DNA of 64,000 nucleotides from Ideonella benzenivorans (GTDB lineage Bacteria; Pseudomonadota; Gammaproteobacteria; Burkholderiales; Burkholderiaceae_C): NCBI RefSeq assembly GCF_020387415.1, contig NZ_JAGWCB010000008.1, positions 201,690 to 265,689 on the forward strand, read 5' to 3'. This document shows positions 1 to 64,000 of the stretch, piece after piece. The notes under the pieces are model-generated. The model saw nothing but the letters and a program-made list of their open reading frames with translations, made no database searches and had not been told where the DNA came from. The first letter of the stretch is position 1, and each line of letters begins with the position of its first letter. Position numbers and translations under genes: made by a program.

Positions 1-1
1 C

Positions 2-808
2 GCGGCCATCCCGTTTGCGATCTGGTTCTTCCTGGCCATCGAAGGCGTGGCCATGGCCGCCGAGGAGGCCAAGGACCCGCACCGCACCATTCCCCGCGCC
101 TACATCGGCGGCATCCTGACCCTGCTGGTGCTGGCCCTGGGCGTGATGTTCCTGGCCGGCGGTGCCGGCGACTGGACCAAGCTCTCCAACATCAACGACC
201 CGCTGCCCCAGGCCATGAAGATGATCGTGGGCGAGCACAGTGGCTGGCTGCACATGCTGGTCTGGATCGGCCTGTTCGGCCTGATCGCTTCCTTCCACGG
301 CATCATCCTGGGCTACTCGCGTCAGATCTTCGCGCTGGCCCGTTCGGGCTACCTGCCGGGCTTCCTGGCGGCGGTGCACCCGCGCTTTGGCACGCCCTGG
401 GTGGGCGTGCTGGCCGGCGGCGTCGTGGGCATCCTGGCCATCTTCAGCGACCAGTGGATCGTCATCGGCGGCCAGCCGCTGACGGCCAACATCGTCACCA
501 TGTCGGTGCTGGGGGCCATCGTCATGTACATCATGTCCATGGCCAGCCTGTTCGCGCTGCGCCGCAAGGAGCCGGGCCTGGCCCGTCCCTTCCCGGCCAT
601 CGGCTACCCGGTGCTGCCGGCCATCGCCCTGGTGCTGGCGGTGGGCTGCCTGATCACCATGGTCTGGTTCAACACGCTGCTGAGCGCCATCTTCCTGGGT
701 GCCATGGCCGTGGCCTGGGTGTACTTCCACTTCTTCACCGCCCAGCGGCGCGCCGCAGTGGCCGAGCTGACCGTGGTCAGCGTCGAGGTGGTGCAGACCC
801 AGGGCTGA
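2..808 (+). CDS. ethanolamine permease, APC superfamily (5' end cut by the window)
   Basis: Partial: the reading frame is already open at base 2, and 268 residues are visible before the stop at 806-808. The protein is an inner-membrane amino acid/amine permease. Several hydrophobic helices are visible, and the segment EEAKDPHRTIPRAY near the cut end is typical of APC carriers, where it follows the conserved FxGxE helix (here FLAIEGVAMAAEE). Directly downstream lie eutB and eutC, 16 bases away, so the natural substrate is ethanolamine. This arrangement of permease plus ammonia-lyase without shell-protein genes is the short eut operon type. The ATG at 47 is internal, not the real start. Confidence 0.85.
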   Translation, partial: AAIPFAIWFFLAIEGVAMAAEEAKDPHRTIPRAYIGGILTLLVLALGVMFLAGGAGDWTKLSNINDPLPQAMKMIVGEHSGWLHMLVWIGLFGLIASFHGIILGYSRQIFALARSGYLPGFLAAVHPRFGTPWVGVLAGGVVGILAIFSDQWIVIGGQPLTANIVTMSVLGAIVMYIMSMASLFALRRKEPGLARPFPAIGYPVLPAIALVLAVGCLITMVWFNTLLSAIFLGAMAVAWVYFHFFTAQRRAAVAELTVVSVEVVQTQG

Positions 809-824
809 GTGGATACTGGCTGGC

Positions 825-2216
825 ATGGCATACACCCACACCCTGGGCGGGCAGGTCTGGTCCTTTGCGGATCTGAAAACCCTGCTCGCCAAGGCCAGCC
901 CACTGCGCTCGGGCGATGTGCTGGCCGGCCTGGCGGCCAGCAGCGCGGCCGAGCGCATGGCGGCCCGCATGGCGCTGGCGGATCTGCCGCTGCGCACCTT
1001 TCTGAACGAGGCGCTGATCCCCTACGAGGCCGATGAGGTCACGCGCCTGATCCTGGACCGCCACGACGAGGCCGCCTTCGCCGAGATCGCCCACCTCACC
1101 GTGGGCGACTTCCGCGACTGGCTGCTGATCCAGGCGGTGGCGCCGGACGGCGAAGCGGCGCTGACCCGGGTGCGGGCCGGCATCACGCCCGAGATGGCGG
1201 CGGCCGTCAGCAAGCTGATGCGCAACCAGGACCTGATCCTGGTCGCTCAACGCTGCCGGGTCATCACCCGCTTTCGCAACACCCTGGGCCTGCCGGGCCG
1301 CATGGCCATGCGCCTGCAGCCCAACCACCCGACCGACGACGCCCGCGGCATCGCCATCTCCACGCTGGATGGGCTGCTCTACGGCGTGGGCGATGCGGTC
1401 ATCGGCATCAACCCGGCCGGCGACGGCCTGGGCCCCTTGACCGGGCTGATGCAGCTGATGGACGAGGTGATCCAGCGCTTCGAGATCCCGACCCAGTCCT
1501 GTGTGCTGACCCACGTCACCAACCAGATCCAGGCCATGGAGCAGGGCGCGCCCGTGGACCTGGTGTTCCAGTCCATCGCCGGCACCGAAGCGGCCAACCG
1601 CAGCTTTGGCATCGACCTGGCGGTGCTGCGCGAGGCGCGCGAGGCGGCGCTGAGTCTGAAGCGCGGCACGCTGGGCGACAACGTCATGTACTTCGAGACG
1701 GGGCAGGGCTCAGCCCTGTCCGCCAATGCCCACCATGGCGTGGACCAGCAGACCTGCGAGGCCCGCGCCTACGGCGTGGCCCGCGCCTTCGAGCCGATGA
1801 TCTGCAACACCGTGGTCGGCTTCATCGGGCCGGAGTACCTCTACGACGGCAAGCAGATCATCCGCGCCGGGCTGGAGGACCATTTCTGCGGCAAGCTGCT
1901 GGGCCTGCCGATTGGCTGCGACGTTTGCTACACCAACCACGCCGAGGCCGACTCGGACGACATGGACACGCTGATGACCCTGCTGGGCGCGGCGGGCGTG
2001 ACCTTCCTGATCGGTGTGCCGGGGGCGGACGACGTGATGCTCAACTACCAGAGCACCTCCTTCCACGACGCGCTGATGCTGCGCCAGGTGCTGGGTCTGA
2101 AGCGGGCCCCGGAATTCGAGGCCTGGCTGCAGCGCATGGGGCTGACCGACGAAGCAGGTCAGTTGCTGCCGGTGACGCCGGCGCACCCGCTGCTGCAGCA
2201 CTTCGGAGGGTATTGA
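825..2216 (+). CDS. eutB: ethanolamine ammonia-lyase large subunit EutB
   Basis: 463 residues, close to the usual 450-460. With EutC it forms the adenosylcobalamin-dependent lyase that converts ethanolamine to acetaldehyde and ammonia in the cytoplasm. Recognisable family stretches include RFRNTLGLPGRMAMRLQP, GDAVIGINPAGD, and the C-terminal CDVCYTNHAEADSDDMD. The gene sits between an ethanolamine permease and eutC; the EutB stop and the EutC start are separated by one base, so translation is probably coupled. No genes for microcompartment shell proteins, reactivase EutA or aldehyde dehydrogenase are seen in the window, though more of the operon could lie upstream of base 1. Confidence 0.95.
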   Translation: MAYTHTLGGQVWSFADLKTLLAKASPLRSGDVLAGLAASSAAERMAARMALADLPLRTFLNEALIPYEADEVTRLILDRHDEAAFAEIAHLTVGDFRDWLLIQAVAPDGEAALTRVRAGITPEMAAAVSKLMRNQDLILVAQRCRVITRFRNTLGLPGRMAMRLQPNHPTDDARGIAISTLDGLLYGVGDAVIGINPAGDGLGPLTGLMQLMDEVIQRFEIPTQSCVLTHVTNQIQAMEQGAPVDLVFQSIAGTEAANRSFGIDLAVLREAREAALSLKRGTLGDNVMYFETGQGSALSANAHHGVDQQTCEARAYGVARAFEPMICNTVVGFIGPEYLYDGKQIIRAGLEDHFCGKLLGLPIGCDVCYTNHAEADSDDMDTLMTLLGAAGVTFLIGVPGADDVMLNYQSTSFHDALMLRQVLGLKRAPEFEAWLQRMGLTDEAGQLLPVTPAHPLLQHFGGY

Positions 2217-2217
2217 G

Positions 2218-2985
2218 ATGGCCAGCGATCTCGTCCGCCCCGACCCCTGGGCCGGTTTGCGGGCCCAGACCCCCGCGCGGGTGGGGCTGGGCCGCGTGGG
2301 CGGCAGCCTGCCCACACGCGAGCTGCTGGCTTTTGGCGCCGCCCACGCCCAGGCGCGCGATGCCGTGCACCTGCCCCTGGACGTGCCGGCGTTGACGGCG
2401 CGCCTGGCTGCCTTGGGCGACCCCGAGGTGCTGGCGGTGCAGAGCGCGGCACCCGACCGGGCTACCTATTTGCTGCGGCCGGACCTGGGGCGCCGGCTGT
2501 CGGCGGCCAGCGCCCAGATGCTGGACGGCCGAGCGGCCGTGCCCTGCGACCTGCTGCTGGTGATCGGGGACGGCCTCTCGGCCGCCGCCATCGAGCGCCA
2601 GGCGGTGCCGCTGGTCGAGGAACTGCTGGCCCTGCAGCCCGAGGGCTGGACGCTGGGCCCGCTGGTGGTGGCCACCCAGGCCCGCGTGGCCTTGGGCGAT
2701 GACATCGGCGCGCGCCTGGGCGCGGCCCAGGTGGCGATGTTGATCGGCGAGCGGCCGGGGCTCAGCTCGCCCGACAGCCTGGGCATCTACCTGACCCACG
2801 CCCCCCGGGTGGGCCGCAGCGACGCGGAGCGCAATTGCCTGTCCAACGTCCGGCCCGAAGGCCTGCCCCCGGCCGAGGCGGCCCGCAAGCTGTGGTGGCT
2901 GGCCCAGGCGGCGCGGCGGCTGCAGCTGACGGGGGTGGGCTTGAAGGACCGCAGCGACGAACGGGCGCTGGCCGGCGAAGGCTGA
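2218..2985 (+). CDS. eutC: ethanolamine ammonia-lyase small subunit EutC
   Basis: 255 residues, somewhat shorter than the E. coli protein (295) because the N-terminal region is short. It is the partner of EutB and contributes to the cobalamin-binding interface. Family stretches seen are TPARVGLGRVG near residue 20, DLLLVIGDGLSA near residue 117 and the C-terminal NCLSNVRPEGL. The ATG at 2218 lies one base after the eutB stop, with the GGAGGG ribosome site inside the end of eutB at about 2205. The following gene is convergent, only six bases away, so this is the end of the operon. Confidence 0.95.
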   Translation: MASDLVRPDPWAGLRAQTPARVGLGRVGGSLPTRELLAFGAAHAQARDAVHLPLDVPALTARLAALGDPEVLAVQSAAPDRATYLLRPDLGRRLSAASAQMLDGRAAVPCDLLLVIGDGLSAAAIERQAVPLVEELLALQPEGWTLGPLVVATQARVALGDDIGARLGAAQVAMLIGERPGLSSPDSLGIYLTHAPRVGRSDAERNCLSNVRPEGLPPAEAARKLWWLAQAARRLQLTGVGLKDRSDERALAGEG

Positions 2986-2991
2986 GCGGCT

Positions 2992-3579
2992 TCAGACCGG
3001 TGTCAGCCGCACCACCGGCCGTTCCGGCTTGCGCCGGGCCACTTCGGTGAAACCGGCTTCGGTGTAGAGCGAGGCCGGGCCGAACCACAGGGTGTCATCC
3101 TCCAGCGGGCCGGGCTTGTCGACCGGGTAGGCCTCCAGCGTGACACCGCGTTGGCGGGCTTCCTGCACGGCTGCGGCCAGCAGGGCCCGGGCCACGCCAC
3201 GGCCCCGGTGCGTGGGGCGCACCACGAAGCAGATCAGCGACCAGACGGGCAGATCGTCGACCGGTTTCATGACCGGCGAGCGTGCCAGCTTGGCGAAATC
3301 CTCGCGCGGGCCGAAGGACAGCCACCCGACCGGTAGCGAGCCTTCGTAGGCCAGCAGGCCGGTGAAGTGACTGGTGTCGACCAGGGCCTGGAAGGCGTCG
3401 TGGTTCAGGTCGGCCCGGCGCTGTCCGGCCGGGACGACCGGCTCACCGCTGCGCCGGTAGTACATGCACCAGCAGGTGCGTGCCTGGGCGCAGCCCCGGG
3501 CCAGGAACAGGTCTTCCAGGTCCGGCCAGCGGGCCGGAGTCAGGGGCGCGGTGCGCAGCGGGGGCAAAGGGGTTGGCAT
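2992..3579 (-). CDS. GNAT family N-acetyltransferase
   Basis: 195 residues from the ATG at 3579; longer frames upstream start in sequence that does not look coding. The GNAT core is visible: a strand ending in VWSLICFVVRPTHRGRGVARALLAAA (residues about 118-143), which carries the acetyl-CoA-binding R/Q-x-x-G-x-G/A motif as HRGRGVA. The C-terminal part, with YPVDKPGPLEDD and ASLYTEAGF, resembles a subgroup of GNAT proteins of unknown substrate that begin with a WPDLEDLF segment. The acceptor cannot be read from sequence. It converges on eutC and is followed upstream by an unrelated small gene. Confidence 0.8.
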   Translation of the reverse strand: MPTPLPPLRTAPLTPARWPDLEDLFLARGCAQARTCWCMYYRRSGEPVVPAGQRRADLNHDAFQALVDTSHFTGLLAYEGSLPVGWLSFGPREDFAKLARSPVMKPVDDLPVWSLICFVVRPTHRGRGVARALLAAAVQEARQRGVTLEAYPVDKPGPLEDDTLWFGPASLYTEAGFTEVARRKPERPVVRLTPV

Positions 3580-3608
3580 TAGCCGCCATGCTGCCACGCC
3601 CGCGGCGC

Positions 3609-3953
3609 TCAGGCCAGTGGAGGCTTGCCGGCACCCAGCTGGATGGCCTTGAGCAGGGCGCTGGCCGCCATCTCGGCGTTGAGCGAACGCTCCAACGGGG
3701 CGCGGCACAGGCCCGCCTGCTCGTAGTGCAGGTTCTCGTAGACCATTGAGGCCGCCGGGAAGGCCTGCAACAGCTTGTCGAGCGCGTCGTCCATGGCCAC
3801 ATCGGCCAGCTGGCGCTGCAGCTGTTGCACCACCAGCCGGTACTGGGCCGGGCTGACCTGCAGCGGTTGCGCCTCCAGCCGCTGCAGCAATGCAGCGCTC
3901 TCAGCCACCGCCTTCAGGCGTTGAGGAAGAACAAGCACATGCGAGGTGTCCAT
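3609..3953 (-). CDS. small protein of unknown function
   Basis: 114 residues from the ATG at 3953, which has a GGGGT stretch just upstream. Longer forms starting with ATG 3983 or TTG 3995 (which would overlap the stop of the upstream gene) are possible. No family was recognised. The protein looks all-helical and soluble, with a leucine/glutamine-rich segment (LQRLEAQPLQVSPAQYRLVVQQLQRQLADV) followed by a hydrophobic second half; no signal peptide or membrane segment. It lies downstream of the FUSC-type membrane protein on the same strand, almost touching it, so the two are probably co-transcribed. Confidence 0.6.
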   Translation of the reverse strand: MDTSHVLVLPQRLKAVAESAALLQRLEAQPLQVSPAQYRLVVQQLQRQLADVAMDDALDKLLQAFPAASMVYENLHYEQAGLCRAPLERSLNAEMAASALLKAIQLGAGKPPLA

Positions 3954-3991
3954 GCCACCCCAGCTGGGGGCACCGCGCGGCATTTCAAGGC

Positions 3992-6118
3992 TCAAGGTGT
4001 GCGGTGGAGGGCATGCGCCGCCCGTGTCAGCTCATGGTCGGCATGGGCGACGCGGCAGGCGGCCAGGCTGGCCAGGGTCAGGCGGCGCAGCAGCCACTCG
4101 TCGAGGGTGCCGGCCACCTCGGGTTCGATCGGCGCGGGCCAGGCTGCGGGCAGGTCTTCATCGTGCCGGCTGCTCAAGCACTGGGCGATTTCGGCGGCTC
4201 GGGCCTGCAGGGCCGGCTCCAGCCGGGCCCGGTCCAGCTCGGTTTGACGATGGCTGAGCAGGCGCCGCACACCGGAGAGCTGGGCCAGCAGCACATGGCT
4301 TTGGACCAGCAGGCCAGCCAGGGTGCGCAGCGGCAGTTGCGCCGAAGCGGGTTCCACCGCGGTGCGGCGCGCGGCCAGGGCCAGTGCGCCGATGGCGTCA
4401 TAGGCCTGCCGGCGCGCCAGCCGCAGCGGCAGGTCCGATTGCGTTGGGTCGGGCCAGCGCAGCACCTGTGCGGTGAGTGCCGCCAGGGCCCGGCGCGCCC
4501 GGGCGGTCAGCATGGGCAGGCTGCGGTATTCCCACCAGGGCCACAGGTAGCTGGCCCCCCAGGCCAGCGCTGCGCCCAGCACGGTGTCCCCCAGCCGTTC
4601 GCTGACACCAAAGCCGCTGTCGGGCGCCATCAGGTGGGCCTGCAGCAAGGCCATCACCGTGGCCGCTGCGGCCGTGACCAGGTAGCGTCGATTGACGAAG
4701 GCGTGGGCCGTTCCCGCGGCCAGCAGGAAGATCACGTCGCTCAGCACGGTGATGTGGGTGATGGCCAGGGCCAGCACCAGCAGGCAGCCCAACACGGTCC
4801 CCAGGATGCGGGCATCCCGGCGCGACAGGGTTTGCTCCAGGTTGCCGCGCAGCACCACCGCCACGCTCAGCACCAGCCAGTTCGGGTGCGAGGCCCAGGG
4901 CAGCCACAGCGCCAGGCTGTAGGCTGCCGTCAGGGCCAGCGCACTGCGCAAGGCATGGCGCAGCACCGGTGAACGCCAGTGCAGCTGAGAGGCCAGCGAG
5001 GCCCACGGCCAGCCCTCCGGGGTGACGAAGCGCAGCAGCTCGTGGCGCGGCGGCAGCGGCTGGCCGGAGCCCTGCACCAATGCGTTGTGCAAGTTGTCCA
5101 GGTCCTGCAGCAGGTGTTCGCCCCGGTCCAGCAGGATCTGGCCCAGGCGGTTCAAGGCCTGGCCGTCCTCCCCGGCCAGGCTGCCACGCAATCGGTTGTG
5201 CAGGGCTTGCTGCGGCAGGGGCGGTGGCGGTGCGGCGCCTTCCAGGGCCTGTGCCTGGTGGTCCAGGGCATCGCCCAGGGCCCCCAGCCACTGGCCCAGG
5301 GCCTGACGGGTGTGCTGTGCGGCGGGGTCGTGCCCCAGGGCCCCCAGGTCCAGCTCACTGACCATCAGCGCATCGCGCAGTTCGATGGCCTGCAGCAGCG
5401 CGTCGGTCAGGCGCAGTGCGGCGGGGACATCCTGGGCTTCGAACAGCAGGTCCCGTGCCGCCTGGATGTGTTCATCCAACGTGGCCTGGTGGGTGATCCA
5501 GTGGGCCAGCGCGCTCTGGGCGTCAGCCGTGTCGGTGGCGGGCAGGGCCAGCAGATGGCCACGCGCCCGCAGCAGCGCTCCCAGAGAGTGAAAGGCCGAG
5601 GCCACGGCCAGTTCGCGCAGGCGCGGCTGCAGCCGGCGGGACACCTGCCAGGCCCAGAACCAGTACAGGGCGGCGCCGGTCACCGTCCACAGCGTGTGGC
5701 GGGCGATTTCACTGCCGTCGGCGGTGGGCGCATGGGCCAGCGTGAACACCAGCGCCAGAATGGGCACGAAACTCAGCGGCCCGGCGCGGGGCCCCCAGGC
5801 CATGGCCATGGCCGAGGCCGCGCCAACCAGGGCGACCAAACCCGCCAGGGCGACCGGATGGGTGCTGCAGCTGAGCGCGAGCACGCTGGAGAGCGTGCCG
5901 ATCACCGCGCCCGTGGCCACCCGCAACCGGGTGCGCGCCGGCGCCAGCGGCGTGTCGGGCAGGCTGGTGAAGATGGCACCCGACACGGCGGCCAGGGCGG
6001 CGGTGTTCGCCCCCAGGGCCCAGCCCAGCAGGTGCACGAGACCGAGCCCGACAAGCACGGTCAGACCGTTGAGGCCGTGAGCGGGGAGGGCCAGGCTCCA
6101 GCGACGCAGAAACGACAT
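3992..6118 (-). CDS. FUSC/YccS-type inner-membrane protein (putative aromatic acid exporter)
   Basis: 708 residues from the ATG at 6118 (MSFLRRWSLAL). The layout is that of the FUSC family: an N-terminal cluster of six hydrophobic helices (about residues 15-165), a long soluble helical region with many L/A/Q residues (about 170-370), a second cluster of helices (about 380-500, containing LSRRDARILGTVLGCLLVL, a family signature), and a C-terminal helical domain. Relatives are linked to export of aromatic carboxylic acids such as fusaric acid, but the substrate here is unknown. No membrane-fusion partner gene is adjacent. It is probably co-transcribed with the small gene that follows. Confidence 0.8.
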   Translation of the reverse strand: MSFLRRWSLALPAHGLNGLTVLVGLGLVHLLGWALGANTAALAAVSGAIFTSLPDTPLAPARTRLRVATGAVIGTLSSVLALSCSTHPVALAGLVALVGAASAMAMAWGPRAGPLSFVPILALVFTLAHAPTADGSEIARHTLWTVTGAALYWFWAWQVSRRLQPRLRELAVASAFHSLGALLRARGHLLALPATDTADAQSALAHWITHQATLDEHIQAARDLLFEAQDVPAALRLTDALLQAIELRDALMVSELDLGALGHDPAAQHTRQALGQWLGALGDALDHQAQALEGAAPPPPLPQQALHNRLRGSLAGEDGQALNRLGQILLDRGEHLLQDLDNLHNALVQGSGQPLPPRHELLRFVTPEGWPWASLASQLHWRSPVLRHALRSALALTAAYSLALWLPWASHPNWLVLSVAVVLRGNLEQTLSRRDARILGTVLGCLLVLALAITHITVLSDVIFLLAAGTAHAFVNRRYLVTAAAATVMALLQAHLMAPDSGFGVSERLGDTVLGAALAWGASYLWPWWEYRSLPMLTARARRALAALTAQVLRWPDPTQSDLPLRLARRQAYDAIGALALAARRTAVEPASAQLPLRTLAGLLVQSHVLLAQLSGVRRLLSHRQTELDRARLEPALQARAAEIAQCLSSRHDEDLPAAWPAPIEPEVAGTLDEWLLRRLTLASLAACRVAHADHELTRAAHALHRTP

Positions 6119-6181
6119 GGCGCGCATTCTCACCGAGTGCGCGCCATGTCGGGAGCCGGCCACAGGCAGCCGGCAGGGGCG

Positions 6182-7864
6182 TCACATGCCCGCGTAGTTC
6201 GGGCCGCCGCCGCCTTCCGGGGTGACCCAGACGATGTTCTGCGTCGGGTCCTTGATGTCGCAGGTCTTGCAGTGCACGCAGTTCTGCGCGTTGATCACCA
6301 GCTGGTCCGCGCCGTCCTTGTTGACGAACTCGTACACCCCGGCCGGGCAGTAGCGGCTCTCGGGCCCCGCGTACTTGGCCAGGTTGATGCGCACCGGGAC
6401 CGTCGCGTCCTTGAGCGTCAGGTGCGCCGGCTGGTTCTCCTCATGGTTGGTGTTGCTGATGAACACCGAGGAGAGACGATCGAAGGTCAGCTTGCCATCG
6501 GGCTTGGGGTAGTCGATCTTCGGGCACTCGGCTGCCGGGCGCAGGTAAACGTTGTCCGGCTGGGTGGCGTGCAGGGTCCAGGGCGGGGTCTGAACGCCCA
6601 GCTTGGGCAGCAGCCACTGCTCGATGCCCGTCATCATCTGACCGACGAGCTTCCCCTTCTTGAACCAGAGCTTGAAGTTGCGGGTCTGGTGCAGTTCCTC
6701 GGCCAGCCAGCTGGCCTCGAAGGCGCTCGGGTAGGCCGAGAGCTCATCCTGGGCGCGGCCCGCCTGCACGGCGTCAAACGCGGCTTCGGCGGCCAGCATG
6801 CCGCTCTTGATCGCAGCATGGCTGCCCTTGATGCGTGCCGCATTCAGGTAGCCGGCGTCGCAACCCACCAGGGCGCCGCCCGGGAACACCGTCTTGGGCA
6901 GGGCCTGCGGCGTGCCATTGTTGATGGCGCGCGCGCCGTAGCCGAGGCGCTTGCCGCCTTCCAGGTGGGCGCGGATGGCGGGATGGGTCTTCCAGCGCTG
7001 CATTTCCTCGAAGGGGCTCAGGTACGGGTTCTGGTAATCCAGGCCGATCACGAAGCCCAGGGTCACCTTGTTGCCTTCGAGGTGGTAGAGGAAGCCGCCG
7101 CCAAACGTGGAATCGGTCATCGGCCAGCCGGCGGTGTGCACCACCAGGCCGGGCTTGGCCTTCTCGGCCGGGATCTCCCACAGTTCCTTGATGCCGATCG
7201 CATAGCTTTGCGGATCCTTGCCGGCGTCGAGCTTGTACTTGGCAATCAGCTGCTTGCCCAGATGGCCGCGGGCACCTTCGGCGAAGATGGTGTACTTGCC
7301 CAGCAGTTCCATGCCGAGCTGGAAGTTCTCGGTGGGCTCGCCGTCCTTGCCGATCCCAACGTTGCCGGTGGCAATGCCCTTGACGCGGCCTTGCTCGTCA
7401 TAGAGCACCTCGGCGGCGGCAAAGCCCGGGAAGATCTCCACGCCCAGCGCCTCGGCCTGTTCGCCCAGCCACTTGGTGACCGCACCCAGGCTGATCACAT
7501 AGTTGCCGTGGTTGTGGAAATTGCGCGGCACCAGCCAGTCGGGTGTGCGGGTGCTGTCGGTCTCGGACAGGAACAACACGTCGTCGCCGGTGACCGGCTG
7601 GTTCAGCGGCGCGCCCCGCTCCTTCCAGTCCGGGAAGAGCTCTTGGATGGCGCGGGGGTCCATCACCGCCCCCGACAGGATGTGCGCGCCGGGCTCGGAG
7701 CCCTTTTCCAGCACCACCACATTGACCTCGGAGCCCTTCTCGGCCGCCAACTGCTTCAGGCGGATCGCGGTCGACAGCCCGGCCGGGCCACCGCCGACGA
7801 TCACCACGTCGTATTCCATGGATTCGCGGGGGCCGTATTGGGCGAGAAGCTCGGCGGGGGTCAT
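6182..7864 (-). CDS. electron transfer flavoprotein-ubiquinone oxidoreductase
   Basis: 560 residues. Membrane-associated flavoprotein that passes electrons from reduced ETF, loaded by acyl-CoA dehydrogenases, to ubiquinone. The start at 7864 (MTPAELLAQYG) has AAGGA seven bases upstream. The FAD Rossmann motif VVIVGGGPAGLS lies near residue 20. The C-terminal [4Fe-4S] cluster cysteines are C506, C529, C532 and C535 in CPAGVYEF and CVHCKTC. Length and motifs match full-length bacterial ETF-QO. It stands alone, without etfAB nearby, and its upstream region holds an 8-bp palindrome. Confidence 0.95.
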   Translation of the reverse strand: MTPAELLAQYGPRESMEYDVVIVGGGPAGLSTAIRLKQLAAEKGSEVNVVVLEKGSEPGAHILSGAVMDPRAIQELFPDWKERGAPLNQPVTGDDVLFLSETDSTRTPDWLVPRNFHNHGNYVISLGAVTKWLGEQAEALGVEIFPGFAAAEVLYDEQGRVKGIATGNVGIGKDGEPTENFQLGMELLGKYTIFAEGARGHLGKQLIAKYKLDAGKDPQSYAIGIKELWEIPAEKAKPGLVVHTAGWPMTDSTFGGGFLYHLEGNKVTLGFVIGLDYQNPYLSPFEEMQRWKTHPAIRAHLEGGKRLGYGARAINNGTPQALPKTVFPGGALVGCDAGYLNAARIKGSHAAIKSGMLAAEAAFDAVQAGRAQDELSAYPSAFEASWLAEELHQTRNFKLWFKKGKLVGQMMTGIEQWLLPKLGVQTPPWTLHATQPDNVYLRPAAECPKIDYPKPDGKLTFDRLSSVFISNTNHEENQPAHLTLKDATVPVRINLAKYAGPESRYCPAGVYEFVNKDGADQLVINAQNCVHCKTCDIKDPTQNIVWVTPEGGGGPNYAGM

Positions 7865-8168
7865 GGTCTGTCCTTGGGTGGGATATGAATCGTTGTTGCA
7901 ACCCCGGTGTGTCTGGTGGCCACGACCAGTCCAGACAGGCGGGGAGGTTGTCAGCGCAGGGATTCTAGCGATCTGTACGTAAAAATAGCACGATCGTTCG
8001 TTTTTTGGAATGCTGAGATGTCCCGAGACCCCGTGACGGCGGCACCCGGGAACGTGCGTGCTATTGTTTCTGCAGCTGGCGGGGCGTGTGCTCTGCCATT
8101 TGGCGGCCTCGGGTGCATTGCCCTGGGGACGCCCTCCGACACTACAAGGGCTCCGTGCCCGCAACGCC
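7865..8168. other. 304-base divergent intergenic region
   Basis: The region separates the minus-strand ETF-QO gene from the plus-strand SDR gene. Bases about 7975-8010 are the only A/T-rich part and include the perfect palindrome ACGATCGT at 7990-7997, flanked by runs of A and T. This is the likely promoter and operator area for the ETF-QO gene. A sequence from 8058 to 8168 stays open in the SDR frame but does not look like protein of that family. No RNA gene or terminator was seen. Confidence 0.5.
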
Positions 8169-8951
8169 ATGAGCTACAACATCGATCTTTCGGGCCGCGT
8201 GGCCCTCGTCACCGGCGCCTCCAGCGGCCTGGGCGCCCAGTTTGGCAAGACCCTGGCCCGGGCCGGCGCCGCCGTGGTGCTGGCCGGCCGCCGTCTGGAC
8301 CGCCTGAAGGCCTTGCGGGCCGAGATCGAGGGCGACGGGGGCGACGCCCATGTGGTCGAGCTCGACGTGACCGACCCGGACAGCATCAAGTCGGCCGTGG
8401 CCCATGCCGAGACCGAGACTGGCACGATCGACATCCTGGTCAACAACTCCGGCGTGAGCACCACGCAGAAGCTCACCGAGGTCACGCCCGAGGACTACGA
8501 CTTCGTGATGAACACCAACGCGCGCGGCGCCTTCTTCGTGGCGCAGGAAGTGGGCAAGCGCATGATCGCCCGCTCGCGCGGCGCGGCGCCAGGCACCTTC
8601 ACCGGCGGGCGCATCGTCAACATCGCCTCGATGGCCGGCCTGCGGCCGCTCAGCCAGATCGGCGTCTATGCGATGAGCAAGGCGGCCGTGGTGCACATGA
8701 CCAAGGTGATGGCGCTGGAGTGGGGCCGTTACGGCATCAACGTCAACGCCATCTGCCCGGGCTACATCGACACCGAGATCAACCACCGCCACTGGAGCAC
8801 CGACGCGGGGCAGAAGCTGATCCAGATGCTGCCGCGCAAGCGCGTGGGCCAGGCGCAGGATCTGGATGCGGTGCTGATGATGCTGTGCGCCAACGAGAGC
8901 CATTTCATCAACGGCGCCGTGGTGCAGGCCGACGATGGATTCGGACTTTGA
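8169..8951 (+). CDS. short-chain dehydrogenase/reductase (SDR family)
   Basis: 260 residues, a classical SDR. The NAD(P)-binding motif TGASSGLG is at residues 15-22, the NNSG motif near residue 95, and the catalytic residues S154, Y167 and K171 (YAMSK) are all present. The start at 8169 (MSYNIDLSG) fits the family; an in-frame ATG at 8058 adds 37 residues without similarity. The substrate is not defined by the sequence; R residues after the second strand (AGRRLDRL) favour NADPH. The 3' end overlaps the next gene by 17 bases, so the two are translationally linked. Confidence 0.88.
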
Positions 8952-9624
8952 ACCGCTGAGCGCGCTGCAGGCGCGCGTGCTGGGCGTGCTGGTCGAAAAA
9001 CAGCACACGGTGCCCGACACCTACCCGCTGTCGCTCAACGCGCTGGTGGCCGGCTGCAACCAGAAGACGGCCCGCCTGCCGGTGATGGAGGCCACCGAGT
9101 CGGAGGTGCTGGCGGTGCTGGACGAGCTCAGGCGCCGCAGCCTGGTGGTGGAGGTCAGCGGCAACCGGGTGCCGCGCTTCGAGCACAACCTGGCCCGTGG
9201 GTTGAATGTGCCGGGGCAGGGCGTGGCCCTGCTGGCGGTGCTGATGCTGCGCGGCCCGCAGACCGCGGCCGAGCTGCGCCTGAACAGCGAGCGCCTGCAC
9301 CGGTTTGCCGACATCTCCTCGGTCGAGGCCTTCCTGGACGAACTGGCCGCCAAGACCCCTGCGCGGGTGCTGCGGCTGCCGCGCGCGCCCGGGGAGCGCG
9401 AAGCCCGCTGGGCCCATCTGCTGTGCGGTGAGCCGGTGGTGGTGGCAGGCAGTGCCGCAGCACCGGCACCCCCGGCCACCGAGAGCGAGCAGGTGGCCGA
9501 GTTGCGGGCCGAGCTGGCCCGGCAGGCCGCTGAGCTGGTCGAACTGCGCGTGCAGCTGAACCAGCTGCGCGCGCAATTGCAGTCTGTGCAGTCTGAACTG
9601 GGGCTGAGCGCCCCCACCCCTTGA
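8935..9624 (+). CDS. YceH-like protein (DUF480)
   Basis: 229 residues. The family signature is clear: [38 protein letters not shown] at the N-terminus and [10 protein letters not shown]-like and [18 protein letters not shown] segments further in. The family is predicted to fold as two winged-helix domains; its cellular role is not established. The last 40 residues (about 178-220) form a heptad-rich A/E/L/Q helix, likely a coiled coil. Its start codon lies inside the SDR gene (17-base overlap), and a thioesterase gene follows 12 bases later, so the three genes probably form one operon. Confidence 0.88.
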
Positions 9625-9636
9625 GAAGAGTCTCCG

Positions 9637-10068
9637 ATGCGATTTGAACTGCCCGCCGAAAAGACCCAGGTCTTCGACCTGGTGCTGCCGATGCGCTGGG
9701 GCGACATGGACGCCTACGGCCACATCAACAACACGGTCTACTTCCGCTACTTCGAGAGCCTGCGGGTGGACTGGCTGCTGAGCCTGGGCCGCCCCCTGCA
9801 GGATGGCGGCAGCGGGCCGGTGGTGGTCAACGCCTTCTGCAGCTACCTGCGCCAGGTGACCTACCCGGGCGAGCTGCGGGCGCGGCTCTATGTCGGCCAG
9901 CAGGGCCGCAGCAGCATGGAAACCTTCTTCACGCTGGAGCGCGCCGACGAGCCGGGCGTGACCTGTGCCGAAGGGGGCGCGACCATGGTCTGGATGGACT
10001 TCGCCACCGGCCGTTCCGTGCCCATGCCGGACTGGCTGCGGCAGGCCGCCTGTCCGGCCGCGGACTGA
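9637..10068 (+). CDS. acyl-CoA thioesterase, 4HBT hot-dog fold
   Basis: 143 residues. The hot-dog thioesterase motif MRWGDMDAYGHINNTVYFRYFE is at residues 19-40, with D25 in the position of the catalytic aspartate of 4-hydroxybenzoyl-CoA thioesterase relatives, and H29/N31 after it. It should hydrolyse a cytoplasmic acyl-CoA; the chain preference cannot be read. It has GAAGAG close upstream of the ATG as a possible ribosome site and follows the YceH-like gene at 12 bases. A strong GC hairpin lies just after the stop. Confidence 0.85.
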   Translation: MRFELPAEKTQVFDLVLPMRWGDMDAYGHINNTVYFRYFESLRVDWLLSLGRPLQDGGSGPVVVNAFCSYLRQVTYPGELRARLYVGQQGRSSMETFFTLERADEPGVTCAEGGATMVWMDFATGRSVPMPDWLRQAACPAAD

Positions 10069-10070
10069 GC

Positions 10071-10094
10071 CGCCCGCCGTCTCAGCGGCGGGCG
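10071..10094. terminator. GC-rich hairpin between convergent genes
   Basis: CGCCCGCCG at 10071-10079 pairs with CGGCGGGCG at 10086-10094 around a six-base loop. It lies between the stop codons of the thioesterase and the LuxR regulator and could end transcription from both sides. There is no T tract, so rho-independent action is uncertain. Confidence 0.4.
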
Positions 10095-10099
10095 CGGCC

Positions 10100-10651
10100 T
10101 CAGTGCTCGCCCGCCAGCAGCCGGTGCACCAGCTCGGCGGTGGTGCCGGCGCTCATCTTGCGCATCAGTCGCGCGCGGTAGACATCCACCGTGCGCGGGC
10201 TGATGTCCAGCTTGCGGCCGATCTCCTTGCTGGTCAGCCCATCGACCAGCAGCGCGGCGATCTCGCGCTCGCGGCCGGTGAAGTCCACCTTCAGCACCCG
10301 CCGGGCGGACAGGTCCTGGAAGCTCCAGATGCCTGCGGCGTGCGGGTCTTCAGCGTCCAGCGCGCGGCCGGCCACGTGGCACCAGAACAGCTCGCCGTTG
10401 GCCCGCTTCATGACCCGGTCGTCGGCATAGCGGCCTTGCTCGTCGAGCGCAGCCAGAATGCGGTCGCCGGTGCGCTCGAACTCGGCCGTGCTGGGGTAGA
10501 GCACCTCGAAGGACTGGCCAAGCAGCTGTTCGCGCCGCGCATCGAAGATCGTCAGCAGCTGGCGGTTGCAGTCCACGATCAGTCGGTTGCGGGACAGGAC
10601 CATCCCAATCGGGGCCATGTCGAAGGCGGTGCGGTAATCCAGTTCCAGCAT
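10100..10651 (-). CDS. PAS domain-LuxR helix-turn-helix regulator
   Basis: 183 residues: an N-terminal PAS domain (about 1-115; FDMAPIGMVLSRNRLIVDCN start, typical of PAS) and a C-terminal LuxR-type HTH (about 122-180: FTGREREIAALLVDGLTSKEIGRKLDISPRTVDVYRARLMRKM). No receiver domain is present, so activity is probably set by a ligand or partner at the PAS domain rather than by phosphorylation. It is divergent from scoAB, and the 111-base gap contains two inverted repeats, which suggests that it controls scoAB and perhaps itself. The ligand is unknown. Confidence 0.85.
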   Translation of the reverse strand: MLELDYRTAFDMAPIGMVLSRNRLIVDCNRQLLTIFDARREQLLGQSFEVLYPSTAEFERTGDRILAALDEQGRYADDRVMKRANGELFWCHVAGRALDAEDPHAAGIWSFQDLSARRVLKVDFTGREREIAALLVDGLTSKEIGRKLDISPRTVDVYRARLMRKMSAGTTAELVHRLLAGEH

Positions 10652-10663
10652 GACGGCGAAGCT

Positions 10664-10680
10664 TAAGGGGGGGACCCTTA
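10664..10680. promoter_or_regulatory. inverted repeat TAAGGG-N5-CCCTTA
   Basis: Perfect 6-bp arms at 10664-10669 and 10675-10680, just upstream of the LuxR regulator start and about 85 bases before scoA. Seen in sequence; a role as operator is inferred from position. Confidence 0.5.
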
Positions 10681-10697
10681 GGGAATTTTGCGTAACG

Positions 10698-10719
10698 ACT
10701 ACTTAATGCCTTACGTAGT
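10698..10719. promoter_or_regulatory. 22-bp palindrome upstream of scoA, likely LuxR-type operator
   Basis: ACTAC at 10698-10702 and GTAGT at 10715-10719 are the outer arms, and TAA/TTA the inner arms. Nine of eleven base pairs across the dyad are complementary. It is 44 bases before the scoA start. Length and two-fold symmetry suit a LuxR-type dimer such as the divergent PAS regulator. Confidence 0.55.
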
Positions 10720-10762
10720 ACGCTGGCGGGATTCCAGACCGAAACGACCGGAGGCATTCCCG

Positions 10763-11461
10763 ATGAACAAGATCTACCCGAGTGCCGAGGCTGCGCTCGA
10801 AGGCATCATCCACGACGGCCAGTTGCTGGCCGTGGGCGGCTTCGGATTGTGCGGCATCCCTGAAGCGCTGATCGACGCACTGCAGGCCACCGGCAAGAAG
10901 GACTTCACCGTGGTCTCCAACAACGCGGGGGTGGACGGCTTCGGTCTGGGCAAGCTGCTGGCCACCCGGCAGATCAAGAAGATGATCTCCAGCTACGTGG
11001 GCGAGAACAAGGAGTTCGAGCGCCAGTACCTGAGCGGCGAGCTGGAGCTGGAGTTCACGCCGCAGGGCACGCTGGCCGAGCGCCTGCGCGCCGGTGGCGC
11101 CGGCATCCCGGCCTTCTTCACCCGCACCGGCGTGGGCACCGTGGTGGCCGAGAACAAGCCGACGCAGGAGTTCGACGGCAAGACCTATGTGATGGAGCGC
11201 GGCATCGTGCCCGAGGTCTCGCTTGTGAAGGCCCACATGGCCGACACCAGCGGCAACCTGCGCTTTCGCCGCACCGCGCGCAACTTCAACCCCAATGTCG
11301 CGATGGCCGGCAAGATCACCGTGGTCGAGGTGGAAAAGATCGTCGACAAGGGCGCGATGGACCCGGACGACGTGCATCTGCCAGGCATCTTCGTGCACCG
11401 CATCGTGCTGAATGCCACCCCCGAGAAGCGCATCGAGCAGCGCACCACCCGCAAAGCCTGA
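10763..11461 (+). CDS. scoA: succinyl-CoA:3-ketoacid CoA-transferase subunit A
   Basis: 232 residues, the standard length. With ScoB it moves CoA from succinyl-CoA to acetoacetate, linking ketone bodies and polyhydroxybutyrate breakdown to the TCA cycle. Family motifs: [16 protein letters not shown] (residues about 24-39), [52 protein letters not shown]. The ATG at 10763 has GGAGG ten bases upstream; a longer frame to 10688 runs into the operator region and is rejected. scoB follows 19 bases downstream with its own ribosome site. Confidence 0.95.
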
Positions 11462-11480
11462 GCCGCGAAGGAGAACGACC

Positions 11481-12119
11481 ATGGCATGGACCCGTGACGA
11501 GATGGCGGCCCGCGCGGCCAAGGAGCTGCAGGACGGCTACTACGTGAACCTGGGCATCGGCCTGCCCACGCTGGTGGCTAACCACGTGCCGGCGGGCATG
11601 GAGGTGTGGCTGCAGAGCGAGAACGGCCTGCTGGGCATCGGCCCCTTCCCGACGGAAGAGGAGGTGGATGCCGACATGATCAACGCCGGCAAGCAGACGG
11701 TGACCACGCTGCCGGGCTCGTCGATCTTCAGCAGCGCCGACAGCTTCGGCATGATCCGCGGCGGCAAGATCAACCTGGCCATCCTGGGCGCGATGCAGGT
11801 CAGCGAGAAGGGCGACCTGGCCAACTGGATGATCCCCGGCAAGATGGTCAAGGGCATGGGCGGCGCGATGGACCTGGTGGCCGGCGTGAAGAACGTCGTC
11901 GTGCTGATGGAGCACGTGGCCACCAAGAAGGATGGCAGCACCGACATGAAGATCCTGCCGGCCTGCACCCTGCCGCTGACCGGCCTGGGCGTGGTGGACC
12001 GCATCATCACCGACCTGTGCGTGCTGGACGTGACGCCGCACGGTCTGAAGGTGGTGGAACTGGCGCCTGGCGTCACCTTCGAGGAGGTGCAGACCAAGAC
12101 GGGGGTGCCGGTGCATTGA
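11481..12119 (+). CDS. scoB: succinyl-CoA:3-ketoacid CoA-transferase subunit B
   Basis: 212 residues. The catalytic glutamate that forms the CoA thioester is E47 in [10 protein letters not shown]. Other family stretches: [55 protein letters not shown], and TDLCVLDV near the C-terminus. The ATG at 11481 has AAGGAG upstream; the earlier in-frame ATG at 11412 lies inside scoA and is not supported. A hairpin with a seven-T tail follows the gene and ends the operon. Confidence 0.96.
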
Positions 12120-12146
12120 GGGCGTCCATCGGCGTTCGACACCGGG

Positions 12147-12172
12147 AAGGGGGCCATGTGGCCCCTTTTTTT
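12147..12172 (+). terminator. rho-independent terminator after scoB
   Basis: GGGGCC at 12150-12155 pairs with GGCCCC at 12160-12165 around an ATGT loop, extended by flanking A-T pairs and followed by a run of seven T. It starts about 28 bases after the scoB stop. Confidence 0.85.
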
Positions 12173-12185
12173 CATGCCCACGGAT

Positions 12186-12213
12186 CTTGATGCAGCACAA
12201 GTTGCTCCTATGT
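12186..12213 (+). promoter_or_regulatory. sigma32-like heat-shock promoter of the hsp20 gene
   Basis: CTTGATG at 12186-12192 and TCCTATGT at 12206-12213, separated by 13 bases, match the sigma32 consensus CTTGAAA-N11-16-CCCCATNT at 5 of 7 positions in the -35 and 5 of the 7 defined positions in the -10 element. It lies about 87 bases upstream of a small heat-shock gene, which supports the call. Confidence 0.6.
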
Positions 12214-12299
12214 AGGCTTCAGGATGATTTCGGCGGTTCCGGGTGGCGTCACCCGCCGTCCGGGATCATGTTCATGTGAACCGAGGGAAAGGAAAAACC

Positions 12300-12728
12300 A
12301 TGGCCAATCTGCCTGTCAGCCGTACCAATCTGTTCGATGAATTCTTCCGCGACATGGCGCCCGGCTTCTTCGTCCGTCCGCTGCATGGCGAAGGCCTGCC
12401 GCAGCAGATCAAGGTGGACGTCAAGGAAGACGCCGAGAACTATGTCGTCCACGCCGAGATGCCCGGGGTGTCCAAGGACGACATCCACGTCACCATCGAC
12501 GGCCCGGTGGTCTCGCTGAGCGCCGAGATCAAGCAGACCGACGAGAAGAAGGACGGCGAGCGCGTGCTGCGCAGCGAGCGTTATTTCGGCTCCGTCTCCC
12601 GCAGCTTCCAGCTGCCGATGGACATCGACGAGGCGCGTGCTGCGGCCAAGTACGATGCGGGTGTGCTGACACTCACGCTGCCGAAGAAGGCGGCCGGCGC
12701 GGGCGCACGCCGTCTGCAGATCGACTGA
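12300..12728 (+). CDS. small heat-shock protein, Hsp20/alpha-crystallin family
   Basis: 142 residues. An ATP-independent cytoplasmic chaperone that holds unfolding proteins. The alpha-crystallin domain runs from about residue 36 to 135: IKVDVKEDAENYVVHAEMPGVSKDDIHVTIDGPVVSLSAE, and near its end YDAGVLTLTLPKK, which contains the G-x-L motif of the family. The N-terminal arm is short, and the start NLPVSRTNLFDEFFRDM resembles class A proteobacterial Hsp20. The ATG at 12300 has AAGGA upstream; an in-frame ATG at 12243 is less likely. A sigma32-like promoter lies upstream. No C-terminal I-x-I motif is clear. Confidence 0.92.
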   Translation: MANLPVSRTNLFDEFFRDMAPGFFVRPLHGEGLPQQIKVDVKEDAENYVVHAEMPGVSKDDIHVTIDGPVVSLSAEIKQTDEKKDGERVLRSERYFGSVSRSFQLPMDIDEARAAAKYDAGVLTLTLPKKAAGAGARRLQID

Positions 12729-12772
12729 GCCGCCGGGGCCGCCTGCCGGCCCCGACCCCTCCGTGACACCTC

Positions 12773-12792
12773 ACGCGGGCTTCGGCCCGCGT
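12773..12792 (+). terminator. perfect hairpin with TTCG tetraloop
   Basis: ACGCGGGC at 12773-12780 pairs with GCCCGCGT at 12785-12792, with a TTCG loop, an exceptionally stable form. It may end hsp20 transcription, but it lies only 11 bases before the start of the next gene, which has no evident ribosome site, so a role in translation control is also possible. Confidence 0.5.
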
Positions 12793-12803
12793 TGTCGTTG
12801 CCC

Positions 12804-13889
12804 ATGCGCACCTTTCTGACAATCTCCCTGCTGGCCTTGGCGATGACGGGCCTGGTGCCCGCTGCCGAGGCCGCCCGGCCGGCCGCCGTGCCGCGGGCCG
12901 TGACCCCGCGGGCCCCGCTGGATGCCGAGGAACAGAACAACATCGCGGTCTTCCGCACGGTGTCACCCTCGGTGGTCAACATCACCGCGCTGGGGCTGGA
13001 GCGGGACTTCTTCTCGCTCAACGTTCAACAGGTGCCGCAGGGCACCGGCACCGGTTTCGTGTGGGACACGGCCGGCCATGTGGTCACCAATTTCCACGTC
13101 ATCCAGGGCGCCAACGCGGCGCGGGTGACGCTGGCCGACCAGTCCAGCTACAAAGCCGAACTGGTGGGGGCCTTTCCCGACCGGGACCTGGCGGTGCTGC
13201 GCATCGCCGCTCTGGCCGCTCAGCTCAAGCCGGTGCCGCTGGGCACCAGCCGCGATCTGCAGGTCGGGCAGAAGGTCTATGCCATCGGCAACCCGTTCGG
13301 CCTGGACCAGACGCTGACCACCGGCATCATCAGCGCGCTGAACCGGGAGATCGAGTCCGTCACCCGCCGGCCGATCAAAGGCGCCATTCAGACCGACGCG
13401 GCGATCAACCCCGGCAATTCCGGCGGGCCCTTGCTGGATTCCGCCGGCCGGCTGGTGGGGGTCAACACGGCGATCTACAGCCCGACCGGCGCCAGCGCCG
13501 GCATCGGCTTCGCCATCCCGGTGGATGAGGTGAACCGGATCGTGCCGCGGCTGATCCGCGATGGCCGGATGGTGCGACCTGCCCTGGGCGTGACGACTGC
13601 CCCGCCCGAGTGGAACCGCACCCTGGGTCTGCCCCGCGGCGTGGCCATCGTGCGCGTGCAGGCGCAGGGCCCGGCGGCCAAGGCCGGCCTGAAGCCCTTT
13701 GCCCGCGGCGAGGGCCGCGTCATCCCCGGCGATGTGATCACCGCCATCAACGGCCAGCCGGTGGCCACGCTCGACGACATGCTGACCGCCCTGGAGCGGC
13801 TGCAGCCAGGCGATGGCTGTGTGCTGACCCTGTGGCGCGCCGGCCAGACCCGGCAGCAGCGGGTCACGCTGGCCGAGTCCGACGACTGA
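12804..13889 (+). CDS. periplasmic trypsin-like serine protease of the HtrA/Deg family, one PDZ domain
   Basis: 361 residues. A signal peptide is clear (MRTFLTISLLALAMTGLVPAAEA, cut near residue 25-28). The protease domain has the full catalytic triad H98 (NFHVIQG), D128 (DRDLAVL) and S206 (GNSGGPLL). A single PDZ domain follows (about residues 250-355: RPALGV, GVAIVRVQAQGPAAKAGLKP, GDVITAINGQPV). One PDZ and 361 residues fit the DegS/plant Deg1-like branch rather than DegP with two. It should degrade damaged periplasmic proteins. Placed directly after hsp20, it may share the stress response. No ribosome site is visible; a stable hairpin precedes the start. Confidence 0.88.
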   Translation: MRTFLTISLLALAMTGLVPAAEAARPAAVPRAVTPRAPLDAEEQNNIAVFRTVSPSVVNITALGLERDFFSLNVQQVPQGTGTGFVWDTAGHVVTNFHVIQGANAARVTLADQSSYKAELVGAFPDRDLAVLRIAALAAQLKPVPLGTSRDLQVGQKVYAIGNPFGLDQTLTTGIISALNREIESVTRRPIKGAIQTDAAINPGNSGGPLLDSAGRLVGVNTAIYSPTGASAGIGFAIPVDEVNRIVPRLIRDGRMVRPALGVTTAPPEWNRTLGLPRGVAIVRVQAQGPAAKAGLKPFARGEGRVIPGDVITAINGQPVATLDDMLTALERLQPGDGCVLTLWRAGQTRQQRVTLAESDD

Positions 13890-13908
13890 GGCGGTGGGGT
13901 GCGCCGGT

Positions 13909-14346
13909 TCAGCCAGCCTGGAACAGGCTGCTGATCGGCCGCACCGAGGCGCGCGCCATCTGGGCGCCTTCGACCGCCTTCAGGCGCAGCACCTGGTGCG
14001 GGGCGGCGTGGGCGGCCTTGGCGGGCAGCTGCAGACCGTCGTGGGTGCAGCGGATGGTGTCCGGGGCCACGCCCAGGGCCACCAGGTGCTCGGTCAGCAC
14101 GTCCAGGGCCTGGGCCCGCTGTTCGCTGGAATCCGGGGCACAGGAGCCCAGCACCAGGTAATGCCGGCGGTCGGCACGCAAGGTGTCGGCCAACCAGTCC
14201 CGCAGCGCGGTGAGATCGGCCTCGGGCAGTTCGGGGCTGGGGCTGCTCACAGTGAGGATGAACTCGTCATCCTGCGGGACCGAGGGGGCCGGGGTGGCAG
14301 CAGAAGCGGAGCGGGGCGCCTGGGGCGCGACGGCGTTTCTGGTCAT
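13909..14346 (-). CDS. unknown protein with weak OmpA-like C-terminal pattern
   Basis: 145 residues; not recognised with confidence. The first 25 residues are A/P/S-rich and disordered. Residues about 40-105 (LRDWLADTLRADRRHYLVLGSCAPDSSEQRAQALDVLTEHLVALGVAPDTIRC) follow the order of secondary structure and the R-A-x-x-V-x-x-x-L-x-x-x-G-V pattern of OmpA/MotB-like domains, but no signal peptide or transmembrane helix is present, so a peptidoglycan role is not supported. It has a good promoter and AAGGAG ribosome site upstream. Confidence 0.6.
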   Translation of the reverse strand: MTRNAVAPQAPRSASAATPAPSVPQDDEFILTVSSPSPELPEADLTALRDWLADTLRADRRHYLVLGSCAPDSSEQRAQALDVLTEHLVALGVAPDTIRCTHDGLQLPAKAAHAAPHQVLRLKAVEGAQMARASVRPISSLFQAG

Positions 14347-14381
14347 CGTGCAGTCTCCTTGTGTCGGCTTGAAGCGGGGTG

Positions 14382-14410
14382 ATTATAAATTTGCACCAAT
14401 GCATTGCCGA
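14382..14410 (-). promoter_or_regulatory. sigma70-type promoter of the 145-residue unknown gene
   Basis: On the minus strand, TATAAT (14387-14382) is preceded by TCGGCA (14410-14405) with 17 bases between. The -10 is a perfect match. The transcript would start about 30 bases before the ATG at 14346. Confidence 0.65.
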
Positions 14411-14426
14411 CGCGGCCCCCCAGATT

Positions 14427-14882
14427 TCAGGAGGCCGGACCCTGCAGGCTGCGGTCGAGCTTGTCCTCCATTTCCGCCAGGTGGGCGGACAGTTCCCGCA
14501 CGGCTTCCTCGGTGCGGGCCAGCAGGCGCTGCTCGCCCGCCTGGCGGGCCGTTTCCTGCTGCTGCACCAGGGCTTCCAGCCGGCTCTGCAGGGCGGTGAA
14601 GCGCGAGGCCTCGGCCTGATCGGCCAGCTCGCGTTGCGACTGCAGTTCCTTGGTGAAGCGGCGGGTTTCGACCAGCAAATGGGCCTGTTGGAACACGATG
14701 TAGAAGAGGAACAGGCCGGAAATCAACACCGTGGCCCCCAGCAGGATCAGCCCCAGCGGGGCCTGGATCTGCATCAGGCCCAGGGAGAGGGCGGTCGGTG
14801 CACTCAGGGCCTGCCAGTTCAGTGCTGCAAACAAGCCCAGCAGCAACCAGACGGCGAGCAGGGTGAGGGTACGGATCTTCAT
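14427..14882 (-). CDS. small inner-membrane protein with LapA-like domain and coiled coil
   Basis: 151 residues from the ATG at 14882, with AAGGA six bases upstream. Two hydrophobic helices (about residues 6-25 and 42-68) enclose a short loop, the form of the LapA/DUF1049 domain. A long charged helix follows (about 75-145: RRFTKELQSQRELADQAEASRFTALQSRLEALVQ), predicted as a cytoplasmic coiled coil. Function unknown; LapA-type proteins in enterobacteria act with LapB in LPS control, but no such partner is nearby. It lies downstream of the MFS carrier on the same strand. Confidence 0.75.
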   Translation of the reverse strand: MKIRTLTLLAVWLLLGLFAALNWQALSAPTALSLGLMQIQAPLGLILLGATVLISGLFLFYIVFQQAHLLVETRRFTKELQSQRELADQAEASRFTALQSRLEALVQQQETARQAGEQRLLARTEEAVRELSAHLAEMEDKLDRSLQGPAS

Positions 14883-14962
14883 GCGGTCCTTTCGCGTGCG
14901 GCCCCGGGCCGTCCCGGGCTGCCGATCCCGCTGAGTATGCGCGCCGTCGGCGGCGGGGCGGC

Positions 14963-16177
14963 TCAGGCCGGCTGCAGACGTGCCAGGCGCTGCTGCTGGC
15001 GGTCCAGGGCCAGCAGCAGGCCCATGCCGATCAGCATCACCGCCGCGGCCAGCCACAAGGCGCCTTGGTAGCTGCCGGTGCGTTGGGCGATCTGGCCGGC
15101 CAGCGCTGGCGCCAGGATCTGGCCCGCGCCGTAGCTCAGTGTCAGACGGGCCATGGCCCGGGCCGGGTTGGCGGGCTCGTGGCGGCCAACATAGGCCAGC
15201 GTCAGGCCGACGATGCCGATGAAGGTGGCGCCGTACAGCACCGCGCCCACCAGCGCGGCGGCCAGGCCATCGACCGCCAGCGGCAGCAGGAAGGACACGA
15301 TCTGCACCGCATAGGCGGCCAGCAGGGCCCGCACATCGCCTGCCCTTCGGGCCAGCCGGTCCCACCAGAGCACCGCGGGGGCGGCGGCCAGGCCCACCAC
15401 CACCCAGGTCAGGTTGCCCCCGCCGGCCATGCCGGGCTGGCGCACGATGATGGCCACCAGAAAGGTGGCGCTGATCACATAGCCCACCCCGGCACAGAAA
15501 TAGGCCGCCGGCAGCAGCAGGCTGCCGCGCGGCGCGGTGGGCGCGGGCGGTGGGGCCGTGGGCGCCGCGTCGGCCGGCCGCGCCGCCGGGGCCGGCATCC
15601 AGTGCCAGGCCGGCACGGCCAGCAGCACGGTCAGCCCGCCCAGGGCCAGCCACTGCTGGGCCCAGTCCAGGTGCCCGGCCATCAGCATGGCGGCCACGCC
15701 CGACACCGCCAGCCCCAGGCCCAGGCCGATGAAATGGATGCCCAGTTCCGGCCGCCGCCCGTGGGCAACCAGCCAGGCCAGCACCATGCCTGAGCCCAGC
15801 AGCATGCCGCCCACCGCCGCCACCCCGGCGATGAAGCGCAACACGCCCCACAGCAGCAGCGACTGGGTCAGCCCCATGCCGGCGGTGCCCACCACGCCGG
15901 CCACCAGGCACAGCCGGTAGGCGGCAAAGCGCCAGCGCGGGGCGTGCAACTGGGTGGCGACCCAGCAGCCCGCCATGTAGCCGGCGTAATTCCAGGACGC
16001 CAGCCAACCGCCGGCGGCGGCGCTCAGGCCGGCCTGGTCCTGCATCACCGGCAGCAACGGGGTGTAGGCAAAGCGGGCCAGGCCCACGGTGAGCAGCAGG
16101 GCACAGACCCCGGCGGCCAGCACCTGCCAGGGCTGCAGCGTGGACGGGGCGGTGGGCGTGGAAACGGGGGTGGCCAT
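14963..16177 (-). CDS. YbfB/YjiJ-family MFS transporter
   Basis: 404 residues with about twelve hydrophobic helices. The motifs GLARFAYTPLLPVMQDQAGLSAAAGGWLASWNYAGYMAG at residues 32-70 and RFIAGVAAVGGMLLGSGMVLAWL are typical of the YbfB/YjiJ group, whose substrates are poorly known. A proline/alanine-rich linker (about 196-220) joins the two halves. It is divergent from an AraC-type regulator, and the 61-base gap holds direct and inverted repeats, so that regulator probably controls it. An export role is likely by analogy with AraC-paired carriers such as the 2-nitroimidazole exporter, but this is inference. Confidence 0.82.
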   Translation of the reverse strand: MATPVSTPTAPSTLQPWQVLAAGVCALLLTVGLARFAYTPLLPVMQDQAGLSAAAGGWLASWNYAGYMAGCWVATQLHAPRWRFAAYRLCLVAGVVGTAGMGLTQSLLLWGVLRFIAGVAAVGGMLLGSGMVLAWLVAHGRRPELGIHFIGLGLGLAVSGVAAMLMAGHLDWAQQWLALGGLTVLLAVPAWHWMPAPAARPADAAPTAPPPAPTAPRGSLLLPAAYFCAGVGYVISATFLVAIIVRQPGMAGGGNLTWVVVGLAAAPAVLWWDRLARRAGDVRALLAAYAVQIVSFLLPLAVDGLAAALVGAVLYGATFIGIVGLTLAYVGRHEPANPARAMARLTLSYGAGQILAPALAGQIAQRTGSYQGALWLAAAVMLIGMGLLLALDRQQQRLARLQPA

Positions 16178-16208
16178 GTGGCCGATTCTGGAAAGCCCGG
16201 GGCCTGTC

Positions 16209-16241
16209 TGTCTGTCGATGGGCAGACAATGACTGTCGATG
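16209..16241. promoter_or_regulatory. repeats between MFS carrier and AraC regulator
   Basis: The direct repeat CTGTCGATG occurs at 16213-16221 and 16233-16241, exactly 20 bases apart (two helical turns), and TGTCTG (16209-16214) forms an inverted repeat with CAGACA (16223-16228). Tandem sites two turns apart are usual for AraC-type regulators. The second copy covers the start codon of the AraC gene. Confidence 0.5.
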
Positions 16242-17075
16242 AAACGACAACCCGGCCCGCCGATGCCCTGGCAGCCGCTGCGTCTGCCGGAGGACCAGGC
16301 CCCGCCGCGGCCGCTGGCCGTGCGGGTGCAGTCGCTGCCGGCCCACCACCATTTCCCGGAGCACCGCCACCCCTGGCACCAGTTCGTCTACGCCAGCAGT
16401 GGCGTGTTGACCGTGACCGCCGCCGGGCAGTGTTTCGTGATCGCGCCGCAGCAGGCGGTCTGGGTGCCGGCCGGGCTGCCGCACCGCACCGCCTCGCTGC
16501 TGGGCGCGGAATTCCGCAGCCTGTATGTGGATGCCCAGGCGCTGGCCGGCCCCCAGGGGCAGTGCACGCTGCTGGCGGTCACGCCTTTTCTGCGGGCGTT
16601 GATCCTGGAGGCGGGCGAACTGCTGCCAGCCGATCCGGCCGGGCCCCCGACCCCGGCGGCGACGGACGAAGAAGCCCGCCATCTGACGGCGCTGATCCTG
16701 GCCCGGCTGGCCCGCCTGCAGCCGCTGCCGGCCTCCTTGCCCTGGCCGCAGGCCGCCGGTCTGGGGGAGATGTGCGAGGCGCTCTATGCCAACCCCACCG
16801 ATGAGCGCGATCTGGCCGCCTGGGCGGCGCAGCTGCACCAGAGCGGCCGCACGCTGAGCCGCCATTTCCAGCGCGAGACCGGCATGACCCTGCGCGCCTG
16901 GCGCCAGCGGCTGCGCCTGTTCAAGGCGGTGGAGCTGCTGGCCGGTGGGCAGGACGTGACGCAGGTGGCGTTGGCGCTGGGTTACGCCAGCCCCTCGGCC
17001 TTCACCGCGATGTTCCGGCAGACGATGGGGCAGCGCCCCAGCGCCTACCGTCAGCAGATGCGCGAGATGCGCTGA
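16239..17075 (+). CDS. AraC-family transcriptional regulator (NimR-like)
   Basis: 278 residues: an N-terminal cupin sensor domain (about 20-120; HHHFPEHRHPWHQFVYASSGVLTV, then PQQAVWVPAGLPHRTASL) and a C-terminal double HTH (about 175-275; LHQSGRTLSRHFQRETGMTLRAWRQRLRLFKAVELLAGGQDVTQVALALGYASPSAFTAMFRQTMGQRPSAYR). The GYASPSAFTAMFRQ part is the second helix-turn-helix. Organisation matches the YeaM/NimR group. Divergent from an MFS carrier, which is the likely target. A shorter form from the ATG at 16263 would clear the repeats in the intergenic region. Confidence 0.88.
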   Translation: MKRQPGPPMPWQPLRLPEDQAPPRPLAVRVQSLPAHHHFPEHRHPWHQFVYASSGVLTVTAAGQCFVIAPQQAVWVPAGLPHRTASLLGAEFRSLYVDAQALAGPQGQCTLLAVTPFLRALILEAGELLPADPAGPPTPAATDEEARHLTALILARLARLQPLPASLPWPQAAGLGEMCEALYANPTDERDLAAWAAQLHQSGRTLSRHFQRETGMTLRAWRQRLRLFKAVELLAGGQDVTQVALALGYASPSAFTAMFRQTMGQRPSAYRQQMREMR

Positions 17076-17090
17076 GCCGCTTCCGCTGCT

Positions 17091-17642
17091 TTAGCCGTGC
17101 GCGGCCGCCACGGCGGCGCTCAGGGCCTTCATCTGCTCGCCGACCAGGCCCTTGAGTTTCTCGTCGACCAGGTTGCCCTCGCTGTCGAAGGCGCCGGCAA
17201 AGGCATTGGCAAAGACCTCGGGCTTGTTGAGCGGCCGCAGGTCCAGGAACACGCAGACCTGGCGCAGGTGGTATTGGGCCCGCGAGGTGCCCATGCCGCC
17301 GCCCGCGCCCATCAGGGCCACGTGCTTGCCCGCCAGCAGGCCGTTGTTGGGCTCGCGCGAGGCCCAGTCCAGGATGTTCTTCAGCGCCGGGGCCAGCGAG
17401 TAGTTGTACTCGGTGCAGGCCAGCACCAAGGCGTCCGCCTGGGCCAACTGGGCGAAGACGCGCTGCACGCTGGCCGGCTTCTCGGTGATGTCGGCGTTGT
17501 AGAAGGGGATGTCGTTCAGATCGGCGATCTCCATCGTGGTGCCGGCCGGCAGGGCCGCCTGGGCCGCGCGCAGCAGGCCGCGGTTGGTGGAGGCGCGGCG
17601 CAGGCTGCCGGCGATGCCGAGAAACCGAAGGGATGAGCTCAT
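17091..17642 (-). CDS. NADPH-dependent FMN reductase family protein
   Basis: 183 residues, flavodoxin-like fold. The FMN phosphate loop is GIAGSLRRASTNRGLL at residues 9-24, and the ring-binding loop is CTEYNYSLAPALKNILDWASR (about 76-96), both hallmarks of this family, which includes chromate- and quinone-reducing enzymes. It reduces FMN or quinones with NAD(P)H in the cytoplasm; the true substrate is unknown. ATG at 17642 has AGGAA upstream; the frame continues further upstream but without similarity. It converges on the AraC gene. Confidence 0.88.
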   Translation of the reverse strand: MSSSLRFLGIAGSLRRASTNRGLLRAAQAALPAGTTMEIADLNDIPFYNADITEKPASVQRVFAQLAQADALVLACTEYNYSLAPALKNILDWASREPNNGLLAGKHVALMGAGGGMGTSRAQYHLRQVCVFLDLRPLNKPEVFANAFAGAFDSEGNLVDEKLKGLVGEQMKALSAAVAAAHG

Positions 17643-17716
17643 GTCTGTTCCTGTGAAGGTCCGCAAACGGCGGACGACGCCCCCATTCTGGGCCGCTGCG
17701 GCTGGCCCCGTGGTGC

Positions 17717-18928
17717 TCAGGGTTGGCGCGGGGCCACGCGCGCACCATCGCGCACCGTGTCGGGCGGGTAGATGATCACCTGCGTGCCCTCGCGCAGGGT
17801 CTCGCCCACCCAGGCCTGCTGGGCGTTGCGGGCCTTCAGGCTCACCGGCTGCAGCCGGGCCTGGCCGCCATCCACCACGAACACACCCCAGCCGGCCGCC
17901 GCGCCGCCCTGGCTGGCCGGCAGCGGAAACAGCGCGCCCACGGGCACCGTCAGCGCATGGGCCTGCTGGCGGGTGAGGATGCGCACGCCCACGCGGTAGC
18001 CGTCGCCCAGGGCCGCCCACTGCGCGGGCGGGCTGGTCAGGTCCATCAGCACGTTCACCCGCTGCTCCTCCACCCCCAGGGCGGACACCTTGGTGAAGCC
18101 GCCGGGCTCGATCAGCCGCACCCGGGCCTGCAGGGGCTGCGGCCTGCCCCAGCCCTCGATGCGCACCGGGCTGCCGGGATGCACCTGCAGCGCATCGGTG
18201 GTCAGCAGCTCGGCCAGCACCTCCAGGCGCCGGGTGTCGCCCAGTTCCAGCAGCGGCGTGCCCAGCGCCACGGTGGTCTCGCTCGTCTGGTTCACCTTCA
18301 GCACGCGGCCGCTGATGGGCGCGTGCACGGCAAAGGGCTCGCCCGGGGTGGCCCGGCTGGCGGCCTGCAGCGCGGCCTGGGCCTGTTGTTGCTGGAAGCG
18401 GGCCGTTTCCTCGGCCGCGCGGGCGGCCTCGTGTTCGGCCCGGGCCTGGTCGGCGGCCAGGGCATCGCTGTCGCGCTTGCTGGCCGAGACAAAGCCCTGG
18501 CGGGCCAAGGCCTCGCTGTGGCGCAAGTCGTTCTCGGTCTGGGCCAGATGGGCCTGGGCGGCCCGGGCCTGGTGACGGGCCGTCTGCAGCGTGGCCTGGG
18601 CGGCCGACAGCGCAGCCTGCAACTGGGCCCGATCCCGTGCGCCCAACAGCGGGCTGAGCGTGGGCTGCAGTGTGGCCAGCACCTGGCCGGCTTGCACGCT
18701 GTCGCCCTCGCGCCAGGCGATGCGCTGCAACTGCCCGGCCAGCGGTGCAGCCACCACGAAGCGATCGCGCAACCGGGTGCGGCCGTCCTCGTCCACCGTG
18801 GTCTCGAAGTCGGCAAAGCGGGCCGGCGCCACCTCCACCTCAACGGGGCGGGGCCGGAAGGCCCAGGCCAGCAACAGGACGGCGGCCGTGGCCGCCAGGC
18901 TCAGGGTGATCCAGGAGCGTCGTGTCAT
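17717..18928 (-). CDS. HlyD-family membrane-fusion protein of an ABC exporter
   Basis: 403 residues. One N-terminal membrane anchor (about 5-22), a lipoyl-like half-motif (PLAGQLQRIAWREGDSVQAGQVLATL, residues about 63-88), a long A/Q-rich helical hairpin (about 95-190, coiled coil), the second half-motif (VHAPISGRVLKVNQTSETTVALGTPLLELGD), then beta-barrel and membrane-proximal domains. It should link the inner-membrane ABC permease to the periplasm or an outer-membrane channel. It is the last gene of a three-gene minus-strand operon, five bases after the permease gene. No TolC-like gene is next to it. Confidence 0.88.
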   Translation of the reverse strand: MTRRSWITLSLAATAAVLLLAWAFRPRPVEVEVAPARFADFETTVDEDGRTRLRDRFVVAAPLAGQLQRIAWREGDSVQAGQVLATLQPTLSPLLGARDRAQLQAALSAAQATLQTARHQARAAQAHLAQTENDLRHSEALARQGFVSASKRDSDALAADQARAEHEAARAAEETARFQQQQAQAALQAASRATPGEPFAVHAPISGRVLKVNQTSETTVALGTPLLELGDTRRLEVLAELLTTDALQVHPGSPVRIEGWGRPQPLQARVRLIEPGGFTKVSALGVEEQRVNVLMDLTSPPAQWAALGDGYRVGVRILTRQQAHALTVPVGALFPLPASQGGAAAGWGVFVVDGGQARLQPVSLKARNAQQAWVGETLREGTQVIIYPPDTVRDGARVAPRQP

Positions 18929-18933
18929 GGGGT

Positions 18934-21315
18934 TCACTCGCGGGTTTTGAGGGCGCCGACGATGTCGAGCCGGTCGATGCGCCGGCGCACCACCAGCGCA
19001 CTGGCCAGCCCGGCCGCGGCCACGCACAGGGCCGCCCAGGCGTAGCTGCGGGGCTGCAGGGCCACCGGGAAATGGAATTGGTCGCTCTTGAGCAGTTCGG
19101 TCACGGCGTGCACCAAGCCGCTGCCCAGCAGCATGCCCAGCGGCAGCGCCACCGCGATCGACAGGCCCAGCTCGCCCAGCAGCAGGGCCGAGACCTCGCC
19201 CCGGGTGAAGCCCAGCACCCGCAGGCTGGCCAGCTCCCAGGCGCGCTCGGCCAGCGCGATGCGGGCGTTGTTGTAGACCACCCCCACCGCGATCACCGCC
19301 GCGAAGGCCGTCAGCACCGCGCCCATGATGCGCACGTTGCGGGCGCTGACCTCCTGCATGTTGCGCAGCATGCTGGCCTTGCTGAACGCGCCCGCCACCT
19401 GCGGCAGGGCGCGGGTGGCGGCCAGGAAGGCGTCCTCCTGCCCGCGCGCCACCTGCACCAGGTAGGCGTTGGCCAGGTCGTCGTCGCCCAGCAGGCGGTT
19501 GAGGGTGTGCAGGTCCATGTAGGCGTTCAGACCCATCATCTCGTCCACCACCGCGTCCACCGGCAATTGCAGCACCCGGCCGCGGCCTTCCAGCACCTCC
19601 ACCTGCACTGTGTCACCCACGCGCAGGCCCAGCTTGGTGGCCAGCCGGTCAGTCAGCAGCAGGCCCTGGCCCGGCACCGTGTGCACGCGGTCGTCCAGGT
19701 CCACCGCGCGCAGCAGCTGCGGGTCCGGCGGCTGGCCCAGGATGCCGGCACGCTCGCGGTGGTGGCCGTTGACCAGCGTCACCGCCACCTGGCGGGCCGG
19801 CTCCACCGCCAGCACGCCGGGCAGGCGGGCCAGCTCCAGGCCGGCCCGTTGCGGGCCTGGTTCATAGAGCCAGACCTGCACATCGGCCCGCATGCGCACA
19901 TGGAACTGCATGTCCACGATGCGGTCCATCGCGTCGCGGAAGAAGCTGCCCATCACCACGATGGCCACCGCCGCCGCCACCCCGCCGATGGACAGCGCGG
20001 TGCGCAGCGGCCGGCGCTCCATCTGGCGCAGGATCATGCGCAGCGTGGTGTTCATGCGGGCCAGGCCCAGCCGTTCCACCAGGGTGCGGCGGTAGTGGCC
20101 CGGGGCCGGCGGGCGCATGGCCTCGGCCGGGGCCAGCCGCACCGTGGCCGCGATGGCGTTGAGCGTGCCCGCCACCGCGGTCAGCAGCGCGGTGCCCACG
20201 CTCAACAGCACCAGCCAGGCCGGCAGCACATGCTCGAAGCGGGGAAAGCGGAAGAACTCGGCGTACAGACCGGTGAGCATGCGCCCCAGCGCACTGCCCA
20301 ACCCCAGGCCCAGCAGGCAGCCCAGCGCGACGATGGCCAGCACCAACTTCAGGTAGTGCGCGCCGATGCTGCTGTTGGGGTAGCCCAGGGCCTTGAGGGT
20401 GGCGATCTGCTCGCGCTGGGTGGCCACCAGGCGCGAGACCACCACGTTCAGCAGAAAGCTGGCCACGCCCAGGAAGATGGCCGGCAGCACGCTGCCCAGC
20501 ACATGCTGCTCCTTGATCTCGTTGTCCAGCATGGCGTGGGAGGTCTGGTCCTCGCGGGCGATGGCCTCGCGCCCACCGTAGCGGGCCAGCCGGCGCTGCA
20601 GCGCATCGCGCACGGCCGGCAGGTCCGCCCCGGGGGCCAGCTTCACCGCCACGTGGTTGAAGGCGTCGGCCATGTCGTAGGCCGCGGCCAGGGCCTCGCC
20701 ATCGACCCAGAACACGCCGAAGCCGCGCTGGTCGGGGATGCCGAACGGCCCCGCGAAGATGTACTCGGGCGACAGGGCGGTGCCGGTCACCTCCAGCGTG
20801 CGTTCGCGGCCGTTGATCAGCGCGGTGAGGTGGCTGCCGGGCCGCAGCCCACGGGCCTCGGCGAAGGCTTCGGAGACCCAGACGGGCAGGGTGCCGTCGG
20901 TGCGCGGCCGGCCGGGGTGGTCGGCGGCGTCGCCCGCGTGCGGCCCCCGCAGCGTGGTCAGGTTCAGGCGCGGTGGGCGGCGCACGTCCAGGCCGATCAG
21001 GTGGCCGATGATCGGGTCGCTCTGCCCTTCGATCTGCACCCGCACATCGGCCTCCACCGTGGTCTGCACATCGGCCACGCCCGGCAGGGCCCGCAGGGTG
21101 TCGGCCAGCGACAGCGGCGCGCGTTTGAGGCTGACGAACACATCGGCGAAGTGGCCCTGGGCGTAGAACGCATCGCGCGCCCGCGCCAGCGAATCGACCG
21201 CCGACAGCGTGGTGATGAAGCCGCCCACACCGCTGGCCACCACCAGCGCGATGGTCAGCGCCTGGCTCCACATCAGGCGCAGGTCGCGCAGCAGCTTGAG
21301 GTTCAGGGCCTTCAT
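18934..21315 (-). CDS. ABC exporter permease, two FtsX domains
   Basis: 793 residues. The arrangement is that of large FtsX/MacB-type permeases: an N-terminal helix (ALTIALVVASGVGGFITTLSA), a periplasmic region, an FtsX core of three helices (about 265-400), a fourth helix (about 430-450), a second periplasmic region, and a second FtsX core at the C-terminus (about 670-790). Such proteins transfer mechanical force to the periplasm or move lipids/lipoproteins. The ATPase gene is seven bases upstream and the HlyD partner five bases downstream, so the three form one complex. The cargo is unknown. Confidence 0.88.
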   Translation of the reverse strand: MKALNLKLLRDLRLMWSQALTIALVVASGVGGFITTLSAVDSLARARDAFYAQGHFADVFVSLKRAPLSLADTLRALPGVADVQTTVEADVRVQIEGQSDPIIGHLIGLDVRRPPRLNLTTLRGPHAGDAADHPGRPRTDGTLPVWVSEAFAEARGLRPGSHLTALINGRERTLEVTGTALSPEYIFAGPFGIPDQRGFGVFWVDGEALAAAYDMADAFNHVAVKLAPGADLPAVRDALQRRLARYGGREAIAREDQTSHAMLDNEIKEQHVLGSVLPAIFLGVASFLLNVVVSRLVATQREQIATLKALGYPNSSIGAHYLKLVLAIVALGCLLGLGLGSALGRMLTGLYAEFFRFPRFEHVLPAWLVLLSVGTALLTAVAGTLNAIAATVRLAPAEAMRPPAPGHYRRTLVERLGLARMNTTLRMILRQMERRPLRTALSIGGVAAAVAIVVMGSFFRDAMDRIVDMQFHVRMRADVQVWLYEPGPQRAGLELARLPGVLAVEPARQVAVTLVNGHHRERAGILGQPPDPQLLRAVDLDDRVHTVPGQGLLLTDRLATKLGLRVGDTVQVEVLEGRGRVLQLPVDAVVDEMMGLNAYMDLHTLNRLLGDDDLANAYLVQVARGQEDAFLAATRALPQVAGAFSKASMLRNMQEVSARNVRIMGAVLTAFAAVIAVGVVYNNARIALAERAWELASLRVLGFTRGEVSALLLGELGLSIAVALPLGMLLGSGLVHAVTELLKSDQFHFPVALQPRSYAWAALCVAAAGLASALVVRRRIDRLDIVGALKTRE

Positions 21316-21321
21316 CGCGGG

Positions 21322-22044
<723 letters not shown>

Positions 22045-22098
22045 GGGCAGGGGATGGGCAGCGTTGCGGCCATTCTTGGCGGCGGGGGCGGTGTGACG

Positions 22099-22112
22099 CT
22101 TGACTGACATCA
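22099..22112. promoter_or_regulatory. FNR/Anr-like box TTGAC-N4-ATCAA
   Basis: TTGAC at 22099-22103 and ATCAA at 22108-22112 match the FNR consensus TTGAT-N4-ATCAA in 9 of 10 defined positions. It sits between divergent ABC exporter and ggt genes, 50 bases before ggt, with a TAGCAT -10-like hexamer at 22126-22131. Confidence 0.4.
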
Positions 22113-22162
22113 AGCCAGGCCGGCGCTAGCATGGGCCGGTCCTCCAGCTTCCGGGTGCTCCG

Positions 22163-24022
22163 ATGAACGGTCTTTCCCCTGTGCTTCTGCGGTCTGGTGC
22201 CCACGGTCGGTGGGGGCGCCTGCGTTGGGGGGGCGCGCTGCTGGCGCTCAGCCTGGCGGCCTGTCAGACGGCGGTGCCGGTGGCGCCCGCACCGGCCAGT
22301 GTGGCGCCAGAGCTGGCCACCGGCTGGCAAGCCAAGCCCGGCTGGTGGTTCGACCACCAGGCCGTGGCCGCGGCCAACCCGCTGGCCGCGGCGGCTGGGG
22401 CTGAAATGCTGCGCGCAGGCGGCTCGGCCGTGGACGCCGCGGTGGCCGTGCAGATGGTGCTGGCCCTGGTGGAGCCCCAATCCAGCGGCATTGGCGGCGG
22501 TGGCTTTCTGCTGCTGTGGGATGGTCAGGCCCTGGAGGCCTGGGACGGCCGCGAGACCGCGCCCGCCGCCGCCACCGAACGCCTGTTCCTCAAGCCCGAC
22601 GGCCAGCCCATGGCCTTTGCCGACGCGGTGCAGGGCGGCCGGGCGGTGGGCGTGCCCGGCGCCGTGGCCATGCTCGAAGCCGTGCACCGCGCCCATGGCC
22701 GACTGCCCTGGGCCCGGCTGTTCCAGCCCGCCATCCGCCTGGCCGACGCCGGCTTTGCCATCAGCCCGCGCCTGTACAGCCTGCTGCAGGACAGCAAGGT
22801 GCTGAAGGCCGACCCGGCCGCCCGGGCCTATTACTACCAGCCCGAGGTGGCCGGCCAAGCCCTGCAACCCTGGCCGGTGGGCCATGTGCTGCGCAACCCC
22901 GCACTGGCCGAGGTGCTGCGCCGCATCGCCCAGCAGGGCAGCCGCGCGCTGCTGACCGGCCCGGTGGCCGCCAGCATCGTGGCCAAGGTGCGCAGCCACC
23001 CCGGCAACCCCGGCCTGCTGACCGAGGCCGATTTGGCCGCCTACCGGCCGGCGAAGCGCGCGGCCCTGTGCGCCGACTGGCGCGCCCTGCGCGTCTGCGG
23101 CATGCCGCCGCCCTCGTCGGGCGAGATCGCCATCGCCCAGATCCTGACCCTGCTGGACGCGCTGCCCCCGGCCAGCGGCCCCGCGCTGAAGGACGGCCAC
23201 CCCACGGTGGAGACGCTGCACCGCTACACCGAGGCCGCCAACCTGGCCTTTGCCGACCGCGCCCTCTACGTGGGCGACCCCGCCTTCGTGAAGCCGCCGG
23301 CCGGCCGCTGGGCCAGCCTGCTGGACCCGGCCTACCTGCACCAGCGCGCCACGCTCATCGGCCCACGCGCCATGGGCAGTGCCACCGCCGGCGTGCCGCC
23401 CGGCGCCACCGTGGCCTACGGGCCCGCCGCCCCGCAGCCCGAGCACGGCACCAGCCACATCAGCATCGTCGACGCGCAAGGCCAGGCCATTGCCTTCACC
23501 ACCACGGTGGAAAGCGCCTTCGGCACCGGCCTGCTGGTGGATGGCGGCACCGGCCTGCCCGGCGGCTTCCTGCTCAACAACCAGCTGACCGACTTCAACT
23601 TTGCCCCTGACGACGCCCAGGGCCGGCCCACCGCCAACCGGGTGCAGCCCGGCAAGCGCCCCCGCTCCAGCATGAGCCCCACGCTGGTCTTCCAGCGCGA
23701 CAACGGCCAGTTGCGGATGACCCTGGGCTCCCCCGGCGGCGCGGCCATCATTCATTACGTGACCAAACTGCTGCTGGGCACCCAGGTGTGGGGCCTGGAC
23801 GCCCAACAGGCCGCCAACCTGCCCAATTTCGGGAGTTTCAACGGCCCCACCGTGTTGGAGGCGGGTCAATTCGGCCCCGACACCACCGCCGGCCTGAAAA
23901 CCCTGGGCCACGAGGTGCGCGAAATGGAACTCAACAGCGGCGCCCAACTGCTGCAGCGGCGCGACGGCTGCTGGTTTGGCGCGGCCGACCCGCGGCGGGA
24001 GGGGGCGGTGGAGGGGAATTGA
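22163..24022 (+). CDS. ggt: gamma-glutamyltransferase, predicted lipoprotein
   Basis: 619 residues. Cleaves gamma-glutamyl bonds (glutathione and relatives) outside the cytoplasm. The N-terminus ends in ALSLAACQT, a lipobox with C34, so the protein is predicted to be lipid-anchored rather than free. The self-cleaving maturation site and nucleophile are T430 in EHGTSHISIVD. Other family motifs: NPLAAAAGAEMLRAGGSAVDAAVAVQMVLALVEPQSSGIGGGGF (residues 73-116), and MSPTLVF and LGSPGGAAI in the small subunit. Divergent from the ABC exporter. A family-typical length. Confidence 0.93.
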   Translation: MNGLSPVLLRSGAHGRWGRLRWGGALLALSLAACQTAVPVAPAPASVAPELATGWQAKPGWWFDHQAVAAANPLAAAAGAEMLRAGGSAVDAAVAVQMVLALVEPQSSGIGGGGFLLLWDGQALEAWDGRETAPAAATERLFLKPDGQPMAFADAVQGGRAVGVPGAVAMLEAVHRAHGRLPWARLFQPAIRLADAGFAISPRLYSLLQDSKVLKADPAARAYYYQPEVAGQALQPWPVGHVLRNPALAEVLRRIAQQGSRALLTGPVAASIVAKVRSHPGNPGLLTEADLAAYRPAKRAALCADWRALRVCGMPPPSSGEIAIAQILTLLDALPPASGPALKDGHPTVETLHRYTEAANLAFADRALYVGDPAFVKPPAGRWASLLDPAYLHQRATLIGPRAMGSATAGVPPGATVAYGPAAPQPEHGTSHISIVDAQGQAIAFTTTVESAFGTGLLVDGGTGLPGGFLLNNQLTDFNFAPDDAQGRPTANRVQPGKRPRSSMSPTLVFQRDNGQLRMTLGSPGGAAIIHYVTKLLLGTQVWGLDAQQAANLPNFGSFNGPTVLEAGQFGPDTTAGLKTLGHEVREMELNSGAQLLQRRDGCWFGAADPRREGAVEGN

Positions 24023-24544
24023 GTGGCGGGTGTCTGGCTGCAAATTGTTTCTGTACGAAGCCAAAGCCGGTATGGCGGGAGAAATCCATCGTTTTGTGGA
24101 TGGCCGGTGGCCGACCTGTTGCAGCGACCCTTTTGTCGCTCTGTTGTGAAATGATATTATGATAGGGGCTTCTCAAATCAAATCGATCCCAGCATTTGTA
24201 GAAATACTGGCGTCAGGATGTTCTTCTGGTTCATCAAGGTTGTTCATGGCGAGAAGTGGGGTCGATAGATGATTGGGCGGCATGGCATTATTTGTGGAGA
24301 GCAAAAGTTGGGGTTTTCATTGTTTTCCCAACCGCCAAGAATCTCTCAGATTCCATGGCCAGTACCTGGATCGCCATCTTGTTTCTGATTGTGGTCTGAT
24401 GGCTCAGAGGGGAGCCTCCGCGCTGGCGCTGGGGTATTTGATTTCAACTGAAATTAATTCAAGATGAGCAAGATTTGTTTTTGATTAATTTCCGTGATTT
24501 TCTGAAAATTTCTGTCGAAATTATTTCGCCACCCGGGGGTATTG
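24023..24544. other. A/T-rich intergenic region, 522 bases
   Basis: Base composition drops clearly below the rest of the window from about 24040. No protein of a known family or good coding frame is seen. A 64-residue open frame at 24273-24467 has no ribosome site or family pattern and is not called. One promoter-like pair occurs at 24133-24160, but no gene starts for almost 400 bases after it. The stretch may be a remnant of transferred DNA or hold an untranslated transcript. Confidence 0.5.
24133..24160 (+). promoter_or_regulatory. candidate sigma70 promoter in the A/T-rich region
   Basis: TTGTCG at 24133-24138 and TATTAT at 24155-24160 with a 16-base spacer. Chance matches are likelier in A/T-rich sequence, so this is tentative. 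It would transcribe towards the orphan membrane protein gene at 24545. Confidence 0.35.
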
Positions 24545-24943
24545 ATGCTGGAGTTCATGGTTATCGGTTTGGTGATTTTCATTGCTCTATTCGTCGCGGC
24601 AACGAAAAAGGGTATATCTTCCTTGGGGGTGCGAACCAAGAGAATGCTTTCCGTTGCCGCGAAAGGCTCCCAGGAGTCTGTTCTGAAATCCGTCATAAGG
24701 TTTGCACAACAGTCGGGCTACAAGGTTGTTGCACTTGATGAAAAAAGAGGTCACCTGGTTCTGGAAGAACCGGCGTCTCTTTTCAGCTGGGGCTTTTTCT
24801 TTCCTGTATTCGTCTCGGCACAACAGGATGGCTCAAGCTTGATCGAGGTTGGCATTAAAAGTAAATTCTCTCAATGTGGCCCTGTTGTGTCCCGTTCACA
24901 CGAGAGATTCGTGACAGGCCTTAAGGCCGCCCTGTTTGAATGA
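24545..24943 (+). CDS. orphan small membrane-anchored protein
   Basis: 132 residues; not recognised. One N-terminal membrane helix (MLEFMVIGLVIFIALFVAAT), then a basic, soluble part with a possible alpha/beta fold (SVLKSVIRFAQQSGYKVVALDEKRGHLVLEEP, then a hydrophobic SWGFFFPVFVSAQ segment and SLIEVGIKSKFS). The layout recalls small proteins that process or correct surface charges, but no function can be given. GGGGG lies about six bases upstream of the ATG. Codon use is much less G/C-biased than that of its neighbours, a sign of transfer. Confidence 0.65.
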   Translation: MLEFMVIGLVIFIALFVAATKKGISSLGVRTKRMLSVAAKGSQESVLKSVIRFAQQSGYKVVALDEKRGHLVLEEPASLFSWGFFFPVFVSAQQDGSSLIEVGIKSKFSQCGPVVSRSHERFVTGLKAALFE

Positions 24944-25112
24944 GCTCATCAGAACCTGCTTGCGCAGGCCCGCTGTCGGTTCAGATTGTCAAATATTAAC
25001 TGCAGAGCAGGCGTGGCTCTATATCTGCCGCTTCTGTCGTCGGTTTCACTGTGGGTCCAACTCGGACGCCAATGCTTCACATCGTCGTTGGGTAACCTGA
25101 GCGCTGGTCACT

Positions 25113-25412
25113 ATGAGTCCAAACAAAGTCGATCGCACCAAGGTGAGAAAACTCACCGACCTGCCCAACGTCGGGAAAGCCATGGCCGAAGATCTTCGGT
25201 TGCTTGGTTTTTCTTCGCCAGAACAGATCGCAGGGGCATGCCCGTTTGAGATGTATCACCGCCTCGGTGTGATCACGGCCATGCGTCACGATCCATGCGT
25301 CATGGATGTGTTCATGTCCATCACGACGTTCTTGAACGGCGGTCCCTCCCGTCCGTGGTGGGAGTTCACCGAAGCGCGAAAGGCCGCTGGCCTTGGAACG
25401 GTGGAGAAATGA
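25113..25412 (+). CDS. helix-hairpin-helix protein (Cdd1/pathogenicity-locus type)
   Basis: 99 residues. The segment VRKLTDLPNVGKAMAEDLRLLGFSSPEQIAG (about 11-41) is a helix-hairpin-helix motif like that of the TfoX C-terminal/Cdd1 group, and PFEMYHRLG and the C-terminal PWWEFTEARKA are also typical of that group. It may bind DNA without sequence preference; no role is established. The TGA stop overlaps the ATG of the next gene in ATGA. It belongs to the lower-GC patch; genes of this type move often between genomes. Confidence 0.8.
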   Translation: MSPNKVDRTKVRKLTDLPNVGKAMAEDLRLLGFSSPEQIAGACPFEMYHRLGVITAMRHDPCVMDVFMSITTFLNGGPSRPWWEFTEARKAAGLGTVEK

Positions 25413-25594
25413 AGTTCGGCTGCACCATGGTGTATGTCTCTTCGGTCCCTGATGCCCTGTCCTTCTATGAGAAGGCCTTCGGGTTTCAGGTTCGCTTTCT
25501 CCATGAATCCGAGCAGTACGGTGGATTGGAATCGGGCTCGACCATCCGGGCCGTTGCGTCCCTGACGGCGCTGTGCTCGCTGTTGGCCGGTTGA
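25409..25594 (+). pseudogene. truncated VOC/glyoxalase-like gene
   Basis: 61 residues. The first 45 (MKFGCTMVYVSSVPDALSFY, then EKAFGFQVRFLHES and YGGLESGST) match the start of vicinal-oxygen-chelate proteins, which normally run 110-130 residues. After ESGST the sequence (IRAVASLTALCSLLAG) no longer fits and a stop follows, so more than half of the domain and its metal ligands are missing. It overlaps the preceding gene in ATGA, the normal cassette-like arrangement. Deletion or replacement of the 3' part is the simplest explanation. Confidence 0.65.
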
Positions 25595-25636
25595 CCTGTC
25601 AGCAGGGACGGGAAGGTTCTTGAGGGGCAGCGCCAG

Positions 25637-25912
25637 ATGAAGCGCGCCAGTGGCGAATCCTTGGTCGCGCTGGAGGCGCTGCTGCGCGAACTCCGCTCCT
25701 TGGCAGGGGTGACCGAGCGGAAGCCGGGGATCTTCTATCGCCAGGGCGGGGCGTTCCTTCACTTTCACGAAGATCCGGCCGGGCCGTTCGCCGACGTCAA
25801 GCTTGACGGCGCCGCGTTCAGCCGTTGGCCCGTCAACACCGAGGACGAGCGGGCACTGTTGCTGACCCAGGTGCGGTGGGCCTTGGTGGCGGGTAGGCGC
25901 GGAGGCCTGTGA
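25637..25912 (+). CDS. small conserved-looking protein of unknown function
   Basis: 91 residues; no family named with confidence. Pattern: an N-terminal helix (LVALEALLRELRSLAGV), then TERKPGIFYRQGGAFLHFHEDPAGPFADVKLDG, which reads as beta strands with HFHEDP as the most distinctive part, then a final helix (TEDERALLLTQVRWALVAG). Cytoplasmic, no signal peptide. G/C use returns to the level of the main genome. It follows the truncated VOC gene. Confidence 0.6.
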   Translation: MKRASGESLVALEALLRELRSLAGVTERKPGIFYRQGGAFLHFHEDPAGPFADVKLDGAAFSRWPVNTEDERALLLTQVRWALVAGRRGGL

Positions 25913-25957
25913 GGGGGATCCGTCCGCATCCCAAACGCCCGATCGCGGAAACGGGTA

Positions 25958-25983
25958 AAATTACATTTCGACAAATGTAATTT
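25958..25983. promoter_or_regulatory. perfect 11-bp-arm palindrome upstream of the HAD-MtlD gene
   Basis: AAATTACATTT at 25958-25968 and AAATGTAATTT at 25973-25983 are exact inverted copies around CGAC. The site stands out as A/T-only arms in a G/C-rich region and lies 47 bases before the start. TGTAAT at 25977-25982 inside the right arm matches a -10 box in 5 of 6 positions, so a regulator bound here should block or shape initiation. A hairpin role in RNA is less likely but possible. Confidence 0.75.
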
Positions 25984-26030
25984 GGGTTCGCAGCCTGCCT
26001 GTGGACCCTTGAGAAGGGACCCCCCGCCGG

Positions 26031-28190
26031 ATGCTCAAGTTCAAGGACCAGACCCTCGAAAGCGCCATCTTTGACATGGATGGAACGATGTTCGACACCG
26101 AACGTCTGCGGTTCCAAACGCTCTCCCAGGCGGCCGAAGAGTTGTTCGGTCAGCCGTTCACGGAGGCGGTGCTGATGGGGTCTCTGGGCCTGAGCGCCAC
26201 CAAGGCGGAAGCGCTGGCCAAGCAGCATTACGGGGATGACTTCCCCTACGCCGCCATCCGCCGGCGGGCCGATGCGCTGGAGCTGCAGCATGTGCGCAGC
26301 CAGGGCGTGCCGATCAAGCCGGGTCTGCTGCCGGTGCTGGAGCGGCTGCGCCGCGCCGGGTTGAAGATGGCGGTGGCCACCTCCAGCCGCCGGGCGATCG
26401 CCGAGGAATACCTGATCAATGCCAACGTGTTCAAGTATTTCGACCTGCTGGTCTGCGGCGACGAGGTGCAGCAGGGCAAGCCGCACCCGGAGATCTTTCT
26501 GCGGGCGGCGCAGGCGCTGAACAGCGCGCCGGCCGATTGCCTGATGTTCGAGGATTCGGAGAACGGCCTGCGGGCCGCGGCGGATGCCGGCGGGCGCGCG
26601 ATCCTGGTGGAAGACATCAAGCCGCCGCGGCCCGAGGTGGCGGCGCGTGCCTTCGCCCGTTATCCCTCGCTGCGAGCCTTCCTGCTGGAGCTGGCGGCTT
26701 GCACGCCCAAGCTGCCGATGCCCGCGCTGACCGAGCCCTTTCCCCAGGCCGTCAACCTGTTGAAGGCCGGCGTCCATGGCTTCGGGGCGATGGGGGGCGG
26801 CTATCTGGCGCAGGTGTTCTCGCACTGGGATGGCTACACCCGCCCGCACGAGATCATGGCCTCCACCGGCAACGCGCTGCTGCGCGAGGCGGTCAACGCC
26901 TTTGGCAAGTACAGCGTGCGCTACGGCAGCCTGGCCTTTGACCAGACCATCGCGCGCATGCGCATGGTCGATGCGGCGGACACGGCGGCCATCGCCAGCA
27001 TGTACCGCGACTGCGAGATCGTCGGCCTGTGCCTGCCGGAGCAGGCGGTGGCCGCGCAGGCTGGCACCATTGCCCAGGGCTTGGCCGAGCGTTTTCGCAG
27101 CCACGGCCAGAGCCTGACGGTGCTGGTGGTGCTCAACAAGGTGGGCGGCGCGCAGTTCGTGCGGGACCGGGTGGGCGAGGCCTTGCGCACCCAGGTGTCC
27201 GCACGCGAGGCGCGGCAGATCCTGGCCCGCACCGAATTCACCGAGACGGTGGTGACGCGCATCGTCTCCAAGCTGGGCGAGGAGGCGCTGCTGCGCCAGC
27301 TGCGCATCAAGCACGACCTGTATGCGCAGAACGTGGCCCAGGTGCGCGAGACGCCGGTGGACACCCAGGCGATGGTGGCCGCGGTCAGCGCCGAGCATGC
27401 CGACGCATTGGCGCCCATCGTCAGCTCACTGCGCGACGCGGCCGAGCCAGCCAGCGCGATGGCGCCGCTGCACCTGGTGCTGTTCCACAGCGAGCCGGAC
27501 ATGGCGCTCTACGTCCAGCAGGGCAGCGAGTTGCTGGAGCACCTGCGCCAGGTGGACACCGTGCCGGACATCCGCGAGATCCAGACGCTGAAGAACCGGC
27601 TGTGGAACGGCCCGCACGCCATCATCGCCTGGTATGCGGCGCTGCTGGGGCACGCCACCATCGGCCATGCGATGGGCGACACCCGGGTGCAGGCGCTGCT
27701 GGACCATCTGTTGGATGCCGAACTGCAGCCGGCGCTGGCGGCGCTGTACCCGGCCCAGCGTCAGCGCATGGCCGATCTGGCCAAGACCTTCCGCACGCGC
27801 AGCGCCCATGCCTTCAAGGACCCCTGCGAGCGGGTCGGCCGGGACCCCTTGCGCAAGCTGCAGCGCGAAGAGCGGGTGCTGGGCAGCCTGGCGATGGTGC
27901 AGGCCCAGGGCGGCAGCGGCAGCGGCCTGGCCCTGGGGGCGGCGCTGGCCATCTGGTATGCCTTGCATCACCCGGGCGCCGCCGAGGAGGCGGAATGCGC
28001 TACCCTGCGCGCGCTGTACGCGCCGCGCCAATCCCTGGCGGATGTGCTGACTTGGCAGGGCGATTACCACGGCCGGCCGTATCCCGGCCTGCAGGCCGAG
28101 CGGGATGCCGAGCTGCTGGCGGCGGTCCAGGGGCATCTGGACCGCCTGCAGGCCGAGGGCCTGCGCTATCTGGACCAGCCGGTCCTGTAG
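26031..28190 (+). CDS. mtlD: HAD phosphatase-mannitol-1-phosphate dehydrogenase fusion
   Basis: 719 residues in two parts. Residues 1-220 are a HAD phosphatase of the beta-phosphoglucomutase type: motif I FDMDGTMFDTE (nucleophile D15, D17), motif II VATSS, motif III lysine in GKPHPEIF, motif IV FEDSENG. Residues about 235-719 are a polyol-specific long-chain dehydrogenase: nucleotide-binding GFGAMGGGYLAQVF and the catalytic K521-x4-N526-x2-H529 set. This architecture is that of the bifunctional MtlD of Acinetobacter, which reduces fructose-6-phosphate to mannitol-1-phosphate and then removes the phosphate, giving mannitol as an osmoprotectant. The same activity is inferred here. It follows the palindrome and stands alone without PTS genes, which argues against mannitol uptake and catabolism. 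Confidence 0.88.
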   Translation: MLKFKDQTLESAIFDMDGTMFDTERLRFQTLSQAAEELFGQPFTEAVLMGSLGLSATKAEALAKQHYGDDFPYAAIRRRADALELQHVRSQGVPIKPGLLPVLERLRRAGLKMAVATSSRRAIAEEYLINANVFKYFDLLVCGDEVQQGKPHPEIFLRAAQALNSAPADCLMFEDSENGLRAAADAGGRAILVEDIKPPRPEVAARAFARYPSLRAFLLELAACTPKLPMPALTEPFPQAVNLLKAGVHGFGAMGGGYLAQVFSHWDGYTRPHEIMASTGNALLREAVNAFGKYSVRYGSLAFDQTIARMRMVDAADTAAIASMYRDCEIVGLCLPEQAVAAQAGTIAQGLAERFRSHGQSLTVLVVLNKVGGAQFVRDRVGEALRTQVSAREARQILARTEFTETVVTRIVSKLGEEALLRQLRIKHDLYAQNVAQVRETPVDTQAMVAAVSAEHADALAPIVSSLRDAAEPASAMAPLHLVLFHSEPDMALYVQQGSELLEHLRQVDTVPDIREIQTLKNRLWNGPHAIIAWYAALLGHATIGHAMGDTRVQALLDHLLDAELQPALAALYPAQRQRMADLAKTFRTRSAHAFKDPCERVGRDPLRKLQREERVLGSLAMVQAQGGSGSGLALGAALAIWYALHHPGAAEEAECATLRALYAPRQSLADVLTWQGDYHGRPYPGLQAERDAELLAAVQGHLDRLQAEGLRYLDQPVL

Positions 28191-28205
28191 AACCGGCGGC
28201 GGAGC

Positions 28206-28910
28206 TCAGGCGCCCAGCAGTTCCACTTCGAACAGCAGGGTGGCGTTGGGGGGGATGACGCCACCGGCGCCGCGCGGGCCGTAGCCCAGGTGCGGCGGGA
28301 TCACCAGCACGCGGGTGCCGCCCACCTTCATGCCCTGCACGCCGTCGTCCCAGCCGCGGATGACCATGCCGCGACCCAGGTGGAAGCGGAAGGGCTCGTC
28401 GCGGTCCTTGCTGGAGTCGAACTTGGCGCCACGGCCTTCCGGGGCGCTGGGGTCGTACAGCCAGCCGGTGTAGTGCACCGTCACCTGGCGGCCGGCGCGG
28501 GCTTTGTCGCCGCTGCCTTCGGTCACGTCGGTGATCTGCAGCTGCGGGCGCTCCGGCGTGGGCAGCAGTTCCACTTCGAACACCAGGGTGGCGTTGGGGG
28601 GGATGACGCCGCCGGCACCACGGGCGCCGTAGCCCAGCTCGGGGGCGATGGTCAGCACGCGCTTGCCGCCCACCTTCATGCCTTGCACGCCCAGGTCCCA
28701 GCCCGGGATGACCATGCCGGCGCCCAGATCGAACTCGAAGGGCTCGTCGCGGTCCAGGCTGGAGTCGAACTTGCGGCCACGCTGCTTGTCGGCGGCCGGG
28801 TCGTGCAGCCAGCCGGTGTAGTGCACGGTCACGCTCTGGCCGGCCTGGGCTTCGGGGCCGTTGCCGGTCACCAGGTCGTCGATCTGCAGGCCTTCGGGGA
28901 GGGAGCTCAT
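28206..28910 (-). CDS. peptidyl-prolyl isomerase with two FKBP domains
   Basis: 234 residues. Two near-identical FKBP domains in tandem (about 5-113 and 121-232). Each contains VTVHYTGWL, a GRKFDSS or GAKFDSS loop, MVIPGWD or [15 protein letters not shown] or GMKVGGTR, and GVIPPNATL(V/L)FEVELL at the end. No signal peptide, so cytoplasmic. Most single-domain relatives in these bacteria have 110-120 residues, so this gene carries an internal duplication. Both domains keep the aromatic pocket residues (Y, F, D, W). Convergent with the HAD-MtlD gene. Confidence 0.92.
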
Positions 28911-29003
28911 GGGAGGTCTCTTTCTGGGTATCGCTGAAAAAAGGGGATGATGCCATCGTCCGCCCTGGCCCGGCCAGGGCAGGGCGATCGACCTCGGGGG
29001 CGT

Positions 29004-29921
29004 TCAATCCGCCGGCACCGGCCAGCGTTGGGCCCAGGCCCGAATGGCTGCGGCCAGCCAGTCGCCCAGGGTGGTGCCGGGCAGGCCGGCCGGCAGGCCC
29101 AGGGCCTGGCCGGCGCGCTGCAGCGCGGCCAGTGGGGCGCGCAGGTCCAGCGGGGTGGCGCCGTTCTGCTTGGAGAGCTTCTGGCCATCGGCGGCCAGCA
29201 CCAGCGGGGTGTGCAGGTAGCGCGGCGTGGGCAGCCCCAGCAGGCGCTGCAGGTGGATCTGGCGCGGGGTGTTGTCGGCCAGGTCCTCGCCGCGCACCAC
29301 GTCAGTGATGCCCTGGTCGGCGTCGTCCACCACCACCGCCAGCTGGTAGGCCCACAGGCCGTCGGCCCGCTTGAGCACGAAGTCGCCCACGGCCTGGGTC
29401 AGGTTCTGGGTCAGCGGGCCCAGGCGGCGGTCGCACCAATCGATGTGCAGGTCGCCGCCGTCGGGCGCGTCGGTGCGCAGGCGCCAGGCGCGGGCGGCTT
29501 TGCCGTGCAGGCCGTGGCGGCAGGTGCCGGGGTAAACCAGCTCGCCATGCCGTTCATGGCCGTGGCCCAGGGCGGCCTGGGCCTGGGCGATTTCCTTGCG
29601 GCTGCAGCCACAGGGGTAGGCCTGGCCGGCATCCACCAGGCGCTGCAGGGCGGCGGCATAAGCCTCGCCCCGGCGGGATTGCCACCACACTTTGCCGTCG
29701 GGCTGCAGGCCGCAGCGGGCCAGTTGGCGCAGGATCTCGTCGCCCGCGCCGGGCACGCAGCGCGGGGTGTCCACGTCTTCGATGCGCACCCGCCACAGGC
29801 CGCCCTGGGCGCGGGCGTCCAGCCAGCTGGCCAGGGCCGCCACCAGCGAGCCGGCGTGCAGCAGGCCGGTGGGCGAGGGGGCGAAGCGGCCGATGCGGGG
29901 CGTGGAGGCCTCAGGTGTCAT
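29004..29921 (-). CDS. gluQ: glutamyl-Q tRNA(Asp) synthetase
   Basis: 305 residues. A truncated glutamyl-tRNA synthetase lacking the anticodon-binding domain; it attaches glutamate to queuosine at position 34 of tRNA-Asp. The class I signature is [16 protein letters not shown] (residues 11-26, HAG in place of HIGH) and the KMSKS counterpart is KLSKQNG. The zinc site is CGCSRKE with a later YPGTCRHG. The start ATG at 29921 overlaps the end of the LysR gene by 11 bases. Note that queF, needed to make queuosine, is at 61237-61785 in the same window. Confidence 0.93.
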
Positions 29922-30933
29922 GGGGCAGGGCGCCCTCGGCCCCGGGCAGGCCACCCGGTAGACCACTCGGTAGGCTGATCAGCGCCTGGCGGGTGGTGGG
30001 GCTGGCCAGCTGCTGCAGCCACCATTGCAGGGCCAGGCCCTGGGGCGCTTTGCGGGGCTGGCCCACGGCGGCGCTGCGCCAGGCATAGGCCAGGGTGGTC
30101 TCGCGCAGGGCGCGGCGCACCTCGCGCTGCACCAGATGGCCCAGCGCCAGATGGTGGCGCACCATGGGTTCAGGCACAAAGCCGCAGCCCAGGCAGCGCA
30201 GCAGGGCGTCGATCTTCAGCTGCATCGTGGGCACGGTCAGCACGTCCTGGCCGGGCAGCAGGTTGACCGTCAGGGGCGACACCCGCTGGGCCGAATCGGC
30301 CACCGCAATGGCGCGGTGGTGCAGCAGCTCCGCATCGGTCAGCGGCTCCGTGCCCATCGCCAGCGGGTGGTGCGGCGCCATCACGAACAGGAATTCCACC
30401 CGGCCCAGCGGCTGGGTCTCGTAGCCGGGCGGCAGCACCGCGTCCAGCGGCACGCCGATGGCCAGATCGGCCTGGCCCGACACCAGTGCCTCCCAGGTAC
30501 CGGCCAGCACCTCGGAGCGCAAGCGCAGGCGGGTGCCGGTGCCTTCGTCACCGCCTTGCGGGCGGATGGTGTAGAAGGCCTCGCACAGTTCCAGCAGGGT
30601 GCGGCGTGACAGCACGTCGTCGGCGGCGATGGTGAGCTGGGTTTCCCAGCCGGTGGCCACGCGGCGCACCCGGTTGGCCACCGCGTCCATCTGGGCCAGC
30701 AGGCGGCGGCCCTCCTGCAGCAGCTCCTCGCCCGCGGCGGTCAGCTTGGCCTGGCGCGAGCGGCGGTCGAACAGCAGCACGTCCAGCGCCTCTTCCAGCT
30801 GGCGCACGCTGTAGGTGAGGGCCGAGGGTACCTTGCCAAGCTCCCGCGCGGCGGCGGCAAAGCTGCCGGTGCGGGCGATGGTGTCCATCATGGCAAGGGC
30901 GTCGGGCGTGAGGGCGTGGCGGCGGTCGGGCAT
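29911..30933 (-). CDS. LysR-family transcriptional regulator
   Basis: 340 residues. N-terminal winged HTH ([72 protein letters not shown], residues 8-80) and a C-terminal effector-binding domain of about 240 residues. It is divergent from pirin, with overlapping inverted repeats in the 114-base gap. LysR-pirin pairs of this kind are frequent in proteobacteria, so pirin is the probable target. The C-terminal 30 residues ([15 protein letters not shown]) look unstructured and overlap gluQ. Confidence 0.9.
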
Positions 30934-30949
30934 GGAAGCTTCATGTTAT

Positions 30950-30973
30950 TTGAAAGATCGCTTCAAGCGCGAT
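30950..30973. promoter_or_regulatory. overlapping inverted repeats in the lysR-pirin gap
   Basis: TTGAA (30950-30954) and TTCAA (30962-30966) form one dyad with a 7-base gap. ATCGC (30957-30961) and GCGAT (30969-30973) form a second, also with a 7-base gap. The second contains ATC-N11-GAT, the layout expected for a LysR-type site. Location is just upstream of the lysR start. Confidence 0.5.
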
Positions 30974-31047
30974 GGGATGGCCGGCGGCAGGGGCGGACCT
31001 ACATTGGCTGAACGTGCCCTGGCGCACCGTCAACCTGGAGGACCGTC

Positions 31048-31749
31048 ATGCTCACCTTGCGCAAGTCCGCTGAACGGGGGCTGGCCGACCACGGCTGGCT
31101 TCGCAGCTTCCACACCTTTTCGTTTGCCGATTACTACGACCCGGCGCACATGGGTTTTGGCAACCTGCGGGTGATCAACGAGGACCGGGTGGCACCAGGC
31201 ACCGGCTTCGGCACCCATGGCCACCGCGACATGGAGATCGTCAGCTATGTGCTCGATGGCGAGCTGGCCCACCAGGACAGCATGGGCAATGGGGCCGCCA
31301 TCCGGCCGGGCGAGGTGCAGCGCATGACCGCCGGCACCGGGGTGCGCCACAGCGAGTTCAACCATGCCGAAGGGCAAAGCACGCACTTCCTGCAGATCTG
31401 GCTGCTGCCCGACCAGCTCGGCCGCGAGCCCGGGTATGAGCAGAAGGCGTTCCCTGCCGAGGACAAGCGCGGCCGGCTGCGGCTGGTGGCCTCGCCCGAT
31501 GGCCGCGAGGGCTCGGTGACGCTGCATGCCGATGCGAGCTTGCGCGCCGGGCTGTTCGACGGGGCCGAAACGGCCGAGCTGACGCTGGACCCGGCCCGCA
31601 AGACCTGGGTGCACCTGGCCCGCGGCAGCCTGAGCGTCAACGGGCAGCCGTTGCAGGCGGGCGACGCGCTGGGCCTGAGCGGCGAGCCGCGTCTGGTGCT
31701 CTCCGGCGGCCAGGGCGCCGAGGTGCTGGTGTTCGACCTGGCGGCCTGA
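31048..31749 (+). CDS. pirin-family protein
   Basis: 233 residues, bicupin. The first cupin holds the metal ligands in [28 protein letters not shown] (residues about 52-79) and [21 protein letters not shown] (about 106-126). Family members include quercetin dioxygenases and redox-sensing proteins; the role here is not known. The first residues [18 protein letters not shown](R/Q)[13 protein letters not shown] are highly typical. GGAGG lies about ten bases upstream of the ATG. Divergent from a LysR regulator that is likely to control it. Confidence 0.93.
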
Positions 31750-31825
31750 ACCCGGGCCGGGCGATGGCCCGAAGCTGCGCCGTTCAGCGCCGCTGTTTGG
31801 CGTTTTGGACGGCGCAGACCGTGGC

Positions 31826-33073
31826 ATGCTCGCGTCCGTGCTGAAAACCATCCGCCCTGACCAACTGCGCTTGGGGATGTTCGTCCACCAGCTCTCGGGT
31901 TCGTGGATCTCGCATCCTTTCTGGCGCAGCCGCTTTCTGCTGCGCGATGCCCGGGACCTGGCCAAGATCCAGGAACTGGGCCTGTCCTCGCTGGTCATCG
32001 ACACCGACAAAGGCATCGACGTCGATGCCGAGGCGACCGATGAGGACCGGGCCAGCGGGCCGGTCGACGCGCCGCCGCCGGCGGCGTTCGACGAGCCCAT
32101 CGTGCTGCCGCTGCCTGAGGCCCATCCGGCCCTGGCGCTGGCCGGCCCGATCTACCAGGACGCCGCCGCCCTGAGCCGCACCGCGGTGCGGCAGGTCATC
32201 GACCTCTACGGCGCCGCCCGCCTGGGCCGCACGCTGGACCAGGACGCCTGCCGCAGCGTGGTGGAGGACGTGGTGGTCTCGGTGGCGCGCATGCCGCATG
32301 CGCTGGTCAGCATCGCGCGGCTGAAGTCGGTGTCCGATTACACCTATCTGCATGCGGTGGCCGTGTGCGCGCTGATGGCCGGCCTGGCCCGCCAGATGGG
32401 CTGGCCCGAGGCGGATGTGCGCCAGGCCGCCCTGGCCGGCCTGCTGCTGGACGTGGGCAAGGCCACGCTGCCGGACGACCTGGTGCAACGGGCCGGCCGG
32501 CTCAATGACGAGGAGCGCACGCTGCTGCGCACCCATGCGCAGCGCGGCCATGAGCTGCTGGCGTCCGAGGGCGGCTACGACCCCCTGGTGCTGCAGGCGG
32601 TGCTGTCGCACCATGAACGGCTCAATGGCAGCGGCTATCCGCAGGCGCTGCAGGGCGATGCCATTCCGCTGATCGCCCGCATGGCGGCGCTGTGTGATGT
32701 CTATGACGCGGTCACCTCGCGCCGGCCGTACCGGGCCCCCTGGGACCCGGCCGAGGCCATGCGCCAGCTGGCGCGCTCCAAGGGCCTGTACGACACGGTC
32801 GTGTTCCAGCACCTGGTCAAGACCGTGGGCATCTACCCGGTGGGGGCGCTGGTGCGGCTGAAGTCGGAGCAGCTGGCCGTGGTGCTGGAGCCTCACGGCG
32901 GCAGCCTGCTGACCCCCAAGGTGCGGGTGTTCTACAGCGTGGCCGAGCGGCACCGCGTCGAGCCCTTTGTGCTCGACCTGGCCCGGCCGGGCTGCACCGA
33001 CCGCATCGCCGACCTGGAGTCCCCCGAGGGCTGGCGCTTTTCCGATTTGGACACGCTCTGGCTCAAGGGCTGA
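31826..33073 (+). CDS. HD-GYP-like protein with a changed metal-binding motif
   Basis: 415 residues from the ATG at 31826; a TTG at 31805 would add seven. An N-terminal DUF3391 domain (about 1-120) precedes an HD-GYP domain (about 130-350), the type that hydrolyses cyclic di-GMP. GYP is present ([11 protein letters not shown]), as is [12 protein letters not shown]. However, the HD motif, normally LLHDIGK, reads LLLDVGK: L208 replaces the metal-binding histidine. The D normally found in HHExxDGSGYP is N. Activity may therefore be weak or lost, and the protein may only bind c-di-GMP. It converges on the cellulose operon, whose synthase is activated by this nucleotide. Confidence 0.85.
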
Positions 33074-33086
33074 GCAGCCCCGGCGC

Positions 33087-34655
33087 TCAGCGCGTGTCGT
33101 AATCGGTCCAGGGCGTTTCGCCGGACTTCATCACATAGCGCCCATCGGGCAGGCGCATCACGACCATGTCGGCGTTCTCGGCCACGTAGTCGGTGCCGGC
33201 CATGGTGTCCAGGCGCTGCGCCAGCGGCTTGGCGCCGGGGGCGAACGGGTTGTCGGCCAGCAGGTTGGACAGCAGGCTGTAGAGGTCGAAGTAGCTGACA
33301 GGCTTGTCGACCACCGTCGCCGTGCCGGTGCCGGGGTGCGGCAGGCCGATCAGCTTGATGGCGGCCGGCACCAGCGTGATGCGCGGGCCGGGGATCTCGC
33401 GCATGCCGGAGATCTGCAGCTTGTCGCCCCGCAGCGAGGCGCCGTGCTCGGGCACCAGCATCAGCACCACCGGACGGCCGCTGGCCTCCAGTTCGCTGAC
33501 GAAGTGGTCCAGGTCGGCCAGCAGCTTGGTCACGCGCGGCTTGTAGGTGTCCAGGCTGCTGCGGGAGCTGTAACCGGGCACCCGGTTGCCGTCGTGCAGG
33601 CTGATGGTGTTGTAGTAGAGCGCCACCGGGGCGCCGCCCTGGGTCTGGCGCTGCTTCCACCATTGGCTGAGCAGCACGCCGTCGTCGCGCACGGGCGAGC
33701 CATCGAAGCTCTGCATCGCCGCTGGCGCCGCCGCGTTGGGCTGCATCTTGCCGGCCAGGCCGCCGCTTTGCTCGACGGTCTGCAGGAAACCGTCGTAGTG
33801 GCCATCATGGTTGAGCAAGCCCTCGGTCTTGAAACCGGCCTTCTCCAGGGCCGGGAAGGTGAGGCAGCCCGGGTCCGTGGCGTCGTACATCTGCGTGTGG
33901 TTGCGCTGGCCACAGTTGCCATGCAGCACCCGGATGGCAGCCGGCCCGCTGTAGCTGGCCGCGCTGTTGAACTGCTTGAACACCAGGTCGAAGCGCTGCA
34001 GCACCGCCGGCTGGCTCTGGCCGACGAAGTCCAGGTCGTCCCAGGCCAGCGAGCAGACGTGGATCACGATCAGGTCGAACGGTGGCGTGCCCTGGGCCGG
34101 GAAGCTGAGCCGGCGCTGCTGCTCATGGGCGTAGAAGCGGCTCAGCAGGGCATCGGGCGAATCCGCCGCGGCCGTGGCGGCGCTGCTGCCGGCCGCCGGG
34201 CTGCCGGTGGCCGCGGCCAGGGCCGTGCCGCCGAAGTGCTCCGGCTTCTGGACCAGCTGGCTGAGCGGCACGCTCAGGATCGCCAGCACGGCCAGCGTGG
34301 AGAAGCGCAGCCAGCGCGACAGCACCGCATAGGCCGCGAAGGCCAGCACCGCAGCCAGCAGCCAGGCCGGCTGCACGGCGCGCGTCAGCAGCTCGAACAG
34401 GTAGCCCGCGCTGAAGCCGGCCAGGCCCTTGATCTGGCCGAGCAGCCGATCGGGCGAACCCAGCAGCGAATCCTGGTAGAGCAGGGCGATCGCCACCGGC
34501 CAGGCCAGCCAGGCGCGCACGCGGCGGGCCCGGCCTTCGGGCAGCGGCCACAGCAGGGCCAGGGCAAAGACCAGGTTGGGCAGCCAGTGCAGGCGCAGCG
34601 TGCCGGCAAAGTGCAGGCCGACCTTGGCAAGAAAGTAGAGACTCCAGGCGTTCAT
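33087..34655 (-). CDS. bcsG: cellulose phosphoethanolamine transferase BcsG
   Basis: 522 residues. Inner-membrane protein with four or five N-terminal helices (about 5-140) and a periplasmic alkaline-phosphatase-like domain (about 190-522). It transfers phosphoethanolamine from phospholipid to cellulose. The nucleophile serine lies in SYSGPA at 234-239 (most likely S236), with HVCSL and GNCGQ cysteines and a metal site around PEHGASLRGD. Last gene of the operon; its ATG overlaps the bcsA stop in ATGA. Its presence indicates modified cellulose rather than pure cellulose. Confidence 0.9.
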   Translation of the reverse strand: MNAWSLYFLAKVGLHFAGTLRLHWLPNLVFALALLWPLPEGRARRVRAWLAWPVAIALLYQDSLLGSPDRLLGQIKGLAGFSAGYLFELLTRAVQPAWLLAAVLAFAAYAVLSRWLRFSTLAVLAILSVPLSQLVQKPEHFGGTALAAATGSPAAGSSAATAAADSPDALLSRFYAHEQQRRLSFPAQGTPPFDLIVIHVCSLAWDDLDFVGQSQPAVLQRFDLVFKQFNSAASYSGPAAIRVLHGNCGQRNHTQMYDATDPGCLTFPALEKAGFKTEGLLNHDGHYDGFLQTVEQSGGLAGKMQPNAAAPAAMQSFDGSPVRDDGVLLSQWWKQRQTQGGAPVALYYNTISLHDGNRVPGYSSRSSLDTYKPRVTKLLADLDHFVSELEASGRPVVLMLVPEHGASLRGDKLQISGMREIPGPRITLVPAAIKLIGLPHPGTGTATVVDKPVSYFDLYSLLSNLLADNPFAPGAKPLAQRLDTMAGTDYVAENADMVVMRLPDGRYVMKSGETPWTDYDTR

Positions 34656-37285
34656 CGCAGGGGCAGGACAGGAAGAGAGGGGGCCACGCGGCGCTGCTGG
34701 CGGGCATCGCGCCAGGCCTGCAGGCGCTCGCGCAGGGTGTGGGCCAGCTTGCGGTAGCCATCCAGGCCGAGCAGGGTGATTTCCTTCAGGCCGCGCATCG
34801 GGTGGTCCTGCTCATGGGTCAGGTGCCAGCCCTGCCAGGCCTGGGGCCGGGCGAAGGTGCATTGCACCAGTTCGACCTGCTGGGCCAGCGAGAGGTGGTC
34901 CAGGCGCACCCCGGCCATGCCTTGGTGCAGGTTGCTGATCTCGCCGGGGAAGACGCATTCGCGGCCGTCGCGCCAGAGCCCGACCTGCACCGTCTCACCG
35001 CGCTGCAGGGACAGTGCCCCCAGGCCCGAGAGGCCCAGGCCGCTCATCGCGTAGTCGGTGCACTCGCAGCGCAGCACCCGGCCGTCGGGCAGGTACAGCG
35101 TGGCGGGCAGCCGGGTGTTGACCCGTTGGTAATGGCGCACCTGGCGCGATTCCGAGGCCACGCCGATTGCGGCGCCCAGCATCAGCAGGCTGTAGAGCGT
35201 CCAGACCAGGTTCAGCACCACTGTGGCCGGTTCCGGGCTGCTGAACACGGTCAGCCGCAGCAGCCCGGTGATGGCCGCGGCCAGGTTCAGGCCCACCAGC
35301 ACGATGTAGGGCGTGGAGATGCTCCAGTCGAAGTAGGGCTTCTCCACCAGCCCGCCCTTGGCGGTGACGTTGAACTTGCCGTGCTGCGGGGCCAGCAGCG
35401 CCACCGTGGTGGGCAGCACGATGTACCAGGCCAGCACTGTCTCGTAGACCTCGGCCCAGAACGAATGCCGGTGCTCGCCCTGCACATGGGCGTTGGCGAT
35501 GGTCGCCAGCAGCATGTAGGGCACCACGTAGAGCGCCACCATCAGGGAGCTGGCGTGGATGATGTGCCAGTCGAAGAACAGGTAGGCCATCGGCGCGGTG
35601 AGGAACACCAGCCGCGGCAGCCCGAACAGGAAGTGCAGCATCGCGTTGACGTAGCACAGCCGCTGCCAGAGGCTCAGGCCCTTGCCGAGCAGGGGGTTGT
35701 CCACGCGCAGGATCTGGGCCATGCCGCGGGCCCAGCGGATGCGCTGGCCGACGTGGGCCGACAGGCTTTCGGTGGCCAGGCCGGCCGCCTGGGTCTGGTG
35801 GATGTAGGCGGTGCTGTAGCCATGCCGGTGCAGCTTGAGCGCGGTGTGGGCGTCCTCGGTCACCGTCTCGACCGCGATGCCGCCCACTTCCATCAGCGGG
35901 GCCCGGCGCAGCAGCGCGCAGGAGCCGCAGAAGAAGGTCGCGTTCCAGAAGTCGTTGCCGTCCTGCACCAGGCCGTAGAACAGCGAGCCCTCGTTGGGCA
36001 CGCGGCGGAAGGTGCCCAGGTTGCGCTCGAACGGGTCGGGCGAGAAGAAGTGGTGCGGGGTCTGCACCATCGCGCACTTCGGGTCCTTCAGGAACCAGCC
36101 CACGCTGGACTTCAGGAAGGAGCGGGTGGGAATGTGGTCGGCGTCGAACACGGCCACCAGTTCCCCGTGGCTGAACTGCAGCGCATGGTTCAGGTTGCCG
36201 GCCTTGGCATGACGGTTGTCCGGCCGGCTCAGGTACTGCACGCCCAGCCGTTCGGCCAGCGCGCGCATCTCCTCGCGCCGGCCGTCGTCCAGCAGGTAGA
36301 TCTTGAGCTTGTCGGCCGGCCAGTCCATCGACAGCGCGGCCAGCAGCGTTGGCTGCACCACGCTGGTGGGCTCGTTGAAGGTGGGGATGAACACATCCAC
36401 CGTGGGCCAGAGATGGCGGTCCTCCGGCAGCGGCGCGGGCTGGCGCTGCAGCGGGTAGATCGTCTGGATGAAGCCCAGCAGGAAGATCAGCCAGGTGTAG
36501 ACCTCGGCCGTCAGCAGGCCGTAGCCGAGCAGGGCCTCCACGGTGGAGTCGAACTGCAGCGTGGTGGTCAGGCGCCACCAGGCGTAGCGGCCCATGGCCA
36601 GCAGGCCGATGGTGGCCAGCGCGATGGCCGGGTAGCGGCCCGGCAGGCGGCGCAGCAGCAGGGCCAGGGCCCAGCACAGCAGCAGGAACAGGAACTGGCC
36701 CAGCCCGTTGAAGGGCGTGGTCACCACCGACACCAGCGCCACGCCGGCCAGGACCAGCAGCACCGTGCTGATGCCGCGCTGACGCAGCACCGGGCTCAGG
36801 CCCCGCGCCAGGGCCGGGCCCAGGCCCGAATGGTCGATCGTGGCGGCCGCCCGGTCGAAGCCGCGCAGCAGCCAGCGCCCGGGCAGCACCAGCGCCGTCC
36901 CCATCAGCTGCAGCGCGCCGCCCAGCACCCGCCCCAACCCCCAGGCCAGGGCCCGGGCCAGCGGTGACAGGACCGTGGCCAGCCAGGCCAGCGACTGCCG
37001 GGCCCGCCGCCAGCCGGCCGCGCGGCGCAGGGCTACCGCCGCCCGGGCCGCCGCCGGCAGCACCAGACTGGCCAGCAGCCAGCGCCAGAGCGCGGCTGGC
37101 CGGCTCAGCCCCAGCTGCCGGGCCAGCCCGTCCAGCGGGTCGGGCACCTGGTCCAGGCTCAGCTCGACCGCCGCGCGGCCGGCCGGCGGGCGCACGAACA
37201 GGCGCCAGAGCCAGCACGACAGCTGCGCCGGCCGCTCCACCTGCAGCAGCGTGGCCCCGATCCACAACAGGCGCTGCAGGCTCAT
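34652..37285 (-). CDS. bcsA: cellulose synthase catalytic subunit BcsA
   Basis: 877 residues. GT2 glucosyltransferase with membrane helices on both sides of a cytoplasmic catalytic domain, fused to a C-terminal PilZ domain. Motifs are intact: first D in LLDDGRRE (about 331), DxD in FDADHIP (about 380), TED in VTEDAHTALKLH (about 477), and QxxRW in QRIRWARG (about 516). PilZ: RQVRHYQR near 712 (an RxxxR arginine pair) and DYAMSGLG further on. It polymerises UDP-glucose and needs c-di-GMP for activity. It overlaps both neighbours by four bases. Confidence 0.95.
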   Translation of the reverse strand: MSLQRLLWIGATLLQVERPAQLSCWLWRLFVRPPAGRAAVELSLDQVPDPLDGLARQLGLSRPAALWRWLLASLVLPAAARAAVALRRAAGWRRARQSLAWLATVLSPLARALAWGLGRVLGGALQLMGTALVLPGRWLLRGFDRAAATIDHSGLGPALARGLSPVLRQRGISTVLLVLAGVALVSVVTTPFNGLGQFLFLLLCWALALLLRRLPGRYPAIALATIGLLAMGRYAWWRLTTTLQFDSTVEALLGYGLLTAEVYTWLIFLLGFIQTIYPLQRQPAPLPEDRHLWPTVDVFIPTFNEPTSVVQPTLLAALSMDWPADKLKIYLLDDGRREEMRALAERLGVQYLSRPDNRHAKAGNLNHALQFSHGELVAVFDADHIPTRSFLKSSVGWFLKDPKCAMVQTPHHFFSPDPFERNLGTFRRVPNEGSLFYGLVQDGNDFWNATFFCGSCALLRRAPLMEVGGIAVETVTEDAHTALKLHRHGYSTAYIHQTQAAGLATESLSAHVGQRIRWARGMAQILRVDNPLLGKGLSLWQRLCYVNAMLHFLFGLPRLVFLTAPMAYLFFDWHIIHASSLMVALYVVPYMLLATIANAHVQGEHRHSFWAEVYETVLAWYIVLPTTVALLAPQHGKFNVTAKGGLVEKPYFDWSISTPYIVLVGLNLAAAITGLLRLTVFSSPEPATVVLNLVWTLYSLLMLGAAIGVASESRQVRHYQRVNTRLPATLYLPDGRVLRCECTDYAMSGLGLSGLGALSLQRGETVQVGLWRDGRECVFPGEISNLHQGMAGVRLDHLSLAQQVELVQCTFARPQAWQGWHLTHEQDHPMRGLKEITLLGLDGYRKLAHTLRERLQAWRDARQQRRVAPSLPVLPLR

Positions 37286-38061
37286 GGCGTCACGGCTCCT
37301 GCGGGGTGGCGGGCGCGGGCCTGCAGCCAGCGCAGCACGCCGTTGAAGTCATGTGCCGACTGGGCCTGCTCGGCCGCGGCGCAGACGCAGGCGGCCTGCT
37401 CCAGGGCGTTGGCGCAGGCCTCGTCCTCGTGCACCAGGTGCGGCGCCAGCCGCGAACCCCACTGGTGCTCCAGCAGCGTCAGGCAGCGGCCGTGGGAGGG
37501 GCGGCGCGGGTCGAAGCGGTTCAACACCAGGCCCAGTTGAGCCTGCGCCGGGATCGCGTGCGTCAGGCGATCGACCGGACCGGCCAGGTGCAGGGCGCGG
37601 GCCGAGGCCTCCAGCCCGACCACCAGCTGGTCGGCGCAGCGCAGGGCCTGGATGAGCCAGGGCGAAGGGGCTGCGGCATCGATCAGGACCCAGGATTCGG
37701 CCGGCAGGTCCAGGCGCTGCAGCTGTTCGGCCAGCCAGTCCGGCTGGTCGTGCAGGCGCTGCAGGGCCTGGCCGACGGCCGGTGGCAGGGGGCCGAACGG
37801 CAGGCAGCGCACCCCGGCGTCGTTGGCCAGCACCGCGTCGCCGATCCAGCTGCCGGCCACGAAGCGGCCGTACCAGCCCTTGGAGGGCGGCTGCTCGGCG
37901 CCCAGGTGCAGCGCCAGGCTGTTCTGGGCATTCCATTCGAGTGCCAGGCAGGGCACGCCCTCGCTGGCCAGCAGGTGGGCCAGGTTGGCCACCAGCGTGG
38001 TCTGGCCCACGCCACCCAGCAGGCCGGCGAAGACGACGGTGTGGTACGGGGGACGGGTCAT
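37282..38061 (-). CDS. bcsQ: cellulose biosynthesis protein BcsQ (MinD-like ATPase)
   Basis: 259 residues, of the ParA/MinD type. It localises the synthase complex at the cell pole in enterobacteria. The P-loop reads GLLGGVGQTTLVANLA near residue 13-28; the usual GKT is GQT, with no catalytic or signature lysine. BcsQ of E. coli also departs from the consensus at this place, so the family seems to tolerate the change. Later stretches VLIDAAAPSPWLIQAL (Walker B region) and LVLNRFDPRRP fit the family. Coupled to bcsF and bcsA by ATGA overlaps. Confidence 0.88.
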   Translation of the reverse strand: MTRPPYHTVVFAGLLGGVGQTTLVANLAHLLASEGVPCLALEWNAQNSLALHLGAEQPPSKGWYGRFVAGSWIGDAVLANDAGVRCLPFGPLPPAVGQALQRLHDQPDWLAEQLQRLDLPAESWVLIDAAAPSPWLIQALRCADQLVVGLEASARALHLAGPVDRLTHAIPAQAQLGLVLNRFDPRRPSHGRCLTLLEHQWGSRLAPHLVHEDEACANALEQAACVCAAAEQAQSAHDFNGVLRWLQARARHPAGAVTP

Positions 38062-38249
38062 GGGGCGTCGTGGGGAGCCGAGAGGGCATCGGCCGCGCGT
38101 TCAACCGCGCGTTCGGCCGGACGGCGGTAGGGCCGCAGCGTGCGCAGGGTGCGCTGCCAGTTCAGGCCGGGCAGTTGGCGCAGACCGCGGGCCAGGAAGG
38201 GGGCCAGCGCCAGGCCGGCCAGCATCCAGAGCAGGGCTTCAAGCAGCAT
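38058..38249 (-). CDS. bcsF: small membrane protein, BcsF-like
   Basis: 63 residues, the same length as E. coli BcsF, and in the same position next to bcsE. One N-terminal membrane helix (LLEALLWMLAGLALAPFLA) and a basic C-terminal tail (about 21-50: RGLRQLPGLN, then RTLRTLRPYRRPAERAVER). Similarity is in topology and charge rather than clear sequence identity, so the name is inferred. In E. coli BcsF recruits BcsE to the membrane. Start ATG at 38249 overlaps the bcsE end by 11 bases; the stop overlaps bcsQ. Confidence 0.7.
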   Translation of the reverse strand: MLLEALLWMLAGLALAPFLARGLRQLPGLNWQRTLRTLRPYRRPAERAVERAADALSAPHDAP

Positions 38250-40062
38250 GCCAGGCCCCTTCTTCGTGCGGCGCGGGACGGGGGCCGCGGGCCGGCATCG
38301 GGGCCGGACGCAGCCGCGGCAGGCGGGGCCGCACGGTCGGCATGGGGTTGGGCTGCTCGCGGGGCAGCAGGGCGGGGGCCAGGGCGGGCCGCGGGGGCGC
38401 CGCCGGTTGGGGGCTGGCGGTGACCGGTGCCGGGGTCGCCGCGGGGGCGGCATCGTCCGGCCGCAGGGTGGCCAGGGCCAGGCTGTGGTCGGTCAGACGG
38501 CCCAGGCGGGCGGCCTGGGCCACCGGCTCCAGCAGGTTCAGCATGCCGTCCGGCGTGGTGTCGATCACCGAGCTGGCGAACAGCTCGGTCAGCGGCAGCG
38601 CGAAGACGCGCTCCAGCGTGGCCTCGGCCGTGGTGGGGGCGCAGCCGTACAGGAAGACCCAGAGCGAGCGCTCGTCGGCGGTGACCACATCGCCGTCGCG
38701 CTGGGTGCGCACGGCGCGCAGGGCGTCCAGGTGCGGCACGTGGTTTTGCAGCAGCAGCCGCACCAGCACATGGCTCAGGCCGGTGGCCGCGCTGCGCTGC
38801 AGGGTGTGGCGCACCTGGGTGCAGAAGGCCTGCGGCGGCAGGTAGCCGCGCACCGGGTCGGGCTGGAACGGGGCCAGCGCCTCGGCCAGCGTGGCCGGCA
38901 GCGGCTGCGGGTAGACGGCGCTGCGCAAGCCGTCGATCTGGCGCTCCAGCCGGGACAGTTCCAGCTCGCGGTAGATCACCCGGTTGGCACCGGCTGCGCC
39001 CAGCGCCAGTTCGGCGTGGGCGCGCAGCTTGTCGTGGGTTTCCCGCACCAGGATCTTCAGCAGCCGGGGGTGCTGCTGGCGCAGGGTGTAGACGGTCTCG
39101 GCCAGGGCCGGGAAGTCGCTGGCCGCGCCGGCGTGCAGCAGCACGGTGGCAGCCTGGCAATCGTGGGCAGCCGCCACCGCGGCGGACCAGTCGGCCACCA
39201 TCTGCCAGCCCGGGGGCAGGCCGCGCAGGCCGCCCAGGGCCTCCTCGGTGGCGATGACGCGCAGGGCGTCCGGGGCGGACATCAGGGTCAGGTCCTGGCC
39301 TTGCACCTCCAGCCCGTTGTAGGCCAGCGCGCCCTCGGCGTCGGCCTGCAGCCCGTAGCGGTGCTGCAGCACCGGGCCCGTGGCGGTGTTCCAGCGGTCC
39401 ACCCACCACAGCAGCTGGCCGGCATCCAGGCCCAGGCCGGCAATGTGCTCAAAGGTGTCGCCCAGGCCGTGCAGCGCCGCCAGCAGCGGGCCGACCCCGT
39501 CCGGCGCCGGGTGGCCGAAGATCACCGGTGCGTTCCGTTGGGCGCACCAGCGCTGCAGCGCCGCGCCCTGGCGCAGGCAGGCCTGTACTGTCGGTGCCCG
39601 CAGCAGCGGCTGCGGCGAGACCAGGAACAGCGCCTGGCCTTCCTCCCAGCCCGCCAGGGGCAGCTCATCCAGCAGCTCGGGCAGGGCCACATCCGGCCGG
39701 GCCAGCAGCCAGACCTTCAGACGGCCCTGTTCGCGGGCGGCCTCCAACCCGGAGTCGCCCAGCAGCGTGTCCACCCAGCCGGCGTCGTGGGCGACCAGCA
39801 TCACCGGCTGGCGTTCCAGCAGCGTGAGCAGCAGCCGGGTCAGCCAGCGCTGGGCCGCTGCCATCGGCGGCCAGCACAGCGCCACCGGCTGCCCCACGGG
39901 CAGTTGGTCCACCCCGTCGGGCAGCTGGGCCAGGCCCAGCGGCACCGGTGCGGCCACCGGGGGGCGGGCCAGACCCAGGCGGACGCCCAGACGCCGCAGC
40001 GGCGGCATGGCGTGCGAAGCGGGGAACAGGGGCAGGGCAGAGGTGGGGCTCATGATGGACAT
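38239..40062 (-). CDS. bcsE: cellulose regulatory protein BcsE (GIL domain)
   Basis: 607 residues from the ATG at 40062; a second ATG at 40053 is possible. Cytoplasmic protein that binds c-di-GMP through a GIL (GGDEF I-site-like) domain and boosts cellulose secretion. The middle and C-terminal part shows the degenerate receiver/GGDEF-like layout: VIYRELELSRLERQIDGL and, near residue 455, RDGD, a fit to the RxGD I-site. The final 110 residues are proline/alanine-rich and probably disordered. Between bcsC and bcsF in the operon. Confidence 0.88.
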   Translation of the reverse strand: MSIMSPTSALPLFPASHAMPPLRRLGVRLGLARPPVAAPVPLGLAQLPDGVDQLPVGQPVALCWPPMAAAQRWLTRLLLTLLERQPVMLVAHDAGWVDTLLGDSGLEAAREQGRLKVWLLARPDVALPELLDELPLAGWEEGQALFLVSPQPLLRAPTVQACLRQGAALQRWCAQRNAPVIFGHPAPDGVGPLLAALHGLGDTFEHIAGLGLDAGQLLWWVDRWNTATGPVLQHRYGLQADAEGALAYNGLEVQGQDLTLMSAPDALRVIATEEALGGLRGLPPGWQMVADWSAAVAAAHDCQAATVLLHAGAASDFPALAETVYTLRQQHPRLLKILVRETHDKLRAHAELALGAAGANRVIYRELELSRLERQIDGLRSAVYPQPLPATLAEALAPFQPDPVRGYLPPQAFCTQVRHTLQRSAATGLSHVLVRLLLQNHVPHLDALRAVRTQRDGDVVTADERSLWVFLYGCAPTTAEATLERVFALPLTELFASSVIDTTPDGMLNLLEPVAQAARLGRLTDHSLALATLRPDDAAPAATPAPVTASPQPAAPPRPALAPALLPREQPNPMPTVRPRLPRLRPAPMPARGPRPAPHEEGAWHAA

Positions 40063-40076
40063 TTCGGTCAGCGGCC

Positions 40077-43000
40077 TCAGAAACTGGAGTAGGGCTCCAC
40101 CGGACGCGGGCGCTCCGGGTGGGGGGCCACCACCGGTGAGAACAGGTAGCGCAGGTAGACGGTGAGCTGGGTCGGGGCGTAGCCGTCGGAGCGGTCCACG
40201 TCGAGCGCGGCGCCCACGGCCCAGTGCGGCGTGGCGGCGTATTCGAGGGCGGCGCGCAGCGAGCGGCCCACGCCCTGGCTGGTGCCACCGGCGTACAGGA
40301 TGTTGTGCACCGTCTGCAGCGTGGGGTCGGTCGGGAAGGTGGGCGAGGCGGTGCTGCGGGTGTGCGAATAGGACAGGGTGGCGCGTGCCTTCCAGGACCA
40401 GGGGCCTTCGCGCCCATCCCAGGTGAGCGGCAGCGCGACGGACTGGTACTGGCCTGGGCTGTAATAGCCGCCCTGGCCCCAGGAATACTCCGACAGCGTG
40501 CGCGCGTGGTGCCAGACCGACAGCGCCAGGCCCAGGTTCAGGCCCTGGTTGGGGGTGCGCCAGAGGTCGCGGTCCACCGCGGCGCGCAGGCGCACCCGGC
40601 TGTTGCTTTGCACCCGCAGGCCGGTCAGCCGGGCGGCATCGCCGCTCAGCGAGACGCTGTACGGGCCCCAGTCGGTGGCAATGCGCCCCTCCGCGCCGGT
40701 GGCGACGACACCGCCCCAGACCTGGCCCGAGACCGGATCGCGTTGGCCCAGGTAGGACAGCAGGCTGCCGGTCAGCGGCCGGCGTGACAGGCCCAGCGCA
40801 TAGCTGACCTGGTCCTGCAGGCCGAGGTTGCCCTGCCAACGCACGCCGCCCACCCAGTGCGGCACCAGGGTGTTGGCGCCGATCACGCCCAGGTCGGCGC
40901 GCCAGTCGTCGGTCTGGTAGCCCACGCCCACGTTGGCGCCGTTGGCGGTCTGGGCCACGGGGCCCGTCAGGGGCGCATGGGGGGCCGGCAGCTGGCCCAG
41001 GTCGGTGTTGGCGGGGTCCAGCGTGCCGGCGCTCAGGTGCAGCGGGTCCAGGTGCAGGAACCAGCGGCCCTGCAGATCCTGCGGCCACCACAGCACGACC
41101 GGCTGCTCCAGCCCGCGCAGGCTGGAGACGCCCTCGGTGGCGTTCTTGTGCAGCCACTGGGTGCCCGTCTCGATCCAGGCTTGGCCGCGGGCCTGCAGCG
41201 CGGCGATGTCGCGCTCCAGCTTGGCGTCCGCCGCGGCTCCAGGGGCCGGGCGGGCCTGGGTGAACAGGGCCAGGGCCTGGTCGTACTGGCCGCGCGAGCG
41301 GGCCAGCCGGGCGGCGTGGCTCAGCACGTCGGCATCGGTGGGGTGTTGGGCCCGCAGCGTGGCCGACAAGGCCTGGGCCTCGTCGGTTTGGCCGGCGCGC
41401 TGCCACAGGCGCAGCAGGGCCAGTTGGTCGTCCAGGGCCTGCGGGCTCAGGTGGCCGGCCAGCCAGCGGGCCTGCTCGCTTGCGCGGTCGGCATCGCCCA
41501 GACGGGCCCAGGCGTTGCCCAGCGCCAGGTGCAGCGCGGTGTCGTCCGGGGCGGTGGCCAGCGCGGCCTGCAGCAGCGGCACGGCCGCGGCGGCATCGCC
41601 GGCGGCCATCCGCCAGCGGGCCTGGGTGCGGCGGGCCTGCGCCGGATCCGCGTCGTGCGGCGGGGTCTGGGCCAGGGCCTCGGCCTGGGCGGTGTCGCCC
41701 TGCAGGGCCAGCTGCTCGATCTGGCGCTCGACGTGGTCGGCCTCCAGCGCGGCCAGCTGGCGGGCTTCGTCGGCCGGCCAGTCGCTCTGCGCCAGCAGGC
41801 CGGGCAGGGCCTGGGCCACCGCGGCATCGTCGCCCGCGCGGTGCTGTACCCGGGCCAGCGCCAGGCGCTGGGCGGGTGGCACGCTCTGGCCAGCGGCGCT
41901 GCGGCGGTCCAGGGCGCGCTGCTGCACCGCGACGGCGGCGGCCGGTTGGCCGGTGCGGAACCAGCCTTCGCTGACGGCGTCCAGCAGGCCCGCGTCGTCG
42001 CCGGCCAGATGTTCGGCCTCACCCAGCCGGCCCTGGGCCACGGCCTGGTGCACGCGCACCCGCTGTTCCAGGGCCTGCATGCCGGCCGAGCGCTGCGCGG
42101 GCGGGACCATGGCCAGGTCGTCCAGCGCGCCGGCATCGTCGTCCAGCGCCTCGCGGATCAGGCCACGGGCAAAGCGCATGTCCTCGTCGTGGGGGGCCAG
42201 GGCCACGCCCTCGTCCATCACGCGGTGGGCGGCTTCCGGCTGTTGCAGGCGCAGCTGCAGCCGGGCCAGCTGGTGGCGCAGCCAGGGGTCCCGGGGTGCC
42301 AGGTCCAGCGCCGGGGTCAGGGTGGCCAGCGCCTGGGCGACCTGGCCGTGCTCGCTCAGCGCCGTGGCCTGGGCCCGCAAGGTCTCGACCGGGTCGGCGG
42401 CGGGGGCGGCGGGGGCCGGCGCGGCGACGGCGGTCGGCGGCGGGGCCGCCGGCCGGGTGGCGACTCGGGGGGCCGTGGTGGCGCGGCGCGCCCGTGCCCC
42501 TGTGCGTGCGGCCGGGGGCGTGGCTGGTGCCGAGACGCTGGCCCCGGCAGCGGCGCTGCCAGTCGCCAGCCGGATCGCGGGGGTGGTGGGCGCAGGGCCC
42601 AGCAGCATGGGCGGGCGCTCGCCCAGCAGGGCGGCCACTTCCAGGCCCAGGCTGCCGACGGCCGGCGCACCGGCCGGGAAGAGCTGCCGGGCCAGGGCCG
42701 CGGCCTCGGCCTTGCGGCCGGCTCGCGCCATCAGCCGCATCTGGGACAGGCGGCCGGCGTCGGGGCCGTAGGCCTGGATCATCTGCGCCAGGGCCTGCGT
42801 GGCCGGGGCCTGCGGATGCTGTTGGCGCAGCACGGCGTAGCGCTGCTGCGCCCGTTCGGGGTGGCGCTCGCGCAGGTCCAGCTCACCCAGCAGGGCCAGC
42901 GCCACCGGGTCGTCGGCCTGCAGGGCCAGGGCCTTGTCGAGCAGCGGCCGGGCCAGGTCGTTGCGGTTCTTGCCGCTCCACAGCATGGCGGCGGCGATCA

Positions 43001-43154
43001 GCTCCTCCTGCGGCGTGCGGGCCACCCAGGGGGCGGCTGCAGCGGGCCAGGCCAGGCTCAGCGCCACGGCCAGGGCCGCCCAGCGCGGGGCGACGGAACC
43101 GGCGGCGACCTTCTGGTGCCGGGGCCCCGCCGCAGGGACGCGGCGTGCGGGCAT
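40077..43154 (-). CDS. bcsC: cellulose export protein BcsC (TPR and outer-membrane barrel)
   Basis: 1025 residues from the ATG at 43154. Signal sequence near residues 20-40 after a longer basic N-terminus (APRWAALAVALSLAWPAAA). Periplasmic TPR repeats span about 45-650 (for example NDLARPLLDKALALQADDPVALALLGELDLRERHPERAQQRYAVL), broken by an A/P-rich linker near 190-260. The C-terminal third (about 690-1025) is a beta-barrel with the family stretches LPLTWDGREGPWSWKARATLSYSH and the final YAPTQLTVYLRYLFSP. It guides and exports cellulose through the outer membrane. Two bases separate it from bcsB. Confidence 0.92.
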   Translation of the reverse strand: MPARRVPAAGPRHQKVAAGSVAPRWAALAVALSLAWPAAAAPWVARTPQEELIAAAMLWSGKNRNDLARPLLDKALALQADDPVALALLGELDLRERHPERAQQRYAVLRQQHPQAPATQALAQMIQAYGPDAGRLSQMRLMARAGRKAEAAALARQLFPAGAPAVGSLGLEVAALLGERPPMLLGPAPTTPAIRLATGSAAAGASVSAPATPPAARTGARARRATTAPRVATRPAAPPPTAVAAPAPAAPAADPVETLRAQATALSEHGQVAQALATLTPALDLAPRDPWLRHQLARLQLRLQQPEAAHRVMDEGVALAPHDEDMRFARGLIREALDDDAGALDDLAMVPPAQRSAGMQALEQRVRVHQAVAQGRLGEAEHLAGDDAGLLDAVSEGWFRTGQPAAAVAVQQRALDRRSAAGQSVPPAQRLALARVQHRAGDDAAVAQALPGLLAQSDWPADEARQLAALEADHVERQIEQLALQGDTAQAEALAQTPPHDADPAQARRTQARWRMAAGDAAAAVPLLQAALATAPDDTALHLALGNAWARLGDADRASEQARWLAGHLSPQALDDQLALLRLWQRAGQTDEAQALSATLRAQHPTDADVLSHAARLARSRGQYDQALALFTQARPAPGAAADAKLERDIAALQARGQAWIETGTQWLHKNATEGVSSLRGLEQPVVLWWPQDLQGRWFLHLDPLHLSAGTLDPANTDLGQLPAPHAPLTGPVAQTANGANVGVGYQTDDWRADLGVIGANTLVPHWVGGVRWQGNLGLQDQVSYALGLSRRPLTGSLLSYLGQRDPVSGQVWGGVVATGAEGRIATDWGPYSVSLSGDAARLTGLRVQSNSRVRLRAAVDRDLWRTPNQGLNLGLALSVWHHARTLSEYSWGQGGYYSPGQYQSVALPLTWDGREGPWSWKARATLSYSHTRSTASPTFPTDPTLQTVHNILYAGGTSQGVGRSLRAALEYAATPHWAVGAALDVDRSDGYAPTQLTVYLRYLFSPVVAPHPERPRPVEPYSSF

Positions 43155-43156
43155 GC

Positions 43157-45478
43157 TCAGGCTCCCAGGCCGAGTCGGCGGCGGGCCCGCACCCGCAGGG
43201 CCACGTAAAGCGCGAAGGCGAGGAACAGGCCGGTGACGATGCCGACCAGGGCCAGCAGCACCGGGTGCTGGTGCAGCGCGAACCAGGCCCGGCGCCACCA
43301 GGGCAGGTCACCGACGTACTGGACTTCGTTGATGCGGAAGCTCTCGATCGCATTGCCGCGCAGCAGCGCCAGATCGCCGCGCATCTGGCTGATCTTGTAG
43401 GTGTCGTTGAGGGCCCGGGCCAGCGCGCGCTGGGCCTCGGCATCGGTGCCGATCAGCGCCACCGCGTGGTGGTCGCCGTCCAGCGGCGAGCGGAAGCCGG
43501 TCACCGCGGCCAGTGCACCCTGGCCGCTCAGCACGGCGCTGCCGTCCCCTTCATGGGCCAGGTGCTCGGGTTCCAGGCGGAACAGGTCGCTCAGCAGGTC
43601 CAGCGAACGGTCCAGCGGCCGCAGGGAACGCTTGCCTTCCTCGATCAGGGCCGGCAGATCGCGCTGCCAGCCCGTCAACAGGCGGTCCCGGCCGTGGCCG
43701 ATGATCAGCAGGTCCGAATCCTTGGCCTGGGCCACTTGCGAGGCCGGCAGCAGGTTGAAGCGGGTGCCGGCGTAGCCGGTGGCGACGCCCATGCGGGCCA
43801 GCGCCGTCAGATAGAGCTCCAGATCGGCCGGGGTGGGCGCATCCGGCAGGATGACGGTGGTGCGGGCCAGGTCGGCGTACTTGGTGAACGGGAAGCCGCT
43901 GTTCGCGAAGGCCGCCAGGTTGGGCATGGCCAGGTAGTGGTAGAAGCCCGACAGGTCGATGGTGGACTGCGGGTCGATCGCGGCGCGCAGCTCTGGTGAC
44001 GGGGTGGACTGGCACTTGCCAAAGTCCGACGGCGGGATCTTGAAGGCGAACTGCAGCTGGTTCTCGCCACCGATCAGGAAGGCCGGGTAGCGGAAGTCCG
44101 AGCGGGCCTGGTATTCACCGTTGCTCAGCAGCGGCAGCAGCATCTTGCGCACGCCGGAGGATTCGTCCTGTGCGGCCTGCAGCGGGTAGGAGCGGATGAA
44201 CTGGTCGTTGATGCCCAGGTCCAGCGAGCCACGGTCCGACAGGTTGGTGGGCGTGTAGCGGTAGTACAGGTCCATCGGCACACCCTGGCTGTGCCAGGTG
44301 AACAGGTCCGGTGCCATGCGGGTGTTGATCCGCACCACGCTGTCCAGCACGATGCCGCGCAGCTGCAGCTCCTGGTTGGACTGGATCAGCTCGGCCAGCT
44401 GCACCGGCCGCTGGGTGTTGATCCAGCGCGGCGCGTCATAGGCCTGGCGCAGCGGCGGCAGCTTCAGCTGGTCCACTGTCAGGCTGTTGCCGGACAGGGC
44501 CGGCTTGGCCACCGTCAGCGCCTGGGCGGCCTGCTGCACCTGGGCGTCATCCCGGCCCAGCAGCAGCAGCAGCTTGTAGGCGGGGGCCTTCGGGTTGGCG
44601 ATCAAGCGCAGCGTGGGCTGCTGCACCGGCGGCAGGTCCTTCAGGAAGGCCGGCCGGTCGGCATTGGTGGCCAGCACGACGGCATGGCGGTCGGTGGGCA
44701 GGGCGTCCTGCAGCACCTGGAAGTGGTTGCCGCGGTAGGCGGCCAGCGTGCCCAGCCAGCTGGCCAGCGCGCCGGAGGCCTTCAGCACGCCAGGCGCCGG
44801 GCGGGGGCTGGTGACCACGGTCACGTCCACCGGGCGGTTGTCGCGCGGGTCGAAGAAGGGGGCGGGCAGCAGCGCCAAGTCGTCGCGCAGCGGCAGCTGG
44901 CGCAGCTTCAGGTCCAGGTAGCTGTCGTTGCTGATGCTGGCCCACAGGCTGCTGTGGGTCGGGAACTCGCACTCCAGCGTGTAGTGGCCGATCAGCTTGA
45001 AGCGCAGCCGGTTGTAGTCGGTGAAATAGCGCGGGTCCAGCGGCAGCTCGATGGACTGCGGCTTGCCGGCCAGCGTCTTGTCCACCGGCACCGTCTGCAG
45101 CACCTCGTCGTTGAGCAGCACCTCCAGATGGGACAGGTCGGGCAGCAGGGCGGGCGAGAAGGTGAAGGTCAGGTGCAGCGTGGCCGCTTCGACCAGCTCA
45201 TCCAGGCGGATGCCCATGTCCAGGCTGCCACTGCCCTCGGTGCCACGCAGCGTGAAGGGCGTGGCCACGCCCAGATCCTTGAAACGCACGCGGGCGGTGC
45301 GCGCCGGCAGGTCGGCCAGGCTGGCCGGCAGGGCGGCGGCCTGGCCGGCTGCGACCGGAACCGGCAGCAAGGGCTGGGGCAGGGGCGCCCCTTGTGCGGC
45401 CACCGGGGCCGGCAAGGCCAGGCTGTAGGTGGCCGCCAGGCTGGCAGCGCACAGGGCGAGAGAACGGTATGCGGTCAT
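43157..45478 (-). CDS. bcsB: cellulose synthase periplasmic subunit BcsB
   Basis: 773 residues. Signal peptide MTAYRSLALCAASLAATYSLALPAPVAAQ, then alternating carbohydrate-binding and flavodoxin-like domains, and a C-terminal anchor helix (HPVLLALVGIVTGLFLAFALYVALRVRAR) that packs against BcsA. Family stretches: LDMGIRLDELVEAATLHLTFTFSPALLPDLSHLEV, ECEFPTHSSLWASISNDSYLDL, and WTxxxR-like ends. First gene of the operon. Its leader contains a 16-bp palindrome. A separate BcsZ cellulase and BcsD are not encoded in this locus. Confidence 0.94.
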   Translation of the reverse strand: MTAYRSLALCAASLAATYSLALPAPVAAQGAPLPQPLLPVPVAAGQAAALPASLADLPARTARVRFKDLGVATPFTLRGTEGSGSLDMGIRLDELVEAATLHLTFTFSPALLPDLSHLEVLLNDEVLQTVPVDKTLAGKPQSIELPLDPRYFTDYNRLRFKLIGHYTLECEFPTHSSLWASISNDSYLDLKLRQLPLRDDLALLPAPFFDPRDNRPVDVTVVTSPRPAPGVLKASGALASWLGTLAAYRGNHFQVLQDALPTDRHAVVLATNADRPAFLKDLPPVQQPTLRLIANPKAPAYKLLLLLGRDDAQVQQAAQALTVAKPALSGNSLTVDQLKLPPLRQAYDAPRWINTQRPVQLAELIQSNQELQLRGIVLDSVVRINTRMAPDLFTWHSQGVPMDLYYRYTPTNLSDRGSLDLGINDQFIRSYPLQAAQDESSGVRKMLLPLLSNGEYQARSDFRYPAFLIGGENQLQFAFKIPPSDFGKCQSTPSPELRAAIDPQSTIDLSGFYHYLAMPNLAAFANSGFPFTKYADLARTTVILPDAPTPADLELYLTALARMGVATGYAGTRFNLLPASQVAQAKDSDLLIIGHGRDRLLTGWQRDLPALIEEGKRSLRPLDRSLDLLSDLFRLEPEHLAHEGDGSAVLSGQGALAAVTGFRSPLDGDHHAVALIGTDAEAQRALARALNDTYKISQMRGDLALLRGNAIESFRINEVQYVGDLPWWRRAWFALHQHPVLLALVGIVTGLFLAFALYVALRVRARRRLGLGA

Positions 45479-45733
45479 CAGGGTCAGGTCGCGGTAAGGC
45501 CACTGCCGGCGGACCCATCCGCCGGACCTTCCCGGTGCACCTGGCGGCATCACGGCCCCTGGGACCGCAACGGTCGGGTGCGCCGTGGATTCCCCCTGTA
45601 TCGACAGGGTGGAATTCAGTCTATAGGCCGAACTAACCGTTCTGTTGACAGCGATGGGTTCACGCTATCGAAATATGGCGGTTGTGTGACAAATTGCTTC
45701 AGGTGGAAGCATGTCGCGCCTTCAAAAAGACGC
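45479..45733. other. bcs operon leader and promoter region
   Basis: 255 bases upstream of bcsB, after the TetR gene. The part 45610-45710 has more A and T than its surroundings and is the likely promoter area. On the minus strand TATAGA (45625-45620) is a candidate -10 box without a good -35. A TTGACA at 45645-45650 points the wrong way and is not used. The palindrome at 45594-45609 lies just after it. Confidence 0.4.
45594..45609. promoter_or_regulatory. 16-bp palindrome in the bcs leader
   Basis: CCCTGT at 45594-45599 and ACAGGG at 45604-45609 around ATCG. It lies 116 bases upstream of the bcsB start and just downstream of a possible -10 box, so it could be an operator or a short hairpin in the leader RNA. 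Confidence 0.4.
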
Positions 45734-46441
45734 TCAATGGCCGAGCTTCGCCACGGCCTTCAGGCCTTCGATCAGCACCGTCACCCAGGTGGCGAAGTCC
45801 TCGTCGAGCGGCTGTTCCTGGCCGTTGCTCCAGCGCAGGATGAAGGCCTGGTTGGCCAGCGCCGGCAGGTGGCGCGCCAGGGTGGGGCCCTGGTCGGGGG
45901 CGAGCCGAGCCAGGCGCTCGCGCTGTGCCTGCGACCAGCCGGTCGGGTCGTCGTCGGGCAGGGGTGCCAGCTCCAGCGTGACGAAGCCCACCAGCCCGGC
46001 GATCACCGTGTTGTAGGCCCGGCGCAGCCCGCTGCCCTGGAAGCCTGCACCTTCCAGCAGGGCCAGCAGGCGGTCCACCAGGGCCAGGTTGGCCCCCTCG
46101 TTGGAGACGAGTTGCGCCCCCAGCACCGGGGCGATGTGGGGGTGGCGGCGCACGGCCGTGCGGTAGTGGGTCAGCAGTTGGCGCAGCTCGGCCGTCCATT
46201 CGCCCGTCGGGTTGGGCAGCGGCAGGTCGGCCAGGGCCAGCGCCACCGCGCCGGCCACCAGCGCATTGCGGCTGGGCACGTACCAGTACAGCGCCGTCGG
46301 GTAGACCTGCAGCGACCGGGCCAGGTCGCGCACGCTGAAGCGCTCCACCCCGTGCGCGTCGATCAAGGCCAGGGCCGCGGCCAGGATGCGCTCGCGGCTC
46401 AGGCCGGGGACGGTGGCGTCAGTGCGGGGGCGGCGGGGCAT
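45734..46441 (-). CDS. TetR-family transcriptional regulator
   Basis: 235 residues from the ATG at 46441; an earlier ATG at 46486 adds 15 non-conserved residues. TetR HTH: LSRERILAAALALIDAHGVERFSVRDLARSLQVYPTALYWYVPSRNALV at about residues 13-61. The YW(Y/H)V turn and C-terminal domain resemble TetR proteins of the TetR_C group, usually ligand-released repressors. It is divergent from an aminotransferase gene whose ribosome-binding region carries the palindrome TGTAC-ACC-GTACA, the likely operator. Upstream of the cellulose operon on the same strand, but with a gap of 255 bases. Confidence 0.88.
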   Translation of the reverse strand: MPRRPRTDATVPGLSRERILAAALALIDAHGVERFSVRDLARSLQVYPTALYWYVPSRNALVAGAVALALADLPLPNPTGEWTAELRQLLTHYRTAVRRHPHIAPVLGAQLVSNEGANLALVDRLLALLEGAGFQGSGLRRAYNTVIAGLVGFVTLELAPLPDDDPTGWSQAQRERLARLAPDQGPTLARHLPALANQAFILRWSNGQEQPLDEDFATWVTVLIEGLKAVAKLGH

Positions 46442-46542
46442 GGGCAGGCGAGGGTGGCGCGGAACAGGAGCGCATTGTGCGTGCACGGCCGGCGGGGCGG
46501 AACGGGCCGTGCGCAGCCGGCCAAAGCGGCCTAGAATTTAGT

Positions 46543-46555
46543 TGTACACCGTACA
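46543..46555. promoter_or_regulatory. TetR-type operator TGTAC-ACC-GTACA
   Basis: Perfect 5-bp arms around ACC. It lies between a -10-like TAGAAT (46532-46537) and the start codon at 46566, sharing one base with the AGGAG ribosome site (46555-46559). Repressor bound here would block transcription of the aminotransferase gene. The divergent tetR gene begins 102 bases away. Confidence 0.65.
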
Positions 46556-46565
46556 GGAGCATCCG

Positions 46566-47894
46566 ATGTCCTCGTTCTCTCCCGCCGAACGCTCGGTCGC
46601 GCTGGACCAGGCGCTGGCCGCCGAAACCGGCGCCTATGCCGCGCGCAACCCGCGCAGCGCCGCGGCCCTGGCCACGGCCTGCGCCGCACTGCCGGGGGGC
46701 AACACCCGCAGCGTGCTGTTCCACCCGCCGTTTCCGCTGTCGATGGCGCGTGGCGAAGGCTGCCGGCTGTGGGACGAGGACGGTCATGTCTACCTGGATG
46801 CGCTGGGCGAATTCACTGCCGGCCTGTATGGCCACTCGCACCCGGTGATCCGCGAGGCCATCACCCAGGCGCTCGATGGCGGCATCAACCTGTCCTCGCA
46901 CACCGCCCGCGAAGGCCTGCTGGCGCGCGAGATCCAGCGCCGCTTTCCGGCCATGGAGCTGCTGCGCTTCACCAACTCCGGCACCGAGGCCAACCTGCTG
47001 GCCATCGCCACCGCCAAGGCCCACACCGGGCGGGAGCGGGTGCTGGTGTTCCGTGGCGCCTACCACGGCGGGGTGCTGAGCTTTGGGGGCGGTGGCTCGC
47101 CGATGAACGTGCCGCATGCCTGGCTGCTGGCGCGCTACAACGACCTGGCCAGCGCCCAGGCCCTGGTGGCCGAGCACGGCGCCCAGCTGGCGGCCATCGT
47201 GGTCGAGCCGATGCTGGGCTCGGGCGGCTGCATCCCGGGCGAGCCGGCCTTTCTGCACGGGCTGCGCGCGCTGGCCACCCAGTGCGGCGCGCTGCTGATC
47301 CTGGACGAGGTGATGACCTCGCGCCTGTCCTATGGCGGTCGGCAGGCGCTGCTGGGCCTGCGCCCCGACCTGACCACGGCCGGCAAGTACCTGGGCGGCG
47401 GTCTGTCGTTTGGCGTGTTCGGCGGCCGGGCCGAGGTGATGGCGGGCTTCGACCCGCGCCGGGCCGATGCCTGGGCCCATGCCGGCACCTTCAACAACAA
47501 TGTGCTGACGCTGGCCGCCGGCCACGCCGGCCTGAGCCGCGTGCTGGATGCCGGGGCGCTGCAGGCGCTCAACGCCCGGGGCGACGCCCTGCGAGAACGG
47601 CTCAACCAGGTGCTGCAGCAGCAGGGGGTGGCCATGCAGTACACCGGGCTGGGTTCGCTGATGAGCCTGCACGCCACCGCGGCGCCGGTGCAGTCGCCCG
47701 AAGACCTGGCCGGCACCGATGCCCGCGCCAAGGACCTGCTGTTCTTCGCCCTGCTGGCGCGCGGCGTCTTCACCGCGCGGCGCGGCATGATCGCGCTCAG
47801 CCTGCCTTTCGATGAGGCCGAGTGCGAAGCCCTGACGCAGGCCTTCGAGGACGCGGTGCGGGCCCACCGGGCGGTGCTGCCGGCGCGGGGCTGA
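46566..47894 (+). CDS. class III PLP-dependent aminotransferase (glutamate-1-semialdehyde aminomutase-like)
   Basis: 442 residues. Fold type I, class III. The N-terminal part LPGGNTRSVLFHPPFPLSMARGEGCRLWDEDGHVYLDALGEFTAGLYGHSHPVI resembles glutamate-1-semialdehyde aminomutase and related beta-amino or D-amino transferases. PLP site: NSGTEANLLAIATAK, LILDEVMTSR and the Schiff-base lysine K274 in TAGKYLGGG. True HemL is normally constitutive and has a different N-terminus, so this is probably a catabolic enzyme of unknown substrate. AGGAG precedes the ATG. The TetR-type operator suggests induction by its substrate. Confidence 0.82.
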   Translation: MSSFSPAERSVALDQALAAETGAYAARNPRSAAALATACAALPGGNTRSVLFHPPFPLSMARGEGCRLWDEDGHVYLDALGEFTAGLYGHSHPVIREAITQALDGGINLSSHTAREGLLAREIQRRFPAMELLRFTNSGTEANLLAIATAKAHTGRERVLVFRGAYHGGVLSFGGGGSPMNVPHAWLLARYNDLASAQALVAEHGAQLAAIVVEPMLGSGGCIPGEPAFLHGLRALATQCGALLILDEVMTSRLSYGGRQALLGLRPDLTTAGKYLGGGLSFGVFGGRAEVMAGFDPRRADAWAHAGTFNNNVLTLAAGHAGLSRVLDAGALQALNARGDALRERLNQVLQQQGVAMQYTGLGSLMSLHATAAPVQSPEDLAGTDARAKDLLFFALLARGVFTARRGMIALSLPFDEAECEALTQAFEDAVRAHRAVLPARG

Positions 47895-48037
47895 GCCTTC
47901 GCGGCGCGGGCGCGCTGTCAGGAATCACTCACGGAAAAACCCGGTCGGCCTCCCCCTGGCCGGGGACGCAGCCAGGGTCTAGCATGCCCGCCGGCCGCTC
48001 GACCCACCGGCCGGATCATCATTCCAAGGATTCCTTC

Positions 48038-48778
48038 ATGCACGTTTCATCCCCCTCGAAATGGTTCAGGCATGTGGGGCCGTTGCTCCTGCTGACGAGC
48101 CTGGCCAGCCACGCCGCCACCGATGGCGAGTCCATCATGCAGAAAGGCGGCGCCAACCCGGCCGCCATGCCCTGCATCAGCTGCCACGCGCCGGACGGCA
48201 AGGGCATGGCCGCGGCGGGCTTTCCGCGCCTGGCCGGCCTGCCGGCGGCCTATATCGCCAAGCAGTTGCACGACTTCAAGGCCGGCCTGCGCCTGAACCC
48301 GGTGATGCAGCCCATCGCCAGCGCGCTGACCGCGGAAGAGGTGGATGCGGTGGCCGCGGCCTACGCGGCCCGCCCGCGGGTGAATGTGGCGCCGCAGCCG
48401 GTGGGCACGCCGGCCGAAGGCAGTGGCGCCTGGATCGCGCTGCGCGGCGCCTGGGACCGCAGCATCCCGGAATGCACGCTGTGCCACGGCCCCTCGGGGA
48501 TCGGCATGGACCCGTCGTTCCCGCCACTGGCCGGCCAGGGCGCGGTCTACCTGGAAAACCAGCTCAAGGCCTGGGCCGGCGCACCGGCCGTGAAGGCCAA
48601 GGGCAAGACCAAGGCGGTGGCCGCCGTGGCGCCGACCCGCCGCAATGACCCGAATGGGCTGATGCAGCACATTGCCGCCAGCCTGACGGCGACCGAGATG
48701 AAGGCCGTGGCCGAGTACTTCGGCAGCCTGGGTGATTCCAGCGAGCCTTTCGACGACACCCAGCACCGCCTGCGCTGA
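48038..48778 (+). CDS. tsdB: diheme cytochrome c, TsdB-like electron acceptor
   Basis: 246 residues. Signal peptide (VGPLLLLTSLASHA, cut before ATDGES). Two class I cytochrome c domains of c4 type with hemes at C46-C49-H50 (CISCH) and C146-C149-H150 (CTLCH). Each domain has the usual distal methionine candidates. It precedes a TsdA-like gene by 29 bases, as tsdB precedes tsdA in several proteobacteria, where TsdB accepts electrons from TsdA. The name depends on this neighbour; without it only cytochrome c4-like could be said. Confidence 0.75.
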   Translation: MHVSSPSKWFRHVGPLLLLTSLASHAATDGESIMQKGGANPAAMPCISCHAPDGKGMAAAGFPRLAGLPAAYIAKQLHDFKAGLRLNPVMQPIASALTAEEVDAVAAAYAARPRVNVAPQPVGTPAEGSGAWIALRGAWDRSIPECTLCHGPSGIGMDPSFPPLAGQGAVYLENQLKAWAGAPAVKAKGKTKAVAAVAPTRRNDPNGLMQHIAASLTATEMKAVAEYFGSLGDSSEPFDDTQHRLR

Positions 48779-48807
48779 GCCCCGCCACCCCTTCGACACG
48801 ACACGCC

Positions 48808-49746
48808 ATGACGCAATCCCATTCTTTCCGCCGCGGGGCGGTGGCCCTGCTGCCGCTGGTGATGGCCAGCAGCGTGCTGGCCGCCAGCCCGCGCACCGAG
48901 GACCAGACCCAGCTGCCCAAGGCCCCGGCCAAGGCGGCCAGCAGCCCCTGGTTCCAGCCGCCGGCCGAGAGCGAGCTGCCCAACAACGCCTTCGGCGCGC
49001 TGGTGCGCCAGGGGCAGGCCATCTTCATGAACACCAAGGCGCTGGCGCCGCAGTACGTCGGCAACGAGATGGCCTGCGTGAACTGCCACCTGGACCGGGG
49101 CCGCAAGGCGAACTCGGCGCCGCTGTGGGCGGCCTACACCATGTACCCGGCCTACCGGAAGAAGAACAACAAGGTCAACAGCTTCGCCGAGCGCATGCAG
49201 GGCTGCTTCCAGTTCAGCATGAACGGCAAGGCGCCGGCGGCCGACAGCGAGGTGCTCAACGCGCTGACCGCCTATGCCTACTGGCTGTCCACCGGCGCGC
49301 CGGTGGGCAAGGCCTTGCCGGGCCGCGGCTTTGACGAACCAATGCCGCCCAAGGGCGGCTACGACATCGCCCGCGGGGCGAAGGTGTACGAGGCCCAGTG
49401 CGCGCTCTGCCACGGCGCCAACGGCGAGGGCAAGAAGGTGGGGGCGACCCAGGTCTTCCCGCCGCTGTGGGGCAAGGACTCCTACAACTGGGGCGCCGGC
49501 ATGCACCGCATCAACACGGCGGCCGGCTTCATCCAGCACAACATGCCGCTGGGCAAGGGCGAGACACTGAGTGACCAGGAGGCCTGGGACGTGGCGGCCT
49601 TCGTCAATTCGCATGAACGGCCGCAGGACCCGCGCCTGGTCCAGGGCGACATCGAAGCCACCCGCAAGAAGTTCCACGAGGGCGACGGTGTCAACCTCTA
49701 CGGGGTCATGGTCAACGGCGTGCTGCTGGGCCAGGGTGTGAAGTGA
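48808..49746 (+). CDS. tsdA: thiosulfate dehydrogenase TsdA-like diheme cytochrome c
   Basis: 312 residues with signal peptide (AVALLPLVMASSVLA). Two heme sites: C90-C93-H94 (CVNCH) and C198-C201-H202 (CALCH). The region RMQGCFQFSMNGK with C133 matches the TsdA segment that provides the cysteine ligand to heme 1, a rare feature that controls the oxidation of two thiosulfate to tetrathionate. Also typical are NGALVRQG-like GALVRQGQAIF before heme 1 and PPLWGKDSYNWGAGMHRI after heme 2. Follows tsdB-like cytochrome; periplasmic. Confidence 0.85.
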   Translation: MTQSHSFRRGAVALLPLVMASSVLAASPRTEDQTQLPKAPAKAASSPWFQPPAESELPNNAFGALVRQGQAIFMNTKALAPQYVGNEMACVNCHLDRGRKANSAPLWAAYTMYPAYRKKNNKVNSFAERMQGCFQFSMNGKAPAADSEVLNALTAYAYWLSTGAPVGKALPGRGFDEPMPPKGGYDIARGAKVYEAQCALCHGANGEGKKVGATQVFPPLWGKDSYNWGAGMHRINTAAGFIQHNMPLGKGETLSDQEAWDVAAFVNSHERPQDPRLVQGDIEATRKKFHEGDGVNLYGVMVNGVLLGQGVK

Positions 49747-49750
49747 GGGC

Positions 49751-51760
<2,010 letters not shown>

Positions 51761-51796
51761 GGAACGTCCGAATGCGGTGGGGACGTCCCCGCGGGC

Positions 51797-52699
51797 TCAG
51801 GCCGGGCCGGGCAGGGCGCCGGGCGCGGTCAGCGCATCGCGGGTGACGAGCAGCACCTGGTCGTCGCCGGCGCTGGTGGGCAGCCAGACAACCTCCAGGT
51901 GGGGAAAGGCGGCTTCGAAGAAGTCGCGCTCATGGCCGATCTCCAGCACCAGCACGGCGCCGGGGTTCATGTGCGCCGCGGCCTGTTGCAGCAGCGGGCG
52001 GATGAAATCCATGCCGTCGTGCCCGCCGGCGGCATTGCCGGACAGGGCAAGCTGGGGTTCGGCCCGGTATTCCGGCGGCAAGGCCGCCATCGCTTCGGCG
52101 TTCACATAGGGTGGGTTGCAGAGGATGAGGTCAAAGGTCTGGCCGGCGACGGCTTGGAGGCCATCGCCCCGGGCCAGGCGAATGCGGTCGGCCAGGCCGT
52201 GCCGCGCGATGTTGATGCGGGCCACGGCCAGCGCATCCTCGGACAGGTCGGCGCCGGTCACCTGCACGTCCGGCCAGGCCATCGCAGCCAGCACGGCCAG
52301 GCTGCCGTTGCCGGTGCACAGGTCCAGCACGGTGTGGGTGCTGTCGCTGAGCCAGGGGTCGATGGTGGCGTCGGCCAGGCATTCGGCGATCAGCGAGCGC
52401 GGCACGATGACCCGCGGGTCCACCGTGAAGGGCACGCCCTGCAGCCAGGCCTCGCCGGTCAGGTAGGCCGCGGGCTGGCGGGTGGTGATGCGGCGCTCGA
52501 TCAGCTCGGCCGCCTTGGCGGCTTCGTCGGGCGGCACTGGCTGCTCGGCCACCTCGTCGAGTGCGTCCAGCGGCAGGTCCAGCGACCAGAGGACCAGCCA
52601 GGCGGCCTCGTCGAAGGCGTTGGTGGTGCCATGCCCAAACGAAACGCCCGCCTCGGTGAGGCGGGCGCTGCTGCGCTCGATCAGTTCCAGGACGGTCAT
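51797..52699 (-). CDS. prmB: ribosomal protein L3 glutamine methyltransferase PrmB
   Basis: 300 residues. SAM-dependent N5-glutamine methyltransferase acting on ribosomal protein L3. SAM-binding motif VLDLCTGNGSLAVLAA (about 143-158) and the glutamine-recognition NPPY (in LILCNPPYVNAEAM, about 196). The N-terminal helical domain has the YLTGEAWLQGVPFTVDPRVIVPRSLIAECL stretch. Length and this stretch fit PrmB better than PrmC. It lies six bases after dapE in the minus-strand cluster. Confidence 0.92.
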   Translation of the reverse strand: MTVLELIERSSARLTEAGVSFGHGTTNAFDEAAWLVLWSLDLPLDALDEVAEQPVPPDEAAKAAELIERRITTRQPAAYLTGEAWLQGVPFTVDPRVIVPRSLIAECLADATIDPWLSDSTHTVLDLCTGNGSLAVLAAMAWPDVQVTGADLSEDALAVARINIARHGLADRIRLARGDGLQAVAGQTFDLILCNPPYVNAEAMAALPPEYRAEPQLALSGNAAGGHDGMDFIRPLLQQAAAHMNPGAVLVLEIGHERDFFEAAFPHLEVVWLPTSAGDDQVLLVTRDALTAPGALPGPA

Positions 52700-52705
52700 G
52701 ATGGG

Positions 52706-53851
52706 TCAGGCCAGCAGGGTTTCCAGGGTGCGGCGGTAGATGTTCTTCAGCGGCTCCACGCTGTCCACGGCCACGTGCTCGTTGACCTTGTGGATGGTCG
52801 CGTTCACCGGGCCGAATTCCACCACCTGTTCGCACAGCTTGGCAATGAAGCGGCCGTCGGAGGTGCCGCCGGTGGTGGACAGCGCGGTGGTGACACCGGT
52901 CTCGGCGCGGATGGCCTCGCTCAGCGCATTGACCAGGCTGCCCACCGGGGTCAGGAAGGGCTCGCCGCCCAGCGTCCAGTCGATGCGCCACTGCAGTTCA
53001 TGGCGGTCCAGCACCTGGGCCACGCGGGCCTTCAGACCCTCCGGCGTGGAGGCGGTGGAGAAGCGGAAGTTGAAGTCCACCACCAGCTCGCCCGGGATCA
53101 CGTTGGTGGCGCCGGTGCCGGCGTGGATGTTGGAGATCTGCCAGGTGGTGGGCGGGAAGTAATCGTTGCCTTCGTCCCAGACCATGGCGGCCAGTTGGGC
53201 CAGCGCCGGCGCCGCCTCGTGCACCGGGTTGCGGGCCAACTGCGGGTAGGCCACGTGGCCCTGCACGCCGGTGATGGTGAGCTTGCCCGAGAGCGAGCCG
53301 CGCCGGCCGTTCTTGATCATGTCACCCAGGGTCTCCACCGACGTCGGCTCACCGACGATGCAGCAGTCCAGCGGCTCACCGCGCTCGCGCAGGGTCTGCA
53401 CCACCTTGACGGTGCCATCCACCGAGGGGCCTTCTTCGTCGCTAGTGATCAGGAAGGCGACGCGGCCGGCATGGTCCGGGTGGGCCTGCACGAACTCCTC
53501 GGCCGCCACCACCATGGCGGCCACCGAGGTCTTCATGTCGGCGGCGCCGCGGCCGTAGAGCTTGCCCTCGCGGTAGCTGGGCACAAAGGGGTCGCTGCCC
53601 CAGGGCGCCAGCGGGCCGGGGGGCACCACGTCGGTGTGGCCGGCAAACACCACGGTCGGGCCGGGGCGGGGGCCGGTGTGCACGGCCCACAGGTTCTGGA
53701 CGCGAAAGTCCTCCGGCCCGAAGGGCAGGTGCTCACAGGCGAAGCCCCGCGGCGTGAGGCGCTGGGCGATCAGATCCTGGCAGCCTTGGTCGGCCGGGGT
53801 GACGGAAGGGCGGGCGATCAGGTCTTCGACCAGGCGCAGGGTATCGGACAT
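52706..53851 (-). CDS. dapE: succinyl-diaminopimelate desuccinylase
   Basis: 381 residues. Dinuclear zinc amidohydrolase of the M20 family that frees LL-diaminopimelate in lysine and peptidoglycan synthesis. Zinc ligands lie in [11 protein letters not shown] (H near 71), [10 protein letters not shown] (D near 105) and the catalytic [10 protein letters not shown] (E near 139-140). Family stretches [32 protein letters not shown] and [12 protein letters not shown] are present. It is part of a cluster dapC-dapD-pilU-dapE-prmB read on the minus strand. Confidence 0.95.
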
Positions 53852-53872
53852 CGGGGGAACAACAGGACAGGG

Positions 53873-55057
53873 TCAGCGCGTGCGGGCACTGACCGAAGGA
53901 TCGCCGCGAGGGGTGTCGGGCACCACGTCGAGCGTGATTTCGGTGAAGGAGGGCGCGTCCGGTTCGGGCGGCGGCGCCGGGGCGACGCGCGAGACCGGGG
54001 CCTGTTCGTTCTGCAGGCGCCAGAGCAGGTTGGTCGGCGAATCGGCCTGGGACAGCGCCTCGTCGCGCGAGACGATGCCTTCCTTGATCAGCCGGGCCAG
54101 GTCCTGCTCGAAGGTCTGCGAGCCGGCGGCCAGCGAACGCTCCATGGCCTCCTTGACGCCAGCGAAGTCGCCCTTCTCGATCATCTCGGAGACGAGCTTG
54201 GAGTTCTGCATCACCTCCACCGCCGGGATGCGGCCGCCCTTCATCGAGCGCAGCAGGCGCTGCGAGACGATGGCCTTGAGCGCGGCCGACAGGTCGGCCA
54301 GCAGCGCGGGGCGGGCCTCGGGCGTGTAGAAGGACAGGATCCGGCCCAGCGCGTGGTAGCTGTTGTTGGCGTGCAGCGTGGCCATCACCAGGTGGCCCGA
54401 CAGCGCATAGGAGATCGTCTGCGTCATCGTTTCCCGGTCGCGGATCTCGCCGATCATGATGCAGTCGGGGGCCTGGCGCAGCGCGTTCTTCAACGCGATG
54501 TGCATGCTGGCCGTGTCACGGCCGACTTCGCGCTGGTTGACGATCGAACGCTTGTTGTTGAACAGGAACTCGATCGGGTCTTCGATGGTGAGGATGTGGC
54601 CCGAGACGTTCTGGTTGCGCCACTCCAGCATGGCGGCCATGGTGGTGCTCTTGCCGGTGCCAGTGGCGCCCACCATCAGGATCAGGCCGCGCTTTTCCAG
54701 GGCCAGCGGGGCCAGCACATCCGGCAGGTTCAGCGTGTCCATCGAGGGGATCTTCACCGGCACGCAACGCACCACCGCGGCGATGCTGTTGCGCTGCTTG
54801 AAGCCCGACAGGCGGAAGCTGCCGACCTTGGGGATGCCGATGCCGATGTTGAGCTCACCGGTCTGGTCCAGCTCTTCCAACTGCTGTGGCGTCAGCACCT
54901 CGGCCAGCAGCGTGCGCGGCATGGCCGGGGGCAGCACGTGGTCGGTGATGGGCACCAGTTGCCCGTTGATTTTCAGCAGCGCTGGGGCGTTGGCCGACAG
55001 ATAGAGGTCGGACGCCCCTTTTTCTGCCATCAGCTGCAGCACACGTTGCATGTTCAT
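53873..55057 (-). CDS. pilU: type IV pilus retraction-type ATPase PilU/PilT
   Basis: 394 residues. Hexameric ATPase that powers pilus retraction. Walker A GATGTGKST (about 134-142), Asp box TIEDPIEFLF, Walker B CIMIGEIRDRETM and His box GHLVMATLHANNS. The N-terminus MQRVLQLMAEKGASDLYLS and the long C-terminal tail (about 350-394, P-rich) fit PilU rather than PilT, but no PilT is nearby for comparison. Placed among dap genes, a known arrangement in Burkholderiales; no pilin genes are in the window. Confidence 0.88.
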   Translation of the reverse strand: MNMQRVLQLMAEKGASDLYLSANAPALLKINGQLVPITDHVLPPAMPRTLLAEVLTPQQLEELDQTGELNIGIGIPKVGSFRLSGFKQRNSIAAVVRCVPVKIPSMDTLNLPDVLAPLALEKRGLILMVGATGTGKSTTMAAMLEWRNQNVSGHILTIEDPIEFLFNNKRSIVNQREVGRDTASMHIALKNALRQAPDCIMIGEIRDRETMTQTISYALSGHLVMATLHANNSYHALGRILSFYTPEARPALLADLSAALKAIVSQRLLRSMKGGRIPAVEVMQNSKLVSEMIEKGDFAGVKEAMERSLAAGSQTFEQDLARLIKEGIVSRDEALSQADSPTNLLWRLQNEQAPVSRVAPAPPPEPDAPSFTEITLDVVPDTPRGDPSVSARTR

Positions 55058-55126
55058 CGGCAGGTTCTCCCTCGCATGGAAGCCGACAGGATAGGCGCAA
55101 TCAACGGGCGGGGCGAGCGCGCCGTG

Positions 55127-55960
55127 TCAGCCGCGCAGCAGGTCGTTGATGCTGGTCTTGGAGCGGGTCTGGGCGTCCACGCGCTTGACGATGATGGCCG
55201 CGTACATGCTGTAGGCCTGGCCGGCGGCGGTCGTCTTGGGCAGGTTGCCGCTGACCACCACCGAGCCGCTGGGCACGCGGCCGTAGCTGATCTCGCCGGT
55301 TTCGCGGTTGAACAGCGGGGTGCTCTGGCCGATGTAGACGCCCATGCCGATCACCGAGTTCTCCTCGACGATCACGCCTTCGACCACTTCGGAGCGGGCG
55401 CCGATGAAGCAGTTGTCCTCGATGATGGTCGGGTTGGCCTGCAGGGGTTCGAGCACGCCGCCCAGGCCCACGCCGCCCGAGAGGTGCACGTTCTTGCCGA
55501 CCTGGGCGCAAGAGCCCACGGTGGCCCAGGTGTCGACCATCGTGCCCGAATCGACGTAGGCGCCGATGTTCACGTAGGAGGGCATCAGCACCGCGCCCTT
55601 GGCGATGAAGCTGCCGCGGCGGGCCACGGCCGGCGGCACCACGCGCACGCCGGTGGCGGCCAGGGTGGCGTCGTCCATGCCGCCGAACTTGGTGTCCACC
55701 TTGTCGAAGAAGGCCAGTTCGCCGGCGCGCATCACGCGGTTGTCGTGCAGGCGGAAGGACAGCAGCACCGCCTTCTTGACCCATTGGTTGACCTGCCACT
55801 GGCCCACGCCCTGGCGCTCGGCCACACGCAGGCGGCCGCTGTCGAGTTCGGCGATGACATGGGCGACCGCGTCGCGCACGTCGGCCGGGGCCTGGGTGGC
55901 GCTCAGCTCGGCGCGTTGTTCCCAGGCGTTCTCGATGGTGGTTTGGAGTTGTTGCGTCAT
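55127..55960 (-). CDS. dapD: tetrahydrodipicolinate N-succinyltransferase
   Basis: 277 residues from the ATG at 55960 ([10 protein letters not shown]). Adds succinyl from succinyl-CoA to tetrahydrodipicolinate. Left-handed beta-helix with hexapeptide repeats in the middle (about 115-230: [54 protein letters not shown]). N-terminal helices and the C-terminal [10 protein letters not shown] are typical. An earlier frame to 56032 adds non-conserved residues. 20 bases after dapC. Confidence 0.96.
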
Positions 55961-55980
55961 GTCAGGGCTGGAGAGGGGAG

Positions 55981-57174
55981 TCAGAGAAGGGTTCGGGTGT
56001 AGGCCACGATGCGTTCGGCGGCCTCGACGCATTCGTCGAGCTCGGCCACCAGGGCCATGCGGATGCGTCCGGCGCCGGGGTTCACGCCATGGGCCTCGCG
56101 GGCCAGCAGGCTGCCGGGCAGCACCGCCACATTGTATTGAGCGAGCAAGCCCAGGCTGTAGGCAATGTCGTCCCCGCCGGGCACGGCCGCCCAGAGGTAG
56201 AAGCCGGCGTCGGGCAGCTTCACGTCCAGCACCTCGGCCAGCATGGGGGTGACGCGCTTGAACTTCTGGCGGTAGAGCGCCCGGTTGGCCTCCACATGCG
56301 CCTCGTCGTTCCAGGCGGCGATGCTGGCCTGTTGGATCGTCTTGCTCATCGCACTGCCGTGGTAGGTGCGGTAGAGCAGGAAGGCCTTGAGGATGCGGGC
56401 GTCGCCGGCGACGAAGCCCGAGCGCATGCCCGGCACGTTGGAGCGCTTGGACAGGCTGGATAGCATCACCAGGTTGCGGAAATCGTCGCGGCCCAGGGCC
56501 TTGGCGGCCTGCAGCGCCCCCAGCGGGGCTTCAGAACGGAAATAGATCTCCGAATAACACTCGTCACTGGCGATCACGAACCCATGCCGATCACTCAGTT
56601 CGAACAGGCGCTGCCACTCGTCCAGCGGCATCACCGCGCCGGTGGGGTTGCCGGGCGAACAGGCGTAGACCAGCCGGGTGCGGGCCCAGGCGGCCTCGTC
56701 GATCTGCGACCAGTCGCAGGCGAAGTTGCGGGCCGGGTCGCTGTTGGCGAAGGCGGTGTTGGCGCCGCCCAGCAGGGCCGCGCCTTCGTAGATCTGATAG
56801 AACGGGTTCGGGCAGACGACGATGGCATCGCGCTCGGCCGGGTCCAGCACCGTCTGGGCCAGCGAGAACAGCGCCTCGCGCGAGCCATTGACCGGCAGCA
56901 CCTGGCTGGCGGCGTCCAGCGTCACGCCGTATCGGCGCTGTACCCAGCCGGCGATGGCCTCGCGCAGCGCAGGCTCGCCCGCGGTGGCCGGGTAGCTCGA
57001 CAGCCCGCCCAGGTGGGCGCACAGGGCCTCTTCCACCAGGGCCGGGGCCGGGTGCTTGGGCTCGCCAATGCCCAGGCTGATCGGCCGCAGGGCCGGGTTG
57101 GGGGTGATGTCGCGCGTCAGGGCGCGCAGGCGTTCGAAGGGGTAGGCGTGCAGCCGGCCAAGCAGCGGATTCAT
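55981..57174 (-). CDS. dapC: succinyldiaminopimelate transaminase
   Basis: 397 residues. PLP-dependent aminotransferase of fold type I, class I/II, giving N-succinyl-diaminopimelate from its keto form with glutamate. Motifs: [19 protein letters not shown] at the start, [36 protein letters not shown] and the PLP lysine in [21 protein letters not shown]. The context, directly before dapD and dapE, supports the specific name over aspartate aminotransferase. Likely the first gene of the cluster. Confidence 0.94.
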
Positions 57175-57378
57175 GGGGCGTGATTATCGGCGAGCGAGGC
57201 TGCCGCTGCCTGCTTGAAACGCCGCGGCAAGTCCTGCAACAAATCCTGTAGCATGACCCGGCAATGCCAAGGGGCAATGCACAGCGCCCCACGGGGCATG
57301 TGCCATGGGTTGGGACCGGGCGGGACCCGGTGGTGGTTTGACAGCAGAACAACGGATGTCCAGGCCGGGAGTGGCGCG

Positions 57379-58353
57379 ATGAAGCGGCGAGGCGTGCTGC
57401 ATGCGGCAGCCTGCGCTCCGTGGGCCAGCCTGCTGGCGGGCTGCCAGCGGGCGGCCGACGCGCCGGAGGCCGAGACCCTGCGCCTGGCCATCGACCTCTG
57501 GCCCGGCTACCTGCCCGGCGTGCTGGCCGACGAACTGGGCTGGCTGTCGCCGGCCGGCATCCAGCTCAAGGTGTTCTACCCCGGTGACACGGACAAGATG
57601 CTGGCCGACTTCGTGGCCGGCCGCTATGACGTCATGGGCGCCTCGCTGGGTGACATCTTCACGATCAGCCGGGGGCACCTGGCGGTCAAGGTGATCGCGA
57701 TCACCGACGAATCGGCCGGTGGCGACATGGTGCTGGCCCGGCGGGGCCTGAAGCTGCGTCCGGACGGCCACTACACCATCGCGACCAACCTGGGCGGCTT
57801 TGGGGAGCTGTTCCTGCAGGAGTTCATTCGCCGGCGTCAGCTGGGCTCGGCGCGCTGGTCCTGGGTGAATGCGGACGGGGCCGAGGTGCAGCAGCTGCTG
57901 GCCAGCGGCAAGCTCGACATCGGCCACACCTGGGATCCTTACGCCTCCCGCGCCGTCGCCGCCGGCGCGCAGAAGCTCTTCAGCAGCCTGGACACGCCCG
58001 GCTTGGTGGCCGATGTGCTGGTGGCCACCAATGCCACCATCCAGCGTCGTGCGCGGCTGCTCAAGCTGTTCCTCAAGTTCTGGTTTGAGGCGGTGGATTG
58101 GTGGCTGGCCCATCCGGAGGAGGCCCGCAAGCTGATCTCCCGCCGGGTGCGCATCGAGCCGGACCGGATCTCGCTGCATGGCTTGCAGCTGCTGGACCTG
58201 GCCCATGACCGGCAGCTGATGATCGGGGCCCAGGGCCGGGGGCCCGGTGTGGCCGACGTGGTGCAGCGCTACAGCGACTTCTTCATCGAGAAGGGCTCGG
58301 CGGTGCGTCCGCTGGGCGCAGCCGACCTGCTGGAAGCGGGGTTGCTGCCATGA
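57379..58353 (+). CDS. solute-binding lipoprotein of ABC type, paired with a hybrid kinase
   Basis: 324 residues from the ATG at 57379 (GGAG upstream). The N-terminus has a lipobox SLLAGCQRA with the lipid-bearing cysteine near residue 21. The rest is a periplasmic binding protein of the NMT1/SsuA-like group: [58 protein letters not shown]. This group binds sulfonates, nitrate, taurine or pyrimidine precursors; the ligand here is open. No permease or ATPase gene is close by. Its stop overlaps the start of the histidine kinase gene in ATGA, so it may act as the ligand sensor of that kinase. Confidence 0.85.
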
Positions 58354-60707
58354 GAACCCGCCTGTTCGCGGCAGCCATGCTGTTCGGGGTGGCCGTGCTG
58401 CCCCTGGGCCTAGTGTCCGGCCTGCAGGTGCGCAAGGATGTGGCGCAGATCCGCGGCGCGCAAGACCAGGTCCTGAAGGGACTGAGCCAGGAAGCCGCCC
58501 GCGGGCTGAGCCAGCGCTTCTTCAGCCTGGAGGACAACGTTCGGGCCGATGCCTCCATCCCGGGGCTGGCCGAGGCCGTGATGAAGCCGGCCCGGGCCGA
58601 CCCGTTGTGGCTCAACCAGGTGGTCAACATGATCCGCCTGCGCGAGCCGGCCAACACCACCTCGGTGGGCATCCTGGATGGCGCCGGCATCGACATTGCC
58701 GACACCCAGGCCCAGCGCGTCGGCCGCCAGGAGGCGTCGGAGGCCTATTACCGCCAGGGCGCCGCCCGCCTGTATCCCTCGGTGCTGGGGCCGATGCATT
58801 CGCCCGAGGACGGGCGCCGCGTGCTGTTCGTGCTCAGCCCCATCCGGCATGAGGCGCAGGTGGTGGGCCTGCTGCGGGTGCGGCTGGAAGAGGGCCTGCT
58901 GGGCCAGGTGCTGATGGAGGCCCTGGCCGATCAGCCGGCCATGCAAGGCATGGTGTTCGACGGGAACGGCGCGGTGCGGGCCTGGACCGATCCCGAGTTC
59001 CAGAGCACCGATGAATCACTGCCCATCGAGCTGACCCGCACCCAGGCCTCGCATGTGGACCTGACCTGGCGCGGCAACCGGCTGCGCGGGGCGGTCGAAG
59101 CGGTGCCGGGCACCGACCTGCGCGTGCTGGCCTATGAGCCGCGCAGCCGATATGACCTGTCGGCCCATGCCCGCCTGCGGGACTGGGGCTTTTTCATGGG
59201 GGTGCTCACCCTGCTGGCCCTGGGCGCCGCCTGGACCATCGCCGAGCGCATGGCGCGCCCGGTGGATGACCTGAGCCGCACGGCCGAGGCGGTGGCCGGC
59301 GGCGACCTGACGCGCCACATGCCCGTCCACGGCACCGATGAGCTGCAGCGCCTGAGCCGGGCCTTCAACCTGATGCGCGAGCACCTGGTGACCAACCTGC
59401 GCTCGCTGTCGGACGAACTGGCGCAGCGGCGGCAGGTGGAATCGGCCCTGCGGGCCAGCGAAGCCCAGCTGCAGACCCTGAACCAGCGGCTGGAGCAGGA
59501 GGTGCGCGAACGCACCGCCGAGCTGGCCCGCGCCAAGGAAGTGGCCGAGACCAGCAGCCGCGCGAAGAGCGCCTTTCTGGCCAACATGAGCCATGAGATC
59601 CGCACGCCGATGAACGCCATCATCGGCCTGACTGGCCTGATGCGCGAGGCCACCCAGGACCCGGCCCAACTGGACCGGCTGTCCAAGGTGAGCGCTGCGG
59701 CGCGCCACCTGATGAGCCTGATCAACGATGTGCTGGACCTCTCGCGCATCGAGGCGGGCAAGCTCTCGCTGGAGACCGTGACCTTCTCGCCCGGCGACCT
59801 GATGCAGCGGTCGATCGTGATGGTGGAGCAGGCCGCTCGCGACAAGGGCCTGCACCTGCGCGCCGATGTCGACCCGATGCTGCCCACCTTCCTGCGCGGC
59901 GACGAGCGCCGGCTGGGGCAGATCCTGCTCAACTTCCTGGGCAATGCGATCAAGTTCACCGGCACCGGCGAGGTGGGCCTGCGGGCGCAGATGCTGCGCC
60001 GCGAGGGCCAGCAGGTCTGGCTGCGCTTCGAGGTCTGGGACACCGGCATCGGCCTGTCACCCGAGCAGCAGGCCCGGGTGTTCGATGCCTTCGAGCAGGC
60101 CGATGTCTCGACCACCCGGCGCTTTGGCGGCACCGGGCTGGGCCTGACCATCAGCCGCGAGCTTTGCCACCTGATGGGCGGCCAGATCGGTGTGGCCAGC
60201 CAGTTGGGGGAGGGCAGCCGCTTCTGGGTGGTGGTGCCGCTGCAGGTGCCTCAGGAATTGGCGCCGATCGACGCCCTGCCGACGCCGGGCCAGGGGCCGA
60301 CGCGCTGGGAGGGCCGGCGGGTGCTGGTGGTGGACGACAACCCGGTCAACCTGGAGGTGACGCAGGCGATGCTGATGCGCCACGGCCTGGTGGTCGATTG
60401 CGCCAGCGATGGCGTGCTGGCCGTCTCGCGGGCGCAGAGCCAGGCCTACGACCTGATCCTGATGGACATGCACATGCCGCTGATGGACGGGCTGGAGGCC
60501 ACGCGGCGCATCCGGGCGCTGCCGCTGCACGCGCGCACGCCCATCCTGGCGATGACGGCCAATGTCTATGAGGAAGACCGCGAACGTTGCCGCGCCGCGG
60601 GCATGAACGCCCACCTGGCCAAGCCGATCGACGTGGACGCCTTGCAGGCTGCGCTGGCCCGCTGGCTGGCCCCCGCGCCCACCCCGGCGCCGCAGGCGCC
60701 GGCCTGA
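58350..60707 (+). CDS. hybrid sensor histidine kinase with receiver domain
   Basis: 785 residues: membrane helix (about 5-25), a large periplasmic sensor region (about 30-280) with a double Cache/PAS-like pattern, second helix (about 282-302), HAMP (about 303-355), coiled coil (about 370-405), HisKA with H415 in [12 protein letters not shown], HATPase_c with [21 protein letters not shown] and [10 protein letters not shown], and a C-terminal receiver with D706 in [13 protein letters not shown]. No response regulator with DNA-binding output lies beside it, so the target is elsewhere. Cotranslated with the binding lipoprotein upstream. Confidence 0.92.
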
Positions 60708-60713
60708 ACCGGC

Positions 60714-61232
60714 TCAGAGCCGGCCGACGCAGCCCGGCGCGCCGCAGCGGCAGCTCAGCCGGCCTTCGTGGTGGGTTTCGCCGTAATCGACGGTGATTTC
60801 CTCGCCCACGGCGATGTCGCGCAGCGCGTAGAACTCGATGCGGCCCTCGTCGATGCTCAGCCGCGCATTGGGCTGGCAGCTGTGGTTGGTGAACCGCATC
60901 GGGTCGGTCGAGCGGGCCAGGTCCACCGCCGTCTTGTGCGAGACCTCGACGATCATGATGCGCTGCAGCGTGGCGGCGCGGCGCCGGGCCTCGGCCACGG
61001 TGATGGTCTCGCCCCGCACCTCGCCGATCTTGTGCCAGTGCGGCACCGCCTCCAGCGCGAACACGCCGAAGCCGTCGATCGGGCTGCGCCGCACCGCCAC
61101 GTCGTACTTCTGGTACGGCGGGCGGATCGCCAGGCAGCCCATCAGCCGGGCCTGCGCATCGGGCGCGGGCGGCCCGACGAAGACTGGAGGGCGGACGGCA
61201 GGCGCAGGCGCACGCGGGGCGAGCTTGGGCAA
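60714..61232 (-). CDS. SET-domain protein (putative lysine methyltransferase)
   Basis: 172 residues. The SET domain covers about 40-160: SPIDGFGVFALEAVPHWHKIGEVRGE, the SAM-site motif RFTNHSCQPNARLS and the catalytic tyrosine in EEITVDYGE. A post-SET zinc cluster follows: CRCGAPGC (three cysteines). All key residues are present, so an active methyltransferase is plausible. Most characterised members act on histones or ribosomal proteins; the bacterial target is unknown. It starts four bases after queF and is probably in the same operon. Confidence 0.88.
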   Translation of the reverse strand: MPKLAPRAPAPAVRPPVFVGPPAPDAQARLMGCLAIRPPYQKYDVAVRRSPIDGFGVFALEAVPHWHKIGEVRGETITVAEARRRAATLQRIMIVEVSHKTAVDLARSTDPMRFTNHSCQPNARLSIDEGRIEFYALRDIAVGEEITVDYGETHHEGRLSCRCGAPGCVGRL

Positions 61233-61236
61233 GGTG

Positions 61237-61785
61237 TCAAAGGCCGGTGGCGTGGGGCAGGTGGGCGGCCGGCACCACGGCGTCGCCCTTCCAGCCGCGC
61301 TTGCGGTGCTCGGCGATCACGTTGGTGTAGATGCCGCCACGCACATACCAGCGCGCGGTGATGCGCACATAGCGCGGGTTGGTGGTCTGGACGATCTTGG
61401 TCAGGATGTCGTTGGTGACCTTTTCGTGGAACGCGCCCTCGTTGCGGAAGCTCCACATGTACATCTTCAGGCTCTTGAGCTCGATGCACAGCTTGTCGGC
61501 CACCATGTCGATGACGAAGTGCGCGAAGTCGGGCTGGCCGGTCAGCGGGCAGTGGCAGGTGAACTCGGGGATCTGGAACTGGATGACGTAGTCGCGTTCC
61601 GCCGCCGGGTTGGGGAACACATGCAGTTCCTTGGACGGGGCGCTGGGCGGGTTGACCGGCATCGGGCGCTCCTTCGGGGCCGCGGCGGCGGCCTTGGCGG
61701 CGCGGGCCGGCTTGGCCGCAGGCTTCGAAGCGGTCTTCGCGGGGGTCTTCACAGGCGTCTTGGGGGTGGCAGGGGTACGGGCCAT
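61237..61785 (-). CDS. queF: NADPH-dependent 7-cyano-7-deazaguanine reductase QueF, with basic extension
   Basis: 182 residues from the ATG at 61785. Reduces preQ0 to preQ1 in queuosine synthesis. The short, single-domain (type I) enzyme begins at M41 ([19 protein letters not shown]). The catalytic cysteine C78 and the acid D85 lie in [21 protein letters not shown]-binding residues follow in [17 protein letters not shown]. Residues 1-40 are an Ala/Lys/Pro/Thr-rich tail that resembles histone H1 tails. Start at M41 (61665) is possible, but the tail is open and coherent. Clustered with SET gene downstream. Confidence 0.9.
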
Positions 61786-61964
61786 GGCAGCGGATGCGCA
61801 ATGCGCAAAGCAAACAGGGCCGGTGCCGGCGCATGGCCGGGCGGCCCAGACAACAGGATCGGGCTGCTGCACCAGCCCGGACGGGAAGGCCGCGATGGTA
61901 TCATGCAGGGCAGTCCAGATGCCCGAAACTGGGCAAAAAATACCCATAAATCAACAGCTTAGCG

Positions 61965-61970
61965 AGGAGG
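61965..61970 (+). promoter_or_regulatory. strong ribosome-binding site before smc
   Basis: AGGAGG, a perfect Shine-Dalgarno core, lies nine bases before a TTG at 61980 that is in frame with smc, but 36 bases before the ATG at 62007 where homologues begin. It suggests translation from the TTG, adding nine residues. Confidence 0.5.
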
Positions 61971-62006
61971 TCCAGCCCATTGCAGGGTTGGCGCCCTTCC
62001 CACTGC

Positions 62007-64000
62007 ATGCGGCTCAACCAGATCAAGCTTTCCGGCTTCAAGTCCTTCGCCGAGCCCACCACCTTCCAGCTGCCGGGGCAGCGCGTGGGCGTGGTGGGCC
62101 CCAATGGCTGCGGCAAGTCCAACATCATGGACGCGGTGCGCTGGGTGCTGGGCGAATCCAAGGCCAGCGAACTGCGTGGCGAATCCATGCAGGACGTGAT
62201 CTTCAACGGCTCGGGCAACCGCAAGCCGGCCAGCCGCGCCAGCGTCGAGCTGGTGTTCAACAACGAGAGCGGCCGGGCCGGCGGCGTCTGGAACCAGTAT
62301 GCCGAGATCGCCGTCAAGCGGGTGCTGACCCGGGACGGCAACAGCAGCTACTACATCAACAACCAGGCGGTGCGCCGGCGCGACGTGCAGGACGTGTTCC
62401 TGGGCACCGGCCTGGGCCCGCGCGCCTACGCCATCATCGGCCAGGGCACGATCAGCCGCATCATCGAATCCAAGCCCGAAGAGCTGCGCCTGTTCCTGGA
62501 AGAGGCGGCCGGTGTCTCCAAGTACAAGGAGCGCCGCCGCGAGACCGAGAACCGACTGAAGGACACGCGCGAGAACCTGACCCGGGTCGAGGACATCCTG
62601 CGCGAGCTCAACGCCAACCTCGACAAGCTGGAGCACCAGGCCGAGGTGGCCACCCGCTACCGTGGCCTGCAGGAGCAGGGCACGCTCAAGCTGCACCAGC
62701 TCTGGTTCCTCAAGCACCGCGACGCGGCGGCCGAGGAGGAGCGGGTCAAGCTGGCGATGCTGGAGGCCACCAACGCGCTGGAATCGCGCATGGCCGAACT
62801 GCGCCACGTCGAGGCCCAGTTGGAGACGGTGCGCCAGGCCCATTACGAGGCGTCCGATGCGCTGCACGCCCGCCAGGGCGACCTGGCCCAGGCCTCGCTG
62901 GAGGTCAGCCGGCTGGAAGAGCGCATCCGCTACGTCGTGGAAGGCCGCCAGCGGGCCGAAGCCCGGCTGGCCGAGCTGAAGGCCCAGAACGAACAGTGGG
63001 AACAGCGCCGCGAAGAGGCGCTGGCCGAACAGGACACCATTGCCGAGCAGATCGCGGCCGCCGAAGAGCAGGCCGAGATCCTGGCCGCCCAGGCCGAGGA
63101 GGAGGCCGGTGCCTCGCCCCAGCATGAAGAGGCGGTGCGCGCCGCCCAGGCCCAGGCCAATGCGCAGCGCGCCGTGGTGGCCCAGGTGCAGCAGCAGATC
63201 CAGGTGCTGGCGGCCGAGAGCCGCAACATCGACGAGCAAAGCCGCGGCCTGCGGTCCCGGCGCGAGCGCCTGGCCGGCGAGCGCCAGGGCCTGGCCGCGC
63301 CGGACAGCGAACGGCTGACGGCCCTGCGCGAAGACCTGGCCATGGCCGAGGAGGCCAGCGCCGAGGCCGAGGCCCGCCTGCAGGAGCTGGGCGAACAGCT
63401 GCCCACGCTGGACGAGCAGCGCCGCAGCCAGCAGGCGCTGGTCAACCGCGAAAGCGCGAAGCAGGCCGACCTGACCGCCCGCCTGGAGGCGCTGCGCGCC
63501 CTGCAGGACAAGGTGCAGACCGAAGGCAAGCTCAAGCCCTGGCTGGCCAAGCATGGGCTGGACGGCTTGCAAGGCCTGTGGACCCAGGTGCACATCGAGT
63601 CCGGCTGGGAAGTGGCGCTGGAATCGGCGCTGCGCGAGCGGCTCAACGCGCTGTCGGTGGGCCGGCTGGAGACCGTGCGGGCCTTCGAGCTGGACGCACC
63701 GCCGGCCAAGCTGGCCTTCTATTCGCCCCCGACCGGCACGGTGACGCCGCCGCCCGCTGCCCCCGCCGGCATGGCCCCGCTGGCCGCGCTGCTGAAGGTG
63801 GCCGACGCCGGCCTGCAGGCCTTGCTGACCGAGTGGCTGACCGGCGTCTACACCGCCAGCAGCGTGGAAGACGCGCTGGCCCGCCGCAGTCAGCTGCAGC
63901 ACGGCGAGCTGCTGATCACCCAGAAGGGCCATGCGGTCTCGCCGTTTGCGGTGAACTTCTACGCCGAGGATTCCGAGCAGGCCGGCCTGCTGGGCCGGGC
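62007..64000 (+). CDS. smc: chromosome segregation protein SMC (3' end cut by the window)
   Basis: 664 complete codons visible. The start follows the conserved MRLNQIKLSGFKSF. Walker A is GPNGCGKSNIMDAVRWVLGESKASELRGESMQDVIFNG (near residues 33-70). The first coiled-coil arm (about 165-500) is rich in E, Q, A and L. The hinge region begins near residue 515 (GLDGLQGLWTQVHIESGWEVALESALRERLNAL). The C-terminal arm and head lie outside the window. SMC is the ATPase core of the condensin-like complex with ScpAB. An alternative TTG start at 61980 has a much better ribosome site. Confidence 0.95.
   Translation, partial: MRLNQIKLSGFKSFAEPTTFQLPGQRVGVVGPNGCGKSNIMDAVRWVLGESKASELRGESMQDVIFNGSGNRKPASRASVELVFNNESGRAGGVWNQYAEIAVKRVLTRDGNSSYYINNQAVRRRDVQDVFLGTGLGPRAYAIIGQGTISRIIESKPEELRLFLEEAAGVSKYKERRRETENRLKDTRENLTRVEDILRELNANLDKLEHQAEVATRYRGLQEQGTLKLHQLWFLKHRDAAAEEERVKLAMLEATNALESRMAELRHVEAQLETVRQAHYEASDALHARQGDLAQASLEVSRLEERIRYVVEGRQRAEARLAELKAQNEQWEQRREEALAEQDTIAEQIAAAEEQAEILAAQAEEEAGASPQHEEAVRAAQAQANAQRAVVAQVQQQIQVLAAESRNIDEQSRGLRSRRERLAGERQGLAAPDSERLTALREDLAMAEEASAEAEARLQELGEQLPTLDEQRRSQQALVNRESAKQADLTARLEALRALQDKVQTEGKLKPWLAKHGLDGLQGLWTQVHIESGWEVALESALRERLNALSVGRLETVRAFELDAPPAKLAFYSPPTGTVTPPPAAPAGMAPLAALLKVADAGLQALLTEWLTGVYTASSVEDALARRSQLQHGELLITQKGHAVSPFAVNFYAEDSEQAGLLGR

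Follow-up and report, generated by a model that had tools for sequence, protein, structure and literature searches.

The window, a 64,000-nucleotide stretch of Ideonella benzenivorans DNA, contains an mtlD gene (26031–28190, plus strand). According to its reading frame and its Pfam, NCBIfam and PDB matches, it encodes a bifunctional protein in which a HAD phosphatase is joined to a mannitol-1-phosphate dehydrogenase. The frame is single and intact, with 719 codons from an ATG. At 48–73 bp before the start codon lies an inverted repeat (25958–25983) whose 11-bp arms match perfectly around a 4-bp spacer, and a small ORF (25637–25912, plus strand) lies further to the left. To the right, 15 bp from the mtlD stop, is a convergent neighbour, an FKBP-type isomerase gene with two FKBP_C stretches (28206–28910, minus strand).

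All parts of the protein are encoded on the plus strand. The phosphatase domain spans residues 13–193 (26067–26609; Pfam HAD_2, E 7.1e-31). It is followed by a Rossmann NAD(P)-binding part, residues 250–420 (26778–27290), with GFGAMGGG at 250–257; the Pfam Mannitol_dh match to this part is weak (E 6.2e-4, 20.2 bits against a model cut-off of 27). The Mannitol_dh_C catalytic domain covers residues 518–646 (27582–27968; Pfam, E 4.5e-17) and includes K521, N526 and H529. Alignment columns define a C-terminal tail, residues 659–719 (28005–28187), with a DVLxxxGxYxGxPYxGL block. The NCBIfam family bifunc_MtlD (NF046057) matches residues 3–688 over the whole model (positions 1–683 of 683), scoring 1009.7 bits where 800 are required. 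The best PDB matches are the solved MtlD chains 7OCN and 7OCP–7OCU (residues 3–647, best E 2.7e-201). From the ORF, the Pfam domains, the full-length family match and the PDB matches it follows that the fusion is real and not due to chance, and the preliminary description of an intact HAD phosphatase fused to a mannitol-1-phosphate dehydrogenase is borne out by the domains and the family score. Judged by its sequence, this is an ordinary protein that clearly belongs to a curated family, one for which structures have been solved.

When the sequences are read side by side, the 7OCN-series chain is nearly the same as the Acinetobacter baumannii MtlD of locus L037, to which the window MtlD is 48% identical. 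The characterised A. baumannii enzyme (PMC6291793) agrees with the window protein in domain order and catalytic residues and is of similar length; its tail diverges after window residue 650. The single-domain mannitol-1-phosphate 5-dehydrogenase 3H2Z has the C-terminal catalytic domain in common with the window protein (residues 525–671, E 1.7e-7), but it is a chain of 382 residues without a phosphatase domain.

Conserved residues and the upstream region

Conservation was read from an alignment (A2) of the window protein and 27 homologues. The HAD residues D15, D17, T117, S118, K150, E174 and D175 are identical in all 28 rows, as are the nucleotide motif G250-x-G252-x-x-G255, together with G257, and the dehydrogenase residues K521, N526 and H529. 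The DxD, T/S, K and D motifs and the K-N-H set had already been pointed out in the preliminary description; they lie at the positions given there. We take D15 to be the nucleophile and D17 the acid/base of the phosphatase; the catalytic roles of the motif residues are presumably those assigned within the HAD and polyol-dehydrogenase families. Stricter strings were counted in 81 proteins, namely the window protein and the best 80 of 467 confirmed homologues. FDMDGT and GFGA.GGG occur in 81 of 81, ATSSR in 80, EDSENG in 77, GKPHPEIF in 76 and KNR..NG.H in 67.

These columns also bear on the substrate. The enzyme might work on a different sugar phosphate (for example another ketose-/hexitol-phosphate pair), with a phosphatase matched to the product. 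HAD and polyol dehydrogenase families are generally known to be variable in substrate, and several other HAD equivalogs match the protein below their cut-offs (25 of 43 families, among the matches listed). However, the checked catalytic columns do not vary among the 28 rows, and the score exceeds the cut-off of the equivalog NF046057 by about 210 bits; a different substrate is very unlikely.

The C-terminal block differs in Acinetobacter. A2 has seven Acinetobacter rows: six are without two stretches (14 and 5 columns, about 19 together) which are filled in the 21 other rows of the alignment; the seventh (L090) is without the 5-column stretch only. Because these columns are missing in Acinetobacter and identity to the A. 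baumannii protein is 48%, salt activation is less sure here, and the A. baumannii type of activation may not extend to the window MtlD.

The inverted repeat upstream of mtlD is a candidate operator. Its core (10-bp arms, up to 3 mismatches) has a single occurrence in the genome and none in 100 shuffles of the window. The upstream regions of 24 other mtlD genes, out of more than 80 other copies, were searched for it. The repeat is absent from all 24, so a conserved operator was rejected; the repeat may be private to the window lineage, or it may be due to chance. The mtlD upstream regions of Ideonella oryzae, of the congener G001 and of Hydrogenophaga do not have it. Other inverted repeats, with arms of at least 7 bp, are found in 5 of the 24 regions. 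Scans of 25600–28400 gave no sigma-70-type promoter site and one terminator, against 1.0 expected from shuffles. An Rfam scan of 23500–29500 gave no match at gathering thresholds.

Predicted role in mannitol synthesis

The genome assembly is 4.49 Mb long, in 21 contigs, and 99.04% complete. Single-domain mannitol-1-phosphate 5-dehydrogenase works together with a mannitol PTS, and a genomic link to this system is the mark of the catabolic enzyme. That link is absent here: PTS_EIIC (PF02378), the sole PTS family searched, has no match in the genome (control matched in 7 of 14 genomes). The earlier remark that the fusion occurs without a mannitol PTS holds as far as this family goes. In a profile search, mtlD is the single Mannitol_dh_C match in the genome (control matched in 7 of 14 genomes). 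With neither a PTS_EIIC match nor a second Mannitol_dh_C match, the gene content favours synthesis over uptake and breakdown. A catabolic MtlD, oxidising mannitol-1-phosphate after PTS uptake, is nevertheless worth weighing, as the dehydrogenase half matches mannitol-1-phosphate 5-dehydrogenase models, far below their cut-offs. With no PTS_EIIC in the genome, and with an intact fused phosphatase that would waste mannitol-1-phosphate, a catabolic role is barely credible; synthesis is the natural direction for a fusion of this kind in this genome.

A mannitol-synthesis function of the window MtlD is very probable. In the reading we prefer, and hold with good confidence, the bifunctional enzyme converts fructose-6-phosphate to mannitol-1-phosphate and this to mannitol, which serves as a compatible solute. 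The C-terminal dehydrogenase would reduce fructose-6-phosphate with NAD(P)H at the K521/N526/H529 site. The fused N-terminal phosphatase would take the phosphate off mannitol-1-phosphate, making mannitol formation one-way. Under salt or low-water stress, free mannitol would then act alongside trehalose as a compatible solute. MtlD is proposed as a stand-alone enzyme, with one gene for both steps. We infer the substrate, direction, salt activation and osmotic role from the A. baumannii relative; enzyme activity, salt induction and an osmoprotective role are predicted for the Ideonella host.

Passages of PMC6291793 report that A. baumannii MtlD reduces fructose-6-phosphate, that a strain deleted for mtlD makes no mannitol and hardly grows at 500 mM NaCl, and that betaine rescues this strain at high salt. 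The deletion phenotype, as given in those passages, agrees with the earlier statement that the same fusion makes mannitol under salt stress in Acinetobacter. A. baumannii, A. baylyi and Pseudomonas putida are named as mannitol makers under osmotic stress in a part of PMC10241868; MtlD homologues in P. putida strains are among the matches listed. A further excerpt, from a survey whose abstract refers to 312 Acinetobacter genomes, records mtlD in 254 strains (PMC10149724). In the open-licence literature, no experiments on the branch of the window MtlD were found.

Mannitol could instead be made mainly as a redox sink, a carbon store or an oxygen-radical quencher, without an osmoprotective purpose. 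Consistent with this, Pfam and NCBIfam reveal no osmotic-stress gene, osmotic regulator or further solute gene next to mtlD, no conserved partner gene in the best 80 of 467 homologous loci points to osmotic stress, and a trehalose route is present in the genome. The loss of mannitol and of nearly all high-salt growth in the A. baumannii deletion, and its rescue by betaine, argue against it as far as the passages of PMC6291793 go, and we regard it as improbable. Osmoprotection remains the preferred reading. Mannitol need not be the main solute, since the genome has an OtsA-type trehalose synthase, about 21.7 kb past the end of the window. The OtsA-type ORF (L122, 991–3390) encodes 799 amino acids, with a hydrophobic N-terminus followed by the trehalose-phosphate synthase part. 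Among other solute systems, OpuAC-type proteins give two matches in the genome (44.9 and 22.1 bits) and the BCCT carrier gives none (control matched in 4 of 14 genomes). For the ectoine synthase profile the control was silent, matching in 0 of 14 genomes.

Distribution and phylogeny of mtlD

The family cut-off is passed in this genome and in two of 15 congeners, G001 and I. oryzae (G006). No genome passes it among 20 others of the family or 24 others of the order, in a search of 60 genomes, 5 of which fall below 90% completeness or exceed 5% contamination. Weaker matches occur in all 60 genomes and all 14 controls; these were not counted, and among the matches listed nearly all fall in the HAD half. 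In an even sample of the order, at E 1e-60, a match is found in 3 of 399 genomes: this one and two that are probably Methylobacillus caricis and M. arboreus. The suggestion that the DNA comes from a betaproteobacterium was right, as the genus of this genome includes I. oryzae. A described salt-responsive mannitol pathway would thereby extend to a betaproteobacterium beyond the characterised Acinetobacter branch.

A scan of named genomes gave at least 597 stretches, of which 467 were confirmed and the best 80 were used. These best 80 of 467 come from Hydrogenophaga, Comamonas, Verticiella, Oxalicibacterium, Methylobacillus, Lampropedia, Steroidobacter, many Pseudomonas, Pseudodonghicola, many Acinetobacter, two records labelled Pantoea and one Pseudomonadota record. 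They also include metagenome-assembled records labelled Crenarchaeota and Ruminococcaceae (L074, L113), with MtlD-like fusions on long branches. Either the fusion is widely spread or these bins are mislabelled.

The tree holds 58 of the 81 proteins (the window protein and the best 80 of 467); the 23 left out are all Acinetobacter, and G001 is absent. The window protein pairs with that of I. oryzae (98/87), and Hydrogenophaga sp. NFH-34 joins them next (99/96). Among full-length MtlDs, a five-member clade (100/100) contains the window protein, I. oryzae, two Hydrogenophaga and a record labelled Pantoea sp. 18069. Placement of the long branches L098, L074, L113 and L090 is unsure, and seven rows, the window's included, have an unusual amino-acid make-up. 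The MtlDs of I. oryzae and G001 are 77–79% identical to that of the window, and that of Hydrogenophaga sp. NFH-34 is 79% identical; no neighbour genes were found in common between the window's mtlD and those of I. oryzae, G001 and Hydrogenophaga.

The fusion gene (L036, 4001–6142) is also present on a plasmid of Acinetobacter portensis (64.6 kb, typed mobilizable), followed after 194 bp by an IS1-family transposase gene. Outside the window, mtlD is thus seen to be able to travel, as on this mobilizable plasmid.

The genomic site of mtlD

What is mainly new is the position of mtlD, at a site that in close relatives is without the gene. Interest is confined to this patchy presence and change of place, the protein itself being ordinary. 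The mtlD-bearing segment (approximately 25913–28205, plus strand; its left edge is fuzzy, about 25840–25960) is absent between the stretch resembling the ORF at 25637 and FKBP in the congeners G001, I. oryzae and G009, and a comparison of the site finds mtlD missing there in all three. They keep GGT on the left and FKBP, GluQRS and LysR on the right in the same order, together with a stretch 60–68% similar to the small ORF at 25637. GGT, FKBP, GluQRS and LysR are 88–98% identical between the window and these three genomes. ORFs 31030, 31784 and 32932 are 53–74% identical and are possibly not genes; no Pfam match was found in the scanned parts of two of them. Genomes G005 and G013 match the window only from FKBP rightwards, within the stretches compared.

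The interval from GGT to FKBP is variable in length: about 4.2 kb in the window, 4.9 kb in G009, 2.7 kb in I. oryzae and 1.1 kb in G001. The G001 stretch resembling the ORF at 25637 is adjoined by a transposase HTH fragment (HTH_Tnp_1, E 7.8e-17). In I. oryzae, a glycine-rich ORF of 261 amino acids with no Pfam match (L145, 9690–10475, minus strand) stands in the place of mtlD. By eye, a G+C-rich hairpin is seen just past the FKBP stop in G001, I. oryzae and G009; it is absent in the window.

I. oryzae and G001 have a common mtlD neighbourhood, which is different from the window's. Contig C9 of the window genome has the I. oryzae-type site without mtlD; there it measures about 0.8 kb, against about 3.0 kb in I. 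oryzae, where it holds mtlD and a GNAT gene. A blastp comparison of the I. oryzae site with the window genome gave 19 rows, of which 8 on overlapping opposite-strand frames were dropped, the choice of frame being the analyst's; the other 11 span 72–96% identity. mtlD is present at two sites in one genus, and each site is without mtlD in the other lineage. Fourteen other window ORFs (18.9–37.3 kb) have no match in the best 80 of 467 loci at E 1e-10, and at E 1e-3 only three weak LysR matches; some of these loci have little sequence on one side, and ORF18922 and some others are probably not genes.

The G+C content of mtlD is 69.4% (90.6% at third positions), and that of four neighbours is 71.2–75.4% (90.3–92.3%). 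Since mtlD is near its neighbours in G+C, any gain would have been from a similar genome, or old. Divergence alone was rejected as proof of separate acquisitions, as 77% MtlD identity lies within normal divergence; for the same reason, relocation after a single gain, with losses, is equally open. Two separate gains and a single gain followed by relocation and losses are both possible histories. A more far-reaching proposal is that mtlD is a one-gene mobile osmolyte trait, gained separately at two unrelated sites from a pool common to Hydrogenophaga and others, with the window copy lying in a variable interval and controlled by a palindromic operator private to its lineage; we offer this tentatively and consider it rather doubtful. 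The patchy presence of mtlD among close relatives offers a natural way to ask if a single gene alters salt tolerance.

Part of the variable GGT–FKBP interval of the window, 24001–25600, is low in G+C (43–64% per 100 bp, against 70% for the window). Three ORFs lie in it: one of the Cdd1 family, a small one with no Pfam match, and a short glyoxalase-like one. The last of these, a glyoxalase/VOC ORF at 25403–25594, covers only positions 4–38 of the 121 in the Pfam model and looks truncated.
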